From assembly GCA_029245345.1 (NCBI GenBank), contig JAQWPM010000017.1, forward strand, positions 1 through 64,000: DNA of 64,000 nucleotides, given 5' to 3'. Position numbers and translations under genes: made by a program. Every line of letters begins with the position of its first letter. The first letter of the stretch is position 1. Shown here piece after piece: positions 1-64,000 of this stretch. Below the pieces are notes generated by a model. The model was not told the DNA's origin. It did not search any database and saw nothing but the letters and a program-made list of their open reading frames with translations. Source of the DNA: Longimicrobiales bacterium (GTDB taxonomy: Bacteria; Gemmatimonadota; Gemmatimonadetes; Longimicrobiales; Gaopeijiaceae).

Positions 1-1
1 C

Positions 2-58
2 GTCAAGCATAAACAAATCTTTGAAGTGTACTATGAGAAGTACCGACCTTGTTTATGA
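2..58 (+). pseudogene. C-terminal tail of a gene entering from the left edge
   Basis: Eighteen codons are open from base 2 to a TGA at 56-58. The tail is rich in aromatic and charged residues (FEVYYEKYRP), the sort of ending seen in FGGY-type sugar kinases, but this is too short to assign. The stretch is AT-rich compared with the rest of the window, like the GDSL fragment at 749-1144, so both may come from one foreign segment. It could equally be chance. Confidence 0.25.
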
Positions 59-93
59 AGAATATGACAGGACTGGTATAGTTTGTTATCAAC

Positions 94-332
94 GGATAGG
101 AAATTCAACGCCCCAAATGAGGTGAGAGGCGAGCGGGGACAGCGCGAGGCATGGGACGAGGAGCATGGGGCTGCGGGGTTGGCCTGAAAGCAGAGGCGGC
201 TGGAGTCGCGGCCAGTGCTGAGATGTGGGAGGGGGACGAGGGGATGTCGATATGGGCGGAAGCGAGCGGCCGGGTGGCCGAGGCTGTTCGGACAGACTGG
301 ATGTGGGCGGCTCAGTCCTCGAAGTCGGTATT
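94..332 (-). repeat. Long repeat copy 1 (inverted relative to copy 2)
   Basis: Read on the minus strand, this sequence runs from a GACTTCGAGGACTGA tail to an outer end reading CGTTGAATTTCCTATCCGT. It aligns without gaps over about 225 bases to 1369-1607 in the opposite orientation. My hand count gives about 29 mismatches, or roughly 87 percent identity. The outer 60 bases recur at 9655-9716. In all three places the element lies just downstream of a coding end. It has no transposase and no obvious protein, since both long copies contain in-frame stops. It may be a mobile non-autonomous element, a cassette 3-prime end, or a conserved untranslated RNA. Confidence 0.75.
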
Positions 333-409
333 GAGGACCTCTTCTCTTCCTGGCTCCGGGTGGATCGGGCCATTCGATTTGTAGAGCTGAGGGTCGCGGG
401 TCCCTCGGG

Positions 410-748
410 TCAGTTCTGGGCGGCCAGCGCCTCGGCGATCAGAGCTTCGAGCAGCCGGCTGCGAAGATTCCCGATCTCTCGGCGGGATAGCGGAGAGAGA
501 AGCTGCATCGCCGTCTCGGCGGCCAGTGGACGTCCGGACTTCAGGTACGCGACCACGGCTCCATCCAAGAGAACGGTGGGCTGCACCAAACGCTCGCCGC
601 CGGAGACCCGGGTGACGAGGATGTCGGCTGCGGCAGCCGCGGCCTCCCAGTCGAATGTTGCCAGTCCGTAGTGGAAGTCTACGACAGCGCGGTACTGGTC
701 TGGCGCGTCGTACTGATCGAGGAAGTCGAACACCAGCCGATACAGGGC
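410..748 (-). pseudogene. C-terminal fragment of an unrecognised protein
   Basis: An open frame on the minus strand enters after a TAA at about 748 and ends at 410. It codes for about 112 residues, with regular hydrophobic heptads and helix-like Ala/Leu runs (LLEALIAEALAAQ). GC content and codon use match the host genes. The only start candidate inside is a GTG at 733. The N-terminal side ends abruptly where the AT-richer GDSL fragment begins (749), so I read this as the tail of a longer gene whose front was lost at the junction. I do not recognise the family. Confidence 0.45.
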
Positions 749-1144
749 TTACATTTTCACTTGAGCCGCAAAGTCGTCTAGGATGAACCTTCCTGTGAAA
801 CCACCACCATATCCTGAAACGCATGCCCCACCTTTTGCATAGTTGGCATAATAATAAGACTGAGCGCCTTGAGGTGGAACATTTATATACGAATTTGTAG
901 ATAGGCTTCTGTGTGGATCAGATGTGGTATTCGTCGTCGTTCTTGAGTCTCCAAGGACAGAGAAGCCGGAGGTTTCCTCGATCATATAATCGGTCCAGTT
1001 AGGTCCAGAGCTAAATCTGCCCCCTGTCCCGGTCAATTCCCCAGCTAATCCTGTAGTATTGAGAAATCTGCCCAGGTAACTCCGGTCCATTCTTCCTATA
1101 TCGCTCAGGCTATCTCCGAAGATAAGAACGACTTTGTTACTCAT
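749..1144 (-). pseudogene. Truncated GDSL/SGNH esterase-lipase, N-terminal part
   Basis: The 131-residue product opens with VVLIFGDSLSD, the block I of GDSL/SGNH hydrolases with nucleophile Ser12. It has GPNWTDY further on and an NYAKGGA block resembling blocks II/III. The C-terminal third with the catalytic Asp-x-x-His is missing: the frame stops at 749, at the border with an unrelated gene tail. Full family members are usually near 300 residues. An AAGGGG ribosome binding site precedes the ATG at 1144, so the N-terminus is authentic. The segment is clearly lower in GC than the rest of the window, which suggests acquisition from a different genome. Hydrolase activity is unlikely. Confidence 0.7.
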
Positions 1145-1272
1145 CTGCGCATCCCCTTAAGACTCTGCGTAAGCTGAAAAATGAGCCACGTGTGTCAACC
1201 AGTAGGATGGCACAAATGGTCAGGAACGATTTGGCCACATACTACTGTTTGTCAAAGTTGTGTCAATATGTT

Positions 1273-1389
1273 GTCTTGCTTCCCGACTGATCCCCCTCGA
1301 CCAGACCCCCGTCTTCGATCCTACCCAGGCCGAGTTCATCCCTGAGTTGATATTCGACAAGTCGCTGCACGCCGACTTCGACGACTGAG
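1273..1389 (+). pseudogene. C-terminal tail of an unknown protein, ending in DFDD
   Basis: A plus-strand frame of about 38 codons ends at the TGA at 1387-1389. It contains PVFDPTQAEFIPELIFDKS and ends HADFDD. Its acidic ending resembles the TDFED ending at copy 1 of the repeat, which also lies directly in front of the repeat. No start codon is visible. The sequence turns AT-rich upstream of about 1270, so this is probably the surviving tail of a gene cut by the island. The family is unknown. Confidence 0.3.
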
Positions 1390-1607
1390 TGGCCCGCCTC
1401 CAGTCTGTCCGAACACCTTCGGCCACGCGGCCTCTCCCTTCCGCCCATATCGACATCGCCTCGTCCCCCTCCCACGTCTGATCTCTGTGCGCGACTCCAG
1501 CCGCCTCTGCTTTTAGCTCTACCCCGCAGCCCCATGCTCCGCCTCCCATCCCTCACGATGTCCCCGCTCGACTCTCACCTCATTTGCGTCGTTGAATGTC
1601 CTATCCG
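1369..1607 (+). repeat. Long repeat copy 2
   Basis: Plus-strand copy of the element described at 94-332. It runs from GACTTCGACGACTGA to CGTTGAATGTCCTATCCGT. With copy 1 it forms an inverted pair about 1.0 kb apart, enclosing the two gene tails and the GDSL fragment. The ungapped alignment with scattered substitutions suggests an old duplication, not recent transposition. No target-site duplication is visible at the outer ends. Confidence 0.75.
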
Positions 1608-2320
1608 TGCGGCTACCAGCGGCTTTGACGGGTCCCCCTGAACCGAGACCAGCGCGGATGTTAGGATCCGAGAGCTGGCGAGCCAGGATGTGGTGGGACG
1701 GCGCGGACGGTAGACGTGCTGGGTGCTCGCCCACCCAGGTGCACGCTTCGATGCGTGTCGGTATCGGGGTCGCTGCTGCGTCGGGTTCGCCATGGTGGAG
1801 GGTGCGCTCCGGCCTGGGGCGATGCCATGGTCGAACGGGCGCGACAGCCGAAGGGGACAGTTCCCCCGTCGTGTGACTTTCGTTCAGGGGAAGGCATGGG
1901 GTCAGAACGGATTACGCCGGAGTATCTCACTTGCGGCGTGGATCCACTCGCCGGCTGCCTCGGCATCGCAAGCGACCCAGTCGGGGCCGGCCCCTTCCTG
2001 GGCCATTGCCCGGTCCGTGCCACCGAAAACCGAGAAGCCAATGATCACGCTTATGAAGACACCTCTTGTCGGTTCAACCATCAATCTGACCTCTCCTCAG
2101 TCCTCAAGACCCTAATAGATATGCCACTTTCAGCCCAATACCTCGGTTACAAAAGGCACCCGAAAGCGACCCCCGGATCCTCATCAGCCCGCCCGCCCTT
2201 CCCCGGTTCGTTTTCGTGATCAGGAGCTGGACCCTCTATCCGGCCTCGACAGGGGCACTCTTTGGCCCAAGTGGGCACTTCTTGCCGGGTTTACCACTCT
2301 CACCCTCCCTCAGGATTCTT
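1608..2320. other. Mostly non-coding stretch
   Basis: Apart from the small exported-peptide candidate at 1902-2081 I see no credible gene here. The open frames on both strands are low-complexity, rich in Arg/Pro/Ser, and overlap one another, as expected for chance frames in GC-rich DNA. There is no tRNA, long hairpin or repeat that I can recognise. Confidence 0.5.
1902..2081 (-). CDS. Possible small exported protein
   Basis: A 59-residue frame starts at an ATG (2079-2081) preceded by GGAGAGG at good spacing. The first 30 residues look like a signal peptide: a basic start, a hydrophobic core (VFISVIIGFSVFGG) and an AMAQ-type cleavage site. Only about 30 residues follow, with a single Trp-Val-Ala-Cys stretch and a helix. 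It may be a small periplasmic protein or the front of a decayed longer gene. No family is recognised. Confidence 0.35.
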   Translation of the reverse strand: MVEPTRGVFISVIIGFSVFGGTDRAMAQEGAGPDWVACDAEAAGEWIHAASEILRRNPF

Positions 2321-2350
2321 CTGTCATTTTCGTAAGTCCAAGCCTATTAT
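2321..2350 (+). promoter_or_regulatory. Candidate sigma-70 promoter for the pilin operon
   Basis: CTGTCA at 2321-2326 (4 of 6 to TTGACA) and TATTAT at 2345-2350 (5 of 6 to TATAAT) are 18 bases apart. They lie about 130 bases upstream of the first pilin gene. This is a sequence match only; a leader of about 120 bases is implied. Confidence 0.3.
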
Positions 2351-2480
2351 GCCTTTATTGATGCTGCGCCCGCTTTTGTCACGGCGGCGCACGTGTTTTG
2401 CATTGGTTCACCCTGCCGGACCCCGAACGCCCCACCCGGGGGCGACGCAGTTCGGTGGAGGCACGATTGAGTGATCGAAC

Positions 2481-3047
2481 ATGGATATGAACCCAAAGCG
2501 AGCTGGCTTTTCAATGGTCGAGTTGATCATGGTCATGCTGCTCATGGGCATCCTAGCCGGGATCGCGGCACCATCGCTACGTCCGGAGAAATTCCAATTG
2601 GATGCTGCGGCGGTTCTCGTCGCGAGTTCGATCAACGCTCAACAGCTGGCCGCAGTTCTGCGTCAGCACAACGTCGTCCTAGCCTTCGACACAGTGGAAA
2701 ACCGGCTCAGGGTTCATTACGACGAGGACAACGACAACACAATCGATACGGCAGAGAACTGGTATGTGATCGAATTGGACGACAACGTTCGATTCTCTCT
2801 GGGCGGCGCCACCGCCCGTCCTCTCGGATCAACGCCGATATCAGTAACAGGCGCACAAGACTCGATCCCCGCCCTGACGTTCCGACGAAATGGGAGCGCC
2901 AGCGAAGAAAGCATCATTTATATCACCTCGATGAAGTCGATAAACGAGAGCAGCGGCAAGGACACTCGTTCTATCGAGATCGAGCGCGCGACCGGGCGAA
3001 CCCGGTGCTACTCGTTCTCGTCGGGGGCTTGGGTACAGACATGTTGA
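2481..3047 (+). CDS. GspH/FimT-like minor pseudopilin
   Basis: The 188-residue prepilin has the short leader MDMNPKRAG followed by FSMVELIMV. This gives peptidase cleavage after Gly9, Phe at +1 and the conserved Glu at +5. A 20-residue hydrophobic helix and a soluble beta-rich domain follow, ending with a Cys near the C-terminus. Size and first-gene position fit GspH/FimT, the minor subunit that helps prime type IV pili or type II secretion pseudopili at the inner membrane. The stop overlaps the start of the next gene by 7 bases, so the genes are co-transcribed and probably translationally coupled. It could serve either a pilus or a secretion pseudopilus; the assembly ATPase and secretin are not in the window. 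Confidence 0.8.
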   Translation: MDMNPKRAGFSMVELIMVMLLMGILAGIAAPSLRPEKFQLDAAAVLVASSINAQQLAAVLRQHNVVLAFDTVENRLRVHYDEDNDNTIDTAENWYVIELDDNVRFSLGGATARPLGSTPISVTGAQDSIPALTFRRNGSASEESIIYITSMKSINESSGKDTRSIEIERATGRTRCYSFSSGAWVQTC

Positions 3048-3436
3048 AGAAATCGCAGGGCGGGTTCACCATCATCGAGATCACGATTGCGATCATGATT
3101 CTCACGGCTGCGGTCCTGGGTATCGCCGCGTCGACGGCACAGCTGCTCGTGCCGGCTGGGGACGCGGAGTTGGAATTCCAGGCGCTACAGTCGGTGGAAG
3201 AGCGGCTGGCCCTAATCCGACTCGACCCACGCTATGTGCTTTTGGATTCCATCTATGAGGATTCCGAGACGAACCTCCCTGGTCTGACCGACCTGACTAG
3301 AGAGACAGTCGTGACCCGCAGGCAGGTCGCACAGACGGGTGGGAAGATCTGGGATTACACGGAGATCGTCGTTTCCATCACCGGTGGGCGCCTCAAGAAC
3401 GACATCTACCGGAAACTGATCCTAGGGATGCCCTGA
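3041..3436 (+). CDS. GspI/PilV-like minor pseudopilin
   Basis: The 131-residue prepilin begins MLKKSQGG followed by FTIIEITIAIMIL, giving cleavage after Gly8 and Glu at +5. The start ATG at 3041 overlaps the previous stop (ATGTTGA). A Glu-rich amphipathic helix (ELEFQALQSVEERLALIRLD) continues the stalk, then comes a small beta domain. Length and second position match GspI or PilV. It is predicted to sit in the inner membrane and join the tip complex with its two neighbours. Confidence 0.8.
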   Translation: MLKKSQGGFTIIEITIAIMILTAAVLGIAASTAQLLVPAGDAELEFQALQSVEERLALIRLDPRYVLLDSIYEDSETNLPGLTDLTRETVVTRRQVAQTGGKIWDYTEIVVSITGGRLKNDIYRKLILGMP

Positions 3437-3437
3437 C

Positions 3438-4613
3438 ATGAACGAGAATCGAATGAAGAACGAGGGAGGCTTCTCGCTCATCGAAATGATCATCGCGATC
3501 ATGATCTATGGGATCGTACTCTCTGTGGCGATCGGTTTCGTTGCCCAACAGAACAAGTTGTTCCACCTGGGTATGGACCGGATGACGTCGCTTCAGAACC
3601 TCCGCTACGCTCTCCAGAGCCTAGAGACGGATATTCCGACGCTCGGGACCAACCTTCCGGGGAATCAGCCGGGACTCGTCTACGCCGGCGCGGACATCCT
3701 CGCCTTCACGGGTGACTACGCGTCCAACGTCCCAAACGATGTCTTCGCCTCGTATATCGACCTCGGTGCACCAACCGGTCAGGTGTCGGTTCCGACAACG
3801 AGCCAAACGCTCCCGAATACGAGTTTCACCTGGCCGGATACACTGTATCGGACAAACGCTGGCACACGGTCTCCTGCGGAGCTTCTGATGTACTGGTTCA
3901 GTCAGGATTCCACGACGACGCGCACGGACGACTACGTGATGTACCGCCAGGTGAACACGGCCGACCCAGAAGTCGTCACACGGAACGTGTTAGCCGCCGA
4001 GGGTAGCGTACCGTTCTTCCGCTACATCAGGAGAATCGACTACGCGAGTCAGGCATCCACGATCGACAGCATTCCAGATAGCCAACTCCCCATCCGCCAC
4101 ATCGAACGATTTCATGCGGTTGCGGCGGACACTGGAGCATCGGCATTGACGGATTCGATTCGGGCGGTCCGTGTGTCGTTCCGCACGACGAATGGGGTCA
4201 CAACGGGCAACGAACGCATAGCGTCCGTGAGTCGAATTATTTACATGCCGAACGCGGGCTTCGGAACGACCATGACATGTGGGTCTGAGCCCATCCTCGG
4301 CACCACGCTGGCCGCCGTGCCGTTCGACACCGGGGGTGGGCTGTATGCCTCACGGCTGACTTGGAACGCGGCGACCGATGAGACCTCCGGTGAGTCTGAT
4401 GTCGCGCGTTACGTGATCTATAGGCAGGAATGGCCTATCGGGACGGACTGGGGTGATCCCTATCTAAGTATTCCCGCAGGCAACAGCACATACCAATACC
4501 TGGATCAGTCGGTGGAGCCCGGCACGGTGTACCGGTACGCGCTCGCAGCGCAGGACTGCACTCCATCGTTATCTACGCTCACAGCGTCAGGCGACGTCAC
4601 GATTCCGTTTTAG
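3438..4613 (+). CDS. GspJ/PilW-like minor pseudopilin with a fibronectin-like tail
   Basis: The 391-residue prepilin has leader MNENRMKNEGG then FSLIEMIIAIMIYG, with Glu at +5. It starts one base after the previous stop. The N-terminal 200 residues fit GspJ/PilW. Residues from about 290 to the end (RLTWNAATDETSG, YVIYRQ, YRYALAAQD) look like a fibronectin type III-type beta sandwich, which is longer than usual for GspJ. The extra domain may be the exposed, ligand-contacting part of the tip. Function is inferred from leader and gene order. Confidence 0.75.
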   Translation: MNENRMKNEGGFSLIEMIIAIMIYGIVLSVAIGFVAQQNKLFHLGMDRMTSLQNLRYALQSLETDIPTLGTNLPGNQPGLVYAGADILAFTGDYASNVPNDVFASYIDLGAPTGQVSVPTTSQTLPNTSFTWPDTLYRTNAGTRSPAELLMYWFSQDSTTTRTDDYVMYRQVNTADPEVVTRNVLAAEGSVPFFRYIRRIDYASQASTIDSIPDSQLPIRHIERFHAVAADTGASALTDSIRAVRVSFRTTNGVTTGNERIASVSRIIYMPNAGFGTTMTCGSEPILGTTLAAVPFDTGGGLYASRLTWNAATDETSGESDVARYVIYRQEWPIGTDWGDPYLSIPAGNSTYQYLDQSVEPGTVYRYALAAQDCTPSLSTLTASGDVTIPF

Positions 4614-4646
4614 CCTGGCTTCATCAGTGATATGAAGGAAATGACC

Positions 4647-6425
4647 ATGCATACCAAGAACCTAAGATCCAACGAGGCCGGCTTCGCACTCGTGCTTACG
4701 GTGCTCGTCGTCGTCATCGTCGGATCACTGGTCGCGAGCGCGACCTTGATTGGGAGGAATCACCTCCTGGTGAACAACTTCTACGATCGCCAGTCCGAGC
4801 TTGAGATGGTCGCTGACGAAGGCCTAGAATACGCTCGCACTCGGCTGAACGGTGATAATTCGTTCTACCCGGATTCGGGGTACGCGGTCTTGCAGAACGG
4901 TGTCGAGGTCACGGACGGCACAGGCGCGACAATCCCAGGTATGAAGCGCTCGATCTACGTTGGCCCCAGTGGCGTGACGTCAGGGCAATACGGCGTTTTC
5001 GGTACGGTCGTGTCAGTGGTCGAAGACGAGGGTGGTGGTATCGCGATTCGGCGGGCCTCGCTTTATCAGGAGAGCTTCTCGAAGTACGCCTACTTCACGG
5101 ATGTAGAACCTTACAACATCTCGTTCGGTGGTGGTGACCAAATCTTCGGGCCGGTGCACTCCAACTCGCCGATCAAGATCTACTCCTCAGGCGCGACCTT
5201 TCACGGCACGGTCCGGACGGCTAGTAACGTGCCGAGTCCAACGTACGGGACCTTCAAGCAGGGGTATGAGGAGTACGTGTCTCCCATCGCTATGCCTGCC
5301 ACCTCGGATCTAGCCAAGCTCCAGGCCCAGGCTGCGACTGGATCCACGAGCTTCACCGGCAACACGAGTGGCAACTTCGGACAGGCGACGACACGAATCG
5401 AATTCGTGGCGATCGACCTAAACGCGGACGGCGACGAAAACGACGAAAATGAGGGCTTCATCAAGGTCTACCAGTCCACGAATGCCAGCTGGGTTACCGG
5501 GGATATAGCCGCAACAACCACGTGCTCGGGGCGACGGCGGCGCCGCACCTGCACCACGACAGAGGGCCCTGGAACTTCTGAGCAATGTGGTGCCAACTAC
5601 TCGGGCACCTTCGTGGCGGCGGCGGACCATCCGCATAACGGGGTCACGGCGATTAATGCTCTCCGTGGCAACAACCGTCGCTGCTACCTGGGCGGCCACG
5701 ACTCCATTTTTGGTGGCTTCCAAGCGACGGACTCCCACGGAGGGTGGCTCGCGTATCCGGGTACACCGAGCCCCCTGCTTAACGGTCGTGCGGACCGGAC
5801 CTACCTGTTCCCGCTAAGTCGGCAGCTGAACGCGAACTTCAAGGGAGTGATCTACGTCTCTGGTAATGTGGTCGTGTCGGGCAAGGTCCGCGGAAGGGTG
5901 ACGGTTGCCGCGAGCGGCGACATCATCTTCGGCGACGACATCACGTACGTAACCGATCCTGGGGCAGGCACCTGCGTCGACATCGCTGGCTACTTCGCGG
6001 GCGATGACGTCATCGTTGCGGATAACGCGCTGAACGCGCCAATGAGGCCCAGTTCTAGCTACGACTACGAGACGTTCGACGATACTCCTGACGAATTCTT
6101 CCACGGTACCGTTCTGGCCCTCGACATTTTCACGGTCGAGAACTACTCGTCGGGTTCGACAAACGACGAGTATTGTGAGGGCGGCGTGAACGGCCGTGGC
6201 TGCCTGTACCTGACCGGCGGCATCATCCAGAACACGCGTGGTGCGGTCGGGACCACAGGCGGTACCGGATACGTGAAGCGGTATTCGTACGACCAATGTG
6301 GCTCCACGAATCCGCCTCCGTACTTCCCGACCACGGGCTACTTCGCGAAGGGGCAGTACTATCAGGTGGACCCGGTCGACTTCAACGTCGGCGCCTTCTT
6401 CGGCCTCATTACGACTGGCGGCTGA
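4647..6425 (+). CDS. PilX/GspK-position large pilin-like protein
   Basis: The start at 4647 is chosen because AAGGAA lies 6 bases before it; in-frame ATGs at 4632 and 4641 are alternatives. The 592-residue product has leader MHTKNLRSNEAG and then FALVLTVLVVVIVG, with Leu and not Glu at +5. The missing Glu5 is typical of GspK/PilX-type tip subunits. The rest is Gly/Ser/Thr-rich beta structure with blocks such as HSNSPIKIYSSGATFHG and repeated Cys pairs (TCSGRRRRRTCTT) that could form disulfides after export. It is the last gene of the operon and is followed by a strong terminator. Probable role: tip subunit or adhesin of a type IV filament. Confidence 0.65.
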   Translation: MHTKNLRSNEAGFALVLTVLVVVIVGSLVASATLIGRNHLLVNNFYDRQSELEMVADEGLEYARTRLNGDNSFYPDSGYAVLQNGVEVTDGTGATIPGMKRSIYVGPSGVTSGQYGVFGTVVSVVEDEGGGIAIRRASLYQESFSKYAYFTDVEPYNISFGGGDQIFGPVHSNSPIKIYSSGATFHGTVRTASNVPSPTYGTFKQGYEEYVSPIAMPATSDLAKLQAQAATGSTSFTGNTSGNFGQATTRIEFVAIDLNADGDENDENEGFIKVYQSTNASWVTGDIAATTTCSGRRRRRTCTTTEGPGTSEQCGANYSGTFVAAADHPHNGVTAINALRGNNRRCYLGGHDSIFGGFQATDSHGGWLAYPGTPSPLLNGRADRTYLFPLSRQLNANFKGVIYVSGNVVVSGKVRGRVTVAASGDIIFGDDITYVTDPGAGTCVDIAGYFAGDDVIVADNALNAPMRPSSSYDYETFDDTPDEFFHGTVLALDIFTVENYSSGSTNDEYCEGGVNGRGCLYLTGGIIQNTRGAVGTTGGTGYVKRYSYDQCGSTNPPPYFPTTGYFAKGQYYQVDPVDFNVGAFFGLITTGG

Positions 6426-6439
6426 TCCCAAGTCTGCAA

Positions 6440-6482
6440 GACAGAAGCCCCGGAGGACGGTCCGTCCTTCGGGGCTTCTGTC
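6440..6482 (+). terminator. Strong rho-independent-like terminator after the pilin operon
   Basis: An 18-bp stem (GACAGAAGCCCCGGAGGA with its complement, one G-U pair) encloses a 7-base loop, 15 bases after the stop of the last pilin gene. The T-tract after it is weak (GTTGT). Confidence 0.8.
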
Positions 6483-6521
6483 GTTGTAGGCGGCAACTCC
6501 GCACAATCGGGATCACTACCG

Positions 6522-6833
6522 TTGGACGACGCCGTCCTGAACTCGGATCCGGTGCTTTCCGTACAAAATGCACCGACACTCACCATGATTGTAATGGGCG
6601 AAGCCCAGGGGTTCGCCGCGCTCGAGAGCCACCTCCCTCCGCTCCTCCGGCGCCTTGGATTACCCGCACAGAGTCGGATTCCGGAGACTGGTCGAGGTCG
6701 GTATCGAGGTGACTTTCGGGACTACTACGACGAGGAAACCCGGGAACTCATCGCAGACCGATATCGGGAAGAAATCCAGCGATTCGGCTACACCTTCTGG
6801 TTAGACTCCGACGAAGGTGGGTCCGTCTCGTAG
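6522..6833 (+). pseudogene. Sulfotransferase C-terminal remnant
   Basis: The readable part ends with RGDFRDYYDEETRELIADRY and EEIQRFGYTFW, which is the C-terminal signature of family-2 sulfotransferases (YYDEETRELVA...FGY.F). The PAPS-binding N-terminal motifs are absent; only about 100 codons remain, from a TTG or an internal ATG at 6582 or 6594. Its last 46 bases overlap the end of the intact sulfotransferase coming from the other strand. I interpret it as the tail of a second, inverted sulfotransferase gene lost by deletion. A functional short protein is unlikely. Confidence 0.55.
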
Positions 6834-7603
6834 CCGAACATTTCCAGGTCCGTCCGATAGAGGGAAGCCACACGTTCCTGGAGCGCAGAATCGTACAGGG
6901 CTTTCCAATCATCTCCGCTGGCCGACCGGGCATGCCAGGGAAGAGGAACCTCTTTCCCCAGCGCCTCCTCCACCTCCCACCATTCGTCGAATATGCGTTC
7001 GAGACGGATAAGACGGACTCTTTGTTCTTTCACCACCGAGAGGGCAATCCGGTCCCGGGCCTCGCTCTGTCGAGCCTTGAGGAGGTCCGGCGTCAGGTAA
7101 TGTGTCCGTCCGAGGTGCAGAAGAGTTCCCAACCCCCGCCCAGCCCAGGACAGGCGGGAGTTGGGTGGGGTAGCGTGACGGAGCACATCTACCTGAAGGC
7201 GAAAATGACTGTTGCCGTCCCGAACGACGGGGAGCAGCTCCACGAACTCATCGAACTGAAGGCCAGCCAATCGGCGAGCGCCGGTCTCTGGCCGACAGGG
7301 CCAGGCACCAAGAGCCTTCAGCAAATGACGCTGACACGGCTCGAGACTCCCGTTTCTGGCCAAGGCACCGAGGGCATCCCTGCACTTGTTCCGAAAGCAG
7401 GACGCCACCCGCGCCCACGGGTTGCGAACGACCATGAAACGGGGCCAATGAGTGTCGTCCAAAAGAGGCCGAAACCCGGGCTGGGCATATGTTCGGAGAT
7501 CGGGAAAGGCGCTCTGTAGTCCATGTATTAGGGAGCGAGACGCCACCTTGTGGTTCCAGAAGAAGAGGAACCTAGGCTCGGAGGGATGAACGGTCAGGGG
7601 CAT
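6788..7603 (-). CDS. Family-2 (carbohydrate-type) sulfotransferase
   Basis: The 271-residue protein carries the 5-prime PAPS loop FLFFWNHKVASRSL (residues 13-26) and the 3-prime phosphate motif FMVVRNPWARVAS (56-68). It transfers sulfate from PAPS to a sugar hydroxyl, probably on a surface glycan. The start at 7603 is preferred over an ATG 36 bases upstream because GGAGGGG stands 6 bases before it, and because it begins just after the stop of the upstream sulfotransferase. It is the third gene of a tight minus-strand operon with a glycosyltransferase. The acceptor is unknown. Confidence 0.8.
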   Translation of the reverse strand: MPLTVHPSEPRFLFFWNHKVASRSLIHGLQSAFPDLRTYAQPGFRPLLDDTHWPRFMVVRNPWARVASCFRNKCRDALGALARNGSLEPCQRHLLKALGAWPCRPETGARRLAGLQFDEFVELLPVVRDGNSHFRLQVDVLRHATPPNSRLSWAGRGLGTLLHLGRTHYLTPDLLKARQSEARDRIALSVVKEQRVRLIRLERIFDEWWEVEEALGKEVPLPWHARSASGDDWKALYDSALQERVASLYRTDLEMFGYETDPPSSESNQKV

Positions 7604-7604
7604 C

Positions 7605-8546
7605 TCAAGCCCCTCCGAAGGCGGATCTAACCACCCCAAAACGCCACAAACCGGAAGCCACCACTCCCGTGATGGCCGCCCGGGAGGGTATGTAACTCAA
7701 CTGGGTGGCAGGCCTTTCGGATGTGGTAGATGCGTACCCCCCGGCTTCCATAACGGAAGCCAGAAGGACTTCCGCCTTCTCCAGTTGGGACCGAGAGAGG
7801 ACGGTACGGAAGCGCCCGACACCAGACTGGGAGACGCCGTCCAATTCGCTCTCGAAGCGAGAGTTGCCGGAGTATTTGGCACCCATCACCGTAGGCTGGA
7901 CAAGCACCGGGTGTTCAGTGATCCCAATGAACTCACCGACTTCACCCATCACCGCCTCTGGGTCTCGAACCAGCGCCTCGTACCCCACCTCGAGAAAGCG
8001 CTCATCCGACTCGTATCCTCGTGCTACTTCATGGGCGATGTGTGCCGTCAGTGCCAGAGGGAAGATCGAGCGGGAAGGTTTCTGCCTCAGCGCCGAGGCC
8101 ATCACATCGCGTGGATCCCTCCGCATGATCACCACGCGAACGTCATCGGGAAACCACCGAAGGAGTGTGTCAGCTTCGAAGAGATGACGGGGAGTCTTCT
8201 CGACCCAGTGAACCGGCGTGGCGGCTCCGGTCAATTCCCGCCAACCGTCCACCAAGGCCAGGAGACGGGCCCTGGGATTGTCCGCCCCTTCGAAAGCCTT
8301 CTCCAGCATCAACTCGGCGTCCGTTCTCGATAAGGAGGGCCGATGTCGGTGTAGCGTTGGCCATAGACGGGTCCGGGCCAGGAGGGCATGAACGGCTTCA
8401 TTGGCCCCGACCCAATCGAACAGATGACTCTCGAAAGGAAGCACCAGAAGGTCAGGATGGCCGTCAAGCAGGGCTCGGAGAAGGCTAGTGCCGGAGCGGG
8501 GGTGCCCCACGATGAAGATCGCGCCCGGGGGGCTCACTCCGACCAC
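7605..8546 (-). CDS. Sulfotransferase (PF13469-like)
   Basis: The 313-residue protein has FIVGHPRSGTS (residues 11-21) as the PAPS 5-prime phosphosulfate loop, VEKTPR (115-120) and VVIMRRDPRDVMAS (138-151) as the 3-prime phosphate motif. It differs in family from its downstream partner, so the operon encodes two distinct sulfate transfers. The GTG at 8546 overlaps the glycosyltransferase gene by 13 bases; a second GTG at 8537 would give a 4-base overlap. A C-terminal hydrophobic stretch (AAITGVVASGLWRFGVV) may associate with the membrane. The substrate is not predictable. Confidence 0.8.
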   Translation of the reverse strand: MVGVSPPGAIFIVGHPRSGTSLLRALLDGHPDLLVLPFESHLFDWVGANEAVHALLARTRLWPTLHRHRPSLSRTDAELMLEKAFEGADNPRARLLALVDGWRELTGAATPVHWVEKTPRHLFEADTLLRWFPDDVRVVIMRRDPRDVMASALRQKPSRSIFPLALTAHIAHEVARGYESDERFLEVGYEALVRDPEAVMGEVGEFIGITEHPVLVQPTVMGAKYSGNSRFESELDGVSQSGVGRFRTVLSRSQLEKAEVLLASVMEAGGYASTTSERPATQLSYIPSRAAITGVVASGLWRFGVVRSAFGGA

Positions 8547-9484
8547 CGATCACTGAACATGCGCATGAGCACAGTGGTGTTCCGTCGTTCCGGATCGCCT
8601 CCGCCCCGATTGTGAAGACCGAGACGACTGGCCCTGTATAGGCTCTGATGAAAGAAGCGAGGGAAACTTCCCGGCCTACCGGGAACGATGAGCCTCGGAG
8701 CACGGCAGTGAGCCGCGAACCAGGTGTCATCCTCCAACCAGGCTGCATCGGGGGCCCCATCCATATCAGCCAGAGTGTCCAGATCGAAAAAAGCCGGACG
8801 TACGAGAACCCCACCGTATCCATGCAGGATATCAACGGGGAGGGGCGAACGGGATAACCGGGACCCCCTCAGCGACACACCCCTCTCGAACCGAAGCCCG
8901 TCCACGATCCTGCCGATGAGACCCTTTCGTCTATCCACTCGATCCAGAGGAACCCGCAGGCCGATGCACCCTACCGCAGCCTCCGGGTGGGCTTCGGAGG
9001 CCTGAAGGAGGCCAGCCAGAAAGGTACGGCGGTAGATCCGGTCGTCATCCACCGACACGATGGGCTGATCTGGACCGCTAGCCAGAAGGGCCGGCAACAG
9101 CTTGGTTGCTGGCCCAAAGTCGTCGCAGCGCACGATCTCAATCGTCCGTAGGTCCTTGATCTCTTGAGGGATTTGGTATTCGCTATCCTCCCGCCGACTC
9201 TGGATCGGAATATGAAGGAGCACTTTTTGGGGGAGAACGTCCTGAACCAGAAGACTCTTGAGCGTCGGGACGATGTGCGGCAGGCGACTGGGAATCGTCG
9301 TGAGCCCCACGATCAGATAAGATCGGTCCTTCAGGAAGGCCTCAGAATCCAACTCCTGAAGAGTACGCCGTCGAAGGGCCATTTCGAGGAAGAACTCTCT
9401 GACCGGCTCGCGGCCTTCTAGCCGACAGAAGAGGCCAAAACCGGCTGAGGCCACGACTCCGGCCACCACCCAGACCCAGAGCAC
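8534..9484 (-). CDS. Membrane-anchored GT-A type glycosyltransferase
   Basis: The 316-residue protein starts with an N-terminal membrane segment (residues 2-20). A GT-A fold follows with LTTIPSRL, the metal-binding SVDDDR (144-149) and an ILHGYGGVLV acceptor-side motif. The DxD-type triad indicates nucleotide-sugar use with a divalent ion. It starts with GTG at 9484 and is the first gene of a three-gene unit whose other members are sulfotransferases, so it probably adds the sugar that is then sulfated. The product could be a capsule, exopolysaccharide or glycolipid. The sugar is unknown. Confidence 0.7.
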   Translation of the reverse strand: MLWVWVVAGVVASAGFGLFCRLEGREPVREFFLEMALRRRTLQELDSEAFLKDRSYLIVGLTTIPSRLPHIVPTLKSLLVQDVLPQKVLLHIPIQSRREDSEYQIPQEIKDLRTIEIVRCDDFGPATKLLPALLASGPDQPIVSVDDDRIYRRTFLAGLLQASEAHPEAAVGCIGLRVPLDRVDRRKGLIGRIVDGLRFERGVSLRGSRLSRSPLPVDILHGYGGVLVRPAFFDLDTLADMDGAPDAAWLEDDTWFAAHCRAPRLIVPGRPGSFPRFFHQSLYRASRLGLHNRGGGDPERRNTTVLMRMFSDRWSE

Positions 9485-9654
9485 CTCAGAGGCCCTTCGA
9501 AGGGTCCGAGTGACTCCAAAACCAGGGAGAAATTGAGCCTTTCAAGTCAGAGGCCGAAGAAAGAGAACCCCCCAAAGGCTCAGGTAGACGGGAGCGAGAA
9601 TTCATTCCGGGTACCAATTCGAGATTCGAACGGTGAGCATTGGACTTCACGAAA

Positions 9655-9716
9655 ACGGATAGGAAATTCAACGGCCAAATGAGGTGAGAGGCGAGCAGGG
9701 ACAGCGCGAGGCATGG
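9655..9716 (-). repeat. Third, partial copy of the long repeat
   Basis: Bases 9655-9716 match the outer end of copies 1 and 2 nearly base for base: ACGGATAGGAAATTCAACG, then CCAAATGAGGTGAGAGGCGAG. The match stops at a GCGAGG shared with a hairpin (9718-9747). As with the other copies, on the minus strand it lies directly downstream of a gene, here the LVIVD lipoprotein. Confidence 0.75.
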
Positions 9717-9717
9717 G

Positions 9718-9747
9718 GCGAGGTGGGCGCCCTAGCGCCCACCTCGC
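9718..9747 (-). terminator. Perfect 13-bp hairpin after the LVIVD gene
   Basis: GCGAGGTGGGCGC, a 4-base loop and the exact complement lie 10 bases beyond the stop at 9757. The stem is very stable but no T-run follows on the minus strand. It may act as an RNA 3-prime end stabiliser or a weak terminator. Confidence 0.55.
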
Positions 9748-9756
9748 GGAGCCAAC

Positions 9757-11790
9757 TCAGCTGCCCGCCAAACCGCGCAACGCGTCCGCCAACATGCGGA
9801 CCTTAGCGGCGTCCCCGGACTGGCCGGCCTGCCCCCGGATCTGGCTTGCCATGCCAGTCAACGCAGACTGTCGGGCCGAACCCGATGTGGCCTCTGCGGC
9901 CGTCAGTCCCGCACGCACTTCGGTGACCCACGCAGAAGACACAGCCCGCGACCGTTCCAACTGATCGACGTAGGCGCGCGCAAGGGCGAACGTGTGCGGC
10001 CAGACGATCTGCGGCTGGCCCTGCGAATTCAGGTGATCGAAGTGTACCGACTTCGCAGCATCGATCTCATTCTGCGACAGTGCGTCACTAGGCAGAAGCT
10101 CGAAGATGTCGAGCCCCCGTGAGATCTCGGAACTCACCAACACTCCGTTGTACCAATAGACGGACCATGAACCGCCTGCGCCCATCCGATTCGCATCGGA
10201 TGGACCGCGGTCATGGAAGGCGATCTCGACGGGGTTGTTCGCATCCGTCCAGTCGAAGATGGAGACGCCGCCTTGGTACCAGGACTGTACCATGATGTCG
10301 CGGCCGGGGATTGGGATCAGCGATCCGTTGTGCGCCACACAATTCTCAAGCGACGTCTGAGCCGCGGGGAGTTTGTAGTAGCTCCGGAAATCCATATCCT
10401 GGCCATCGAGCGTGAAGACGGCGTTCGCACCCCACTCGGGCGGATCGGAGGCGCGGCACTTCGGACCACCACCGCCGCCCCATTCATCGGTGAAGAGGAC
10501 CTTGGTGCCGTCGTTGTTGAACGTGGCCGAGTGCCAATAGGCGAAGTTCGAATCCGATACGGCTGACAGACGTCTCGGATCGATCGGATTACTGATGTCG
10601 AGGAGCAGGCCGTAGCCCCCGCAGGCACCGCCCGCCCGCCCAATCGCAGGATAGACCGTGATGTCATGGCACTGTGTGGGGCCGAGACCGTCATCCCCGC
10701 CGCCCATCAAGCTCTCAGCCATCGCCGGGATAGAGGCTCGGAGAGTTGCGCTGTCGGCGGCCGACACCCTCGTGCCGCCCCGTGCGGTCATGATGCCGTT
10801 GAGGAGGGGTCGTGTGGTCCGGTCCCGCAAAATCCTGCGCCGTCCTTCAAACTCCGCCACGAACGCTCCTGCGGCTTCGGCTTCGTCCATAGCGATTATG
10901 TCGTCAGGCGCCAGGCCGTGCGTGGGCGGAGCCACGAGGTCGTTGAAGATCCTGGGCGAGCTCACGATCGCCGCGTCCTGAGGCCGTGCGATGGGCACAC
11001 GAATGACTTCGATGCGGAAGAGAGCCGAGTTTGGATCTTGGTTCGGCGATGCATCCGAGCAGCCGGCCAACTCCTCGGCAGGGCGCACGGGGGCCGAACC
11101 AGACACGTAGATGTACACGTTGTCCTGATCGTTCGGGTCCTCGAGCACCGTATGCGTATGCGACCCTCGGCACGTTTGCACGTTGGTGATGCGCCTCGGG
11201 CTCCGGATGTCACTGATGTCGAAGATGCGGATGCCGCGCAGACGATCATGACTCACCGCTTCCTGCACACCCTGGGCGCCGCAATCGAGGCGGCCCGTCA
11301 TCCCCTCCCCTGACACGAACAGAAGGTCTCCGAATACCGACACATCACTCTGAGATGCTGGACAGAGGTGGGTGATCACCGTCGTCGGGGCGCTCGGATT
11401 CGTGATGTCCCAGATCTGCACGCCATCGTAGTTGCCCTGGATCGCGTAATTACCCTTGAATGCCAAGTCTGAATTCGTCTTCCCGACGAAGGCCTCCGGT
11501 GGAGGCGTATTGGACACGACCCGCAGATTCCACACCGCTTCCTCTGCGTCGAAGAGGCCCGCCCGCAAACCCACTCGGGGGTCTGGGCTTGGCGCGTCCA
11601 CGGTCAACGGTCGCATCGCCATCGAGGGCGCGATGCTCGACATGCCGCCGGGCACCGCTGAGTAGCCACCGCAGCTGGAGAGTGCCACCACCAACGTAAG
11701 GGTCAGGCCCAGTTGCCTCCCTGTGCTTAGGCAGGCCCGCGCCGCGTTCGCCCGGGAGGTGGTGGGAGAGGTCGGTGAATTCGGGTTCAT
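9757..11790 (-). CDS. LVIVD-repeat beta-propeller lipoprotein
   Basis: The 677-residue protein has a twin set of basic residues, a hydrophobic core and a lipobox LSSC (Cys40). Repeated blades of the form GVQIWDITNPSAPT, GIRIFDISDIRSPRR, GLLLDISNPIDPRR and GVSIFDWTDANNP identify LVIVD-type repeats. Conserved His and Cys positions (CRGSHTHT, CHDITVYP) may stabilise the propeller. A ribosome binding site AAGGA precedes the ATG by 8 bases. It lies 34 bases after a DUF305 gene on the same strand and is probably co-transcribed. Role inferred: lipid-anchored scaffold or sensor in the cell envelope; ligand unknown. Confidence 0.8.
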   Translation of the reverse strand: MNPNSPTSPTTSRANAARACLSTGRQLGLTLTLVVALSSCGGYSAVPGGMSSIAPSMAMRPLTVDAPSPDPRVGLRAGLFDAEEAVWNLRVVSNTPPPEAFVGKTNSDLAFKGNYAIQGNYDGVQIWDITNPSAPTTVITHLCPASQSDVSVFGDLLFVSGEGMTGRLDCGAQGVQEAVSHDRLRGIRIFDISDIRSPRRITNVQTCRGSHTHTVLEDPNDQDNVYIYVSGSAPVRPAEELAGCSDASPNQDPNSALFRIEVIRVPIARPQDAAIVSSPRIFNDLVAPPTHGLAPDDIIAMDEAEAAGAFVAEFEGRRRILRDRTTRPLLNGIMTARGGTRVSAADSATLRASIPAMAESLMGGGDDGLGPTQCHDITVYPAIGRAGGACGGYGLLLDISNPIDPRRLSAVSDSNFAYWHSATFNNDGTKVLFTDEWGGGGGPKCRASDPPEWGANAVFTLDGQDMDFRSYYKLPAAQTSLENCVAHNGSLIPIPGRDIMVQSWYQGGVSIFDWTDANNPVEIAFHDRGPSDANRMGAGGSWSVYWYNGVLVSSEISRGLDIFELLPSDALSQNEIDAAKSVHFDHLNSQGQPQIVWPHTFALARAYVDQLERSRAVSSAWVTEVRAGLTAAEATSGSARQSALTGMASQIRGQAGQSGDAAKVRMLADALRGLAGS

Positions 11791-11824
11791 GGCTTAATTC
11801 CTTGAGCGTTGGTGACGGCTTGAG

Positions 11825-12571
11825 CTATCGGTCTTGATTGGACGGGAGCCCGTCGAGCATCTGCTGCATACGGGCGACTTCGGTAGTCTGATCCACCTGG
11901 ATGTCGGAAGCCAGCTTGAAGACGAAATCGTCCTGGGCAGCCCCATCGGTGGCGAACAGTTCATGAACCATAGTCACCGCGCCGTTGTGGTGCTGGATCA
12001 TGTAGGTGAGGAAGAGCCGGTCGTACTCGACGCCGTGTGCGCGGGAGAGATCGAGAAGTTGCTGCGGCGACAACATGCCAGGCATCTGCATGTCCGTCAT
12101 GTCCATGTCGGGCATCTGCATCCCCGAGTCCGGGGCCATCTTTCCGCCCGCGTCGACCTCCGGAACCGGCCGGTCCCGCTCACGGAGCCAGCGTTGCATC
12201 ACAGCAATTTCGTCTTTCTGAGCGTTCGTGATCCGGGCGGTTAGCGTGAGTACCGAGGCATTCGCACCGTGGGTGGGTGCCCAGGCCGACATAACGAGCG
12301 CCTGGGCGTGATGATGGATCATGCCGGTCATGAAGTGGGCGTCGGCGTCACTGACCCGTTGCAGAGCGCTGTCTGCTCGGGCGCGGTACAGCGCTTCCAG
12401 TCGGGCGAGATCAGGGGCTGGCGGCGGGGCGTCTACGGCGCCGGCTTCAGAACGGGGCGCTGGGGTTGTCGGGCCGCCGACACCGGCACACGCGACCGTA
12501 GACAGTGCGCTCAGCAGCAGCGTGGCAGCAACATAGGTTAGAGGCAGGTGCCTCCGGGGATCGCTCATCAT
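11825..12571 (-). CDS. DUF305 (ferritin-like, copper-associated) exported protein
   Basis: Starting at the first of two adjacent ATGs (12571), the product is 248 residues with a signal sequence and a possible lipid Cys at 28 (STVAC, a weak lipobox). Two DUF305 helices are clear: HFMTGMIHHHAQAL (79-92) and YMIQHHNGAVTMV (190-202). Between them is a Met/Asp-rich loop (MQMPDMDMTDMQMPGM, 151-166), typical of periplasmic Cu(I)-binding sites. Family knowledge links DUF305 with copper or silver tolerance. Co-transcription with the LVIVD protein is suggested by the 34-base gap. Metal choice is inference. Confidence 0.8.
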   Translation of the reverse strand: MMSDPRRHLPLTYVAATLLLSALSTVACAGVGGPTTPAPRSEAGAVDAPPPAPDLARLEALYRARADSALQRVSDADAHFMTGMIHHHAQALVMSAWAPTHGANASVLTLTARITNAQKDEIAVMQRWLRERDRPVPEVDAGGKMAPDSGMQMPDMDMTDMQMPGMLSPQQLLDLSRAHGVEYDRLFLTYMIQHHNGAVTMVHELFATDGAAQDDFVFKLASDIQVDQTTEVARMQQMLDGLPSNQDR

Positions 12572-12942
12572 GCGTCTGAATCGGAGAGGTGGATGTTCAA
12601 TAGGAAGCTGCAGCGGGAAGGCGACGAGGCCATCGTAGCCCCGTCGTAGACCGGCGACAACCGAGGCTGCCGTCCTCATCGAGCAGTGGAGACGGCTCCA
12701 CAACACGGTCCGCCCTCACAGCGCCTGAGGCGGTCTACCTCCCGCCCCGGAGACGGTAAAACCATCAGATTGGTTCCTTCGGGGGCACGTCAATCCCGTC
12801 TGCCGCGACAGCAGCAATTCCTTACTGAGTAGTACTCGACCGACGACATCGAGCCGTTCGCCCAGATTCGCGAACTAGGTTGCCGCTGTACAATAGTCAC
12901 TCGATGTGGCTAGGTGTCCCGTGTGGTCCAAAGAGTGCTCCA

Positions 12943-14442
12943 ATGGCGAGTTATGGCGGAACGATAAGTGGATGGCTAGCACTGGTCGTTGTGTCGGCGG
13001 GCCTCACGGCGTGCGCAGGCCCCGACGAGTCAGCCACGCTCGCGATCATCCACGCCACCGTGATTGACGGGTCTGCTCCAGAGGCGAAGAGCGACCAGAC
13101 TCTGCTGGTGAAGCACGGAAGAATCCAAGAGATGGGGCCCTCTGACAGCATCGACGTGCCCTCGGAGGCGACGGTCATTGATGCTACCGGTCGTCATGTC
13201 ATCCCGGGGCTCTGGGATGTGCACGCTCACACCAACGCCGATCAGACAGTCTTGGATCTCTATTTGGCGAATGGTGTGACTGGCATCCGAGACATGGGAT
13301 GTGATCCGCGCTGCGCAGAGCTGCTCGCCGAGCGCAGCGTCCTGGTGGCATCGGACTCGATCGTCGGCCCGCGGGTCGTGTGGAGCGGACCGAACATCGA
13401 CGGCGCCTCTCCCATCGACTACGCGGGCCACGTTCATGTGACCGTCGCTGGCGCCGCCACGACGGTTGAGGATCTCAAGGCCGCGGGTGCGGACTTCATC
13501 AAAGTGCGCGACTGGCTCGCGCCCGACGAGTACGCTGCCGTTCTGGCTGCATCGCACATCCAAGGTCTGCCCGTCGACGGCCACGTCCCTACGTCGATGA
13601 CCGTGACCGCGGTTGCTGCGGCCGGTCAACGCACGGTGGAGCATGGAGGAAGCGTACTCGGAGGCCTCCTGCTCGCAGCCTCGTCGGACGAGGAGGCCCT
13701 CCGCGCCGAGTTGCTCGCGGCCATGGACGCAGCGCGGACGTCAGGGCAGTTCTTCGCCCCGTTTGCACTGGCCATGGGCCCGGACTTCACCGACCGACTC
13801 CTGCGGACCTTCGATGAATCCAAGGCATCGCTCATCGTCGAGGCCTTTCGTGAAGCCGGGACGGCCCTCGTGCCCACACTTGTGGTGGGGCACCCAGCGT
13901 TCAGGTCAGTGGATCCAGAGTTCGATGGTCGACGAGTCCTGGAGGGTAGGCAGATGGACTACGTCTCAGGAGACGTTTTGGAGATGTGGAAGGCGAGCGC
14001 GACGTCGCCTCTCTTCGCCGGGGAAGGCATTCAGGCTGCGAGAGACCGATACGAGGCGCTCGCGGATCTCGTGGGCCGAATGCACCGTGCCGGAGTTCCA
14101 GTGCTGCCTGGGACAGATCTCAGCGTAGAGGCGCCGTGGCAGGTTGCGGGCTTCAGTCTCCACGACGAGTTGCTGCTATTGGTCGAAGCCGGCCTGTCTC
14201 CCATGGACGCCATCCGAGCGGCTACATCAACACCCGCCACTGTACTCGGCCTCATTGACCTCGGTACCGTCGAGGTGGGCAAGCTGGCTGACCTTGTCAT
14301 TCTGGACGCCGACCCACTCACTGACATCCGCAACACACGGCGGATCGCTGGTGTGGTCTCGCGCGGTATCTACCTGGGGCGACCCGCCCTGGACAGCTTG
14401 CTCACTGCTGCAGAAGAAGTTGCTTCCGGTGCTCGCAACTAG
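12943..14442 (+). CDS. Amidohydrolase-superfamily lipoprotein
   Basis: The 499-residue protein begins with a lipobox LTAC (Cys24 from the start at 12943); upstream in-frame ATGs at 12904 and a TTG at 12880 are less likely because they would bury the signal peptide. Metal ligands are visible as HAH (94, 96), FIKVRDW (candidate carboxylated Lys), DGHVPTS, EHGG and PGTDLS. The C-terminus shows the usual LGTVEVGKLADLVILDADPL block of imidazolonepropionase-like amidohydrolases. It probably hydrolyses a cyclic amide or dipeptide-like substrate in the periplasm. No strong ribosome binding site is visible. Confidence 0.75.
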   Translation: MASYGGTISGWLALVVVSAGLTACAGPDESATLAIIHATVIDGSAPEAKSDQTLLVKHGRIQEMGPSDSIDVPSEATVIDATGRHVIPGLWDVHAHTNADQTVLDLYLANGVTGIRDMGCDPRCAELLAERSVLVASDSIVGPRVVWSGPNIDGASPIDYAGHVHVTVAGAATTVEDLKAAGADFIKVRDWLAPDEYAAVLAASHIQGLPVDGHVPTSMTVTAVAAAGQRTVEHGGSVLGGLLLAASSDEEALRAELLAAMDAARTSGQFFAPFALAMGPDFTDRLLRTFDESKASLIVEAFREAGTALVPTLVVGHPAFRSVDPEFDGRRVLEGRQMDYVSGDVLEMWKASATSPLFAGEGIQAARDRYEALADLVGRMHRAGVPVLPGTDLSVEAPWQVAGFSLHDELLLLVEAGLSPMDAIRAATSTPATVLGLIDLGTVEVGKLADLVILDADPLTDIRNTRRIAGVVSRGIYLGRPALDSLLTAAEEVASGARN

Positions 14443-14646
14443 CCGAGGTGGGATAAGTCTTTTGGCGAATTGCGGCAGTCTCTTCTCGACGAAGTCGGTA
14501 ACTGTTTGGTAGACGGCGGGCCCGCCGCGGATTGGATCTTGTCGCGGACAGTGGCGACCTCCATTCAGAGTTCTTCCTCCGAGCCGTCTGAAGCAGCCCG
14601 CCGGTAAACGACCGACTCGCCGTAGTCTGGCTCGTCAGGGATCTTC

Positions 14647-14663
14647 CCCGCCGCTGGCGGGGG
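14647..14663. other. Short GC hairpin before the PQQ dehydrogenase gene
   Basis: CCCCGCC, 3 bases and GGCGGGG form a perfect small stem between the amidohydrolase and the PQQ dehydrogenase. No T-run follows on either strand. The rest of 14443-14721 shows no gene. Confidence 0.35.
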
Positions 14664-14721
14664 TCCCGCAAGGATCGCAGGTTTGCCCGCACTCATTTCA
14701 CGAATATCCGGACGATTCCGC

Positions 14722-16641
14722 ATGCGTTATCGATCAGCCGCATCACTCCTCGCATTGATCGCGTTTCCGCTCTCGGCCTCGGCGCAGACCGGGACTGACA
14801 ACGGTGAGTGGCACGTCTACGGTGGCGATGACTTTGCCAGCAGCTATACGCCGCTGACGCAGATCGATGCGACCAACGCCTCGGAACTGGAGATCGCGTG
14901 GCGGTGGAACGCACGGAACTTCGGCCCGAATCCGTTCGCACGGACACAGACGACACCTCTAATGGTGGATGGCGTCCTCTACGCGACGGTGGGAATGCGC
15001 CGCAGCGTCGTCGCCATCGCTGCTGGTACGGGTGAGACGCTGTGGACGTGGCGAGTCGACGAGGGCGAGCGGCTCGGGGCTGCACCGCGAGCGAACTCGG
15101 GACGTGGGGTCTCCTACTGGCAGGACGATTCCGGCAACGGCCGCATCATCGTGGTGACTCCCGGATATCAGATGGTGGCGCTCGATCCGCATTCCGGGCA
15201 ACAGATCGAAGGCTTCGGTGAGGGCGGGGTCGTCGACCTGATGGGCCAACACCGTTCGCGGGACGGGATCGACATGGTGGGCTCGGTGGGAGCGAGTTCT
15301 CCCGCGACCGTCGCGGGGGACGTGCTCGTCGTCGGATCGGCGCATCACATCGGCATGCGGCCGCCCTCCAAGACCAACACACCCGGCGACATCCGCGGCT
15401 ACGACGCTCAGAGCGGAGAACTCCTGTGGACGTTCAAGACGATCCCGGAGCCCGGTGAATTCGGTGTCGACACGTGGGAGAACGAGTCGTGGTCCTACAC
15501 CGGCAATGCCGCCGCCTGGGCTCCCATTGCGTACGACCCCGAGTCCGGGTTCGTCTACGTGCCGACCGAGGCCGCCACGGGCGACTACTACGGCGGACAC
15601 CGACACGGGAACAACCTGTTCTCGACCAGCCTTGTCGCGCTCGACTCTAGGACCGGCGAGCGGGTGTGGCACTTCCAGACGATTCACCACGACATCTGGG
15701 ACTGGGACAACCCAACGTCTCCGATCCTCGCCGACCTCACCATCGACGGGGCGCCGCGCAAGATCGTGGCACAGATCACCAAGCAGGGCTTCGTTTTTGT
15801 TTTCGACCGGCTGACAGGCGATCCGATTTGGCCCATCGAAGAGCGGGCGGTGCCTCAGACGGACATTCCCGGCGAGTGGACGTCGCCGACGCAGCCGATT
15901 CCGACCAAGCCCCTCCCCTTCGAACCACAGGGCTTCAGCGAGGACGACCTCATCGACTTCACGCCCGAGATCAAGGCGCGGGCGGCTGAGATCGCTTCTG
16001 CCTATCGGATGGGTCCGCTCTACACGCCGGCCTCGCTCCAGGACGCGCCCGATGGGACGGCGGGCGTATTGTCGCTGCCCAGCTCGACCGGCGGCGCCAA
16101 CTGGGAAGGCGGGGCGCTCGACCCAGAGACGGGCTTCCTGTACATCGGCTCCGCCACGGCTCCTTCGGTTCTCGCCCTGATCGAGGGCGGAGACCGCTCC
16201 GACATGGACTACATCGCGGGTTTCGGCCGCGCGTCGATAGCCCCTGGCGTTTCGATCGTGAAGCCTCCCTGGGGTCGCATCACGGCGATCGACCTCACCA
16301 CCGGCGACCATGCGTGGATGATCGCGAACGGGGACACACCGCCTCATGTGGCCGAGCGCCTCGAGCTCGACCCGGCGACGATCCCGCGGACCGGCAAGCC
16401 CTCACGAGCAGGGTTGTTGGTGACCGGCTCCCTGTTGTTCGCCGGCGAAGGCATGTCAGGCGACGCGATCCTCCGCGCTCACGACAAGGCGACCGGCCAA
16501 ATTATGGCCGAACTCGAGCTCCCAGGGGCTCAGATCGGCCTGCCGATGTCGTACATGCACGAAGGCAAGCAGTACATCATCGTGGCGGTCAGCGCACGCG
16601 GCGAGCCTGCCGAGATCGTGGCGTTCGCCCTGCCCAACTGA
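14722..16641 (+). CDS. PQQ-dependent dehydrogenase, glucose-dehydrogenase-like branch
   Basis: From the ATG at 14722 the product is 639 residues with a signal peptide cleaved near ASA-QT (21). The body is an eight-bladed quinoprotein propeller with repeated Trp-docking motifs (ALDSRTGERVWHFQTIHHDIWDWD). The latter resembles the active-site block of quinoprotein glucose dehydrogenases (QTxHHDLWDYD). No vicinal Cys pair is present, unlike the second quinoprotein at 20015. It oxidises an alcohol, aldose or aldehyde in the periplasm and passes electrons to a cytochrome or quinone. It lies 154 bases before the cytochrome/copper operon. The substrate is not predictable. Confidence 0.8.
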   Translation: MRYRSAASLLALIAFPLSASAQTGTDNGEWHVYGGDDFASSYTPLTQIDATNASELEIAWRWNARNFGPNPFARTQTTPLMVDGVLYATVGMRRSVVAIAAGTGETLWTWRVDEGERLGAAPRANSGRGVSYWQDDSGNGRIIVVTPGYQMVALDPHSGQQIEGFGEGGVVDLMGQHRSRDGIDMVGSVGASSPATVAGDVLVVGSAHHIGMRPPSKTNTPGDIRGYDAQSGELLWTFKTIPEPGEFGVDTWENESWSYTGNAAAWAPIAYDPESGFVYVPTEAATGDYYGGHRHGNNLFSTSLVALDSRTGERVWHFQTIHHDIWDWDNPTSPILADLTIDGAPRKIVAQITKQGFVFVFDRLTGDPIWPIEERAVPQTDIPGEWTSPTQPIPTKPLPFEPQGFSEDDLIDFTPEIKARAAEIASAYRMGPLYTPASLQDAPDGTAGVLSLPSSTGGANWEGGALDPETGFLYIGSATAPSVLALIEGGDRSDMDYIAGFGRASIAPGVSIVKPPWGRITAIDLTTGDHAWMIANGDTPPHVAERLELDPATIPRTGKPSRAGLLVTGSLLFAGEGMSGDAILRAHDKATGQIMAELELPGAQIGLPMSYMHEGKQYIIVAVSARGEPAEIVAFALPN

Positions 16642-16795
16642 GGCCCTTCGGATGAAATCGGCCTGGCGGCCGCAGTGCCCCCGGAGCCTTGATCCCCCAC
16701 GCTCCCATCCCTAACATCGCTTCAGTTGCGGCGATTCCGGAGGACCTGTCGCACCCTCCCTGTAAGGCCCGCTCATCTGCACAGGAGTAGTACGA

Positions 16796-18205
16796 ATGCG
16801 GACATCGTGGACAGGTCTGAAGCCGACCGTCATAACGGTGATGGCTGTCGTCGTCGCCTTCGCCACCCTCGCTGCGCGACCCATGAGCGCCCAAGACGGC
16901 ACCGGCGACGCTGGGGTGACGTTTACGCGAGACATCGCACCCATCCTTCAGCGAAGCTGCGTTAAATGCCATCGCCCGAACGGCGTGGCACCCATGTCGC
17001 TCGTTGAGTATGACGACGTCCAGCCCTACGCCAGGCAGATCATGCGTCGCACTGGGATTCGCGACCGAATGGGTACGATGCCACCCTGGTACGTCGAGAA
17101 GGACATCGGCATCCAACATTTCAAAGACGACCCATCGCTGACTGACCTGGAAGTCGCAGCCATCGCGCAGTGGGCTCGCGGCGGGACTCCCATGGGCGAC
17201 CCGGCACACATGCCGCCCGCTCTGGAGTTTTCGGATGAAGCGATCTGGACCCTTGGGGAGCCGGATCTTGTGGTCAGTACGCAAGAATTTCTCGTGAAGG
17301 GCGACGCTCCAGATTGGTGGGGGGACATCACGAGTATTCCCACGGGGCTCACCGAAGACCGGTACGTAGCGTCCGTGGAGATCCGCGAGATCAACGATGT
17401 GCGCGAAAACCGAGATAGTGAACGCCAGACGGTGGGTGGGCTCTACGTCTTCCACCACATGGTGTGGAGCACACGCGTGCTCGACGACCCGGACGTGAGG
17501 CCCGTGGGGTGGCCGGTCCACGAGGTAGGTCGGAACCCCGACATCTTTGACGACGAGGGTGGCCAATTGCTGAAGGCCGGATCGAGCGTCGTTTCCGGTT
17601 CCACGCATCTCCACTCGAACGGAAGCGATACGCGGGCGCGCCTCGAGATCGGATTCCGTTTCCATCCCCGCGACTACGAGCCGAAGTACCGCTCAGCTGG
17701 CTACGTGCTGGCCAATGGCTCGGACATCGACATTGAAGCTGGCAAGAAGGATCAGGAACTGCATGCGTACACCGTCCTCCAGCAGCACACCAAGATTGTG
17801 ACGTTCGAGCCACACTTGCATGCCCCCGGTGACCGCATGTGCCTTGAGGCGATTTGGGGCTTCAATGTCGAAACGATCTCGTGCGTGGGATACGACCACA
17901 ACTGGGTCCGGGGCTATGCCTTCGCGGACAACTATCAGCCGCTATTGCCCAAGGGCACTGTGCTCCACATCACCGGCTACATGGACAATACGGAAAGCAA
18001 CCGAAACATCGCCGATGCACGAAACTGGCAGGGCTCGGGCAACAGATCCGTGGCGAACATGTTCATTGATCTGGGTATGAGGCTCGCGCTCACAGACCAA
18101 CAGTTCCAGGCGGAAATGGCTAAGCGTAGGGAGAATCTCGATCTCGGCGTAAACGATCATGTGATCGGGTGCCCGCTGTGTATGGTCATTCCCGGGGGCC
18201 GTTAG
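16796..18205 (+). CDS. Cytochrome c plus copper type II monooxygenase-like protein
   Basis: The 469-residue exported protein has a signal peptide (MSAQ) and a single heme-binding CVKCH (55-59) in a planctomycete-type cytochrome c domain (DIAPILQRSCVKCHRPNGVA). A C-terminal domain follows with paired HxH motifs (STHLHSNG and EPHLHAPGDRM) as in ascorbate-dependent (DBH/PHM-like) copper monooxygenases. The fusion would deliver electrons from heme to copper within one chain. A close paralogue is at 23976. The stop abuts the ATG of the next gene, so the two are coupled. Whether it hydroxylates a substrate or is only a redox carrier is unknown. Confidence 0.75.
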   Translation: MRTSWTGLKPTVITVMAVVVAFATLAARPMSAQDGTGDAGVTFTRDIAPILQRSCVKCHRPNGVAPMSLVEYDDVQPYARQIMRRTGIRDRMGTMPPWYVEKDIGIQHFKDDPSLTDLEVAAIAQWARGGTPMGDPAHMPPALEFSDEAIWTLGEPDLVVSTQEFLVKGDAPDWWGDITSIPTGLTEDRYVASVEIREINDVRENRDSERQTVGGLYVFHHMVWSTRVLDDPDVRPVGWPVHEVGRNPDIFDDEGGQLLKAGSSVVSGSTHLHSNGSDTRARLEIGFRFHPRDYEPKYRSAGYVLANGSDIDIEAGKKDQELHAYTVLQQHTKIVTFEPHLHAPGDRMCLEAIWGFNVETISCVGYDHNWVRGYAFADNYQPLLPKGTVLHITGYMDNTESNRNIADARNWQGSGNRSVANMFIDLGMRLALTDQQFQAEMAKRRENLDLGVNDHVIGCPLCMVIPGGR

Positions 18206-19186
18206 ATGATCGGATTCAGGGCGAAAGGTTGGGTGGCCGGAGTCATGGCCATTGCAGCTCTGGCGATGGGTCATCCGGCGAACGCCCAACTCACGTACCA
18301 GCACGGGCAAAACGTCTCTCCGGCCTTTGAAGGCTGGGAGTCGAACGACGACGGCACGTTCAATCTCGTATTCGGCTATATGAACAGAAATTGGAACGAA
18401 GAACTGGACGTCGCGACCGGACCAGAGAATAGCTTCTCGCCCGGCCCAGCGGATCAAGGTCAACCCACCCACTTCAGGCCGCGCCGTAATCGATTCGTGT
18501 TCAAGATCCAGGTCCCGGCCGACTTCGGTGATCAGGAACTCGAGTGGACGCTCACGACGCAGGGACAGACGGAGTACGCATACGGATCGCTCCGCTTGGA
18601 CTACAAGCTCGACAACATCGTGATCGCTTCAGAGACGGGCGCACTCGGTATCGGTGCGAGTACCGCCTCAACGAGGGCGAACACACCTCCCGTCCTCACG
18701 GTCGAGGGGGACGCCGTGCGGAACGTTCGCGTTGGTGAGCCAGTCACGTTGATCGCGACAATCGCGGATGATGGCTTGGAGCGGGCGATCGAGGATTCAC
18801 GTCGGCGTGCAGAGCGAGCTGCGGCAGCTGCCGCGGAGTTGGACGGCCCACCCATGCTCACGTCGCGACAGTTGCGACCACCCACCCGCATCACGGTCAG
18901 CAAAGTCGTTGCGACGCATCTGGCTTGGTTCGTCTATCGAGCGGACGGCCCCGTCGCCTTCGATCCTCCTCAGGTGAAGACGTGGGAGGACACACGGGCC
19001 GGAGCGAACTCGCCATGGGCTCCACTCTTTATGCCGCCACCGGTTCCTGAGGATGGCCGGTGGGAGGTCACCGTCACCTTCGACCGACCGGGCACCTACA
19101 TACTCCGCGGTCGAGCAGACGACGGCGCGTTGTACCACGACCAGGATGTGACGATCATCGTGAGGCCTATCACTTTCCCGCATTAG
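18206..19186 (+). CDS. Secreted protein of the FGYMNRN family, copy 1
   Basis: The 326-residue protein has a clear signal peptide ending near ANAQ. The mature part opens with NDDGTFNLVFGYMNRNWNE, which matches the paralogue at 22930 (NEDGTYTLSFGFMNRNDED) in position and spacing. Both then have a PADFG/PADFEG beta block and end with a PGTYILRGRADDG or PGQYVIRVRVDNF strand, suggesting tandem Ig-like beta domains. There are no catalytic motifs and no Cys pairs. It begins directly after the cytochrome/copper gene stop, so it is probably a partner of that enzyme. Function unknown. Confidence 0.7.
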   Translation: MIGFRAKGWVAGVMAIAALAMGHPANAQLTYQHGQNVSPAFEGWESNDDGTFNLVFGYMNRNWNEELDVATGPENSFSPGPADQGQPTHFRPRRNRFVFKIQVPADFGDQELEWTLTTQGQTEYAYGSLRLDYKLDNIVIASETGALGIGASTASTRANTPPVLTVEGDAVRNVRVGEPVTLIATIADDGLERAIEDSRRRAERAAAAAAELDGPPMLTSRQLRPPTRITVSKVVATHLAWFVYRADGPVAFDPPQVKTWEDTRAGANSPWAPLFMPPPVPEDGRWEVTVTFDRPGTYILRGRADDGALYHDQDVTIIVRPITFPH

Positions 19187-19232
19187 TCGGCTGCAGCCAC
19201 ACTCGTGCGGGGCGACACCAACAGAGACTGCC

Positions 19233-20018
19233 ATGCCGCGACTTCGCCGGCTATTCCTTTCCGCACTCGCTGCGCTCCTGCTTGTGTTCAGCTTCACGAG
19301 AGATGTTGCCGCACAAGCGCTCGGTGACCACCAGTACACGAGTGCCGCCATCGAGGCGGGCTCCCGTGTCTATACATCCGAGTGCGCGCTGTGCCATGGC
19401 GCGAACGGCGACGAAGAAGACGCGATTAACCTCCGCCTTGGACAGTTCCGACGGGCACAATCGGACCAAGACCTCCGCGACGTAATCACTGGCGGGATCG
19501 GTGGCGGTCGCATGCCTGCGTTCGACCTGCAGCCGGACGAACTCGTTGGCATCGTCGCATACATCCGTGCCGGATTCGACGCGAGCGGCGTGGCGGTAAA
19601 GGTCGGCGACGCAGCACGCGGTGAGGAGTTGTTCGGTGGAGATGGAGGCTGCGCGTCGTGCCATCGTGTGAACGGCCGGGGGCCCTACTTGGGCCCGGAC
19701 CTCAGCGACATCGGAGCCATTCGCACGCCGGCCGCTTTGCAGCGCGCTCTGCTCGATCCAGATGCCGCGCTTCGCCCTATCGACCGACCCATTCGAGCCG
19801 TGACCCGGGACGGCGAGACGATTCGTGGTCGACGCCTCAACGAGGACACCTACACGGTGCAGCTCATCGACTCGCAACAGCGGTTGCTCTCACTCGTCAA
19901 AGCCGATCTGACGGAGTACGAAGTCAGCAGCACCTCGGACAAGAGGCCGACCACGCTCTCGGCGGACGCTGTGGCGGATCTCATAGGCTATCTCCTGACA
20001 CTGAGGGGCATCCGATGA
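19233..20018 (+). CDS. Exported diheme cytochrome c
   Basis: The 261-residue protein has a signal peptide (DVAAQ) and two class I heme sites: CALCH (51-55), followed by the axial Met region GGGRMPAF (90-97), and CASCH (140-144), followed by a long C-terminal sheet domain. The second half fits the planctomycete-type heme-binding domain (GLRG...T-x-DG-x-x-x-GR). Its stop overlaps the start of the quinoprotein alcohol dehydrogenase (ATGA), so it is the natural electron acceptor of that enzyme. Confidence 0.85.
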   Translation: MPRLRRLFLSALAALLLVFSFTRDVAAQALGDHQYTSAAIEAGSRVYTSECALCHGANGDEEDAINLRLGQFRRAQSDQDLRDVITGGIGGGRMPAFDLQPDELVGIVAYIRAGFDASGVAVKVGDAARGEELFGGDGGCASCHRVNGRGPYLGPDLSDIGAIRTPAALQRALLDPDAALRPIDRPIRAVTRDGETIRGRRLNEDTYTVQLIDSQQRLLSLVKADLTEYEVSSTSDKRPTTLSADAVADLIGYLLTLRGIR

Positions 20019-21676
20019 ACAGCTTCCAACGCGCGGCAACGGCGGGAGTCTTCGCCCTTCTCGCGCTCGGCGCCGCCGTGAATGCTGGCGCCCAAGTCCC
20101 CTACGAGCGGATTTTGAACGCGGCAGACGAGCCCGAGAACTGGCTGACCTACCACGGCTCGTATTCGAGTCTGCGCTTCAGCACCTTGAGTCAGATCACC
20201 ACGGAGAACGTCACAGATCTGGAGTCGAAGTGGGTGCTCCAAAACCAGGTGTTCGGGGCTTGGCAGTCGAACCCCATCGTGGTCGACGGCATCATGTACA
20301 TCACCGAGCGTCCCAACGACGTGATGGCGGTAGACGCCGTGACGGGCCGCGTCTTTTGGATGTATCGTCACACAAACGATGAAGCTGCTGCCGTCTGCTG
20401 CGGGGCCAACAACCGCGGCGTGGCCGTTCTGGACGACAAGGTTTTCATGGGCACGCTGGATGCCCGCCTCATCGCTCTGGATCGGACGAACGGACAGCCT
20501 CTGTGGGACATCGAGGTTGCCGACGTAAATCAGGCGTACTCGATCACGATGGCCCCGCTCGTCGTGAAGGACAAAGTGCTCGTCGGCGTGGGCGGTGGTG
20601 AGTTCGGGATTCGTGGATTCATAGCAGCCTACGACGCTGATACCGGTGAGGAAGCATGGCGCTTTTACACGATTCCCGGCCCGGGTGAACCTGGACACGA
20701 GACATGGGAGGGAGACGACTGGGAGCACGGTGGTGCACCCATCTGGCTCACGGGTTCATACGACGCCGAGCTCAACCTGACGTACTGGGGTGTCGGGAAT
20801 CCCGGTCCCGACTGGAATCCCGGCCAGCGACCGGGCGACAACCTCTACTCGGACGCCGTCATCGCGCTCAACCCGGACACCGGGGAATTGGACTGGTACT
20901 TCCAATTCACGCCCAACGACGGGTATGACTACGACGCAGTCCAAGTACCCCTCCTCGTGGACATGGAGTGGGAGGGCGAAGCTCGGAAGTTGATGCTGTG
21001 GGCGAACCGCAATGGCTACTTCTACGTGCTGGACCGGACAGATGGAGAGTTCCTCTCAGGGACTCCCTTCGTGAAGGTCAATTGGTCCAGCGGGCTCGAC
21101 GAAAATGGCCGGCCCATCCAAACGCCACAGCCCGCCGGCGCACCGACCTGGCCAGGCAACCAGGGCGGCACCAACTGGTACCCGCCGTCCTATAGCCCAC
21201 GGACGGAACTCTTCTACTTCGCCGCGTGGGAGGACTACGCGAGCATCTACGAGCCCGAAGAGTCTGTGTACCGCGAGGGCCGCATGTTCCTGGGCGGAGG
21301 CTTCCGAGTGCTCTCACCCACGGAGGGCGCGCCAACCATCGGAATCGGGCGCAGCACACCCATCAACAACTGGACCGACGCGGTCGGTCACGGTTCGGTG
21401 ATCGCCATGGATCCTCGCACGGGTGAAGCGAAGTGGAAGTACGACCAGTTCGACGTCAGTGACAGCGGCATGCTGACCACGGAGACAGATCTGCTCTTCA
21501 CGGGTGGGCGCGAGGGTTATTTCCACGCGCTCGACGCACGCACCGGTGCGCTTCTGTGGAAGGCGAGCCTCGGAGCCCAGATCGTGATGGCCCCAATCAC
21601 CTTCATGGTGGACGGCAAGCAGTATGTGTCCGTCATTTCGGGGCACACGCTTGTGACCTTCGGACTTCGGGACTGA
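20015..21676 (+). CDS. PQQ-dependent alcohol dehydrogenase
   Basis: The ATG at 20015 sits 4 bases inside the cytochrome gene, behind a GAGGGG ribosome binding site. The 553-residue product has a signal peptide (NAGAQ) and quinoprotein propeller repeats. The vicinal disulfide pair Cys128-Cys129 (AAVCCGANNRG) covers PQQ in methanol/ethanol dehydrogenases. The GNPGPDWNPGQRPGDN block contains the catalytic Asp. It oxidises primary alcohols in the periplasm using PQQ and a metal ion. I cannot settle calcium versus lanthanide from the sequence by eye. Translational coupling to the diheme cytochrome supports direct electron transfer. Confidence 0.85.
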   Translation: MNSFQRAATAGVFALLALGAAVNAGAQVPYERILNAADEPENWLTYHGSYSSLRFSTLSQITTENVTDLESKWVLQNQVFGAWQSNPIVVDGIMYITERPNDVMAVDAVTGRVFWMYRHTNDEAAAVCCGANNRGVAVLDDKVFMGTLDARLIALDRTNGQPLWDIEVADVNQAYSITMAPLVVKDKVLVGVGGGEFGIRGFIAAYDADTGEEAWRFYTIPGPGEPGHETWEGDDWEHGGAPIWLTGSYDAELNLTYWGVGNPGPDWNPGQRPGDNLYSDAVIALNPDTGELDWYFQFTPNDGYDYDAVQVPLLVDMEWEGEARKLMLWANRNGYFYVLDRTDGEFLSGTPFVKVNWSSGLDENGRPIQTPQPAGAPTWPGNQGGTNWYPPSYSPRTELFYFAAWEDYASIYEPEESVYREGRMFLGGGFRVLSPTEGAPTIGIGRSTPINNWTDAVGHGSVIAMDPRTGEAKWKYDQFDVSDSGMLTTETDLLFTGGREGYFHALDARTGALLWKASLGAQIVMAPITFMVDGKQYVSVISGHTLVTFGLRD

Positions 21677-21689
21677 CGGTGTAGGGTCG

Positions 21690-22766
21690 TCAGCGTCTCG
21701 GCATGCCAGGGATCGCCATGAGCCTCCGGCCACCCGCCAGGTGCGCGGCGTGTCCGCTCGAGTTGCGTTCGTTCTCCGTCATCACCGCGAGTGGGAACCC
21801 CCCCTGGAAGAAAATGCCGTGACGGAGTGCCATGATTTCCCACTCGTCTTGGTCGGTCACGGCGCGGTCCGCCTCCATGAAGAAGTCGACGGCCGCGTCC
21901 ACAGCTCCGGGTGCGTCGACGGCTCCGGGTGATGCCAGCACGTCCGCGACCACCTCCAACAGCATGCTCAGGTTGTCCCAGATCATCGCCGATTCAGGGC
22001 TCAGCCAGATGAAGCCAGGAGCGATCGCCGGAGCCAAAGGGAGTTCGCTGGGGAAGGACTGGGGTGGCTCGCCATGGCTGAGCTTGGCGTGGTGGCGTGT
22101 GGCGACCGTGTCTACGCCGGCGAGGCGATCCGGACCTGGAGGCAGATCGGTCAAAGGCTCCGTCGTCGCGAGTCGCAGCCAGTGACCCGCCCAGAGTAGA
22201 CCGTCGAGATCGGGGTAGCCGGTCCGGAAGGCAAGCGCATAAGGGTGGCCGTATAGGACATCCATGTTCTTCGGCACATTCGGCAGAGCGGCTTCGGCGC
22301 GGCCCCGGTATACCCCCACCGCGGCGGACAGGGCTGCGTTTCGGTCCGTGACTGCGGGATCGGCAAGAATCGACAGAACCTCTCGCTGGAAAGCATGACC
22401 CCAGCGAATGATTCCTGCAGTGCGCGAACCGAGCGCCTCGTATCCGGCGTCCGCCACTCCTGCTACTTTCGCGGATCCCTCTTCACCCTGGACGAGCGAT
22501 GTGAGGCGCCCTACCAAGTCGGCCTCGAAGCCGGGCGTCGGGACCTCGCCGCCGCTCGCCCGGACGCTCTCTCCTTCACTGGCGAGCTCACCAAAGAGCA
22601 CACCATGCGCGCTCTCCAGGCGGCCGAGCAGATCGTAAAGCCCTGGGTGGTGGCGACGAAGCGCGTCCGCCTGTCCCAGTTCGCCCGCGTCCTGCCCCCT
22701 TGCCTCAGGGGCCGCCGCGGCGAGTAGGACAGCGGCGAGGCACACTGTTGAAACCCTTGGAAACAT
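21690..22766 (-). CDS. Exported protein of unknown function
   Basis: Starting at the internal ATG (22766), the product is 358 residues with a signal peptide (MFPRVSTVCLAAVLLAAAAPEARGQ). The rest is helical and Trp/His-containing (WAGHWLRLATTEPL, RHHAKLSHGEPP). No metal-binding or catalytic pattern is obvious. It converges with the alcohol dehydrogenase gene, with 13 bases between the stops, and diverges from the second FGYMNRN gene. It is the only gene of the redox block on the minus strand. Family not recognised. Confidence 0.65.
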   Translation of the reverse strand: MFPRVSTVCLAAVLLAAAAPEARGQDAGELGQADALRRHHPGLYDLLGRLESAHGVLFGELASEGESVRASGGEVPTPGFEADLVGRLTSLVQGEEGSAKVAGVADAGYEALGSRTAGIIRWGHAFQREVLSILADPAVTDRNAALSAAVGVYRGRAEAALPNVPKNMDVLYGHPYALAFRTGYPDLDGLLWAGHWLRLATTEPLTDLPPGPDRLAGVDTVATRHHAKLSHGEPPQSFPSELPLAPAIAPGFIWLSPESAMIWDNLSMLLEVVADVLASPGAVDAPGAVDAAVDFFMEADRAVTDQDEWEIMALRHGIFFQGGFPLAVMTENERNSSGHAAHLAGGRRLMAIPGMPRR

Positions 22767-22929
22767 AGGGAACCACCCACTCACATTGGCGCGTCAGACG
22801 AACGGCAAATCATGGGTCAGGCGCACGATGACGGCAACGGATAGCATTGGACTCCTTTCGCGCAGACGCCCGATCCCCAAAGTTGGCGCAGACCCCGGTG
22901 AGGCGCACAGAAGGTTAAGGAGGACCAAA

Positions 22930-23913
22930 GTGCAGGGACTCAAGATCACAATCACGCTGTCCGTTCTAGGAATGGCAACGCTTACCGTTGGTGTCGCCGC
23001 GCAGGACTGGACGCAGCGGGAGTTTCCTCTGGCGCCGTCCAACTCGAGCGACAACTTCGTCGCGCCCTACTTCGACGGGTTCTATCAGAACGAGGACGGC
23101 ACCTACACCCTCTCGTTCGGATTCATGAACCGGAACGATGAGGACCTGATTGAGATCGCACTCGGGGAGGACAACTTCATCGAGCCGGCCGAGTTCGATG
23201 GGGCACAGCCCACGTCGTTTCCGGTCGTGAGCTATACGCGATTGGGGTTGTTCGGTGGCCCACGGGAGCGTGGGGCTTTCGGCGTGGTGGTCCCAGCTGA
23301 CTTCGAAGGTGATGTCTGGTGGACTGTGACCACCGACGGATACACGACCCGCGTCCCCGGCAGGCTCGAGTCACCGGGTAGGATCATCAAGGGCGCCTAT
23401 GAGCTCAGCAGGGGCGCGATGGCCGCGGGATCTCTTCGTCCTGGGATCCGATTCGAGGAAGACGGCCCTGAGGTGGTGGGGATCGAAGGCATTCGATACT
23501 CCCAGACGCTCACGGCCTCCGTCGGTGAGCCCGTCGAGGTCCGCTTCTGGGCTGTCGACCGGGGCGAACGGGAGCTCGTGCCCGTGAATATGTCGCTCTG
23601 GAAGCACCAAGGGCCCGTGGGCGCCACGGTCGCGTTCGAGTCTTTGACGGAAGCGCCGGCGGGCGCGGCAGCGCCGCGACGAGGGTTCCGCGCCCATGGA
23701 CCCGGTCCGGTTCGAACCGGCGAGGCCGTGCTCCTTCCGACTGAGGGGGCGCAGGCGAACATGGGGCACTTCACGGCGATGTTCGACACGCCCGGTCAGT
23801 ACGTGATCCGGGTCCGGGTCGACAATTTCAACGCGGCAGATAGCGGCCCTGGTCTCCAGTGCTGTTGGTCGAACGGGTACGTGGTGGTGAGCGTGAATGA
23901 GGACAAATACTAG
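22930..23913 (+). CDS. Secreted protein of the FGYMNRN family, copy 2
   Basis: The GTG at 22930 is preferred over an in-frame ATG at 22786 because TTAAGGAGG stands 6 bases before it and the signal peptide (ITITLSVLGMATLTVGVAAQ) then begins at once. The 327-residue product parallels the protein at 18206: NEDGTYTLSFGFMNRNDED near the N-terminus, a VPADFEG block, and a final PGQYVIRVRVDNF strand. A C-terminal CC pair and an Ala/Pro-rich hinge are specific to this copy. It lies 62 bases before the second cytochrome/copper gene, mirroring the copy-1 pairing in reverse order. Function unknown. Confidence 0.75.
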   Translation: MQGLKITITLSVLGMATLTVGVAAQDWTQREFPLAPSNSSDNFVAPYFDGFYQNEDGTYTLSFGFMNRNDEDLIEIALGEDNFIEPAEFDGAQPTSFPVVSYTRLGLFGGPRERGAFGVVVPADFEGDVWWTVTTDGYTTRVPGRLESPGRIIKGAYELSRGAMAAGSLRPGIRFEEDGPEVVGIEGIRYSQTLTASVGEPVEVRFWAVDRGERELVPVNMSLWKHQGPVGATVAFESLTEAPAGAAAPRRGFRAHGPGPVRTGEAVLLPTEGAQANMGHFTAMFDTPGQYVIRVRVDNFNAADSGPGLQCCWSNGYVVVSVNEDKY

Positions 23914-23975
23914 AATGGCACAGGGCGTCGTCCGGAGCGGCGATGCCTGAGGCACGCTTTCGAGAGGAGTTGCAA

Positions 23976-25334
23976 ATGCACGGATCCAATCATCAGGTGA
24001 TGTCGATGAGTCGCACGACGGGTCTGCTCGTCCTGCTTGCGGGATTCGGGCTGGCCGGGCACGGCGAGCTCGTGGGGCAAACCACTGGGCCGAGTCTCGA
24101 GCACGGCAGCGATCTGACCTTCACGAAGGACATCGCGCCGATTCTCCAGGAGAACTGCCAGGTCTGCCATCAGCCGGGCGCCATCGGGCCGATGTCGCTC
24201 CTCACCTATCAGGACGCGCGGCGCTACGCCCGCCGGATCAGCCGGATGGTCGAATCCCGCGATATGCCGCCGTACCAGTACGATCCGGACGTCGGCATTC
24301 AGGACCTGAAGGAAGACTGGCGGATGAGCGACGAGAAGATTGCGACGATCACCGCCTGGGTAGCCGCGGGCTCCCCGGAGGGTGACCCGGCCGACATGCC
24401 TCCGCCGGTCGAGTGGCCTGACCCCGCCGAGTTCCGCCTCGCCGAGCGCTTTGGACCGCCGGACGTAATCGTGAAGTCCGACCCCTACGACGTTCCCGAG
24501 GTCGGTCAGGATCGGTGGTGGAAGCCCTTGGTGCCGGTGGGTGTCAACACCGAGCGTTGCATCATGGCGGTCGAGACCAAACCGTCCGTGGAAGGACGGG
24601 CGGTGGCGCACCACGCCAACTCCTCCTTCCGGGTCGACGGGGAGAGCGCCGGTCGCCTCTCGGAGTACGCGCTGGGCAAGGTTGGTGAGATTGTCCCGGA
24701 CGGCGCGTGCCGGAAGCTGCCTGCCGACGCCAGCGTGGCCTTCGATATCCACTACTGGCCGAATGGCGTGGAGCTAGAAGATGATCAGGTGGAGATCGGC
24801 ATCTGGTTCCAGCCTGAGGAGTACGAGTCGGAGTACCAACAGACGCTGAGCCTATACTTCCTGGACGGGGGGGTCGGTGGGCGTGGCTACGACATCGCGC
24901 CTCACGGCACCCTGATGACCCAAGGCTTCCATTCGTTCGACACACCGGTGCGGATCGACTCGTTCCAGCCGCACGGCCACACGCGGCTCGTGGCGATGTC
25001 GCTCCAGGTCCTGCGCAAGAATGGGCGTCGGGAAACGGCGAGCATGGTCTCCAACTGGAGTGCGCTCTGGCATCACAGCCACATCTACGCAGACGACTCC
25101 GCCCCGCTCCTCGAGCCGGGCGATCAACTGATTGTGACCGGGTGGTACGACAATACCGAGAACAACCGCTACAACCCCGACCCGGACCAGTGGGTGGGCA
25201 TCGGCGACCGAACCGCCGACGAGATGTCGCACGCGTGGATCGCGGTGACGCATCTCGACGAAGCGGGGATGGAGAACATCAAGGCGGACCGTGAGTCCCG
25301 GCTGATCAGTGAGCAACCGGACGGGGCCAGGTAA
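23976..25334 (+). CDS. Second cytochrome c plus copper monooxygenase-like protein
   Basis: The start at 23976 is chosen over 23943 because AGAGGAG lies 6 bases before it. The 452-residue exported product has CQVCH (61-65) in DIAPILQENCQVCHQPGAIG. The copper-type domain has HYWPNG and the HxH motif FQPHGHTRL, with a WHHSHIY block near the C-terminus. Architecture matches the protein at 16796, but the His positions differ enough to suggest separate roles. A hairpin terminator follows. Electron flow from the PQQ dehydrogenases is plausible but inferred. Confidence 0.75.
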   Translation: MHGSNHQVMSMSRTTGLLVLLAGFGLAGHGELVGQTTGPSLEHGSDLTFTKDIAPILQENCQVCHQPGAIGPMSLLTYQDARRYARRISRMVESRDMPPYQYDPDVGIQDLKEDWRMSDEKIATITAWVAAGSPEGDPADMPPPVEWPDPAEFRLAERFGPPDVIVKSDPYDVPEVGQDRWWKPLVPVGVNTERCIMAVETKPSVEGRAVAHHANSSFRVDGESAGRLSEYALGKVGEIVPDGACRKLPADASVAFDIHYWPNGVELEDDQVEIGIWFQPEEYESEYQQTLSLYFLDGGVGGRGYDIAPHGTLMTQGFHSFDTPVRIDSFQPHGHTRLVAMSLQVLRKNGRRETASMVSNWSALWHHSHIYADDSAPLLEPGDQLIVTGWYDNTENNRYNPDPDQWVGIGDRTADEMSHAWIAVTHLDEAGMENIKADRESRLISEQPDGAR

Positions 25335-25358
25335 CAGTCGGCTGAACGGATTGCCGTG

Positions 25359-25395
25359 AAGCCCCGCTTGGTCTTACCTAACTGGGCGGGGCTTT
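25359..25395 (+). terminator. Terminator after the second cytochrome/copper gene
   Basis: AAGCCCCGC and GCGGGGCTT form a 9-bp stem around an 18-base loop, 25 bases after the stop, followed by TTGT. A modest intrinsic terminator. Confidence 0.6.
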
Positions 25396-25408
25396 GTCGG
25401 CCCGCCGT

Positions 25409-25693
25409 TCAGCGCCTCCTCGACAGACCGCTGCTCGTTCCAAAATCGGATCTCTTTCCCAACCCAACGCTGCGCCCTCGGACGAGGCCAACGGGCATGA
25501 GAAACTGATCCTCTTCATCGGAGTCGGCCTGCGCCTCCAAGCGGTCCAGTTCATCGACCTTGGCCAATGACTCCGCCGACGTGGAATCGAGGTCTGGATC
25601 CGCTCCGAGATCCTGTTTGAATGCGAGACCGGAAGAAGTGAGGAGAGGTTCTGGAGTACCGACAAGGATCGAGGGATCAGTGAAGGCTTTCTG
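25409..25693 (-). pseudogene. Possible gene tail of unknown family
   Basis: A 94-codon minus-strand frame without a good start reads like real protein: FTDPSILVGTPEPLLTSSG, a charged SLAKVDELDRLEAQADSDEE helix and a basic end. It has no ATG before the last third, and a TGA (25694-25696) closes it upstream. It may be the remaining C-terminus of a lost gene. It could also be chance; the rest of 25335-25864 has no gene. Confidence 0.3.
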
Positions 25694-25700
25694 TCACGTC

Positions 25701-25793
25701 GGATAACAAGCGGGTACCGCCTGCGCTCACTTCGTTCGCTCCGAGCAACACGGCGCGCAAAGCGCGTCGCGTCAGCACCCTAGAACGTTACGC
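25701..25793 (-). repeat. attC-like palindromic element C
   Basis: On the minus strand it opens with GCGTAACGTTCTAGGG and closes with GCTTGTTATCC. The TAAC/GTTA ends, a GC-rich interior with partial dyad symmetry and about 93 bases of length resemble an integron attC recombination site. The opening matches elements A and B (TAACGTT, then AGGG). It lies just downstream of the serine hydrolase gene. Confidence 0.4.
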
Positions 25794-25864
25794 GACGTGC
25801 CGTGGATCGGTCACGCCACGTTCTAGTACCTGCCACAGGTATCCCGACGCTCCGCCTTCGGACC

Positions 25865-27250
25865 TCAGGGACTCCTCTTCAGCCTGTATCGTGCCGCCCC
25901 CTGGAACATCATCAGTTCGATCGCTCGGTCCCCGACCACGTCGAACTCAAAGCGTGTTCCCCCGATCTGCCAAACGCCGTCTCCGACATGAAGCGGCCGC
26001 TGGCCATCCGCCTGTCCGCGGCGCGTGAACACCAACTGGTCACCTTCGCGACTGACCGTCATGTGAAGGTGCGTGCCGCGAGCAGGGCCAATGTACTCAC
26101 CCACGAGCACCTCAAGGGCTCCTGAATAGTCCGCGGCTACTGGGTCCGGCACGGGACCGAGAATCAGTTCCGCGATCGCAGTACTCAAGGCCCCCGGCCC
26201 CTGAGGGCCGGTCGAGTTTTGGAGCACGATGATGCTGAGTTCCTCGCCCGGGTAGTAGTGTCCGTCGGAGAGAAAGCCGTTGATTCCTCCTCCGTGACTA
26301 ATGACAACCGCCCCTGCGCGATCCCCGACGCCCAACCCCATCGCGTACTCGAGGGGCGTCCCATCTACGAGCGGCATGGGTGTCGTCATTGCCTGGTAGG
26401 ATGCCTCAGACACTATGGACCCCCGATGGAGGGCTTGATTCCACCGGATCAGGTCGCCCGCGGTGGAGCAGAGAGACCCCGCAGCGTACGGCCAGAGATG
26501 ATCCAGGTAGCCCTTTCTCTGGAGTCCTTGCGGTGAGCCGTCGTAGCCGTGGGCCCTATTCTCCCGGATGGCGCTCTCCGAACAGTAGTACGAGTCGTCC
26601 ATCCCCAGCTCGTCAAAGAGATGCTCTTGGACGTACTCCTCGTAGCTCTGCCCCGACATCCTCTCGATTATGAGACCCAGGAAGAAGAAGGCGGAATTAT
26701 TATAAATCTGCGCAGTGCCCGGCTCGAACTCGAACGGCTCGGCTTCCACCAGGGAAACCAACGTGTCCCGTGGGAGGCTTTTTGCGGCGAGGTCTCCGAA
26801 GACGGACATCGCCGTATAGGCCTTGATACCCGACGTGTGATCGAGAAGGCGGCGGAGCGGCACGACGTGCCCCTGGGCGTCGAAATCGGTGAGGTATTCT
26901 GTAAAGTCGGCATCCAGATCCAACGTGCCTTCCTGTACCAACTGCATAATTGCGGCGGCCGTGAACTGCTTGGTCATCGAGCCGATCTCGTAGCTTGCCG
27001 AGGCATCCGGAGGCGTCTCGATTCCCCACTCCAAGTCGGCGAATCCGTAGCCGCGCTTGAGGAGCGTATCCGTGCCGCGCACGACCGCCACGGACACTCC
27101 GGCGACCATGGCATGCTCGACGTGATCCCGGGCGGCGGAGTCGATCGCTGCCACCAGGTCGCCTCGATCACGGATCTGTGCATCGGCGGTAGCCGAAACG
27201 ACACCCAGCAGCGCCGCTGTCAGCACGAACGTCCTCGCTAGGCTCCTCAT
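25865..27250 (-). CDS. Exported serine hydrolase, class C beta-lactamase family
   Basis: The start at 27250 has AAGGAG 10 bases upstream and opens a clean signal peptide (ending TADAQ); an ATG at 27322 is less likely. The 461-residue product has the catalytic SMTK (91-94), YNN (183-185) and a SHGGGINGF block (318-326) replacing KTG. These are hallmarks of the AmpC/EstB/DD-peptidase superfamily. A C-terminal beta domain (residues ~365-461) fits the DUF3471-like lid. More likely a peptidase or esterase than a drug-resistance enzyme. It is flanked by attC-like elements A and C. Confidence 0.8.
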   Translation of the reverse strand: MRSLARTFVLTAALLGVVSATADAQIRDRGDLVAAIDSAARDHVEHAMVAGVSVAVVRGTDTLLKRGYGFADLEWGIETPPDASASYEIGSMTKQFTAAAIMQLVQEGTLDLDADFTEYLTDFDAQGHVVPLRRLLDHTSGIKAYTAMSVFGDLAAKSLPRDTLVSLVEAEPFEFEPGTAQIYNNSAFFFLGLIIERMSGQSYEEYVQEHLFDELGMDDSYYCSESAIRENRAHGYDGSPQGLQRKGYLDHLWPYAAGSLCSTAGDLIRWNQALHRGSIVSEASYQAMTTPMPLVDGTPLEYAMGLGVGDRAGAVVISHGGGINGFLSDGHYYPGEELSIIVLQNSTGPQGPGALSTAIAELILGPVPDPVAADYSGALEVLVGEYIGPARGTHLHMTVSREGDQLVFTRRGQADGQRPLHVGDGVWQIGGTRFEFDVVGDRAIELMMFQGAARYRLKRSP

Positions 27251-27335
27251 CTCACTCTTGCTCCTTGAAAACGGTTTCGTTCCATGGCTCACGACTCTCG
27301 GTGTCCGTGTAGGCATCTTCACCCGGAGGCGTGTC

Positions 27336-27491
27336 GCGTAACGTTTTAGGGCCTCCCAACCGGCCCATCCTCTACTCCCTTATTCCTGCGACAGATCTAC
27401 TTGCGCTTTCGGTGACCGAAGCCAGCCCGGTCGTGGCCGGTTGGGTCGAGGGCCGCCGCAGGCGGCCCGAGCCGGAGGCCCAATGTTATGT
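27336..27491 (+). repeat. attC-like palindromic element A
   Basis: GCGTAACGTTTTAGGGCCTCC at the left pairs with GGAGGCCCAATGTTATG at the right. Inside, AACCGGCC pairs with GGCCGGTT, and a side hairpin GGGCCGCCGCAGGCGGCCC sits in the right arm. About 156 bases. The interior and both ends match element B (30078-30237). It fills most of the gap between the serine hydrolase and the alpha/beta hydrolase; the rest of 27251-27569 has no gene. Confidence 0.5.
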
Positions 27492-27569
27492 GGAGTGGGT
27501 CTGGTAGCACCACCACGAGAGGCGACGAACACGTTGAATCGGCGCGTGCTGATCAACCCGGCGGACCGT

Positions 27570-28622
27570 CTAGCGACCCCGGTCTGAGTTTCGCCAGTCT
27601 TGGTCGGCAGGCTCGCTCGGATCAGACTTCAGGAACCTGACCAGATCGGCGTGGAACTGCTCGCTGTGCTCGAACTGGGGATTGTGCCCAATCCCCGGAT
27701 AGAGCAGCAGCTCCGCGTTCTGGAGTGATTCTGCGACGCGGCGGGCATCGGCGGCGAAGTTCTGGCGGAGCTGGTCGTCCGCCCCACCGATCACGAGTGC
27801 TTTGCTCGAGATGTGCTGCCAGTCGTAGACGACCGGGTCCTGCGAGATCGCCGAACCGAGGCGCCCGCGGACCTCTAGCCAGCGGTCGAACTCGCCGCTG
27901 TAGACGAGGCCGAAGGGCGCCTCGACCCACTGCAGGTACTCCGGCTTCCACCCCTGGTTGTAATACCGCATCTGTCCACGCAGAACCTGCTCGTAGTGCT
28001 GCTGCGGCGTGGGCTTCTCCCCGTCGTGGGAAGAGTCCGTCCAATCTCGGCCCGGGCGGCTGTCGCTCAGCCCGATCTGATTCATGAAGACCACGTGGCT
28101 CGCCCTCTGTGGGTACCTCATGCCGAAGCGGCTCGCCACCATTCCGCCCATTGAGTGCCCTACGACCGCGGCTTGCTCTATGCCGAGGTGGTCGAGGAGC
28201 CGTTTCGTGTTCCGGGCCGGAATGTCGAAGTCGTAGTGCATGATCGGCTTGGAAGAGCGGCCGAACCCGATTCGGTCGATAGCGATCGTGCGGAAGCCCT
28301 CATTCCGCAGAATCTCCATCGTCGGGCCGAACGCGTACCCGGCGAAGTTGAAGCCATGGAAGAAGACGACGGCCCGCCCGTTCGGAGTGCCGACGGGCGG
28401 CGCGTCCATGTACGCCATCCGGAGATGGCGGCCGTCTACCTCTAGGTCCAGGTAGCTGACCGGGTAGGGGTAGGGGACGTTAGAGTAGTCGATCGCGGTG
28501 ACGCCCCAGTCGGCCGGTGGCTCGGAGGGGGGCTGGTTTTGTGCTGTGGCGGAGCCCGCCCAAGCGAGGGCGACCAACATGCCGAGGTACAACGCGCGTT
28601 GCAGGGACATTCGGACTCTCAT
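27570..28622 (-). CDS. Exported alpha/beta hydrolase
   Basis: From the ATG at 28622 the 350-residue product has a signal peptide (SATAQ) and a full alpha/beta hydrolase core: oxyanion FFHGFNFAG (87-95), nucleophile elbow GHSMGG (Ser157), acid in GGADDQLR and His in PGIGHNPQF. It fits the epoxide hydrolase/esterase-like group acting on small esters or amides outside the cytoplasm. It lies alone between attC-like element A and the TAACGTT half-site at 28684, as a single-gene cassette would. Substrate unknown. Confidence 0.8.
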   Translation of the reverse strand: MRVRMSLQRALYLGMLVALAWAGSATAQNQPPSEPPADWGVTAIDYSNVPYPYPVSYLDLEVDGRHLRMAYMDAPPVGTPNGRAVVFFHGFNFAGYAFGPTMEILRNEGFRTIAIDRIGFGRSSKPIMHYDFDIPARNTKRLLDHLGIEQAAVVGHSMGGMVASRFGMRYPQRASHVVFMNQIGLSDSRPGRDWTDSSHDGEKPTPQQHYEQVLRGQMRYYNQGWKPEYLQWVEAPFGLVYSGEFDRWLEVRGRLGSAISQDPVVYDWQHISSKALVIGGADDQLRQNFAADARRVAESLQNAELLLYPGIGHNPQFEHSEQFHADLVRFLKSDPSEPADQDWRNSDRGR

Positions 28623-28683
28623 GATCGAGCGGCCTTCGTTACCGACTATCGAACTGATGATGATACTGCGAAGACCCATGTGA

Positions 28684-28702
28684 CATAACGTTCGAAGTTA
28701 TC
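28684..28702. repeat. Short TAACGTT half-site D
   Basis: ATAACGTTCGAAGTTAT at 28685-28701 has ATAAC/GTTAT ends around TTCGAA. It shares TAACGTTC with the openings of elements B and C and stands between the two divergent genes at 28622 and 28842. It could be a collapsed element of the same family or a regulator operator. Confidence 0.35.
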
Positions 28703-28841
28703 GGACGGGGACTTGGGCCACCTGGCCTCACAATCTCTTCCGCGAAAATCTGTTTGATGGGCCCTTGGGTTGCTTGAGGTCACGAGTTCCCAAAGTTTTG
28801 GATGCCTTGCAAGGTCCGTCCACTCATTACCCTGAGCCAGA

Positions 28842-30023
28842 GTGCAGAAACAGCTACACCTTCTCACCCTATTAGCACTGGGCGCTTGCGCCGCCGACGG
28901 AGGTGAATCCGCGTCCGCAGCCTCCAATGCCCCAGACCGATTGAGCCTAGCCTCGACGCCCGGCATGGCGTTCGGAGGGCTGGACGACCGTCCCGAGTAC
29001 AGCTTTTCCGTGGTTTCGGCAGGTGCTTTTCTCGGCCCGGACCGATTCGTGATTCTGGATTCGCAGGCGAGTGAGCTCAAGGTCTATTCTACGTCAGGCG
29101 AGCACCTTCACACCTTCGGGCGGCGCGGGGAGGGCCCTGGTGAACTGGGCCGGTTGCCCAGACTCCTTGCGACGGGCGACGGCACGATCCGCATATGGGA
29201 CGGACTGCAGCAACGATTGTCCGTCTTCGACGGCGACGGCCGGTATCTCTCGTCCACCCGGCCGATGGACGGCACAGAGATTCGCTTTGTTCAGCTGGCT
29301 GGCGCCCTATCAGACAATCGCGTGATATGGAAGCAGCCGAGCCAGAGTCGAGGTGCGGAGGACGCGCCAAACGGTGTGTATCGCGACACGACCTTCCACG
29401 TCGTGAGAAGTCCGGATGGAGTCTCGGACACACTGGCATGGACGTTGGCCGCTGAAGCCTACAGGGCCAACGCCGAGGGACAACAACTCTCGACTCGCGT
29501 GCTCTTCGGGCGAGAAGGGTTTGCCGTCGTTGGAGGAGACCGGTTGATCTACGGTGTCACGGATGATCCACTGCTGCGGTCAAGGAACGCCGACGGGTCG
29601 GATGGACCAACGTTCCGATGGGACATCGAGCGGACGCCCGTCTCGGGTCGCGAAATCGACAGCTTACGGACGGAGAGCGCTGCGCCTTGGAGGGGCAGAC
29701 TGGAGACAGGTGGGCCTCAACTCGTTGCCATGGCTAACGCCCAACTCCGGGTGATCGACGAAGCGCCCGCGCGCGAGACCCGACCACATTTTTCGGCGGC
29801 GCACGTCAATGGCTCCGGGGACGTGCTCGTCCAACTGGCCACGGATCTGTTTTCCGTCACGAACGAGTGGGTCCTCTTCGATGAACACGGAGCCCCACGC
29901 GGCACCTTCTCGTCGCCGCGAGACTTTCGGGTACTCGACTTCACGCTTGGCGAAATCCTCGGGTATACGCTGGACGAGTTGGATCTGCCTACGTTCCAGA
30001 TTCGCGCACTTGAAGCCAGCTGA
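28842..30023 (+). CDS. 6-bladed beta-propeller lipoprotein
   Basis: The 393-residue product starts with GTG and has a lipobox LGAC (Cys16). Propeller blades are recognisable: FVILDSQASELKVYSTSGEH, then the diagnostic FGRRGEGPGELGR (~92-104) and IRIWDGLQQRLSVFD. This fits the 6-bladed propeller/NHL lipoproteins frequent in Bacteroidota and Gemmatimonadota. It probably binds a ligand or partner at the envelope. It lies between half-site D and attC-like element B. No enzyme motif is visible. Confidence 0.75.
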   Translation: MQKQLHLLTLLALGACAADGGESASAASNAPDRLSLASTPGMAFGGLDDRPEYSFSVVSAGAFLGPDRFVILDSQASELKVYSTSGEHLHTFGRRGEGPGELGRLPRLLATGDGTIRIWDGLQQRLSVFDGDGRYLSSTRPMDGTEIRFVQLAGALSDNRVIWKQPSQSRGAEDAPNGVYRDTTFHVVRSPDGVSDTLAWTLAAEAYRANAEGQQLSTRVLFGREGFAVVGGDRLIYGVTDDPLLRSRNADGSDGPTFRWDIERTPVSGREIDSLRTESAAPWRGRLETGGPQLVAMANAQLRVIDEAPARETRPHFSAAHVNGSGDVLVQLATDLFSVTNEWVLFDEHGAPRGTFSSPRDFRVLDFTLGEILGYTLDELDLPTFQIRALEAS

Positions 30024-30077
30024 TCGGCCCGCCGCTACTACTTACCGCATAGTCGCGACATCGGTTCTGTCCCTGTC

Positions 30078-30237
30078 CGATAACGTTCAGGGCCTCCGAA
30101 CCGGCCCTCCTGCTTCGTTCAATAGTTCTGCCTCAGATCTAGCGCCACAATCGTTCGGCGGAAGCTCACTCGGTCACCGCGGGCCGGTTGCGTCGAGGGC
30201 CGCTTCTGCGGCCCGAGCCGGAGGCCTATTGTTCCAC
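30078..30237 (+). repeat. attC-like palindromic element B
   Basis: It opens CGATAACGTTCAGGGCCTCCG and closes GGAGGCCTATTGTTCC. The interior includes AACCGGCCC/GGGCCGGTT and the side hairpin GGGCCGCTTCTGCGGCCC. It lines up with element A along its length, mainly in the paired arms, while the loop part differs. It lies 55 bases downstream of the propeller lipoprotein gene on the same strand, where an attC would be expected. Confidence 0.5.
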
Positions 30238-30474
30238 GGCGTTGTCTTCCTCGCACCTGCTCAGTCCGCTCCTAATTCGCCGACATATGCTGCGCGGCTC
30301 TCTCCCTCGCCACACCGCCGCCTAGCGTTCTGAAGTTCCCGGCGCGGGTCGCGGACGCGAGCCATGATCGTCGTAGTGAGCACAGCGAACGAAGCCCGCA
30401 ACTGTTTTGGGACGGCGTTGTCTTCCGCTCGCTCGCCCTAGCCACAACTCGCTCGCCAGGGTTTCCGAGACCGG
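30238..30474. other. Gene-free spacer with a 15-base direct repeat
   Basis: ACGGCGTTGTCTTCC occurs twice, near 30236-30250 and 30411-30425. Otherwise I see no gene or hairpin. The repeat may mark another decayed cassette boundary next to element B. Confidence 0.4.
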
Positions 30475-32046
30475 CTAGCGGCGCTCGCGATGGAGAAACC
30501 TCCCCGGCAGCGCACCGGTCATCGCCCCCGCTCGCAGCACAGCCGTACCCCCGACCCACACGTGCACCACGCCGTCCGAGTAATGGTGCGGGTCAGTGAA
30601 TTCTGCACGATCGGTGATACGATCGGTATCGAACACGGTGATGTCGGCCACCATATCGACGGCCAGGCGACCCCGGTCTGATTGACCGAGCCAATCGGCG
30701 GGCGCAGACGTCATCTTCCGCACGGCCTCTTCCAGCGTCAGGACCTCCAGTTCGCGTACATACCGGCCCAGGATACGGGGGAAGGACCCGTATGTGCGCG
30801 GGTGCGGGAAGCCCACGCCCGGCTGCACGAGATCGCCATCCGTCTCGAACATCGCCATCGGGTGCTGCATAATGCGGATGACATCGGCCTCGTCCATCCC
30901 ATGAAAGATGCCGATGAAGCCACCGCCCAATTGCAGCTCGATCAACACCTCGATCGTCTCGTCGAGGGTAGTTGGCCGCCCTGCATCGACGAGGTAGTCG
31001 GCCAGTGTGCGGCCCGTCATGTCCTCACGGCCATCGAGCGTCCGGAATTGAACGCTCTCGGGTCCTGGTCCAGTCTGCTGCCCGTAGATCGTGCGCATCT
31101 CGGACACCAGCCGAGCACGGGTCGCGGGGTCGGCCACGCGCGCGGAGAAGGCATCGGCCCCGTCCGCGAGCGCCCACGGCGGAAACAGCAGGTCCGAATA
31201 GGTGCTGAACGCCGTGTAGGGATACACGTCGTGTACGACTTCCTGCCCCGCGGCGGCGGCCGAATCGATCAGTGCGAGCGTGCGGCTCGCGTCGCCCCAC
31301 TGGTCCGCGCCCGTCACCTTGTGATGGTTGATCTGCACGGGAATCCCTGCGCGGCGACCCACCTCGAGGCTCTCGTGCAGGGCTTCGCTCACGCGCACGC
31401 CCTCGTCACGCATGTGCGTCACGTAGATTCCGCCGTAGGGCGCAGCCACTTCCGCAAGCGCGACGACTTCATCGAGCTCGGCGTACGCGGCAGGCACATA
31501 CTCCAGCCCCGTCGAAAGGCCCAGGGCCCCCTGCTGCATCGTCGAATCGACGAGGGCGCGCATCCATGCGAGTTCGGGACCGGTCGGCGCACGATCCTCC
31601 AGACCCATGACGCGCTTTCGGGCCCACGTGTGACCCGCGAACAGTCCGACATTGGGCGCCATGCGCACGCGGTCCATGTACGCGTCGAGCGGCCATGGCT
31701 GGTCCTGACTGTGCAGCGGCGCGAGCACCGTCGTGATGCCCTGCCGTATGAAGTTTTCGGCGTCCGGGTGTTCTTCGAGGGTGACGAGGTGCGCGTGGTT
31801 GTCCCAGAAGCCAGGCGCTACGGTGAGGCCGGCAACGTCCACCGTCTCCGCGCCCAGTGTGCCGAGGTCGGGGCCGATGTCGGCAATGCGACCATCGTTG
31901 ATCGCGACATCGGCGATGAACGGGGGAGCGCCTGTACCATCCACAACCGTCCCCCCCACGAGCACGGTGTCGTAGAGAGGCACCTCCCTGCAGCCGGCGG
32001 CCAACACCAGCGCGAGCACGGCCGAAATCGCCCCACGCACGCGCAT
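30475..32046 (-). CDS. D-aminoacylase/N-acyl-D-amino-acid deacylase-like lipoprotein
   Basis: The ATG at 32046 shares one base with the stop of the upstream giant gene; the 523-residue product then has an immediate lipobox AAGC (Cys19). Metal ligands HAH (84, 86) follow APGFWDNHAH. The INHHKVTG block and YPYTAFSTY match D-aminoacylases and dihydroorotase-like deacylases. The C-terminal GRLAVDMVADITVFD block is standard. It would release D-amino acids or open N-acyl amides at the cell envelope. Coupling to the triple-fusion protein suggests a shared peptide/amide substrate. Confidence 0.8.
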   Translation of the reverse strand: MRVRGAISAVLALVLAAGCREVPLYDTVLVGGTVVDGTGAPPFIADVAINDGRIADIGPDLGTLGAETVDVAGLTVAPGFWDNHAHLVTLEEHPDAENFIRQGITTVLAPLHSQDQPWPLDAYMDRVRMAPNVGLFAGHTWARKRVMGLEDRAPTGPELAWMRALVDSTMQQGALGLSTGLEYVPAAYAELDEVVALAEVAAPYGGIYVTHMRDEGVRVSEALHESLEVGRRAGIPVQINHHKVTGADQWGDASRTLALIDSAAAAGQEVVHDVYPYTAFSTYSDLLFPPWALADGADAFSARVADPATRARLVSEMRTIYGQQTGPGPESVQFRTLDGREDMTGRTLADYLVDAGRPTTLDETIEVLIELQLGGGFIGIFHGMDEADVIRIMQHPMAMFETDGDLVQPGVGFPHPRTYGSFPRILGRYVRELEVLTLEEAVRKMTSAPADWLGQSDRGRLAVDMVADITVFDTDRITDRAEFTDPHHYSDGVVHVWVGGTAVLRAGAMTGALPGRFLHRERR

Positions 32047-35000
32047 CACGGCGTGCCTGGCACGATGAACACGAAGTTCGTCAGGCCACCGTCCGGCCCG
32101 ATCGAAAGCGTGACGCGCATGCGCCGGTCGCCCCATGTGGCCCGATACACGAACTCGGTGTCGTCGCCGACCTGCTCACGAGCCAGCAGGGTCAGATCGT
32201 CTGGTCGCCCGAGGCCGGCGAGTTGGGTCTGAAGAGCTACCCGCATTCTCGGAAAGACCGTCTGCCGAATGAAGTCGAAATCGGTCAGTGCGAGCGAACC
32301 ATCGGACATCTTCTCGAGCATCCCCGCGACGTGGGTGGTAACAGCTGGGTCGTCCGCAATGGCCTCGATCGGCAGTGGCTCGGGCATGAGCGCCGGGTCG
32401 ATCAGGGCGCCGATGCGCATCGCCAGCGGAGCCGACATGGCGCTGCGCGCGTTGGTGAGCACGATCACCGAAAGGTCCTGCTCTGGGAACCGAGTGTATT
32501 GATTCACAAAGCCCTGCCACGACCCGCTGTGTTCGAGCACCGGCTGCCCCGCGACCTCGTCGAAGAACCACGCGAACCCGTAGGGATGCGTGTTGCCGCT
32601 GTTGAGAACCATGGGGCTGAGGATCTGATCCCAACTCTCGGGTGAGAGCACAGCCCGGGTTCGTACGGCCTCGTTCCAGGCGATCATGTCACGCAGGCTG
32701 AGCAGCATGCTGCCGTCTGCGGTCGTGTTGGTTTGTTCGGCGACATGCGACGCGTTTTGCAGTCCCCCAGGGCCAGGCATGTACCCGCGGGCGCGGTGTG
32801 GCACGATCTGGGTCGCCGTGTTGATCCGGATCGTGGGCATGCCCGCAGGGTCAAACACGCGCTCGCGCAGGAACTCCCAGTACGGCACGCCCGTCACCCG
32901 ACTGATCATCACGCCGAGCATCGCATACCCGGTGTTCGAGTAGTTCCAGCGCGTCCCGGGGAGGTACTCGAGCGTGAGGTCCGAAGCCATGCGCACCAGG
33001 TCGTCTTCCGAGTAGTTCGTCGCGTAGTCGAACGACGCGCTCGTGTAGTCGGGAATGCCCGAGGAATGCGTCAGGAGGTGGCGCAACGTGATCGCCTGCC
33101 ACGACTCCGGCGCTTCCGGCAGATGCACACGAATCGACTCATCGAGGTCGATGCGTCCGTCCTCGACCAGCACCATCACGCCGGCCGCCGTGAATTGTTT
33201 GCCGACCGAACCCGTCTGGAACATGGTCTGGGTCGTCACAGCCGAACCGGTCTCGATGTTCGCGAGTCCAAAACCCTTCGACATCAGTACCTCACCGCGG
33301 TGCACCACCGCGACCGCCACACCCGGCGTACGGGTGCGATCCATCGCATCGCGAACGGCCTGTTCGATGCCCGCAACGGCAGTGGCGGGCGTGGTGAACT
33401 TTCGAAGCTTCCAGGGCACGGGACGTGAGCGAGGTGTCGGCCATACCTCGTCGAGCGTGAACCCGTCGTATAGCACGCCGCCGCGCATGACGCGGTCGAT
33501 GTCCTGGGTGGCCTCGATGTCGGTGAGGGGGTCGCGGTTCAGCACGACTAGGTCGGCCAGCTTGCCCACCGCAATGCTCCCCAGGTCGGAGTCGTAGCCG
33601 ATGGCCTCCGCACCCATGATCGTCGCGACCCGAAGGACGTCGTGGTTGGACATGCCCCCGGCGGCGAGCAGTTTCATTTCCCAGTGGTTCGACAGGCCCT
33701 GCACCTCGCCATGACCGCCCAGTGCGACGTTGCCACCCGCCCCCAGGATCGCGTCGGCGCCCTGGGCGACCTCGATGTTGCTGAAGTCCTCGGGCGCGAA
33801 CCACAACTGTCGCGTCGAGGATCGCTGGTACAGTTCACCTTCCGCATGCCACCGGGACGCGCGCGCGTCCTCATGCGGTCGCTCTTCCGCGAGCAGACGG
33901 TAGATCGGCAACGCCGCCCCGAACGAGACCACCAGGGTCGGCGTGTAGGTCATGCCGGTGCGCGCAAACAGCTGGACAATGTCGTCGTAGATCGGGGCGA
34001 CCGGCACGGCGTGTTCGTTCCCGCTGAACCCGTCGATCGCGTATGTGAGGTCGGCCTTCGTGTCGGCGCCGCCCTCGGTGGTGGGCATCATGCCCAGTTC
34101 ACGTGATGCCTGAACGACCCACGCGCGCTGCTGCCGGTCGCCCACCAGGTACGACTTCAAGACATGCGTGCCGTACTCGTCCCGGTAGCGACGCAGCAAG
34201 GCCAGGGTCTGTTCGTATGACTGCAGGTTCAGCATGCCGAACAGACCCGGGCCGGTCGACACGACACGCGGGGCGGGAACGCCGTCGGCTTCGATCACGT
34301 CGGCCAGTTCGAACACGTCGAGCGAGGCCTGTGGGTTGCGTACTGTCGTGATGCCGAAGGCCAGGTTGGAAAACGCGAACGTACCCTCGGGCTCGAGCAG
34401 CTCGCTACGCGCACCGAAGTGCGCGTGCACGTCGATGAAGCCCGGCACGATGACGCGCCCTGACACATCGATGACGCGGGCCCCGTCGGGCGGCTGCGTA
34501 CCCGTCGGTCCCACCCACGTGATGCGCCCGTTTGTCACGACCACATCACCCCGCTCGATGACCTCGTCGCCACGCATCGTGACGAGCTTCGCGCCGCTCA
34601 GGACGACGGTCCCGGTCGAGGTGGCTCTTGGCACTTCGACCCCGAACGGTGTCGTGGTTGGCGGCGTGGCTCCGTCGGTGCCGGCGCGTCCGATGCGAGG
34701 CCCCTCGGTCCACAGCAAAGAGGTTCCGTCAGGCGTCCACGCCACACTCGTCGCGCCGGCTGACGTGAGGGACGGACCCTCGTGCGTCAGGGGCACCGGA
34801 CCGGCCGCGACTGCAACCGGCATCTGCACTCGTATGACGGTCGGGCCGGCGCGCACGGCGACGAAGCGCCCGTCGGGGCTGATGCGCAGCTCGGCCGCGG
34901 GCGGACCGGCCATGGTCGCGACCGTTTCCGGCGGGCCGCCCGCGAGCGGGAAGCGGAGCAGCCCGGCCTCACCGGAAGAGAGGTACACCGCGTCGGTCGC

Positions 35001-36656
35001 CGGCCCGAAATGCGGGAACCTCAACCCGTTCGAGGAGGCGATCGTCCGGTGCGCACCGCCATTGGTCGGAACCGAGACGATGTCGGCCGAAGGTGGCACC
35101 GCGGTGCCCGGCCCGAGGGATGGCACCGAAGCCGCGGCGCCGAGCGAGGCTCGCAGCGCGATCACCGCATTCCCATCGGGGGTCCACACCGGGTCGGCCC
35201 ACAACGCGGGGGCGTCCGACAGGCGCTCGGGCACCCCGCCCGCGGCGCTCGCCTTCCAGAGGTGACCGCCTTCTTCCGTCCAGGTGACGTAGGCGATCCA
35301 CCGGCCGTCCGGCGACCAGGCCGGCATGAACTCGCGCGGCCGAGGCTCGTCGGTCAGGCGCCGGGGCGTGGAGCCCACAGCATCGGCGACCCAGATGCGA
35401 GCCAGCGACGAGAAAGCGAGGCGTCCGTTAGGCGCGGCCGCGACCCCATGTGCTCGCCGGCCACGCACCGGGCCCGTCTCCACCGGCCGGGGAAAGTCGA
35501 GGCGCTCGGCAACCTGTAAGCGCACGGCCGCTTCGAACGGGACGGGCGTGACCTCGTCAGTAGTTAGGTCGAGGCGGTGGATACGACCGCGAAGCTCCAC
35601 GAGCAGCGCACTCCCATCGGGCGTGAACGCGTAGTTCGGAAGCAGGTCCCGCGTCGCGCGACCCTCGAGTTGATTCCGTTGAATCGGGTACGCGATCCAG
35701 CGTTCCGTTCCCGCCGACAGATCTCTTGCCTTCAGGCCCGTACGCCCGTCGCGCATGGCTGCATAGATCAGCGTCCTTCCGTCGGGAGAGACGCGCGGCT
35801 TCATCGCCTGGATGCCTTCCAACGGCACCGGCGCGCTGCGTCCCACCGCCGGGTCGTAGCGCATCACCGCACTGCTGGCCCCGGTCCGGCTGCCGTACGG
35901 GCGGGGCGTCACCGACGTGTAATAGATAGACCCGTCGGGAGCGACCGACCCGCCATACGGACCCGGTGCCGGAGACGACACGAGGGGTGCCGGTGGGCCG
36001 TTCCCGTTCTCGAGGAGCCGTGTCTCAGATCCGTCCGCAACGTCGAACCCCCACAATTCGGCGACACGCTGAAACGCCCCCGTCACGACGGTCACGAACA
36101 GGGTTTCGCCGTCCACCGACCATTCCGGGGAGATGAATGTCGATCCTGTCCGATCGGTGATCGGGCGGGCACCTGACCCGTCGGACCGCGCGACCCACAA
36201 ATTGTCAGCACCCGACTCGTCACTGATGTACGCGAGCCAGAGTCCATCTGGCGAGTAGCGCGGCTGCGACTGAAACGCGGTGCCCGTCAGCACGGGCGTC
36301 GCTGCACCGCCCGCCACGGGCAACGCGTAGATGTCTCCGAGCAACTCGAACACGAGCCCGTCCCTGCGCGGCGAGACATCGAGCGAAAGCCACGTGCCCT
36401 CGTCGGTGGAGAAGGCCACCTCCCGAGTCTGGGCGTCGGCCCCCATCGGGCTCAGGCAGGCCGCCGTCGTGACCGCCACCACGGCCACCCATGCGCGGCT
36501 CCGGAGCCTCAGGGCGCGGCCCCCGGCGACACACGGAGCCCGGTGAGGTCTCCTTCCGGCCCCCGCGACCGGGGCCAGGAGAAATGTCGGCGCGGAACGG
36601 GCCTCGGCGGGACCGAGGGCGAAGCGGGCGGACGAGGCGAAGAACGAGTGCGTCAC
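32046..36656 (-). CDS. Triple fusion: TolB-type propeller, amidohydrolase and beta-lactamase-family serine hydrolase
   Basis: The 1536-residue exported protein has three parts. Residues ~75-690 are WD40-like/PD40 blades (QPRYSPDGLWLAYISDESG, FMPAWSPDGRWIAYVTW). Residues ~690-1070 are an amidohydrolase with FIDVHAHFG near 742, TTEGGAD and the GKLADLVVLNRDPLTD tail. Residues ~1085-1536 are a class C beta-lactamase-family domain with SVGKQF near 1150 (SxxK), YSN and LEHSGSWQGF. The first two domains align with the genes at 37603 and 41352; the third is an addition. The start at 36656 leaves a long leader before the hydrophobic segment (AWVAVVAVTTAACLSPMGADAQ), so a later start is possible. It probably acts on peptides or amides in the periplasm. 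Confidence 0.8.
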   Translation of the reverse strand: MTHSFFASSARFALGPAEARSAPTFLLAPVAGAGRRPHRAPCVAGGRALRLRSRAWVAVVAVTTAACLSPMGADAQTREVAFSTDEGTWLSLDVSPRRDGLVFELLGDIYALPVAGGAATPVLTGTAFQSQPRYSPDGLWLAYISDESGADNLWVARSDGSGARPITDRTGSTFISPEWSVDGETLFVTVVTGAFQRVAELWGFDVADGSETRLLENGNGPPAPLVSSPAPGPYGGSVAPDGSIYYTSVTPRPYGSRTGASSAVMRYDPAVGRSAPVPLEGIQAMKPRVSPDGRTLIYAAMRDGRTGLKARDLSAGTERWIAYPIQRNQLEGRATRDLLPNYAFTPDGSALLVELRGRIHRLDLTTDEVTPVPFEAAVRLQVAERLDFPRPVETGPVRGRRAHGVAAAPNGRLAFSSLARIWVADAVGSTPRRLTDEPRPREFMPAWSPDGRWIAYVTWTEEGGHLWKASAAGGVPERLSDAPALWADPVWTPDGNAVIALRASLGAAASVPSLGPGTAVPPSADIVSVPTNGGAHRTIASSNGLRFPHFGPATDAVYLSSGEAGLLRFPLAGGPPETVATMAGPPAAELRISPDGRFVAVRAGPTVIRVQMPVAVAAGPVPLTHEGPSLTSAGATSVAWTPDGTSLLWTEGPRIGRAGTDGATPPTTTPFGVEVPRATSTGTVVLSGAKLVTMRGDEVIERGDVVVTNGRITWVGPTGTQPPDGARVIDVSGRVIVPGFIDVHAHFGARSELLEPEGTFAFSNLAFGITTVRNPQASLDVFELADVIEADGVPAPRVVSTGPGLFGMLNLQSYEQTLALLRRYRDEYGTHVLKSYLVGDRQQRAWVVQASRELGMMPTTEGGADTKADLTYAIDGFSGNEHAVPVAPIYDDIVQLFARTGMTYTPTLVVSFGAALPIYRLLAEERPHEDARASRWHAEGELYQRSSTRQLWFAPEDFSNIEVAQGADAILGAGGNVALGGHGEVQGLSNHWEMKLLAAGGMSNHDVLRVATIMGAEAIGYDSDLGSIAVGKLADLVVLNRDPLTDIEATQDIDRVMRGGVLYDGFTLDEVWPTPRSRPVPWKLRKFTTPATAVAGIEQAVRDAMDRTRTPGVAVAVVHRGEVLMSKGFGLANIETGSAVTTQTMFQTGSVGKQFTAAGVMVLVEDGRIDLDESIRVHLPEAPESWQAITLRHLLTHSSGIPDYTSASFDYATNYSEDDLVRMASDLTLEYLPGTRWNYSNTGYAMLGVMISRVTGVPYWEFLRERVFDPAGMPTIRINTATQIVPHRARGYMPGPGGLQNASHVAEQTNTTADGSMLLSLRDMIAWNEAVRTRAVLSPESWDQILSPMVLNSGNTHPYGFAWFFDEVAGQPVLEHSGSWQGFVNQYTRFPEQDLSVIVLTNARSAMSAPLAMRIGALIDPALMPEPLPIEAIADDPAVTTHVAGMLEKMSDGSLALTDFDFIRQTVFPRMRVALQTQLAGLGRPDDLTLLAREQVGDDTEFVYRATWGDRRMRVTLSIGPDGGLTNFVFIVPGTP

Positions 36657-36701
36657 GGGGTCCAGGGCGTTGAAGGAGTGTGGGTTACAGTCTGATCCGC
36701 C

Positions 36702-37028
36702 TCAGCGGCGGCGGCGAGGGTCGGGAATCACCGCGAACTCCTTCGCGCCCCCGGCCAGCGACAGGACCTCGTTGACCAGCGTCATGAGAAAGCGTCCGGG
36801 ATCCTCGAGCATCACGAAATGTACGCTCCGCTCGAAGGTAACGAAGCGCTTGAGGGGCGCTTCGGTCCGGTCGTAGTGAGCGCGGGACGAGGCGTAGGGC
36901 GTATGCAGGTCGGAGCGGCCCATGAGGAAGATCATCGGGACCTCGTAGCTGAGCGACGGCTCGGCCTCGCAGGCCGCGGCGAGAAGCGCGAGGGAGAGGA
37001 GGGCGGAGAGGATTGGGCGGGGAGCCAT
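36702..37028 (-). pseudogene. Signal peptide joined to an alpha/beta-hydrolase C-terminus
   Basis: From the ATG at 37028 the product is 108 residues. It has an export signal (ILSALLSLALLAAACEAEP), then at once VPMIFLMGRSDLHTPYASS and HFVMLEDPGRFLMTLVNEV. The latter is the acid-and-His end of proline iminopeptidase-like hydrolases. The oxyanion region, nucleophile elbow and cap are missing, so about 200 residues seem to have been deleted in frame. It lies 45 bases upstream of the triple-fusion gene on the same strand. No catalysis is expected. Confidence 0.55.
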
Positions 37029-37279
37029 GGCCCTAGAGATGAAGGTGGGGGGTGGGTGCGGGTCCGCTCCATTTGGGACACTCCTGGCAACAGGTTGAGC
37101 CTTCCCCACGCTCCTCAAGTTCGCGGCAGATGTCATTCCGTGCTCGTCACGGTCGGGACTTTCCCTGGGCCTGGTGTGACGCTGACCGCGGCCACTTCCG
37201 GTCCGGGCCGCATCCATGTTCGAAGGTTCATCACGAGTGCTATGGTGGAGCAATAGGCTCCCATATCTCGGCAATCGTG

Positions 37280-37413
37280 GAGAAGTGGTGCTGCACCAGG
37301 CAATGGACGTTCTAAAGCTCTTCGGGGGAGATGAGCTCGAGTTCGGCATGGCAGAGGTGGCGCGCCGGCTGGCGTGTGATCTCGAGTCTGCTCGGATTCC
37401 GGCAGACGACTAG
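37280..37413 (+). pseudogene. Remnant of an IclR-type regulator helix-turn-helix
   Basis: About 43 codons read HQAMDVLKLFGGDELEFGM and AEVARRLACDLESARI. This matches the N-terminal winged-helix start of IclR-family repressors (ALDVLELF...L.EIAR.LGL). The frame stops where the recognition helix should continue, and no ligand domain follows. The rest of 37029-37540 has no gene. Assignment rests on a short match. Confidence 0.35.
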
Positions 37414-37541
37414 GCTCGGGCGGGACAGGGGCGGCGGTGACTGGGCCACTCCAAACGCTCGCACCGTGAGCGTGAGGTGGCCATGGGAGATTGGGACACC
37501 TCTCGGAGTGATCTGGCCCAGGCATCGAAGCCGGAACGCGA

Positions 37542-37580
37542 ACAAAAGAGCCCCCGGCCCGAAGGCCGAGGGCTCCTAAT
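37542..37580 (-). terminator. Intrinsic terminator of the propeller/amidohydrolase operon
   Basis: On the minus strand AGGAGCCCTCGGCC, a short loop and GGCCGGGGGCTCT form a stem with one mismatch, followed by TTTTGTT. It lies 23 bases after the stop at 37603. Confidence 0.8.
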
Positions 37581-37602
37581 CCCGCGCTTCTCCAGGAAGA
37601 CC

Positions 37603-40600
37603 CTACCGCCGCGCGATCCCCGCCGCAGTAGCACCCGGATCCGACTCACCCGGCCGTCTCCGCTCCAACCTACGCTGCTGCGGGTAGATCTCGTCCAGAG
37701 TCATTCCGTCGTACAGGCGGCCGTCCTTCATAACGTTCGCGATGTCGACCGTGTTGCGAAGGTCATCCATGGGGTTCGAATTCAGAATCACGATGTCCGC
37801 GAACTTGCCTTCCTCGATGCTGCCGAGCTGAGCACCGAAGCCGATGGCTTCAGCACCCAGGATCGTGGCAGCACGTAGGATGTCGTGAGGCTCGGCACCG
37901 CCGGAGCCCATGGCCCACATCTCCCAATGCAGCCCGATGCCCTGGATCTGTCCGTGGCTTCCCACACCCATGCGCGCGTCCCCTTCAAGCATCTTCTCCA
38001 CGAATTCACCGTGGCGCGGGAAGACGTACTCCTCGGGCAGGAACCAGCCGGCGGTCCCTGGGCTACCGCCCGCTCCCGGACCGCGCCTGCGTGCGCGCAT
38101 GTCCAGATTCGCCTTCGGAATGAACATGTTCAACTTCGGGCTGTCGTGAACGTTCTCCGTGGCGTAGAAGAAGTTCTCACCGAAGGGCCCGCCGTACGAC
38201 ACGAGCAGCGTCGGTGTGTTCGTCGTCTGCGACGTCTCGAACAGCTTGACCACGTCCGAGTAGATCGGTGCGATAGGCAGTGTGTGCTCCACCCCGGGAT
38301 ACCCGTCGATGACGTGTGTAATGTCGAGTTTGAAGTCGAGTCCACCCTCGGTGGTCGGCATCAACTCGAGTTCCTTCGCCGCTTGGATCACCCACTGACG
38401 CTGCTGACGGTTCCCCGTCATGTACATCTTCAGCGTCTTGGTGTCGTAGTACTCGGAGTACCGGCGTAGGACGTCCTTCGCGTGATCCGCGTCTCGCACA
38501 TTCTCACCGGCGAAGACGCCCGGTCCCGTCGAGTAAATTCGCGGACCGATCAAGCCCCCCGTGTTCACACGATCCGTGTAGCTCAGGACGTCCGTGAAGG
38601 CTGTCTGGGGATCACGTGTTGTCGTGACACCGTAGGAGAGCGCGGCTAAGTACTGCCACACCTCCTGGGGGTGGATCTCCGGCACCAACCACATCGAGTG
38701 GTAGTGCGTATCCACCATGCCCGGCATGAGCGTCTTGCCGGCCATGCTGATGACCTCGGCTCCTTCGGGAATCTCCACCGAGTCTGCCATGCCGACCGCG
38801 ACGATCTTGTTGTCCGTGACGATGACCGTGCCGTTCTCGATGACGTGAGGTGCTCCGGTCGTATCTCCTGGGTTGTCCGCCATCGTGATGATGCGACCCC
38901 CTGTGAGCGCCACCGTCCCTCGAGGGATATCCCGAGGCAGCTCGACCTCGATCTTCCGTTCGACGGCTTCGTAGGTGTCCGTCGTGTCGGCGAGGATCTC
39001 TTCGTCACCGCCTCGAATCGCATCGGCCTTAGCCGCGACTTCTTCCGCTGCTGCGCGAATCGAATCTGACCGTGCGATTAGCGAATCTGCGACGACCTGA
39101 ACCGAGTCGGCCTGGAGGCGCATGATGTCGTCCCTCAGCGTCTCGACGGATGCTTCGTCGCCCGTCGTATCCAACGAGTCCGCCGCCTCTTCGACCGCGG
39201 TCTCGAGGCTGTCGACTTCGGCACGCTTCTCTTTGAGCGTGTCGGTTACGGCTAGAGCCCGTGCACGGATGAGCGCGCGTCCATGTGCGGTCGCTTCCTC
39301 TTCGGCTTCTTCCGCTTCGACGTGGTTGATGTCGTACGAGAAGAGCACGTTGCCCATGGCCCAATTGATGCCCTGTCCGTCCGCTGTCCATGAGGGGAAT
39401 TCACCCCCGACGTCTGTCAGCTTGCGAACCGGAACGGGCGATGCCGCCAATTGGGTGAGGATCACGGTCGGCGGCGTCGGTCCTGCGTTCTCCAAGTCGA
39501 TTACGAAGATGTCGTTCCCGAACTGTGCGAAGGCTTGGTTGCCTTCGGGCGACATCATCAACAGGCCTGCTGGCGCTGGGCCACCGGGCTCCGTTTGTGG
39601 AGTCGGGTCCGTGGGATCCGGTGTCATGCGCCACGGGAAGGGCCGGCGGGGAAGGTACTCCGGCTCGTTGGCGTGAGGCGTCGCGAAGCCTGGCACACCC
39701 TGCCTGCCGAGCACCCGCAGATGCCGCTTCACATCCGTGCCGTCCCAACGGAACGACACGAGGCCCTCAATGGGGCTGTACGCGTAGATCCGGTCGTCCT
39801 CGCCGTCCACGAAGTGGGCGACGTCTCTGAATCCGGTCGGAGCGATGAGGGTCACCTCTCCGCCAGCCGATGGCACCCAAACGAATTCGGCGCCACTGGG
39901 TCCGAAGAAAATATCCGCGGCGGTCTTCAGGTCACGGGCGGCGCCACGAGAAGTGACGATCCGCTGTCCGTTGGGCGACCAAGCAGTGTTGTAGTACATG
40001 GCCGCGGTCGACGTGAGCTGCACGGCAGCTCCCCCTGCGGCCGGAATAGTCATGATGTGACCACCGTCGGCGTCGTCCCACGTCACGTACGCGATCGTCG
40101 AACCGTCCGGGGACCATTGCGGGTGGAACTCGCCGTGATCCGCATCGGTCAGGCGACGAGCCTCACCGCTGGGCATGTCCTTCACCCAGAGGCGGTCGAA
40201 TGCTGTGAAGACGATCTGGCCGCCATCCGGTGAAGCCACCGGACTGCGGATCTGGCTTGCCGTGACCATCGCGGTGGTGTCGATCTGGGAGGCGAACTTC
40301 ACCTCCGGACCGACGTCTACCTTCACCGGTACCGCAAACGGGATCTCCGCTTGATCCGAACCGTCCATGGGGACGTTCCAGATCTTGCCGCCGAACGAAA
40401 CGACGAGCGAGGAGCCATCCGGTGTGAATGCATAACCGGGAAGAATATCGAGCGGCGCCCGTGATTCTTGGTCGTCACGCTGGATGGGGTAGGCGAGCCA
40501 TTCTTCTTCGCCTGTCTCCAGATTTCGTTTCCGGAGCCCTGTGTCCGCGTTGTAGCGCGTGCCGTAAACGAGCCACATACCGTCAGGGGAGATCGCCGGG

Positions 40601-41355
40601 CGGAAGGCCGAACCGTAGCGGTTCGTCATCGTGGTCGTGTTGCCGGTCTCCCGGTCGTACCGCCGCAGCTGATACAGCGGCAGCCGCGCGTTGTACTGCC
40701 AGTCACCGGTTCCGCTGGCGTACCAGATGTATCGGCCGTCCGGGCTGAATGCGGCGCCGACCATCTTTTGTTGGCCCGTGCCACCCCCCGTCGCGATGGG
40801 CGACGTGCGGTCCGCCTTGTACATGAAGAGCTTCGCGGAGCCACCGAGCGGGCCTGCTGCTCGGCTGACCACGAGGTAGTCTCCCGCCGGGTCCCACTCG
40901 GGTGACGTGTAGAGGTTGTTGTTCCCGCGTGACACCTGCGTGGTGTCCGTGCGGTCCAGCCGCATGGTCCAGAGGTTGTCGCCTCCGCTCTTGTCGGAGA
41001 CATAAGCCACGGACTCACCGTCCGGGCTGAAGCGCGGCTGTGCTTCGAAGGCCATCCCGGTCAGGAGGGGCGAAGCCTCTCCACCCGAGATAGGCATGGT
41101 GTACAGATCGCCGAGCAGATCGAAGACGATGGTCTGTCCGTCAGGTGATACGTCGAGCGACATCCACGTGCCTTCCGTGGCTGTGAACTCTGCGGTGCGT
41201 GCACCACTAAGCGGTAGCGGCGCCGCGCCGCGCCCCCCGGGGCCACCACGCCCTTGAGCTGCAACCGGTGCAGCCATCGCGACCAAGCCGCCCATCACCA
41301 GCGCTGTAGTAGCGAGGCGCTTGAGGCATCCGAGGTCCTTCACCTGGCGGCTCAT
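37603..41355 (-). CDS. TolB-type propeller/amidohydrolase with a coiled-coil insertion
   Basis: From the ATG at 41355 (4-base overlap with the upstream stop) the product is 1250 residues with a signal peptide (APVAAQ). Residues ~50-680 are PD40 blades (QPRFSPDGESVAYVSDKSGG). Residues ~690-800 form a charged Ala/Glu/Asp helix-rich insertion (RARALAVTDTLKEKR, ADSLIARSDSIRAAAEEV), predicted coiled coil, absent from the two paralogues. From ~830 comes the amidohydrolase: GMVDTHYHSMW, TTEGGLDFKL, GVGSHGQIQG and the GKFADIVILNSNPMDD tail. HYH replaces the usual HAH. It probably hydrolyses amide bonds in peptides outside the cytoplasm, with the propeller as a lid or docking surface. Confidence 0.8.
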   Translation of the reverse strand: MSRQVKDLGCLKRLATTALVMGGLVAMAAPVAAQGRGGPGGRGAAPLPLSGARTAEFTATEGTWMSLDVSPDGQTIVFDLLGDLYTMPISGGEASPLLTGMAFEAQPRFSPDGESVAYVSDKSGGDNLWTMRLDRTDTTQVSRGNNNLYTSPEWDPAGDYLVVSRAAGPLGGSAKLFMYKADRTSPIATGGGTGQQKMVGAAFSPDGRYIWYASGTGDWQYNARLPLYQLRRYDRETGNTTTMTNRYGSAFRPAISPDGMWLVYGTRYNADTGLRKRNLETGEEEWLAYPIQRDDQESRAPLDILPGYAFTPDGSSLVVSFGGKIWNVPMDGSDQAEIPFAVPVKVDVGPEVKFASQIDTTAMVTASQIRSPVASPDGGQIVFTAFDRLWVKDMPSGEARRLTDADHGEFHPQWSPDGSTIAYVTWDDADGGHIMTIPAAGGAAVQLTSTAAMYYNTAWSPNGQRIVTSRGAARDLKTAADIFFGPSGAEFVWVPSAGGEVTLIAPTGFRDVAHFVDGEDDRIYAYSPIEGLVSFRWDGTDVKRHLRVLGRQGVPGFATPHANEPEYLPRRPFPWRMTPDPTDPTPQTEPGGPAPAGLLMMSPEGNQAFAQFGNDIFVIDLENAGPTPPTVILTQLAASPVPVRKLTDVGGEFPSWTADGQGINWAMGNVLFSYDINHVEAEEAEEEATAHGRALIRARALAVTDTLKEKRAEVDSLETAVEEAADSLDTTGDEASVETLRDDIMRLQADSVQVVADSLIARSDSIRAAAEEVAAKADAIRGGDEEILADTTDTYEAVERKIEVELPRDIPRGTVALTGGRIITMADNPGDTTGAPHVIENGTVIVTDNKIVAVGMADSVEIPEGAEVISMAGKTLMPGMVDTHYHSMWLVPEIHPQEVWQYLAALSYGVTTTRDPQTAFTDVLSYTDRVNTGGLIGPRIYSTGPGVFAGENVRDADHAKDVLRRYSEYYDTKTLKMYMTGNRQQRQWVIQAAKELELMPTTEGGLDFKLDITHVIDGYPGVEHTLPIAPIYSDVVKLFETSQTTNTPTLLVSYGGPFGENFFYATENVHDSPKLNMFIPKANLDMRARRRGPGAGGSPGTAGWFLPEEYVFPRHGEFVEKMLEGDARMGVGSHGQIQGIGLHWEMWAMGSGGAEPHDILRAATILGAEAIGFGAQLGSIEEGKFADIVILNSNPMDDLRNTVDIANVMKDGRLYDGMTLDEIYPQQRRLERRRPGESDPGATAAGIARR

Positions 41356-44300
41356 CGTCCACCTCCCCGGATCCCAGCGTTCACATTCGGCGCGGTTTCT
41401 CTCCACGCTTCAGTAGGCGCAGCCCGCTGTCTGGGCCATTGCTCGTCGAGCGTGTTTCCGTCGTAGAGCCTGCCGTTCATCATCACGCGGTTCACTGTAT
41501 TGGTGTTGCGAATGTTGTCGAGCGGGTTTGCGTCCAGGATCACGAGGTCGGCCAGTTTGCCGACTTCGATGGATCCGAGGTCGCCACCGAGGCCGATGGC
41601 CTCGGCTCCCATGAGCGTCGCCGCCCGCAGTGCATCATGCTCGTCCATGCCGCCACTCTGCAGGAGCCAAAGCTCCCAGTGGTAGCCGAGGCCCTGGAGC
41701 TGGCCATGTGAGCCGACGCCGGTCTTCCCACCGCCGTCCACCAGGTCGGCAAGCCATGCCGAGTGCTTCCGGAACGCGTACTCATCGTCCATAAACCAGC
41801 CGCCCGGTCCAGGGCCCGTGCTTTGTAGACGGCGAGCCTTGAAGTCGAGCTCACGCTTCGGCGTGAAGTACGTCAGCTTCGTGTCCCCGAAGATGTCTTC
41901 GTTGGTGTAGAAGTAGTTCTCACCCCACGGACCGCCGTATGAGACGACGAGGGTAGGGGTGTTCACCGTGCCCGACGTGGAGAAGAGTTCGACTACGTCG
42001 TTGTAGGCCGGGATGATGGGCATCGTGTGCTCCACGCCCGGATATCCGTCGATGGCGTGCGTCATGTTGAGCCGGTAGTCCAAGCCACCTTCGGTGGTCG
42101 GCATGAGACCCAATTCCAGCGATGCCATGATCAGCCACTGCCGCTGACGGCGGTTGCCGGACATGTACATCTTGAAGGTCTTGGTGTCGTAGTACTGGCT
42201 GTACTTGGTCAGCACTTCGATGGCGTGTTCGTAGCTCCGGATGAACTCTCCAGAGAAGACGCCAGGTCCCGTGTGGTAGACTCGGGGCCCGACCATATTG
42301 CCGGCCCTGACCTGGTCCTCGTACACGAGTACGTCTGTCGTAGCCGTTTGCGGGTCTCGTGTGGTGGTCACGCCGTAGGCCAGGTTCGCCTGGTAGATCC
42401 ACGGCCGTGCCCAATGCACACCCCACATGTTCCACATATGGGCGTGGGTGTCCACGAACCCTGGGACGATCGTCTTGCCGCTCACGTCTATAACTTCCGC
42501 TCCTGTCGGTACCTCACCGGCACCGGCCGACACGGACGTGATGCGGTTGTTTGTCACGACGATATCCGCGTTCTCGATGATCTCGTTGCCGTTCATCGTT
42601 ATGGCACGAGCCCCGCGCAGGACAACTGTGCCCTGCGGGATATCACGATCTGCCGTGACGCCGAACTGCTGTTCAGCAGCTTCGTAGTTCGCGTCACCAG
42701 ATGCTGCGTCCATGTTGTACGAAAAGAGCGCGTTCCCGAGTGACCAGTGTGCCGTGCGTCCATCTGCGGACCACGTCGGGAATTCGACGCCGAGCTCGTT
42801 GAGTTTCCACGTCGGGACCGCAGCCGAATCCGGCTTGGCCACCTGAATCGTCGGGACGATACCGTTCGCGGGCGGCACCGTGACCACGTACAGGTCGTTA
42901 CCGATCTGCGCGAGTGCCAAGTCACCTTGGGGCGCCATCATCACCGAGCCTGCAGAGCGCTGAGGGATCAGCTCTCGAGCTTCGTTGTTGTCCTCGAAGA
43001 CCGTTTGAGGTTCGACGAGGTCTGACGTCGCGGAGATGTTGTATCCATCAGCGACGCCACCGGCCCCGATGGGGATCCGAGCGGTCACGCGCAGGTGGAC
43101 CTTCTTGTCCGTGTCGTCCCAACGTGCGGAGCTGAGCGCGAGGGTTGGGGGCGGAGCTGCGGAGGCGCCCGGAATGGGATCGGCCTGAGCGAAGCCATAG
43201 TAGTAGATGCGTTCCGCGTCCTCAGTGAAGTGCGGAAGCCGGCGTCCGTTCGTCGGCCCAATGGCTGTCGCTGCACCACCCGAGGCGGGGATCCAGAAGA
43301 AGTGGGAGTCGAGTCCCATCCCGATGAACGGATCGATCGCTTCCTGAACGTTTCGGCGTGCGGAGCGAATACCGACGATGCGGTCGTTCGGCGACCAAGC
43401 GATCTGCTGGTAGTAGGCCGGGGCCGTCGAGAGGATCGTCGCGTTGCCCCCACCTGCGGAGACGCGGCGGATCGTGCCCTCTCCGGAGTCGTCATCCCAG
43501 GTCGTGTAGGCCACGTAGCGGCCGTCCGGAGACCAGACCGGTGTGTATTCACCGACGACGTCGTTCGTCAGGCGACGCGGTTCGCCGCCAGCGACATCGG
43601 CCACGTACAGGCGATCGAGGGCGATGAACGCGATCTGGCTGCCGTCCGGGGACGGCCGCGAGTCACGGATCTGCTTCACCGTGAACGTGGGCGTGTCCTC
43701 GATGGGGTACTCGAAGGACACTTCTGGTCCTACTGCCACCTCCGCATCGACTGAGAACGGAATCTCTGTCGGAGTGGCTCCGTCTGCGGGCACGGACCAG
43801 ATGCCGCCGCCGTACGAGATCACGATCGCGCCACCATCAGGTGTCCACGAATAACCGGGGAGCACATCCATGGCCGATGTCGATTCTTGGTCGTCGCGCT
43901 GGACCGGGTAGGCCAGCCAATGCTCCTCACCCGAATTCAGGTCACGCAGGACAATGCCGGTGTCGGCGTCGTCCCGGCTGCCGTAGGCGAGCCAATCCCC
44001 ATTGGGCGAGACTGCAGGCCGGAACGCAGAGCCATAACGATTCGTCATCGGTGTGCGCACGCCCGTCTGACGATCGAAAACCCAGAGTTGGTACTGAGGT
44101 AGGATCGCGTTGTACTGCCACATGCCGTTTCGCTGGGCGTACCACAGGTAGCGGCCGTCGGCGTCGAGCGCGGCTCCCATCATGCGCTGGTCGCCCGTGC
44201 CGCCTACGATCTCGAGGCCTGTGCCGCCGTCGACGTGGTACATCCAGATCTTCTCGAGGCCGGCTCCGGGAGCCGCGCGCGAGACAAGGACGTATGTGCC

Positions 44301-44732
44301 GTCGGTGGTGAAGTCTGGCGAAGCGTACCGACTGCCGATGCCTTTGCTTAGCTGGGTAGGTTCTCCGCCACCCGCGGGCATCAACCACACGTTGTTGTCA
44401 CCGCTCCTGTCGGACACGAAGACGATGCGCTCGCCGTCCGGGCTGAACCGGGGCTGCATGTCGTGCCCCATTCCACGCGTGAGCCGGGTGGCGTCACCGC
44501 CGCCAATGGGCATTGCGTAGAGGTCGCCGAGGAGATCGAAGACGATCGTCTGGCCGTCTGGACTCACGTCGAGTGAGATCCACGTGCCTTCAGTTGTCGT
44601 GAAGCGAGCCCAGCGGGCGGCTTCGAGCGGTAGGCCCCGATCCGGGTCCAGATCCGCTTCCTGTGCCTGCATCACGACGGGCGTCAGAAGCAGGAGTGCG
44701 GCCGGCAAGAGGCCGCGGAAGAACAAGCGCAT
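41352..44732 (-). CDS. TolB-type propeller/amidohydrolase, first gene of the operon
   Basis: The 1126-residue protein begins with a good signal peptide (LLPAALLLLTPVVMQAQ). PD40 blades run from ~45 to 700 (MQPRFSPDGERIVFVSDRSG, YTPVWSPDGRYVAYTTWDDD). The amidohydrolase follows with FVDTHAHMWNMW near 764, TTEGGLDYRL, GVGSHGQLQGLG and GKLADLVILDANPLD. It is the prototype of the two downstream paralogues without extra domains. The ATG is followed by an ATGA overlap at its end, which couples it to the next gene. The substrate is unknown; the family is often annotated as amidohydrolase with a WD40-like N-terminus. Confidence 0.85.
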   Translation of the reverse strand: MRLFFRGLLPAALLLLTPVVMQAQEADLDPDRGLPLEAARWARFTTTEGTWISLDVSPDGQTIVFDLLGDLYAMPIGGGDATRLTRGMGHDMQPRFSPDGERIVFVSDRSGDNNVWLMPAGGGEPTQLSKGIGSRYASPDFTTDGTYVLVSRAAPGAGLEKIWMYHVDGGTGLEIVGGTGDQRMMGAALDADGRYLWYAQRNGMWQYNAILPQYQLWVFDRQTGVRTPMTNRYGSAFRPAVSPNGDWLAYGSRDDADTGIVLRDLNSGEEHWLAYPVQRDDQESTSAMDVLPGYSWTPDGGAIVISYGGGIWSVPADGATPTEIPFSVDAEVAVGPEVSFEYPIEDTPTFTVKQIRDSRPSPDGSQIAFIALDRLYVADVAGGEPRRLTNDVVGEYTPVWSPDGRYVAYTTWDDDSGEGTIRRVSAGGGNATILSTAPAYYQQIAWSPNDRIVGIRSARRNVQEAIDPFIGMGLDSHFFWIPASGGAATAIGPTNGRRLPHFTEDAERIYYYGFAQADPIPGASAAPPPTLALSSARWDDTDKKVHLRVTARIPIGAGGVADGYNISATSDLVEPQTVFEDNNEARELIPQRSAGSVMMAPQGDLALAQIGNDLYVVTVPPANGIVPTIQVAKPDSAAVPTWKLNELGVEFPTWSADGRTAHWSLGNALFSYNMDAASGDANYEAAEQQFGVTADRDIPQGTVVLRGARAITMNGNEIIENADIVVTNNRITSVSAGAGEVPTGAEVIDVSGKTIVPGFVDTHAHMWNMWGVHWARPWIYQANLAYGVTTTRDPQTATTDVLVYEDQVRAGNMVGPRVYHTGPGVFSGEFIRSYEHAIEVLTKYSQYYDTKTFKMYMSGNRRQRQWLIMASLELGLMPTTEGGLDYRLNMTHAIDGYPGVEHTMPIIPAYNDVVELFSTSGTVNTPTLVVSYGGPWGENYFYTNEDIFGDTKLTYFTPKRELDFKARRLQSTGPGPGGWFMDDEYAFRKHSAWLADLVDGGGKTGVGSHGQLQGLGYHWELWLLQSGGMDEHDALRAATLMGAEAIGLGGDLGSIEVGKLADLVILDANPLDNIRNTNTVNRVMMNGRLYDGNTLDEQWPRQRAAPTEAWRETAPNVNAGIRGGGR

Positions 44733-45346
44733 GCACTAACTCCGATACTACGGGGAATGGCCTGAGGTACTGCGAGCGAAGGGGTCGGTATAAGGAACCC
44801 AACCGACATCTACGAAGGATGGCCATGTTAGTGTCGAGTGTTGCCTAGGAAAACGTTTTTTTTGTGCTGCCCCGCATCATTTTGTCGTGTATTCCGCCTC
44901 TGAGGCAGGCAGGGCATGCATTTCTGCGCCCTTAGGGGCTCCGATGCCCCATCCGCCTTGTGCGTCGAGAGCGACGGCGCCCACCAAGGTGGTGAGGGCC
45001 TTGTGGCCTTTTCGGAGCGCCATCTGCTACAGCCACTTGAATCCGTGAACCGTCACACCACCGCGTAGCCGGCAGCTTGTTCCTGTAACTCCGAGGCACG
45101 TTTCCACAGTCGTGTTGCTTCGTCGTCGCTCAGGAAGTCGCGGTTGTTGTCGCTGACCGCTCTCCAGGGTGAGCGAAAGCTTCGCCTCAAGCTGGACGCC
45201 GAGGCAAGCGGGTGGGGCGAGAAGAGGCCCACGGAGAAGCCCTGCGTGCCACCTTCTGGAGGGATCGATTCGTCCGTCGTACGTTCCGGGGGCTGAGGTA
45301 CGTAAGAAAGCCGCAGACGACCATCCTAAATGTGTGGAACGCCGAC
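44733..45346. other. Long intergenic region with one short frame
   Basis: The divergent promoters of the propeller operon (minus) and the creatininase gene (plus) must lie here. A T-rich run (ACGTTTTTTTTG) is at 44853-44864. A minus-strand frame from about 45232 (GTG) to a TGA at 45053-45055 contains FLSDDEATRLWKRASELQEQ, which looks like genuine protein, possibly a gene remnant. I see nothing else. Confidence 0.35.
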
Positions 45347-46108
45347 ATGATTGAGCAGAATCTGCTTCTCGAAGAAATGACCTGGCCCGAGGTCGAGAAG
45401 GCACTCGAAGGAGGCTTCACGTCCATCGTGATCGCCGTGGGTGCGATCGAGCAGCACGGGCCGCACCTTCCGCTCCTTGTAGACGCGGCCCGCGGTGATC
45501 GCCTGGCTGTAGAAGTCGCTCGGCGGCTTGGAGGATCACTCGTCGGGCCTACCATCCGAGTTGGGTGCTCCGAGCACCACATGGGCTTTGCGGGAACTCT
45601 GTCGGTCCGGCAGCAGACGCTAGAGGCGATCTGTCTGGACTACACTGTGAGTTTGGCGCGACACGGCTTCCGCGACGTGTACTTCGTGCCTTCCCACGGC
45701 GGCAACTTTGGCCCGCTTGCCGAGATGCTCGGTGACCTGGCGGCGGCTGTCGCCCCAGGGTGCACGGTCCACGCGTATACGGACCTGCTCGGGTTTATGG
45801 AGTTATGGCAGGGCGCCGTAGCTCAGGAATCGCCAGGCCTCGAGGGGCGGGTCGGGGGACATGCGGACATCGCAGAGTCCTCAGAGATGTTGTGCATTCG
45901 GCCGGATCTCGTGCGTGAGGATCGGGCTGAGGAAGGGAATGTTCAAGAATTCGACGCTGCGCTTGCCCAGCGGATCTTTCGGGATGGATTCAGATCGGTG
46001 ACGCCCAATGGGATTCTGGGTGATGCGCGCGGGATGAGCGCGGCGATTGGGGAGCAGTGTATTAAGAGTGCCGCTGATGGGATCGCAGCAGCGTTGAAGG
46101 CCGACTGA
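45347..46108 (+). CDS. Creatininase-family amidohydrolase
   Basis: From the ATG at 45347 the product is 253 residues. The family signature GAIEQHGPHLPLLVDA (32-47) provides metal ligands Glu35, His37 and Asp46; SHGGNFG and GGHADIAESSEML complete the site. Such enzymes hydrolyse creatinine or related cyclic amides, or act in cofactor maturation (MftE) and riboflavin-related pathways. There is no signal peptide, so it is cytoplasmic. Upstream in-frame codons reach 45212 but lack a ribosome binding site. The glycosyltransferase gene starts 17 bases after its stop. Confidence 0.8.
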   Translation: MIEQNLLLEEMTWPEVEKALEGGFTSIVIAVGAIEQHGPHLPLLVDAARGDRLAVEVARRLGGSLVGPTIRVGCSEHHMGFAGTLSVRQQTLEAICLDYTVSLARHGFRDVYFVPSHGGNFGPLAEMLGDLAAAVAPGCTVHAYTDLLGFMELWQGAVAQESPGLEGRVGGHADIAESSEMLCIRPDLVREDRAEEGNVQEFDAALAQRIFRDGFRSVTPNGILGDARGMSAAIGEQCIKSAADGIAAALKAD

Positions 46109-46125
46109 ATAACCTGAGCACAGCG

Positions 46126-47202
46126 GTGACTTCGAATGCACCGCGTTATGCGGTCTTTGTATCCCCTCATGGATACGGACATGCCGCTCGGGCCTCCGGA
46201 GTCATGGAGGCGTTGAACCGGCACAATGGAGCCCGGTTCGAGGTCTTCACGACGGCACCGCGGTGGTTCTTTGAGGAGTCCCTGAAGGGGCTTTTCGAGT
46301 ATCACGAAGTGGAGTGTGATGTCGGGTTCAGGCAGGCGTCTGCGCTGAAGGCGGACCTGGGTGCTACGGCCGTCGCGCTCAATGAGCTGCTGCCGTTCCC
46401 GGACGACGAGATCGACCGGCTCGCACAGCTCGTCCGAGCCTCCGGTTGTGAGGCACTCCTCGCAGACATCGCACCTTTTGGGGTCGCAGTGGCTGAACGG
46501 GCGGGGATCCCTTCGGTACTCGTCGAGAACTTCACATGGTCTTGGCTCTACGAACCCTTCTTCGGCGAACATCCGGAGTTAGAGGGCTTTTCAGATGAGC
46601 TCGCGATGTGGCGATCCCGAGCCACCGTGTTGATCCAGACGGAGCCGCTCTGTTCGCGTGACGAGGGTGCCCGTTTGGTGAACCCAATCAGCCGAACCCC
46701 TCGCCTGTCCCGGTCGGATCAGCTCGCCGCCCTCGGCGTTGGGGAAGGGGAACGACTCATCGTCGTGACCATGGGTGGCTACGGCGAACCGATGCCCTTC
46801 TTGGACGAACTCCGAAGCCAGGATGGCGTGACGTTCGTTGTGACCGGCGCTCAAGAGACGTCCACTGACGGGAATCTTCGACTCTTCAGTAACCAGACGC
46901 CGATCTTCATGCCCGACATGATGCGGGCCGCGGACGCGGTCGTGGCAAAACTCGGATACGGAACCGTAGCGGAGGTGTGGGCCGAGGGACTCCCATACGC
47001 CTATGTGAGCCGCCCCGGTTTCCCCGAGATGCCTCCATTGGAGGCGTTCTGCAAACGAGAGCTCGGCGCTCTTGAAATGAGTCCGAGCGACTTCTCCTCC
47101 GGGAAGTGGATTGGCCGGATTCCTGAGTTGCTCTCGATGCCGCGGACACCACGTACGAACGGCGGTGCGGAGAGCGTCGCTGAGGTGCTCGCTGGACTCT
47201 AG
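46126..47202 (+). CDS. GT-B glycosyltransferase-like protein (MJ1255/L-arabinokinase N-domain type)
   Basis: The 358-residue protein starts with GTG. It has the N-terminal VSPHGYGHAARASGV motif that marks this group, and a C-terminal UDP-sugar-type domain with LIVVTMGGYGEPM and VAKLGYGTVAEVWAEGLPY. The latter matches the nucleotide-sugar-binding region of GT28/MurG-like enzymes. It is cytoplasmic and lies in tandem with a creatininase-family gene. It may transfer a sugar to a small molecule or lipid. The partner substrate is unknown. Confidence 0.7.
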   Translation: MTSNAPRYAVFVSPHGYGHAARASGVMEALNRHNGARFEVFTTAPRWFFEESLKGLFEYHEVECDVGFRQASALKADLGATAVALNELLPFPDDEIDRLAQLVRASGCEALLADIAPFGVAVAERAGIPSVLVENFTWSWLYEPFFGEHPELEGFSDELAMWRSRATVLIQTEPLCSRDEGARLVNPISRTPRLSRSDQLAALGVGEGERLIVVTMGGYGEPMPFLDELRSQDGVTFVVTGAQETSTDGNLRLFSNQTPIFMPDMMRAADAVVAKLGYGTVAEVWAEGLPYAYVSRPGFPEMPPLEAFCKRELGALEMSPSDFSSGKWIGRIPELLSMPRTPRTNGGAESVAEVLAGL

Positions 47203-47224
47203 AGGACAGCGTTACCGGACATCG

Positions 47225-48913
47225 TTATCCGACCGGGTCGACGACCCCCAATACATGGATCGCGATAAGACCTAGGATGCCGACGACAAGCAGGTAATAC
47301 ACGGTCGGCAGAATCGTCTTCCGCAGCGTCGCCCCCTCTTTGCCCAGCAGCCCTACCGTAGCAGATGCCGCGACCACGTTGTGAATCGCAATCATGTTGC
47401 CGGCGGCGGCTCCGACCGCCTGAAGTGCGACGATCATCACGGTGGACATCGCGAGACGTTCGGCTACTCCGTACTGGAAGGCGGAGAACATCAGATTACT
47501 CACCGTATTCGAGCCCGCGATGAATGCGCCGAGCGCGCCGGTGAGGGGTGCAAAGAACGGCCATACCTGACCGACGTTGCCCGCCACCCACTCCGCCATC
47601 GCCAGTGGCATGGCCAAGAAGCCAGCGCCGTTCACTTCAGAGTTGATGTAGACCCGGACCATTGGGACGGTGAAGATGAGCACGAATCCCGCGCCCAGGA
47701 GGACTTTGCTGGACGATTGCACCGCCTCCTTGAGAGCCGACCCACTCATCCGATGGAGCAGTGCCGTGATCCCGACCACGACCAAGAGCACGAACCCGGG
47801 TAAGTAGAGCGGCGTCGTCGTGGCCGTGATGCCCGACCCTAGGATGTTCGCCCACTGGATGTCGGGGACCTTGAGCCATCCCCCAATGGGAAGGTTGGGC
47901 AGCCGTGTGAGGACCAGAAGAAGTCCGAGGATTCCGTAGGGAGCCCATGCCATTACCGAGGAGACACCGCTCTCCGGGACGTCGGCCAGCTCTTCTTCCA
48001 ATCCACTGACCCACTCGTCGTCCCAACGATCGCGGGCGGGGAAGTCCCATGTGTCCGAGGGGATGAGCCAGCCGCGCCGGGCGAAGGTCACGACGATGGC
48101 CAGGCCGATCGGGGCCCCCAACAGGGAAGGGAACTCCGGACCGAGGAAGGTGCCAAGGAGTACGTAGGGCACGGTGAAGGCTAGACCACCCACGAGCGTG
48201 AACGGCAGAATGGATAGCCCTTCCGTCCACGACTTCTTCTCTCCGAAGAATCGGGTGAGCATGATGACCATCCATGTGGGCATCAGGACGCCCGCGGTCG
48301 CGTGCAGCAAAACCGCTTTCGCGGTGACCGCCTCCAGGTAGTCCCGCATGGAGAGGCCGGCCCCAGCCAGGTCAGCCATGAATGCTTCGCCACCGAGCCC
48401 ACCCTGCACACCCACCAAGACGGGTGTGCCAACAGCACCAAACGTCACCGCTGTGCTCTGCACCATCATGCCGAGCATGACTGCACCCGCGGCGGGAAAA
48501 CCAAGGGCGACGAGAAGTGGTGCAGCCACGGCAGCCGGTGTGCCGAACCCTGCCGAGCCCTCAATGAACGAACCAAAAAGCCACGCGACGATCACGACTT
48601 GGACCCGTCGGTCGTCGCTGACGCCGTGGAAGCTCCGGCGGATCGCCGAGACACCGCCGGATCGCTCCAGCGTGTGCAGGAGCAGAATCGCACCGAAGAT
48701 GATGAAGAGCAGGTCGAACGTCAGGAACAGGCCCTGGATGGACGCTGCCGCGATGCGCGAAGGCTCCATCTGCCACGCCCCAAACGCCACCGCGACAGCC
48801 GCGAGATACGCCGCGGGCATCGCCTTCTTAGCTGGCACCCGAAAGCCGACGAGGAGTGCACCCCCCAACGCAATGGGGAACAGGGCCAGGAAGGCCTGTA
48901 GTCCGGCGCCCAC
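47225..48913 (-). CDS. lldP: L-lactate permease family transporter
   Basis: The 562-residue protein has about 13 hydrophobic segments. The family signatures [21 protein letters not shown] and [18 protein letters not shown] identify LctP/LldP proton-coupled lactate/glycolate permeases of the inner membrane. GTG at 48913 lies 2 bases after the stop of the DUF2461 gene, so it ends a pdxH-DUF2461-permease operon. A loop with many acids ([18 protein letters not shown]) is longer than in E. coli LldP. The exact substrate could be lactate, glycolate or another 2-hydroxyacid. Confidence 0.85.
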
Positions 48914-48915
48914 CG

Positions 48916-49602
48916 TTAGAAGGGCACGTTCAAGGCGTCACACAGATAACGCATGAATGGTGTGCCAGCCCGGAAGAGCTGTTCGAGCTCTTTGGGCAGG
49001 TCCGAGTTGAGTACGAACTTCTGAGGCAGAGACGTGATCGCGATAAAGTCCTTGAACTTCAGATCCTCGATAAGCGGGTGCTCTGGATCGAATCCTTTTG
49101 GTGGGCGCGACAGTTTGTCGCCGACCAACCCGACCGTACCCAGGAATTTCTTGCCCCGTGACGCCTTCTTCCAACCCGCCGGTTCGGCAACGATGTGCTC
49201 CCGGATGGCCCGTAGCGCCTTCGATTCCGGATGCCAGACGCCCATTCCGGCAAAGACCTCGCCGGGTTCGATGTGCAGGTAGTAGCCCGGTGCGTAGGCG
49301 TTCTTGGCCTGCTCGTGCCGGAAGTGTATGCCCACATGCGTCTTGTAAGGCGTCTTGTCCTTCAAGAAGCGGGTGTCGCGGTAGATCCTGAACAGGGATC
49401 GCGGCGTGGCCATGAAGTGGGGGCTCAACTTCTTCAGGTACGGCGCGAAGTCTGATATGAAACGCAGCGAGGCGTCTTTGATGTGCGTCTCGTACCGAGG
49501 CTTGTTCTTTGAAAACCATTCGCGGTCGTTGTTGTCCGCCAGGTCCTTCATGAACTGAAACGCACCGCGCGCGAAGTAGGGTTGGGCTCCCACTTCTTTC
49601 AC
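48916..49602 (-). CDS. DUF2461 family protein
   Basis: From the GTG at 49602 (a GTG 9 bases further in is possible) the product is 228 residues. It reads [41 protein letters not shown] and [20 protein letters not shown], the signature blocks of the DUF2461/TIGR02453 family. The biochemical role of the family is not established. It lies 5 bases after pdxH and just before the permease, so all three are co-transcribed. Confidence 0.8.
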
Positions 49603-49607
49603 ATCTC

Positions 49608-50261
49608 TTACGGGTAAAGCCACTTCGTACTCCACCCAGTCTCGGTATGGGAGAACACCAGGCGGTCGTGCAATCGGTCTGCGCGGCCCTGCCAGAACTC
49701 GATCTGGTCCGGCCGCACGAGATAGCCGCCCCAATGTGGCGGGAGCGGAACGTCTTCGCCTGGATACTGTTCCTTGAAGTCCGCGACTGCTGCCTCCAGA
49801 GAACTTCGTTCTTCCAGCGGTTCACTCTGTCGTGAAGCCCATGCCCCAATGCGGCTTCCTTTCCCGCGGGACGTGAAGTAGGCCAGGCTCTCTTCGCGTG
49901 AAACGCGCTCGACGTGTCCGGTCACTCGGACTTGCCGTTCGAGTACGGCCCAGTGAAAACAGAGGGCCGCGTGCGGGTTCGCTTCGAGTTCGCCCGCCTT
50001 TCTGCTTCCATAATTCGTATAGAAGACAAAACCGCGCTCGTCCACGCCCTTGAGTAGGACCGTACGAGCAGAAGGAATTCCTTCCGCGGTCGACGTAGCC
50101 AATGTCATCGACTCCGGAAGAGCGATCCCGGACTCCTCCGCAGCCGAGTGCCAGGCACGAAAGAGGGCGATGGGATTCATATCCGCTGCCGCCTCAGGGA
50201 GGCCGGACGCTACGCCTTGCTCCAAGGTGAGCATGGTCTTGATGGAGGATTTCAGAGACAT
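49608..50261 (-). CDS. pdxH: Pyridoxamine 5-phosphate oxidase
   Basis: The 217-residue protein has the family blocks ARTVLLKGVDERGFVFYTNYGSRKA (FMN and PLP contacts), FHWAVLERQVRVTGHVERV and a GGYLVRPDQIEFWQG block, and ends TKWLYP in place of the usual RLxP end. It converts pyridoxine and pyridoxamine phosphate to pyridoxal phosphate with FMN in the cytoplasm. Length is normal. It is transcribed away from the copper operon; the ~120 bases between them hold the copper promoter. Confidence 0.9.
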   Translation of the reverse strand: MSLKSSIKTMLTLEQGVASGLPEAAADMNPIALFRAWHSAAEESGIALPESMTLATSTAEGIPSARTVLLKGVDERGFVFYTNYGSRKAGELEANPHAALCFHWAVLERQVRVTGHVERVSREESLAYFTSRGKGSRIGAWASRQSEPLEERSSLEAAVADFKEQYPGEDVPLPPHWGGYLVRPDQIEFWQGRADRLHDRLVFSHTETGWSTKWLYP

Positions 50262-50302
50262 GCCGGAAGGTGCCCGCTCCGTGGAAACACGACAAGGACC
50301 CG

Positions 50303-50331
50303 TTGCTCGTCGTAGTCGGGTCGGTTATTCT
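50303..50331 (+). promoter_or_regulatory. Promoter of the copper operon
   Basis: TTGCTC (50303-50308) and TATTCT (50326-50331) are separated by exactly 17 bases. The predicted start falls inside the G/C-tract operator that follows, the usual layout for CsoR repression. Confidence 0.6.
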
Positions 50332-50333
50332 TG

Positions 50334-50354
50334 TATCCCCCCCCAGGGGGGTAG
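50334..50354 (+). promoter_or_regulatory. CsoR-type operator
   Basis: TATCCCCCCCCAGGGGGGTAG is an inverted C-tract/G-tract with TA at its ends, like known CsoR operators (TACCCC...GGGGTA). It lies directly after the -10 box and 32 bases before the csoR start. Confidence 0.7.
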
Positions 50355-50385
50355 GGGTAAGGTGTACCGAACGGAGGCTGCGGAC

Positions 50386-50664
50386 ATGCAGGATGAACGA
50401 ACCACCGACATCGTGCGGCGCCTAAAGAGCGTGGAGGGCCATGTTCGAGGCGTGGAGCGCATGGTGGGCGAAGACGCGTACTGCATCGACGTCGTGAACC
50501 AGATTCTGGCCATCCAGCGCGCGCTCAAGAAGGTGAGCGGTCTCGTTCTGGACCAACATCTCCACCACTGTGTGACAAGCGCCATTCGCGGCACCGACGA
50601 CAACGAAAAAGAACAGGTCCTCGGAGAACTACTCCAGGTCTTCGAAGCCACCGGAAAGGCCTAA
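50386..50664 (+). CDS. csoR: CsoR copper-sensing repressor
   Basis: The 92-residue all-helical protein begins at an ATG with GGAGG 8 bases upstream. Its Cu(I) ligands Cys33, His58 and Cys62 have the same 25- and 4-residue spacing as the CsoR Cys-His-Cys triad. CsoR tetramers bind the G/C-tract operator and let go when Cu(I) binds. It is the first gene of the unit it controls. A formaldehyde- or nickel-type family member (FrmR/RcnR) is less likely given the ligand set and the copZ-copA neighbours. Confidence 0.9.
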   Translation: MQDERTTDIVRRLKSVEGHVRGVERMVGEDAYCIDVVNQILAIQRALKKVSGLVLDQHLHHCVTSAIRGTDDNEKEQVLGELLQVFEATGKA

Positions 50665-50676
50665 AGGAGAGAACAC

Positions 50677-50886
50677 ATGACGAATAAGACCGTGACCGCC
50701 CCGAGCATCAGCTGCGGGCACTGCGTCGCCACCATTGAGCGGGAAGTCGGCGAACTGAACGGAGTCGAAGAGGTGAAGGCGGAGCAGGTCGCCAAGACCG
50801 TGAAGATCTCCTGGGATCCGGATACGACGGACTGGGTGGTCATCGAGGAACTCATGACAGAGATCGGCCACCCGCCGGTAGGCTGA
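50677..50886 (+). CDS. copZ: Copper chaperone
   Basis: The 69-residue heavy-metal-associated domain has SCGHC (Cys13, Cys16), where the usual MxCxxC has Pro-Ser-Ile-Ser before Cys. It carries Cu(I) to the P-type ATPase. GGAGAG stands before the ATG. It lies 12 bases after csoR and 15 before copA. Confidence 0.85.
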   Translation: MTNKTVTAPSISCGHCVATIEREVGELNGVEEVKAEQVAKTVKISWDPDTTDWVVIEELMTEIGHPPVG

Positions 50887-50901
50887 GTCGAGAGTGGTCT
50901 C

Positions 50902-53187
50902 ATGACACCTGACGTTCGCGAGCGTGAGGTCGTTCTCCCCATCACGGGGATGACGTGCGTCAACTGTGCAGCGACCGTGGAGCGCGCGCTTCGGAAGACG
51001 GAGGGTGTGTCTGAAGTCTCCGTGAATTTTGCCACTGAGCGAGCCACGGTGCGGCTCACGAACTCGGTATTGGAAAAGGCGGACCTCACTGAGGTCGTGA
51101 GCCGCGTGGGCTTTGGTGTGCTCGAGGCCGAAGGCGAAGCTCTGGAGGACGCCGAAGCCGCTGGCCGACGGGCTGAGATCGCGGATCAAACGAAGAAGTT
51201 CTGGACCGGGGTCGCCTTCGCCGGCCCGCTCTTTGTTCTCAGCATGGCTCGCGACTTCACGCTTCTGGGAGCGTGGTCGCACGCTCCTTGGGTCAACTGG
51301 CTCATGTTTGCGCTCGCGACCCCAGTCCAATTTTACGTGGGGTGGGACTACTACGTCGGAGGCTTCAAGTCACTTCGGGCCGGCTCCGCGAACATGGACG
51401 TGCTCGTCGCGCTCGGGTCGTCGGTAGCCTGGATCTACTCGGTTGTGGTGGCCACGGCGCTCACGATGGGCTCCGTGGCTGCGGGTGAGCATGTCTACTT
51501 CGAGACCGCTGCGTTGATCATCACGCTGATCAAGCTTGGAAAGCTCCTTGAAGTGCGAGCGAAGGGTCAGACGGGCGAAGCCATCCGGGAACTCATGGAA
51601 CTCCAACCTGACACCGCCAGAGTCGTGCGGGATGGAGTGGAGGTCGAGGTCTCCCTCGCAGACGTACTCGTAGGCGACCTGGTATCGGTGCGGCCCGGTG
51701 GCCGGATTCCCGTCGATGGTATGCTGGAGCAGGGACACTCTACCATCGACGAGAGCATGCTTACGGGAGAGAGCATGCCCGTCGAAAAAGGCCCTGGCGA
51801 CACAGTCACCGGTGCGACGGTGAATCGCGTCGGCGCATTCCAATACCGAGCCACCAAGGTGGGTGCGGACACCGCACTCGCGCAGGTGATCCGGCTTGTT
51901 CGTGAGGCCCAGGGCAGCAAGGCGCCCATTCAGCGATTGGCGGATCGAGTCGCCTCGGTGTTCGTGCCGGTCGTGATAGGCTTGGCCTTGGCCACGTTCC
52001 TGGTGTGGTGGCTGGCCGTTGATGCTGGCTTTACCCCGGCGCTCATCCGGATGGTCGCTGTACTGGTTATCGCATGCCCGTGTGCGCTCGGGCTCGCGAC
52101 GCCCACTGCCGTGATGGTGGGGACGGGGAGGGGGGCTCGTATGGGCATTCTCTTCCGATCCTCGGAAGCGCTCGAGCGCGCTCGGCAGGTCGACATCGTT
52201 GTGTTGGATAAGACCGGCACGGTGACGAAGGGAGAACCCGTCGTGCACACGGTCCATGGTGCGAACGGGAATGACGCAGAGCTTCTCGCTCTGGCGGCCT
52301 CCGCGGAGATGCGCAGTGAGCACCCGATCTCATTGGCGGTGTTGGCGGCTGCGCGGAACCGCGGCCTTGAGGTGCAGGAACCGTCGAGCTTCGAAGCCGT
52401 CGTTGGTCGAGGTGTTACCGCCACGGTGCAGGGCGTGGACGTACTCGTCGGCTCCAGGCGCCTCATGACTGAGAACGGCATCGATACCGCTGCCCTCGAT
52501 CCAGAGGAGGCACGCATCGAGGCGTTAGCTCAGACCCCGCTTTGGGTTGCTCAAGACGGTCATGCGATCGGGCTGCTCTCCGTCGCCGATGCACTCAAGG
52601 ACGGATCGCGTGAGGCCGTTGGCCAGCTCCGGGCTGCGGGTCTCCGGGTCGTTATGCTGACGGGCGACCGTGAAACCACCGCGCGTGCCGTAGCGGCCGA
52701 GGCAGGAATTGACGAAGTCATCGCCGATGTACTGCCGGACGGAAAAGCGGAGGCGATTAAACTGCTTCAAGAAACGGGTGATGTCGCCATGGTCGGCGAC
52801 GGGATTAACGATGCGCCCGCTCTGGCACAGTCCGACGTCGGCATCGCGATCGGGACAGGGGCCGACGTGGCGATGGAAGCCGCCGACGTCACGCTCATGC
52901 GTGGGGATCTCCGCTCGGTGCCACTAGCCTTCGAGTTGAGCCGAGCGACCATGCGGACCATCGAACAGAATCTGTTCTGGGCTTTCTTCTACAATGTGGT
53001 CCTGATTCCCGTTGCAGCGGGCACTCTCTACAGCTTTGCGTTTCTGCCGATGATGCTACGGACGCTCCACCCGATCCTGGCGGCCGTCGCTATGGCGTTC
53101 AGTTCGGTGAGCGTCGTCGGGAACAGCTTGCGACTACGAAGAGCGACGTTGGCGAGTGAGAAAACCTTCGGCGGGCTGCGCTCGTAA
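50902..53187 (+). CDS. copA: Cu(I)-exporting P1B-type ATPase
   Basis: The 761-residue pump has one N-terminal metal domain (GMTCVNC, Cys19/Cys22), the A-domain LTGESMP, the transmembrane CPC (392-394) typical of Cu+/Ag+ transport, the phosphorylated Asp436 in [11 protein letters not shown], a SEHPIS nucleotide motif and the hinge [18 protein letters not shown]. It exports Cu(I) across the inner membrane. It follows the chaperone and repressor in one operon. The C-terminus has the usual last two membrane helices ([24 protein letters not shown]). Silver may be co-transported. Confidence 0.95.
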
Positions 53188-53195
53188 GGTCCACC

Positions 53196-53258
53196 ATGAT
53201 GATGATTCTGAAGCGAATGGTGAAGCTCGTTTTGAGCTGGATCGCAGGTAAGATCTAA
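53196..53258 (+). CDS. 20-residue hydrophobic, cationic microprotein candidate
   Basis: The reading frame is MMMILKRMVKLVLSWIAGKI, with AAGG 6 bases before the first ATG and 8 bases between the copA stop and that ATG. It is hydrophobic with four basic residues, so it would insert in or lie on the membrane. Its position suggests translation with the copper operon, as with other small pump-associated peptides. There is no homology evidence; a chance frame of 20 codons cannot be excluded. Confidence 0.4.
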   Translation: MMMILKRMVKLVLSWIAGKI

Positions 53259-53302
53259 GACGCCCTGATCGGCTTCTCTGACCTCATATGGGTCGGTTCA
53301 GG

Positions 53303-56300
53303 TCATCCTGCGGCGACCTGTTCGAGCGTGTTCCTCAAACGCTCGGTGAGCACGCGATAGATCCCTCTTGCAACGGTCGGGTTCTGCTCGATCAACTGGT
53401 CGAACGAATCCTGGCCGATGCGCAGGAGGGTCGTCGCCTCCGCGGCCGTGGCCGTTGCTGAGCGGGTTTCTTGGTCCAGAATGGCCATCTCACCAAATCC
53501 TTCACGCGTTCCCAAAATCGCGAGTTCTGTGGCTCCGCGGGTGATGCGCACACCTCCCTGCACGACCATGTAGAAGGCATCTCCTTCCTCCCCTTGGTTG
53601 AACAGAACCTCGTCGGGCTCGAGATAGACCACCTGCGCCAGGGAGGCGATACCCGCGAGATCCGGGCCTGGGAAATTTCGGAAGAGCTCGGAGCCCTTCA
53701 GGATCATGACCTTCTCGATCAGGGGGATCATGGCTTCATCCTCTTGTGCATCATCTGCTTTGTTTTTGTGGCGGCCGGGTGTCGAGATTTCGTCGTCTCG
53801 GCCCAGCACGTGTAGGCCGAGGGATCTCGGCCACCAGTCTTTCTCGTTCGTCAGTGTCTCGCCCGGGTTCTGTAAGATCGTGATCGCGTCCGGCACGAGC
53901 TCGATCGTTCTCCACTCTGGGAAATTCTCGGCCGCTGCTTCCATAAAGGGCATGACTAGCGCGGCCGTGTCTTGAGAGATCGAGCCCTCGAGCAGTTCGA
54001 GTGCGTTGCTCACGCGTGCGATGTCCTTGCTCAGAAGCGCCGTGGCTACCGGTGACAGGCGACGCGTGTCGTAAGACAGCGAGAGCACCCGCAAAACGCG
54101 GTGAAGGGACCGTGCCCTTAGACTTTCGAGCTCTCGGGCAACGAAGATAGCCTCCGGATTGTCTCCCGCCATCGAGCGGAGACCGCTTGCCGCTAAGGAA
54201 AATCTCAGCCCCTTCGCCATCTCCTCTTCCATGGTGCCTTGGAGCGTGGCCGGGTCGATAGGGTCGATTCGACCTGCGACGCGCATGCGGAGCAGCGAGT
54301 TCATCGCCGCCGGGCCGAGCGCGGGTTCTTCCGCGAGGGCGATCAAGGAGTCGCGTGCTGCGCTTCCCTCGATGGAAGCCAGCGCAGTCACAATACTCCG
54401 CCGTGTCGGGAGTGAAAGATCTCGACGCGTCAGGAGCCCAGCCATGGTCGGGACGGCGGGCTTTCCGAGTAATGCGAGCGCCTCAAGAACCATTGGACGG
54501 GCGGTGATGTCGCCGATCGCATCCGCGACCTCGGGAAGGAACTCTTCGAGAACGAGATCCCCGACGACCCCCACCGCCACGATTCGCGCTTCGTGATCGT
54601 CCCCACCCAGGAATTCTCTGAGCTTCTCGCTGTTGTCGTCCCCGAGCCGGGTTGTCGCGCCCAGTGCAGCTCTTCGCACAGCTCGGTCTTCATGTTCTTC
54701 GTAGCGCCGAATCTCCTTCGGTCGGATCCCTGGGAGGCATCCCGCCGCGGAGACTAGGGCCGCGATCACCGAAAAGTCGTCTTCGGTTCTCAGTCGTTCG
54801 ACCACCGCTACGGCTGCGAAGTCGTCGTCGTCGTGCTCGAGTCTGGATAGAACCGTGGCGGCTTCCGCCCGGACCTCCGGGATGTCGTGCCCCAAGAGTT
54901 TGGTGGCTCTCGGAATCGATTCCTCGACCGGGAGTTGTTCGAGCAATGAGGCTGCGAATACCACTACGGTGGGGTCTGGATCGTCGAAGGCCTTGTCGAT
55001 GACCGCGAGCGCTTCCCGGCCGACCAGGAAGGGAGTGTCGTTGCGCCCCGTGAAGTCAACCGCGTGTCGTGCGAGAGCGTTCTCAAGCGCAGCCATATAG
55101 GTGGTGCGGTGGCGTGTGTAGATCATAAACGCCACTGCCGCAGAAGCGACTGTGATTAGGGGTAGCAACTCGGCTCTGGTCGCTAGGGCGAGTGCCAATC
55201 CACCCGCAGCAGCCTTCGAGAGGGGGCTCAGGACGCCGCCCAGCGTCGCCATGGCGGCGCTCTTTATCTTGCCGGGGAACGGGAGTAACGAGACCTGTTC
55301 AACTGGCTTCTGCAACGCATGCTGTAGGATGTCGTCCAACGACTGGAGCCCGGCCAAGGCGTACACGCCACCCGTTACAGCGAGTCCGCCGGAGGCCAAG
55401 GTCAGTGCGCCACCTTGTAGCATGGCCGCCATCGAGACGCCGAGTTTCGGAAACAAGAATCGCGACGCCCAGAATTGCAGAAAAAGCGTGCCAGTTCCGA
55501 CCACGGTCGACATCAAGCCATAGACGGCGGTGATCTGATCACGGGTGAAGTTCTCTTGCAGTGCCACCTTCAACTGCAGATCGATCAGAGTCCCCGTAAG
55601 TGTCAGCGCTATGATCCCGAAGGCGAGGAGTCGAAGGAGCTTCTCGTGACCGAGGGCTCGAAAACCTCTCCCGGCGCCGGTGAAGAATGCCTTCACCGCT
55701 CCAGTGTCGATCGCGTCTTCTTCCTCCTCGGTATGTGGTTCAGGGACGGCCCATAGGAAGGGGAGTGCGGCCAGCAGCAGGCCAGCGGAGATTAGGAGCA
55801 GGTTGGACGTGCCGAAGCTCCCGGCGGCGGGCACGACTGCCGCTCCACCTAGGATGGCGCCTATCGAGGCGCCCATACCGATCAGCGGGAGGAGTCTCTT
55901 GGCCTGGCGTCCTGTCAGCAGATCGCCCACGTAGTCCCAAGCGTGCGTGACCACGAGCACCTGGACCGCTGAGAGCCACAGGTAGATCAGGAACGATGAG
56001 CGGGGGTCGTATTCGAACAGAAAGCGGGCAACGAGGATCGATGCGACGAGACCAAGTGTCAGCCAAAGCGCGAGGCGGCGTCGCGCAGTTCCAGAGATCA
56101 CTCCGGTGAACACGATGGCTGTTACCGCCGTCAGTAGGGCGGCGGCAATTACAGCGTGCGGGATCAGCGATCCCGGATAGACCGACAAAAAGAGCCCATT
56201 CTTAGCTGCGGAAAGCAGGGTCGTGTTGGCGGTGTTCAAGAAGAGGAACCCCGCCATGATCGCGAGGGTGTTGCCCTCGCCTTCCCTGAGGTGCAGTGCG

Positions 56301-56329
56301 CCAGCTAAGCGCGCTAAGAGATGGGTCAC
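53303..56329 (-). CDS. ATP/ADP-carrier-like membrane protein fused to HEAT repeats and a cyclic-nucleotide-binding domain
   Basis: The 1008-residue protein has about 12 membrane helices in residues ~20-440 (GFLFLNTANTTLLSAAKNGLF, VGDLLTGRQAKRLLPLIGMG), reminiscent of the Tlc/NTT nucleotide-carrier and MFS folds. HEAT-like helical repeats follow (~450-780: AAGCLPGIRPKEIRRYEEHED, AARDSLIALAEEPAL). A C-terminal cNMP-binding domain covers ~885-1005 (LAQVVYLEPDEVLFNQGEEG, EGFGEMAILDQETRSATATA). Transport gated by a cyclic nucleotide or a protein partner is a reasonable inference. It is followed upstream by the DUF481 gene, 10 bases away in the raw frames. Confidence 0.75.
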   Translation of the reverse strand: MTHLLARLAGALHLREGEGNTLAIMAGFLFLNTANTTLLSAAKNGLFLSVYPGSLIPHAVIAAALLTAVTAIVFTGVISGTARRRLALWLTLGLVASILVARFLFEYDPRSSFLIYLWLSAVQVLVVTHAWDYVGDLLTGRQAKRLLPLIGMGASIGAILGGAAVVPAAGSFGTSNLLLISAGLLLAALPFLWAVPEPHTEEEEDAIDTGAVKAFFTGAGRGFRALGHEKLLRLLAFGIIALTLTGTLIDLQLKVALQENFTRDQITAVYGLMSTVVGTGTLFLQFWASRFLFPKLGVSMAAMLQGGALTLASGGLAVTGGVYALAGLQSLDDILQHALQKPVEQVSLLPFPGKIKSAAMATLGGVLSPLSKAAAGGLALALATRAELLPLITVASAAVAFMIYTRHRTTYMAALENALARHAVDFTGRNDTPFLVGREALAVIDKAFDDPDPTVVVFAASLLEQLPVEESIPRATKLLGHDIPEVRAEAATVLSRLEHDDDDFAAVAVVERLRTEDDFSVIAALVSAAGCLPGIRPKEIRRYEEHEDRAVRRAALGATTRLGDDNSEKLREFLGGDDHEARIVAVGVVGDLVLEEFLPEVADAIGDITARPMVLEALALLGKPAVPTMAGLLTRRDLSLPTRRSIVTALASIEGSAARDSLIALAEEPALGPAAMNSLLRMRVAGRIDPIDPATLQGTMEEEMAKGLRFSLAASGLRSMAGDNPEAIFVARELESLRARSLHRVLRVLSLSYDTRRLSPVATALLSKDIARVSNALELLEGSISQDTAALVMPFMEAAAENFPEWRTIELVPDAITILQNPGETLTNEKDWWPRSLGLHVLGRDDEISTPGRHKNKADDAQEDEAMIPLIEKVMILKGSELFRNFPGPDLAGIASLAQVVYLEPDEVLFNQGEEGDAFYMVVQGGVRITRGATELAILGTREGFGEMAILDQETRSATATAAEATTLLRIGQDSFDQLIEQNPTVARGIYRVLTERLRNTLEQVAAG

Positions 56330-56339
56330 GGGCGCAAAA

Positions 56340-57104
56340 TCAGAGGCTGACCCTCAACACGACCGAAAATTTCTGGTCGTTCGGCTTGGCTCCCGGGGCC
56401 GGGATCTCATCGTGTATGAACTCGTGTTCCACGGCGAGCGAGAGATTGGAAAGGAGTCGAGTCGAGAGTGACGTTGTCATTTCGACGATGTAGTCACTGA
56501 ACGAGTCGATCTTAGGCTGCCAAAACGTCACGTGTCCGATTTTGGCCCCCGACGCAAATGTGTGATCGAGTTTGAGGCGTGTGCTCCACCGCGCCGTGAT
56601 GCTGATTTCTTCCTCCGTAGCCCCGGCATCGAGGGCAAAGTCCTCACGGTCGAGTGTGGCGGCGAGGCTGAACGAAGCCTTACTCGCTTCGTCCTCACTG
56701 CGGCCGAACGTCCATTTCGCGCCGGCACCACCGCTGACTCGCGAATCGATCTTGCGGATTTGATCCCGCGAAGCTGTGACGAATATGAAGGGTGAGAAGT
56801 CCGAGGCTGGCTTCCAGTCGAACTTTATGGTGCTGCGCATGTCGTCGGCAATGATGCGGTCTTCACTCTTGCCGTAGCGCACTAGTGCTGAGACTTCGAA
56901 TTCGTAGATGTCAGTCTGTGCCCGCGACAGCGCTCCGCCGGTGCGGAGGATTCCAAAGGAGCTGTTTCCAGAGGAGCCGTTGAACCCCAACTCGAGTTGG
57001 GCCCTCCAGAGGTCGGGAGCGTCCTGTGCGTGTACCGAAGCGGCCAATAGGCAGGAGAAAAAGGCTATCGCCATGGCGCTGCGGTGCAGCTTGGGGGTCG
57101 TCAT
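56340..57104 (-). CDS. DUF481 outer-membrane beta-barrel protein
   Basis: From the ATG at 57104 the product is 254 residues with a signal peptide (LLAASVHAQ). The mature chain alternates short beta strands (WRAQLELGFNGSSGNS, IYEFEVSALVRYG, STIKFDWKPASDFSPFIF) and ends in LRVSL with a terminal aromatic-free beta signal. This fits the DUF481/YdiY family of small outer-membrane barrels. It is the first gene of a two-gene unit with the transporter fusion and may form its outer-membrane route. Confidence 0.7.
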   Translation of the reverse strand: MTTPKLHRSAMAIAFFSCLLAASVHAQDAPDLWRAQLELGFNGSSGNSSFGILRTGGALSRAQTDIYEFEVSALVRYGKSEDRIIADDMRSTIKFDWKPASDFSPFIFVTASRDQIRKIDSRVSGGAGAKWTFGRSEDEASKASFSLAATLDREDFALDAGATEEEISITARWSTRLKLDHTFASGAKIGHVTFWQPKIDSFSDYIVEMTTSLSTRLLSNLSLAVEHEFIHDEIPAPGAKPNDQKFSVVLRVSL

Positions 57105-57282
57105 TCGGTCTAGTGCTGAGGGTTGATCGGCGCCGGCAAAGTCTCTCACTGGGCCGCTTGCGGCAAGCTTCATGGACGTCAGTATGGGACCGTGCGTCCC
57201 GCCGGATTTCCCAGTCTGTTTGATCGCACTTGGCTTTACTGCTTAGTGTTCGTTCCAGACACGGATTCGCCCAGGTGATTTC

Positions 57283-57675
57283 ATGGACGAAAAACTTAGA
57301 GGCAGCTTCCCTGGCGGGCCGAGCAAAACTCGGCCGGTAGCAGAACGCACGACAGCGCCCCGGTTATCACGGGTCGAGGACCTTGAGCGCCGGTCGGCGG
57401 TGAGGCAGCAGGGGCGCACGCGTGCCCGAAGAAAGAAGCGTTTCGTCTTGGGTCTCGTCGTCTCGCTCATCGCGGCGGGAGGAACGGGACTCTACTTTGG
57501 GAAGCGTAGCCACGTCACGCTGGAAGAAATCAGGGCAGAGCAGGAAACGGTTACCGGTGGGGCCCAGGGCGGAGGAGGCGACACGGACATGTCTTTCCTC
57601 TCTGGTGAGGTCAACCGCACGCTCTTGGAATTGTGGAAAATGGAAGACATCGAATACATGAGAAACTCACGATAA
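57283..57675 (+). CDS. Single-pass membrane protein of unknown function
   Basis: The 130-residue product has a basic N-terminal tail (RRSAVRQQGRTRARRKKR), one membrane helix (FVLGLVVSLIAAGGTGLYFG, about 54-73) and an acidic Gly-rich C-terminal part ending in an amphipathic helix (EVNRTLLELWKMEDIEYM). The orientation is N-in, C-out. It lies 45 bases before a receiver-domain gene. No known family is evident. Confidence 0.65.
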   Translation: MDEKLRGSFPGGPSKTRPVAERTTAPRLSRVEDLERRSAVRQQGRTRARRKKRFVLGLVVSLIAAGGTGLYFGKRSHVTLEEIRAEQETVTGGAQGGGGDTDMSFLSGEVNRTLLELWKMEDIEYMRNSR

Positions 57676-57720
57676 GGGAGTCTTGTATTGGGCGGTGACA
57701 ACAGGCGGGGATGGAGAGAA

Positions 57721-58143
57721 ATGATTGCGGAATCGCCTCAACGCGCTCGCATTCTCGTGGTCGACGACGAAGCGGACATTCGGCAGAGCCTTCAACGTCT
57801 CGTGACCCGCTTTGGCTATACCGCCAAGGGTGCGTCCTCGGCCGAGGAAGCAGATCGCTGGCTCACATCGGAGCGCTTTGACCTGCTTCTGTTGGACATC
57901 GAACTCCCTCGAATGAAGGGAGTGGAGTTCCTGTCCTGGGCGTTGTCGCGTGATCCTGAAATGGCTGTGATCATGCTCACCGGTCTCGACATCCCTGAAG
58001 TCGCGATCGAGTGCATGGATCAAGGAGCGAGGACCTACCTCGTGAAGCCCATTGAGGTCGATTTTCTGCGTCTTGCTCTTCGTGATGCGTTGGGCCTGCG
58101 AAGGGTGCTCGTGGAGCGAAATGACCTGGCAAGTAGGGCCTAG
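57721..58143 (+). CDS. Receiver-only response regulator
   Basis: The ATG at 57721 has GGAGAGA just before it; a TTG at 57688 is weaker. The 140-residue product contains the full receiver signature: VVDDEAD (14-20), phosphorylated Asp59 in LLLLDIELPRMKG, Thr in MLTG and Lys in YLVKPI. There is no output domain, so it likely acts by protein contact, as CheY-like regulators do. A partner kinase is not in the window. Confidence 0.85.
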   Translation: MIAESPQRARILVVDDEADIRQSLQRLVTRFGYTAKGASSAEEADRWLTSERFDLLLLDIELPRMKGVEFLSWALSRDPEMAVIMLTGLDIPEVAIECMDQGARTYLVKPIEVDFLRLALRDALGLRRVLVERNDLASRA

Positions 58144-58254
58144 GAACGAACTGCACGAAGCCCCTGGCCGGTTTGTGCCAGGCACGTGATTCTGATGGTC
58201 CTTAGGCACCAAGCGCTCATTCGACTCTAGTCGTCGACCCGCAGGAGCAGGACC

Positions 58255-59952
58255 ATGTTCGTGTTCTCCGATCGCCGTTTCTTCACGATTGCCACACTCA
58301 CCGTCTTGGCGGCCGGCTGCGACTCCGGGCCCGCCGTCGAAGCGGCGGACCTTGTTTTGAGAGGCGGGAAGATCGTCACGGTGGACGATGAGACCCCCCA
58401 GGTGCAAGCTCTCGCTTCGCGAGATGGGCGCATCATCGCGATGGGCTCGGACGCTGAGATGTCCGGCTACATCGGGGACGGTACCCGAGTCGTCGAGCTC
58501 GACGGGCACACGGCGATCCCTGGCTTTATCGAGGGGCACGGTCACTACATGGGGGTGGGCCGCTCCACACTTCAGCTGAACCTCATGACGGTTGCCAACT
58601 GGGGTGAAGCTGTTGCGATGGTGGAGGCTGCGGTAGCAGACGCAGAGCCTGGGGAACTCATCACCGGCAGGGGCTGGCATCAGGAAAAGTGGGACGTTCG
58701 GCCCGAGCCGAATGTCGACGGACTCCCGTTCCACGCGTCGCTGAGTGCAGTATCTCCTGACAATCCCGTGATTCTGCGTCATGCGAGCGGGCACGCGACT
58801 TATGCGAATGCCAAGGCTATGGAGCTTTCAGGAATCGACGCGAGTACACCGGACCCCCGCGGCGGTGAGATCGTCAGGGACGCTTCGGGTAATCCGATCG
58901 GGGCCTTCCGCGAGACGGCGGGTGGCCTTCTGGGCCCAGCACAACGAGGTGCCGCATCTCCGGACCCGGCACGTGTCGCGCTCCTGGCTCAGGAAGAGTC
59001 GTTTTCCAAGGGTATTACGTCGTTCCAAGATGCGGGGTCGGGTTTTGGCTCCGTCGACCTCTGGAAAGACCTCGTGGACGACGGATCTCTCAAGATCCGT
59101 CTCTACGTGATGCTACGCGGGAGCAACGACAGCTTCCGCGAGAAGCTGGCCGACTACCGTATGATCGGGTACGGAGATCGACTGACTGTGCGGGCGATCA
59201 AACACTCGATTGACGGAGCGCTTGGCTCACATGGTGCGTGGCTGTTAGAGCCCTATGACGACCTGCCCACAAGCACCGGCCTCAACACGACGCCGGTCGA
59301 GGTGATCACCGAGACGGCCGCTCTCGCCATGGAGCATGGATACCAACTGAACGTCCACGCGATCGGGGATCGGGCGAATCGAGAGACACTCGACATCTTT
59401 GAAGCGGCATACGTTACCGCCGGTGGTGAGGACTACCGGTGGCGCGTTGAGCATGCGCAGCACCTGAACCCCGATGACATCGGGCGGTTTGGGGAGTTGG
59501 GTGTGATCGCCGCTATGCAGGGCGTACATGCGACGTCGGACGGTCCGTGGGTCGAACCGAAGTTGGGTGCGCAGCGGGCCGCGGAAGGCGCATACGTGTG
59601 GCAGAAGCTCATGGAGTCGGGGGCCGTGATCATGAACGGTACGGATGCTCCCGTCGAAGATGTCGATCCCATGGTCAGCTATTACTCGACGGTCTCCCGT
59701 GTCATGAACAACGGTGAGGTCTACTTCCCGAACCAACGGATGAGCCGGCTGGAAGCGCTCAAGTCTTACACGATCAACGCAGCGTACGGCGCCTTTGAGG
59801 ACGACGTCAAAGGATCGTTGGTCGTTGGCAAGTTCGCGGACATTACGGTCTTATCGCAGGACATCATGACGATCGATGAGGCCGCGATTCCGGACACGGA
59901 AATCGTCTACACGATCGTGGGTGGCGAAGTCGTCTACGAGGGTGGTCGCTAA
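58255..59952 (+). CDS. YtcJ-like amidohydrolase lipoprotein
   Basis: The 565-residue protein starts at an ATG with GGAG 9 bases upstream. The lipobox AAGC (Cys22) anchors it to the envelope. Amidohydrolase-3 features: GFIEGHGHYM (metal HxH), DAGSGFGSV, KHSIDGALGSHGAWL, LNVHAIGDRANRETLD, EHAQHL and NGTDAPVEDVDP. These match the YtcJ family of presumed N-substituted amide hydrolases. The YkvA-like gene starts one base after its stop, so they are co-transcribed. Confidence 0.8.
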   Translation: MFVFSDRRFFTIATLTVLAAGCDSGPAVEAADLVLRGGKIVTVDDETPQVQALASRDGRIIAMGSDAEMSGYIGDGTRVVELDGHTAIPGFIEGHGHYMGVGRSTLQLNLMTVANWGEAVAMVEAAVADAEPGELITGRGWHQEKWDVRPEPNVDGLPFHASLSAVSPDNPVILRHASGHATYANAKAMELSGIDASTPDPRGGEIVRDASGNPIGAFRETAGGLLGPAQRGAASPDPARVALLAQEESFSKGITSFQDAGSGFGSVDLWKDLVDDGSLKIRLYVMLRGSNDSFREKLADYRMIGYGDRLTVRAIKHSIDGALGSHGAWLLEPYDDLPTSTGLNTTPVEVITETAALAMEHGYQLNVHAIGDRANRETLDIFEAAYVTAGGEDYRWRVEHAQHLNPDDIGRFGELGVIAAMQGVHATSDGPWVEPKLGAQRAAEGAYVWQKLMESGAVIMNGTDAPVEDVDPMVSYYSTVSRVMNNGEVYFPNQRMSRLEALKSYTINAAYGAFEDDVKGSLVVGKFADITVLSQDIMTIDEAAIPDTEIVYTIVGGEVVYEGGR

Positions 59953-59953
59953 C

Positions 59954-60511
59954 GTGGAGCCCGATACCAGAAGCTCCCAGGACGCTCCCTTCGGGAGCGC
60001 GCTCCTTGACATCTTGGCTGTGATCGAGAGCGCCAAGGCACGAGGGGGTATCGAGAGCCTGCGGCGCTTTGTGGCTAAGGCTCTCCCCGAGGCTGAGGAG
60101 TCCGAGGTTTTCGAAGTAGCGGACGTCGCTCTTGAGATCATCGAGTCGATACCGATCTTCTTGGCCCGAGCGCGCCAAGAAGCGGGTGAGCGCGGCCTGA
60201 ACTCCGTGGTGTTCCCATTGCTGGAGCATGCAGAGAATTACTACCTGCAACCGTTGGACTTGATTCCCGAGATGACTCAGGGACTCCCTGGGTTGCTAGA
60301 CGACTCCTATCTCATCATCCGCATCTTGGAGAACATGGAGAAGGGTCCTGACTCCTTCCTGGATTGGGACCTCGACCACCCTGCGCGCTTCTTGAAGCGT
60401 CTCGTTGGGCCCGCCATCGCGAAGCGACTCGACCTGATCGCCATTCAAGCGATGCAGGAAGTGTCCTCCCAACTGAACGATCTCTGGGCCAAGATGTCGC
60501 ACTCGGCCTAG
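59954..60511 (+). CDS. YkvA/DUF1232-like protein
   Basis: From the GTG at 59954, one base after the upstream stop, the product is 185 residues. ENYYLQPLDLIPEMTQGLPGLLDDSYLIIR has the pattern of DUF1232 (YkvA): a Tyr-Leu-x-x-Pro-x-Asp-Leu-Ile-Pro core then LLDD. The N-terminal 100 residues are an acidic helix bundle. The family is thought to be membrane-associated with no fixed role. It converges with the M14 gene. Confidence 0.65.
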   Translation: MEPDTRSSQDAPFGSALLDILAVIESAKARGGIESLRRFVAKALPEAEESEVFEVADVALEIIESIPIFLARARQEAGERGLNSVVFPLLEHAENYYLQPLDLIPEMTQGLPGLLDDSYLIIRILENMEKGPDSFLDWDLDHPARFLKRLVGPAIAKRLDLIAIQAMQEVSSQLNDLWAKMSHSA

Positions 60512-60533
60512 TCGGAGCCTCCACTCCACTCCG

Positions 60534-63212
60534 CTATCGTCGTCCGTTGCCGTCGCCTGTATCGGCCTTCTCTTCCGGCTCCGGTTTTGTCCAGAAGTCC
60601 TCTGTTCCGGCAGTCCCGCTGGCGAGCGCGCCGTGGTAGAATGCCGCGTTGAAGAGGATGCGGAACGTCCCGCGGGGTTGGCCTCTCCATTGGGGCTGGA
60701 AGCCGACCAGGATCACGTGCCCGTCTCCATACTTCACGTCTACAGCAGCCGCTTGGCCTTGAAGGTGCTCTTCACCCAGTAGGTAGCCGGACATAAGCGG
60801 TGAACCCGCGGGACCGTACGACGCGATCACGGACCCTTCAAAGCCTTCTTCGGTCGTGAACACGGGGCTCCGGTTGAAGAAGACCTTCGCGCGATCCGGC
60901 ATACCGGCCATGACCGGGTGTCCCGTATCTGTGCGGACCTCGAGAATCGAACCGGAAGAGAAAAAGTCCCCCCGCCCGAGACCCCGAACCACGTTGCTGA
61001 CCGGGAGGTGGAATTCGTCGATGCATAGGTCCGCCGAGGCACTCAGGCAGACCAGAGTACCACCGGCCTGAACGAAGTTGTCGAGCTCACGGATGCCTTC
61101 TGCTCCAATCCCTCCCACGTATTGGGGTGGAGCGGAGCCGTTTGCGAAGCCATTCATGAGGCTGCCGACACGCTCGGAAGGGAGCACGATGACATCGTAA
61201 CGATCTGTGAGTTCGCCCGCGTGGATGTCGGCGTTCCGGACACTTGTGAACGAGAAGCCATGTTCTTCGAGGAGCCATCGGCTCCAGCCCTCGTCCATGC
61301 TGGGCGACCAGGGTCGGTACAGCCCAAGCCGTGCACGTGGCAGCGCTGTGCCGGACGAAGACCCACGGCTCGCCCTGAGGGCCAGTTCTGATACCAGGGT
61401 CTGCGCCGTGGAGTTGTTCAGGTCGGACACCACGTATTGGCCATTCGAGAATCCCACGTTGGCTCCCGCGTCCCAGGCTGCATTGAGTGCACGGAACGAG
61501 TTGTTCTGACCGGGATCCAAGAGTAGGGCACCACCCGAGCCGGTCACGCGCCCGGCTGCAGGCACGATCGCTGCGGCGACCGGGTTCGAATCGAATCCAA
61601 CGCCAGGGACGGCATCGAAGCTGGCGGCATCGTCGACATCTGCATCCCACGCCGTGGCCTCCGCTTCCAGCGGAGCCATTGCCGCCCTGATCCCATCCGT
61701 CAGGGGCTGCGTGGCCTCGATGATCTGTACGTCCATCTGATAGCCGAGCGTCCACCCCGCGGCGTCATACGGCTGCTCAGGGGGGCCCTCCGGGTACTCA
61801 CGGAGGTCAGGGTAACTCTGCACCTCCAAGACCTGGCGAGCGAGTTCGCCGAACTCCTGGTCGAGGGGCAATACCCACGTCCCAGCGGCGTGAGTCATCC
61901 CTTCGTGAGTGATCTCGGACTCGAGTTCGTACACCCTCAATCCATTGAAGGCGAGGCGTCGGAGAAGGTCCACCGGGGCAACGGGGTCCCGCTGTTCTTT
62001 TGGGATGAAGTACGCATAGGGGGGTGACGACTCATACTTCAGAATCTGATCACGCCCCGACTGGTACCGGTTGTAGAGGATGTCCTCTCGGTACTTCGCC
62101 GCGTAGTCGAGCACCGCGATGGATGCGACGCGCATGTAGTCGACGGCGTCGCCCAAACGCCACCAGCCGCCCTCCCACGGGGACGGATACAAAGATTCCG
62201 CCCGTAGGTCGCGACGGTCCGCAGGGAAGTCGTTCAGTGTGTAGAAGTGCGGTGTGGCATAACGCCACAGCGCCGTCTCGGTCCAAAATGCTGCCTGGTT
62301 CTGCATCATCGGCATGTAGTCGACGTAGCCGGGATACCATGCGTCGAAGCCAGTGCCCATATGGACCGATCCAGGCATGCCCCGTGACTCGAGCATCGAA
62401 GCGATCGTCATCCCAATCGTGTTCACCGTCCGCGCCATGATGGGGGGCGAGAACGTCGCGATGGGCTCAGCGAACGGAGGCAGCCAGATCCGCGTGGGGA
62501 AGGGGGAGCTCTGGTGATGCACGTAGATGATCTGTGGGTCCCACTCCTGCCATGTGCGGGCGAGTACCCGCGACTCGATCATGTTCAGCATGTAGGCATC
62601 GCGGTTGTTGTCGTGCCCGATGTACTTCTGGTAGAGCGTAGGAAGGCCGGACACCTCGTACTGGGTGCCGACGTTCGACATGTACCAGTCCGAGACCATC
62701 GTTTGCCCGTCCGGGTTCAGCGACGGCCACAGGACGGTGATGACGTTCTCGCGTATGTCACTGATGCGGGCCTCTTCACTGGACACCAACTCGTATGCCA
62801 ACTGGATCGTGTGTTGGGCACCGGCGACTTCCGTCGCGTGCAGGCCACCATTCACGTCAACGATGGCCTTGCCTTCCAGGGCGAGTTCTCTCGCCATCGC
62901 GTCGGTCAGGTCGGCCGGGTGCGCGAGCGCGTCCGCGATGTCTCTGTAGTGCTCGACCTGGGCCAGATTGTCCGGCGACGAGATGAGAGCGATCCACCAC
63001 TCTCTGCCTTCAGACGTGCGGCCTGTCGGCAGCATCATGATCCGATCTGAAGCCGCGTCCAATCGCTGGAAGTAGTCCACCGACTGCTCGTAGGTGGCGA
63101 GATGGAAGTCAGCGCCAGGTATGAAGCCCAAGACGGACTCGGGCGTCGGGATCTGAGCGGTGAGGGGGGCCGCTAAAACGGCGACTGCGACGAGGGTGAA
63201 GACGGTGCGCAC
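60534..63212 (-). CDS. Exported M14-family zinc carboxypeptidase with a GATase1-like tail
   Basis: From the GTG at 63212 the product is 892 residues with a signal peptide (AVLAAPLTAQ). The zinc site HATE (His125, Glu128) lies in VDVNGGLHATEVAGAQ; a further His-rich site is IIYVHHQSS. This places the first 400 residues in the M14 peptidase family. Residues ~650-860 (YDVIVLPSERV, LDNFVQAGGTLVCLSASAD) resemble a class I glutamine-amidotransferase-like flavodoxin fold that often follows such peptidases in these phyla. A longer in-frame start at 63302 is possible. It likely removes C-terminal residues from peptides outside the cell. Confidence 0.8.
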   Translation of the reverse strand: MRTVFTLVAVAVLAAPLTAQIPTPESVLGFIPGADFHLATYEQSVDYFQRLDAASDRIMMLPTGRTSEGREWWIALISSPDNLAQVEHYRDIADALAHPADLTDAMARELALEGKAIVDVNGGLHATEVAGAQHTIQLAYELVSSEEARISDIRENVITVLWPSLNPDGQTMVSDWYMSNVGTQYEVSGLPTLYQKYIGHDNNRDAYMLNMIESRVLARTWQEWDPQIIYVHHQSSPFPTRIWLPPFAEPIATFSPPIMARTVNTIGMTIASMLESRGMPGSVHMGTGFDAWYPGYVDYMPMMQNQAAFWTETALWRYATPHFYTLNDFPADRRDLRAESLYPSPWEGGWWRLGDAVDYMRVASIAVLDYAAKYREDILYNRYQSGRDQILKYESSPPYAYFIPKEQRDPVAPVDLLRRLAFNGLRVYELESEITHEGMTHAAGTWVLPLDQEFGELARQVLEVQSYPDLREYPEGPPEQPYDAAGWTLGYQMDVQIIEATQPLTDGIRAAMAPLEAEATAWDADVDDAASFDAVPGVGFDSNPVAAAIVPAAGRVTGSGGALLLDPGQNNSFRALNAAWDAGANVGFSNGQYVVSDLNNSTAQTLVSELALRASRGSSSGTALPRARLGLYRPWSPSMDEGWSRWLLEEHGFSFTSVRNADIHAGELTDRYDVIVLPSERVGSLMNGFANGSAPPQYVGGIGAEGIRELDNFVQAGGTLVCLSASADLCIDEFHLPVSNVVRGLGRGDFFSSGSILEVRTDTGHPVMAGMPDRAKVFFNRSPVFTTEEGFEGSVIASYGPAGSPLMSGYLLGEEHLQGQAAAVDVKYGDGHVILVGFQPQWRGQPRGTFRILFNAAFYHGALASGTAGTEDFWTKPEPEEKADTGDGNGRR

Positions 63213-63414
63213 GGCGAAAGACCTGTCTAAGTGGACGCGTTGCGGAAGGTGCCCGCATGTATGGGCTCCCGCCAGCCTCGTCGGTGCTTTTAGCTGCATC
63301 ATGAAGCCCCCTTCATCTTAGCTTCACGGTGCGTTCACCCACGAGATCGCGTATTGATTAGGCGCGTCGTGCCCGGACCCAGCACGTACACATTATCCGT
63401 GGATACGAAAACCG

Positions 63415-64000
63415 GTGAGAATCCTCGTAGTCGAAGACGACAAGAAGGTGGCGAGCTTCCTCGAGAAGGGGCTGCGCGAAGAGGGCTATTCCGTCGACAC
63501 GTCGAACGACGGGGACGACGGATTGCTTAAGGCCCGTGTGCACGAGTACGACCTCCTCTTGCTCGATGTGATGCTGCCTGGGAAGAGCGGCTTTGAAATA
63601 GTACGCGAGCTGAGGGCCGCTCAGTCTACCGTGCCCGTCTTGATGCTGACCGCGCGTGACGCCAAGGAGGACGTGGTACTGGGCCTCGACGCGGGCGCCG
63701 ACGACTATCTGACGAAGCCGTTCGGGTTCGATGAACTCCTGGCGCGGGTCAGGGCGCTGCTTCGTCGCGGTGGGGCCTCGCGCCCGGATCGCCTCATCTA
63801 CGACGACGTCGAACTCGATCGGGTGACCCATCGTGCGGATCGCCGGGGGGTAAAGCTCAACCTTACCCCCAAGGAGTTCCAGCTTCTGGAGTTCTTCATG
63901 CTCAGCCCTGAGCGTGTGGTCCGTCGCACCGAACTCTTGGAGAAGGTTTGGGACCTCCACTTCGACCCCATGAGCAATGTCGTCGACGTACATGTCGGTC
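63415..64000 (+). CDS. OmpR-family response regulator, cut by the window end
   Basis: The gene starts with GTG at 63415 and stays open to the last base. It reads RILVVEDDKKVASFLEKGL, Asp51 in LLLLDVMLPGKSG, MLTARD and YLTKPFGFDELLARVRALL, then the winged-helix domain with LTPKEFQLLEFFML and RRTELLEKVWD. CusR/CopR-type regulators look like this, and a sensor kinase normally follows. It is divergent from the M14 gene; the ~200 bases between hold no other gene. Confidence 0.9.
   Translation, partial: MRILVVEDDKKVASFLEKGLREEGYSVDTSNDGDDGLLKARVHEYDLLLLDVMLPGKSGFEIVRELRAAQSTVPVLMLTARDAKEDVVLGLDAGADDYLTKPFGFDELLARVRALLRRGGASRPDRLIYDDVELDRVTHRADRRGVKLNLTPKEFQLLEFFMLSPERVVRRTELLEKVWDLHFDPMSNVVDVHVG

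Follow-up and report, generated by a model that had tools for sequence, protein, structure and literature searches.

The locus considered here, positions 14,722 to 25,334 of a 64,000-nucleotide stretch of DNA from a Longimicrobiales bacterium (the whole stretch is called the window below), brings PQQ enzymes, cytochromes and copper proteins together, and raises the question of which of these genes form a unit. A preliminary description, made from the sequence alone, listed two quinoproteins, two fusions of cytochrome c to a copper domain (Cu), two FGYMNRN-type proteins (FGY) and a diheme cytochrome, and read them as a duplicated periplasmic redox module in which PQQ oxidation is coupled with a copper-monooxygenase-like protein. 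All of the listed genes are present where that description placed them. They are arranged, together with one gene on the opposite strand, as follows.

PQQa, 14722..16641, forward strand: starts with ATG; secreted quinoprotein-like propeller of the glucose/quinate-dehydrogenase-like branch, without the Cys-Cys pair
CuA (P0002), 16796..18205, forward strand: signal peptide, monoheme cytochrome c and PHM-fold dicopper domain
FGYa, 18206..19186, forward strand: secreted beta-sandwich partner with an N-terminal FGYMNRN domain and an Ig-like C-terminal domain
CYT, 19233..20018, forward strand: secreted diheme cytochrome c with two CXXCH motifs; PF00034/PF13442
PQQb, 20015..21676, forward strand: starts with ATG; PQQ alcohol dehydrogenase with the CC pair and the DxD (lanthanide-type) motif
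MID364, 21690..22784, reverse strand: ORF of 364 amino acids between PQQb and FGYb, secreted-looking
FGYb, 22930..23913, forward strand: second FGY-type partner, with FGFMNRN; its GTG start at 22930 is preceded by a strong ribosome site, AAGGAGGA
CuB (P0007), 23976..25334, forward strand: second heme c/PHM-type dicopper protein; the ORF is open from 23943

The gene ends were described earlier as abutting or overlapping, and at two junctions they do: CuA and FGYa abut as TAG-ATG with a gap of 0 nt, and CYT and PQQb overlap by ATGA. The remaining gaps between genes are about 30-155 nt long. The start of CuB is the ATG at 23943 or that at 23976, the latter having the better ribosome site. Every forward protein carries, as judged by eye, a Sec-type signal sequence at its N-terminus. 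MID364 has no match in Pfam or NCBIfam, and its homologues lie near FGYb in two relatives (loci L171 and L177). Since this gene lies inside the block on the reverse strand, the block consists of at least two forward units rather than a single operon. One conserved operon of seven genes is ruled out both by this split and by the optional occurrence of the PQQ and CYT genes described below. CuA and CuB are 34% identical, and FGYa and FGYb 33% identical over the part that they share, so that both resemblances reflect true duplications and not chance.

What kind of proteins are CuA and CuB? The residues C55xxC58H59 and Met95 of CuA are invariant in the alignment, which marks its N-terminal part as a monoheme cytochrome c, and PF13442 matches all 42 of the 42 Cu family members, many of them weakly. 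The copper ligands of CuA are His220, His221, His271, His340, His342 and Met422; the corresponding residues of CuB, counted from 23943, are C72xxC75H76 and Met108 for the heme and His223, His224, His270, His344, His346 and Met428 for copper. The whole series (CXXCH, Met-Pro-Pro, HH, H, HxH, Met) shows no exception in 42 sequences, mostly of type A, or in 17 of type B. The ligands of the CuH site (HH + H) and of the CuM site (HxH + M) are thus conserved in the order found in peptidylglycine alpha-hydroxylating monooxygenase (PHM), the enzyme that amidates hormones in animals, and both this order and the spacing are those that we take, by the usual PHM numbering, to be known for that enzyme.

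The predicted structure agrees with this assignment. An AlphaFold2 (AF2) model of CuA, built from the 42-sequence alignment (pLDDT 80.6), contains the two-domain beta-sandwich core of PHM, and it matches PHM with a Z score of 17.8 and dopamine beta-hydroxylase (DBH) with one of 17.6, over 248-269 aligned residues (against 6ala, VIA Z 17.8, 248 residues aligned at 3.2 A). Foldseek, used with the same model, finds 4zel at an E-value of 8.7e-10, and the next-best fold, PNGase F, reaches a Z score of only 7.9.

In sequence searches the relationship is more distant. CuB matches Cu2_monoox_C (PF03712) with an E-value of 0.011 and 15.6 bits, CuA has no match to a Pfam copper domain, and two of the 42 family members match PF03712 weakly; the window's Cu proteins therefore lie outside this Pfam family at its curated cut-off of 23 bits. 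However, several Gemmatimonadota proteins above that cut-off align along the entire CuB profile (E-values down to 9e-76) and share the same heme and copper ligands. Among these bridging proteins, those scanned comprise one with a Redoxin domain, one with a YceI domain, and one with heme and copper domains alone. A PDB sequence search with the Cu profiles is uninformative, returning just cytochrome fragments and chance matches, so that the link to PHM stands on the predicted fold and the bridging proteins. Judged in this way from sequence and model, the window's Cu proteins carry a fused heme c and belong to an outlying branch within the PHM/DBH superfamily, and we class them as a new outlying family rather than as PHM or DBH proper. 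The earlier reading of a duplicated periplasmic module with copper-monooxygenase-like fusions is thereby upheld.

The FGY proteins match nothing in Pfam and no PDB sequence. A model of FGYa (pLDDT 76) consists of beta-sandwich domains, and an attempt to identify the protein by fold search found only generic Ig-like sandwiches with Z scores below 8 and no specific match. Their genes accompany those of the Cu proteins. Among the 91 FGY genes in 12 genomes of the window's family, 82 have a Cu gene no more than 600 bp away in the same orientation, with Cu first in 53 pairs and FGY first in 29; conversely, 80 of the 88 strong Cu genes in these genomes are paired with FGY. Several of the unpaired genes are located at the end of a contig or next to a split match. 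A weaker-scoring Cu clade, which includes a TPR-type paralogue, is paired with FGY in one of 17 cases. The number of pairs per genome ranges from one to roughly twenty.

The pairing extends well beyond the family. When 84,980 species genomes were scanned for relatives outside it, 538 came up, of which the best 80 were examined. They represent Gemmatimonadota, Acidobacteriota and Gammaproteobacteria; type A is over-represented among them, the profile used in the scan having contained A-type sequences only. FGY adjoins Cu in 78 of these best 80 loci (71 by the strict gap and seven by overlapping ORFs). The Cu-FGY unit is widespread in uncultured bacteria. The preliminary description had raised conservation of the gene set in Gemmatimonadota and Acidobacteriota; this holds for the Cu-FGY pair, which also occurs in Gammaproteobacteria, and not for the PQQ and CYT genes, which are optional. 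It had also allowed that homologues might occur singly and in no conserved order, an objection that fails for the Cu-FGY pair because the pairing is kept across three phyla.

Cu and FGY also diverge together. Distances among Cu proteins correlate with those among their FGY partners with r = 0.94 for type A and 0.93 for type B, and none of 500 shuffles gives a value as high. Note that the shuffles ignore phylogeny, so that this correlation shows the two genes to be inherited together and says nothing of contact between their proteins. It is the Cu-FGY pair that is conserved as a unit, not the block as a whole.

One dedicated, co-diverging FGY gene for each Cu gene could also mean that FGY is itself the substrate, each Cu enzyme hydroxylating or oxidatively clipping its own FGY protein, which in its modified form would act outside the cell. 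Animal PHM acts on secreted peptides, and the missing enzyme-like family match (Pfam, PDB sequence) likewise fits this idea. However, the C-termini of FGY proteins show no conservation and no terminal glycine, and the conserved polar residues lie inside the N-terminal domain; we regard a substrate role as unlikely. We prefer to see FGY as a dedicated secreted partner, which most likely binds substrate or forms a complex with the Cu protein that it is paired with. Neighbouring peptidase and amidohydrolase genes might hint at a peptide substrate, but this hint was set aside, these families being common and one M28 context resembling a single synteny block.

Other neighbours of the pair differ between phyla. 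A CopC-family gene (one member was tested against Pfam) lies nearby in 14 loci, mostly of Gammaproteobacteria, and nearly always downstream, while the Acidobacteria loci run on into genes for a cytochrome c, a multiheme cytochrome, a molybdopterin/FeS protein and NrfD. Together, CopC and the respiratory-type neighbours fit a periplasmic copper enzyme that is fed by respiratory-type cytochromes. The CopC neighbours could instead indicate copper handling. The Cu protein would then bind copper and heme but, instead of acting as a monooxygenase, would store or sense copper in the periplasm or remove O2 as an oxidase. Against this, both PHM-type sites are complete and invariant, including the methionine of CuM, as expected for O2 chemistry, and the large expansion of the family suggests a diversity of substrates; a store, sensor or oxidase thus appears very unlikely to us.

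The remaining question is whether the PQQ enzymes belong to the system. PQQa matches PF01011 with 595.9 bits (E-value 1.2e-178), and its best NCBIfam model, TIGR03074, scores about 360 bits (360.6) against a cut-off of 832.65, which leaves it outside that family. It appears to be a divergent glucose-dehydrogenase-like propeller; the PF01011 propeller is the one certain part, and the cofactor is putative. Four further full-length PF01011 genes occur in the host genome. PQQb scores 557.5 bits with TIGR03075 (cut-off 480), which places it in the methanol/ethanol family, and its nearest solved relative is PedH (6zcv; E-value 2e-104), with which the CC pair, Glu, Asn, Asp and Asp+2 are aligned. PQQb is thus a PedH-like PQQ alcohol dehydrogenase; its Asp+2 (DYD) is typical of lanthanide enzymes and makes it a candidate for lanthanide-dependent activity. 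Of the genes for PQQ synthesis, no PqqE scores above the cut-off in the host genome and PqqC gives no match; the PqqC control was silent everywhere, so that these genes may nevertheless be present.

At least nine of the 88 strong Cu genes in the related genomes have a PQQ gene no further than 2.5 kb away, a modest excess over the at least about 3.5 expected by chance; of the best 80 of the 538 relatives outside the family, two have one nearby. These counts do not support the proposal of a single conserved unit made up of PQQ oxidation and the copper protein. One may instead suppose that the Cu-FGY pairs are heme-copper monooxygenases to which PQQa, CYT and PQQb are neighbours without any functional tie, with electrons coming from the respiratory cytochrome c pool or from quinol. 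These frequencies argue for such a view, as do the abundance of PQQ genes in the relatives (up to 56 matches per genome among the matches listed), the respiratory-type complex adjoining the Acidobacteria pairs, and the position of the window's CuA, which falls outside the CYT-PQQb-CuA clade, in a subclade whose relatives have no PQQ neighbour, so that its own PQQ neighbourhood may be a separate event.

Nevertheless, several genera and families have PQQ genes directly beside the pair (L063, L067, L069-L071, L184-L186). CYT-PQQb stands again beside CuA-FGYa in L069-L071, the PQQ-Cu spacing is constant at 669-675 bp in four genomes, and PQQa lies beside B-type FGYb-CuB pairs in several families (L056, L063, L184-L186, L189). 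We therefore put the unrelated-neighbour view at a little under even odds. The PQQ enzymes are recurrent but facultative neighbours of the Cu-FGY pair.

In the Cu tree, the type-A clade is fully supported (100/100) and spans three phyla, and the type-B group is weaker (89/52). The window's CuB clusters with the CuB of a relative (G058, L056) and with that of a Pseudomonadales genome (L132), with support of 100/99, and each of these three loci also contains a type-A pair, at most about 10 kb from CuB. The order in L132 is CuA-FGYa-CopC-CuB-FGYb, and L137 is arranged alike. The presence of A and B in one locus is thus common to two phyla. Within the family, though, the orthologues of the window's CuB mostly lack an A pair nearby.

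Taken together, these results lead us to propose, with a probability of roughly 0.6, that Cu and FGY form a periplasmic unit around a PHM-fold dicopper monooxygenase, whose own heme c is the entry point for electrons; the oxidation of alcohols by PQQ enzymes is one possible source of these. What the analysis shows is the predicted fold, the conservation of the ligands, the pairing, the co-divergence and, as judged by eye, the secretion signals; from there we infer copper and heme loading, catalysis, electron flow, the role of FGY and the coupling to PQQ. The heme c, ligated by His and Met, would be reduced by a soluble periplasmic cytochrome c and would in turn reduce the copper sites, CuH with its three His and CuM with its His-x-His and Met; CuM would bind O2 and hydroxylate a C-H bond of the substrate. 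The built-in heme would in this way fill the role that free ascorbate plays in animal PHM. At this locus, alcohol oxidation by CYT together with the PedH-like PQQb, in which PQQa may take part as well, probably supplies the same cytochrome pool, and the hydroxylated product may be re-oxidised by the PQQ enzyme in a closed two-electron loop.

A stronger version would make this a modular heme-c-powered PHM-fold monooxygenase with FGY, present in roughly twenty versions per genome, which at loci like this one closes a loop with a PQQ alcohol dehydrogenase of the lanthanide type. An alcohol made by the monooxygenase would be oxidised by the dehydrogenase, and cytochrome c would carry the two electrons back for another round of hydroxylation. 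Such a loop would resemble methanotrophy, with another fold and other substrates. We hold this version as doubtful.

Several known systems can be compared with the proposed unit. With PHM and DBH, the Cu proteins share the predicted fold, the order of the six CuH and CuM ligands, and secretion; they differ in being bacterial, in carrying an N-terminal cytochrome c domain, in their identity of about 10-12% and in their near-obligate FGY partner. DBH carries a DOMON domain at the N-terminal position. Ascorbate use and peptide or dopamine substrates are features of PHM and DBH without support for the Cu proteins. The bacterial PF03712 proteins and the Redoxin-, YceI- and TPR-fused heme-copper proteins have the core of heme c and PHM domain in common with the Cu proteins, but many of them are fused to other domains. 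In methanotrophs, pMMO, methanol dehydrogenase (MxaF/XoxF) and cytochrome cL bring a copper monooxygenase, a PQQ alcohol dehydrogenase (of the lanthanide type in some cases) and a cytochrome c into one periplasm. Compared with that system as we understand it, the Cu protein would have the soluble PHM fold rather than being a membrane pMMO, and PQQ and Cu do not form a conserved operon. PQQb has the active-site residues of PedH listed above in a different genome context.

A further parallel is fungal: in Coprinopsis, a PQQ pyranose dehydrogenase drives LPMOs (PMC5960967), so that electron flow from PQQ to a copper monooxygenase is possible. PQQ oxidation and a cytochrome that feeds a copper monooxygenase are shared with this CcPDH-LPMO system (PMC5960967), which however has the LPMO fold, a single copper and a heme b on the dehydrogenase, whereas here a heme c is on the monooxygenase. 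The suggestion that the block represents an undescribed system consequently has to be divided: PQQ-driven copper monooxygenation has this fungal precedent (PMC5960967), but the Cu-FGY pair, rather than the PQQ coupling, appears to be undescribed. No paper on bacterial heme-PHM proteins was found in the open-access PMC literature.

PHM and DBH have been studied as animal enzymes that require ascorbate. If the proposed reading is true, a widespread bacterial branch with a fused heme for electron entry and a near-obligate partner family would show how enzymes of the PHM/DBH type can be driven by respiratory electrons. The Cu-FGY unit would then be a soluble, self-contained system for C-H hydroxylation, and would account for many unannotated proteins of marine, sponge-associated and soil-associated Gemmatimonadota, Acidobacteriota and Gammaproteobacteria.

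The block is patchy in occurrence, even inside the genus of the window, since G013, a 94% complete genome of this genus, contains no match to the secreted partner protein FGY and no match to the heme-copper protein CuB at E 1e-110. At one locus of a relative (L182, G030:C9), a stretch of about 7 kb carries three genes of the CuB type together with two FGYb genes, and this cluster is a local tandem expansion.

Between PQQb and FGYb lies a gene on the opposite strand:

window 21690-22784, (-) strand: MID364, 364 aa, secretion-type appearance

A search of Pfam and NCBIfam gave no match for the MID364 protein. MID364 may be a member of the B module (the FGYb-CuB pair), because its homologues are found close to FGYb-CuB in L171 and L177, and because FGYb and MID364 or its homologue are divergently oriented in the window and in L177.

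PQQ-type propellers are extremely expanded in the relatives G049, G032, G003 and G020 (42-56 PF01011 matches per genome); the whole genome of the window, G000, carries six PQQ-type genes. Across G000, PqqE had no match above the cut-off and PqqC had no match, with the PqqC control equally silent. PQQ may be imported, or synthesized by divergent genes.

Some heme-copper proteins carry additional domains:

G000:C21:260465-261631; L077:7548-9734, (-) strand: P0008, a paralogue of 729 aa, with the same heme c and PHM-type ligands, then TPR repeats
L191:1402-3282, (-) strand: heme-copper PHM-type protein, YceI or Redoxin domain fused
L194:1-1887, (+) strand: heme-copper PHM-type protein, YceI or Redoxin domain fused

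By score, P0008 falls within the weaker Cu genes, a group that mostly lacks FGY pairing. At the Acidobacteria loci L131, L138, L142 and L150, the Cu-FGY pair is immediately upstream of genes for cytochrome c, a multiheme cytochrome, a molybdopterin/FeS protein and NrfD, which encode a respiratory-type complex. The L191 and L194 fusions to YceI, an isoprenoid-binding fold, or Redoxin may hint at quinol as the electron source.
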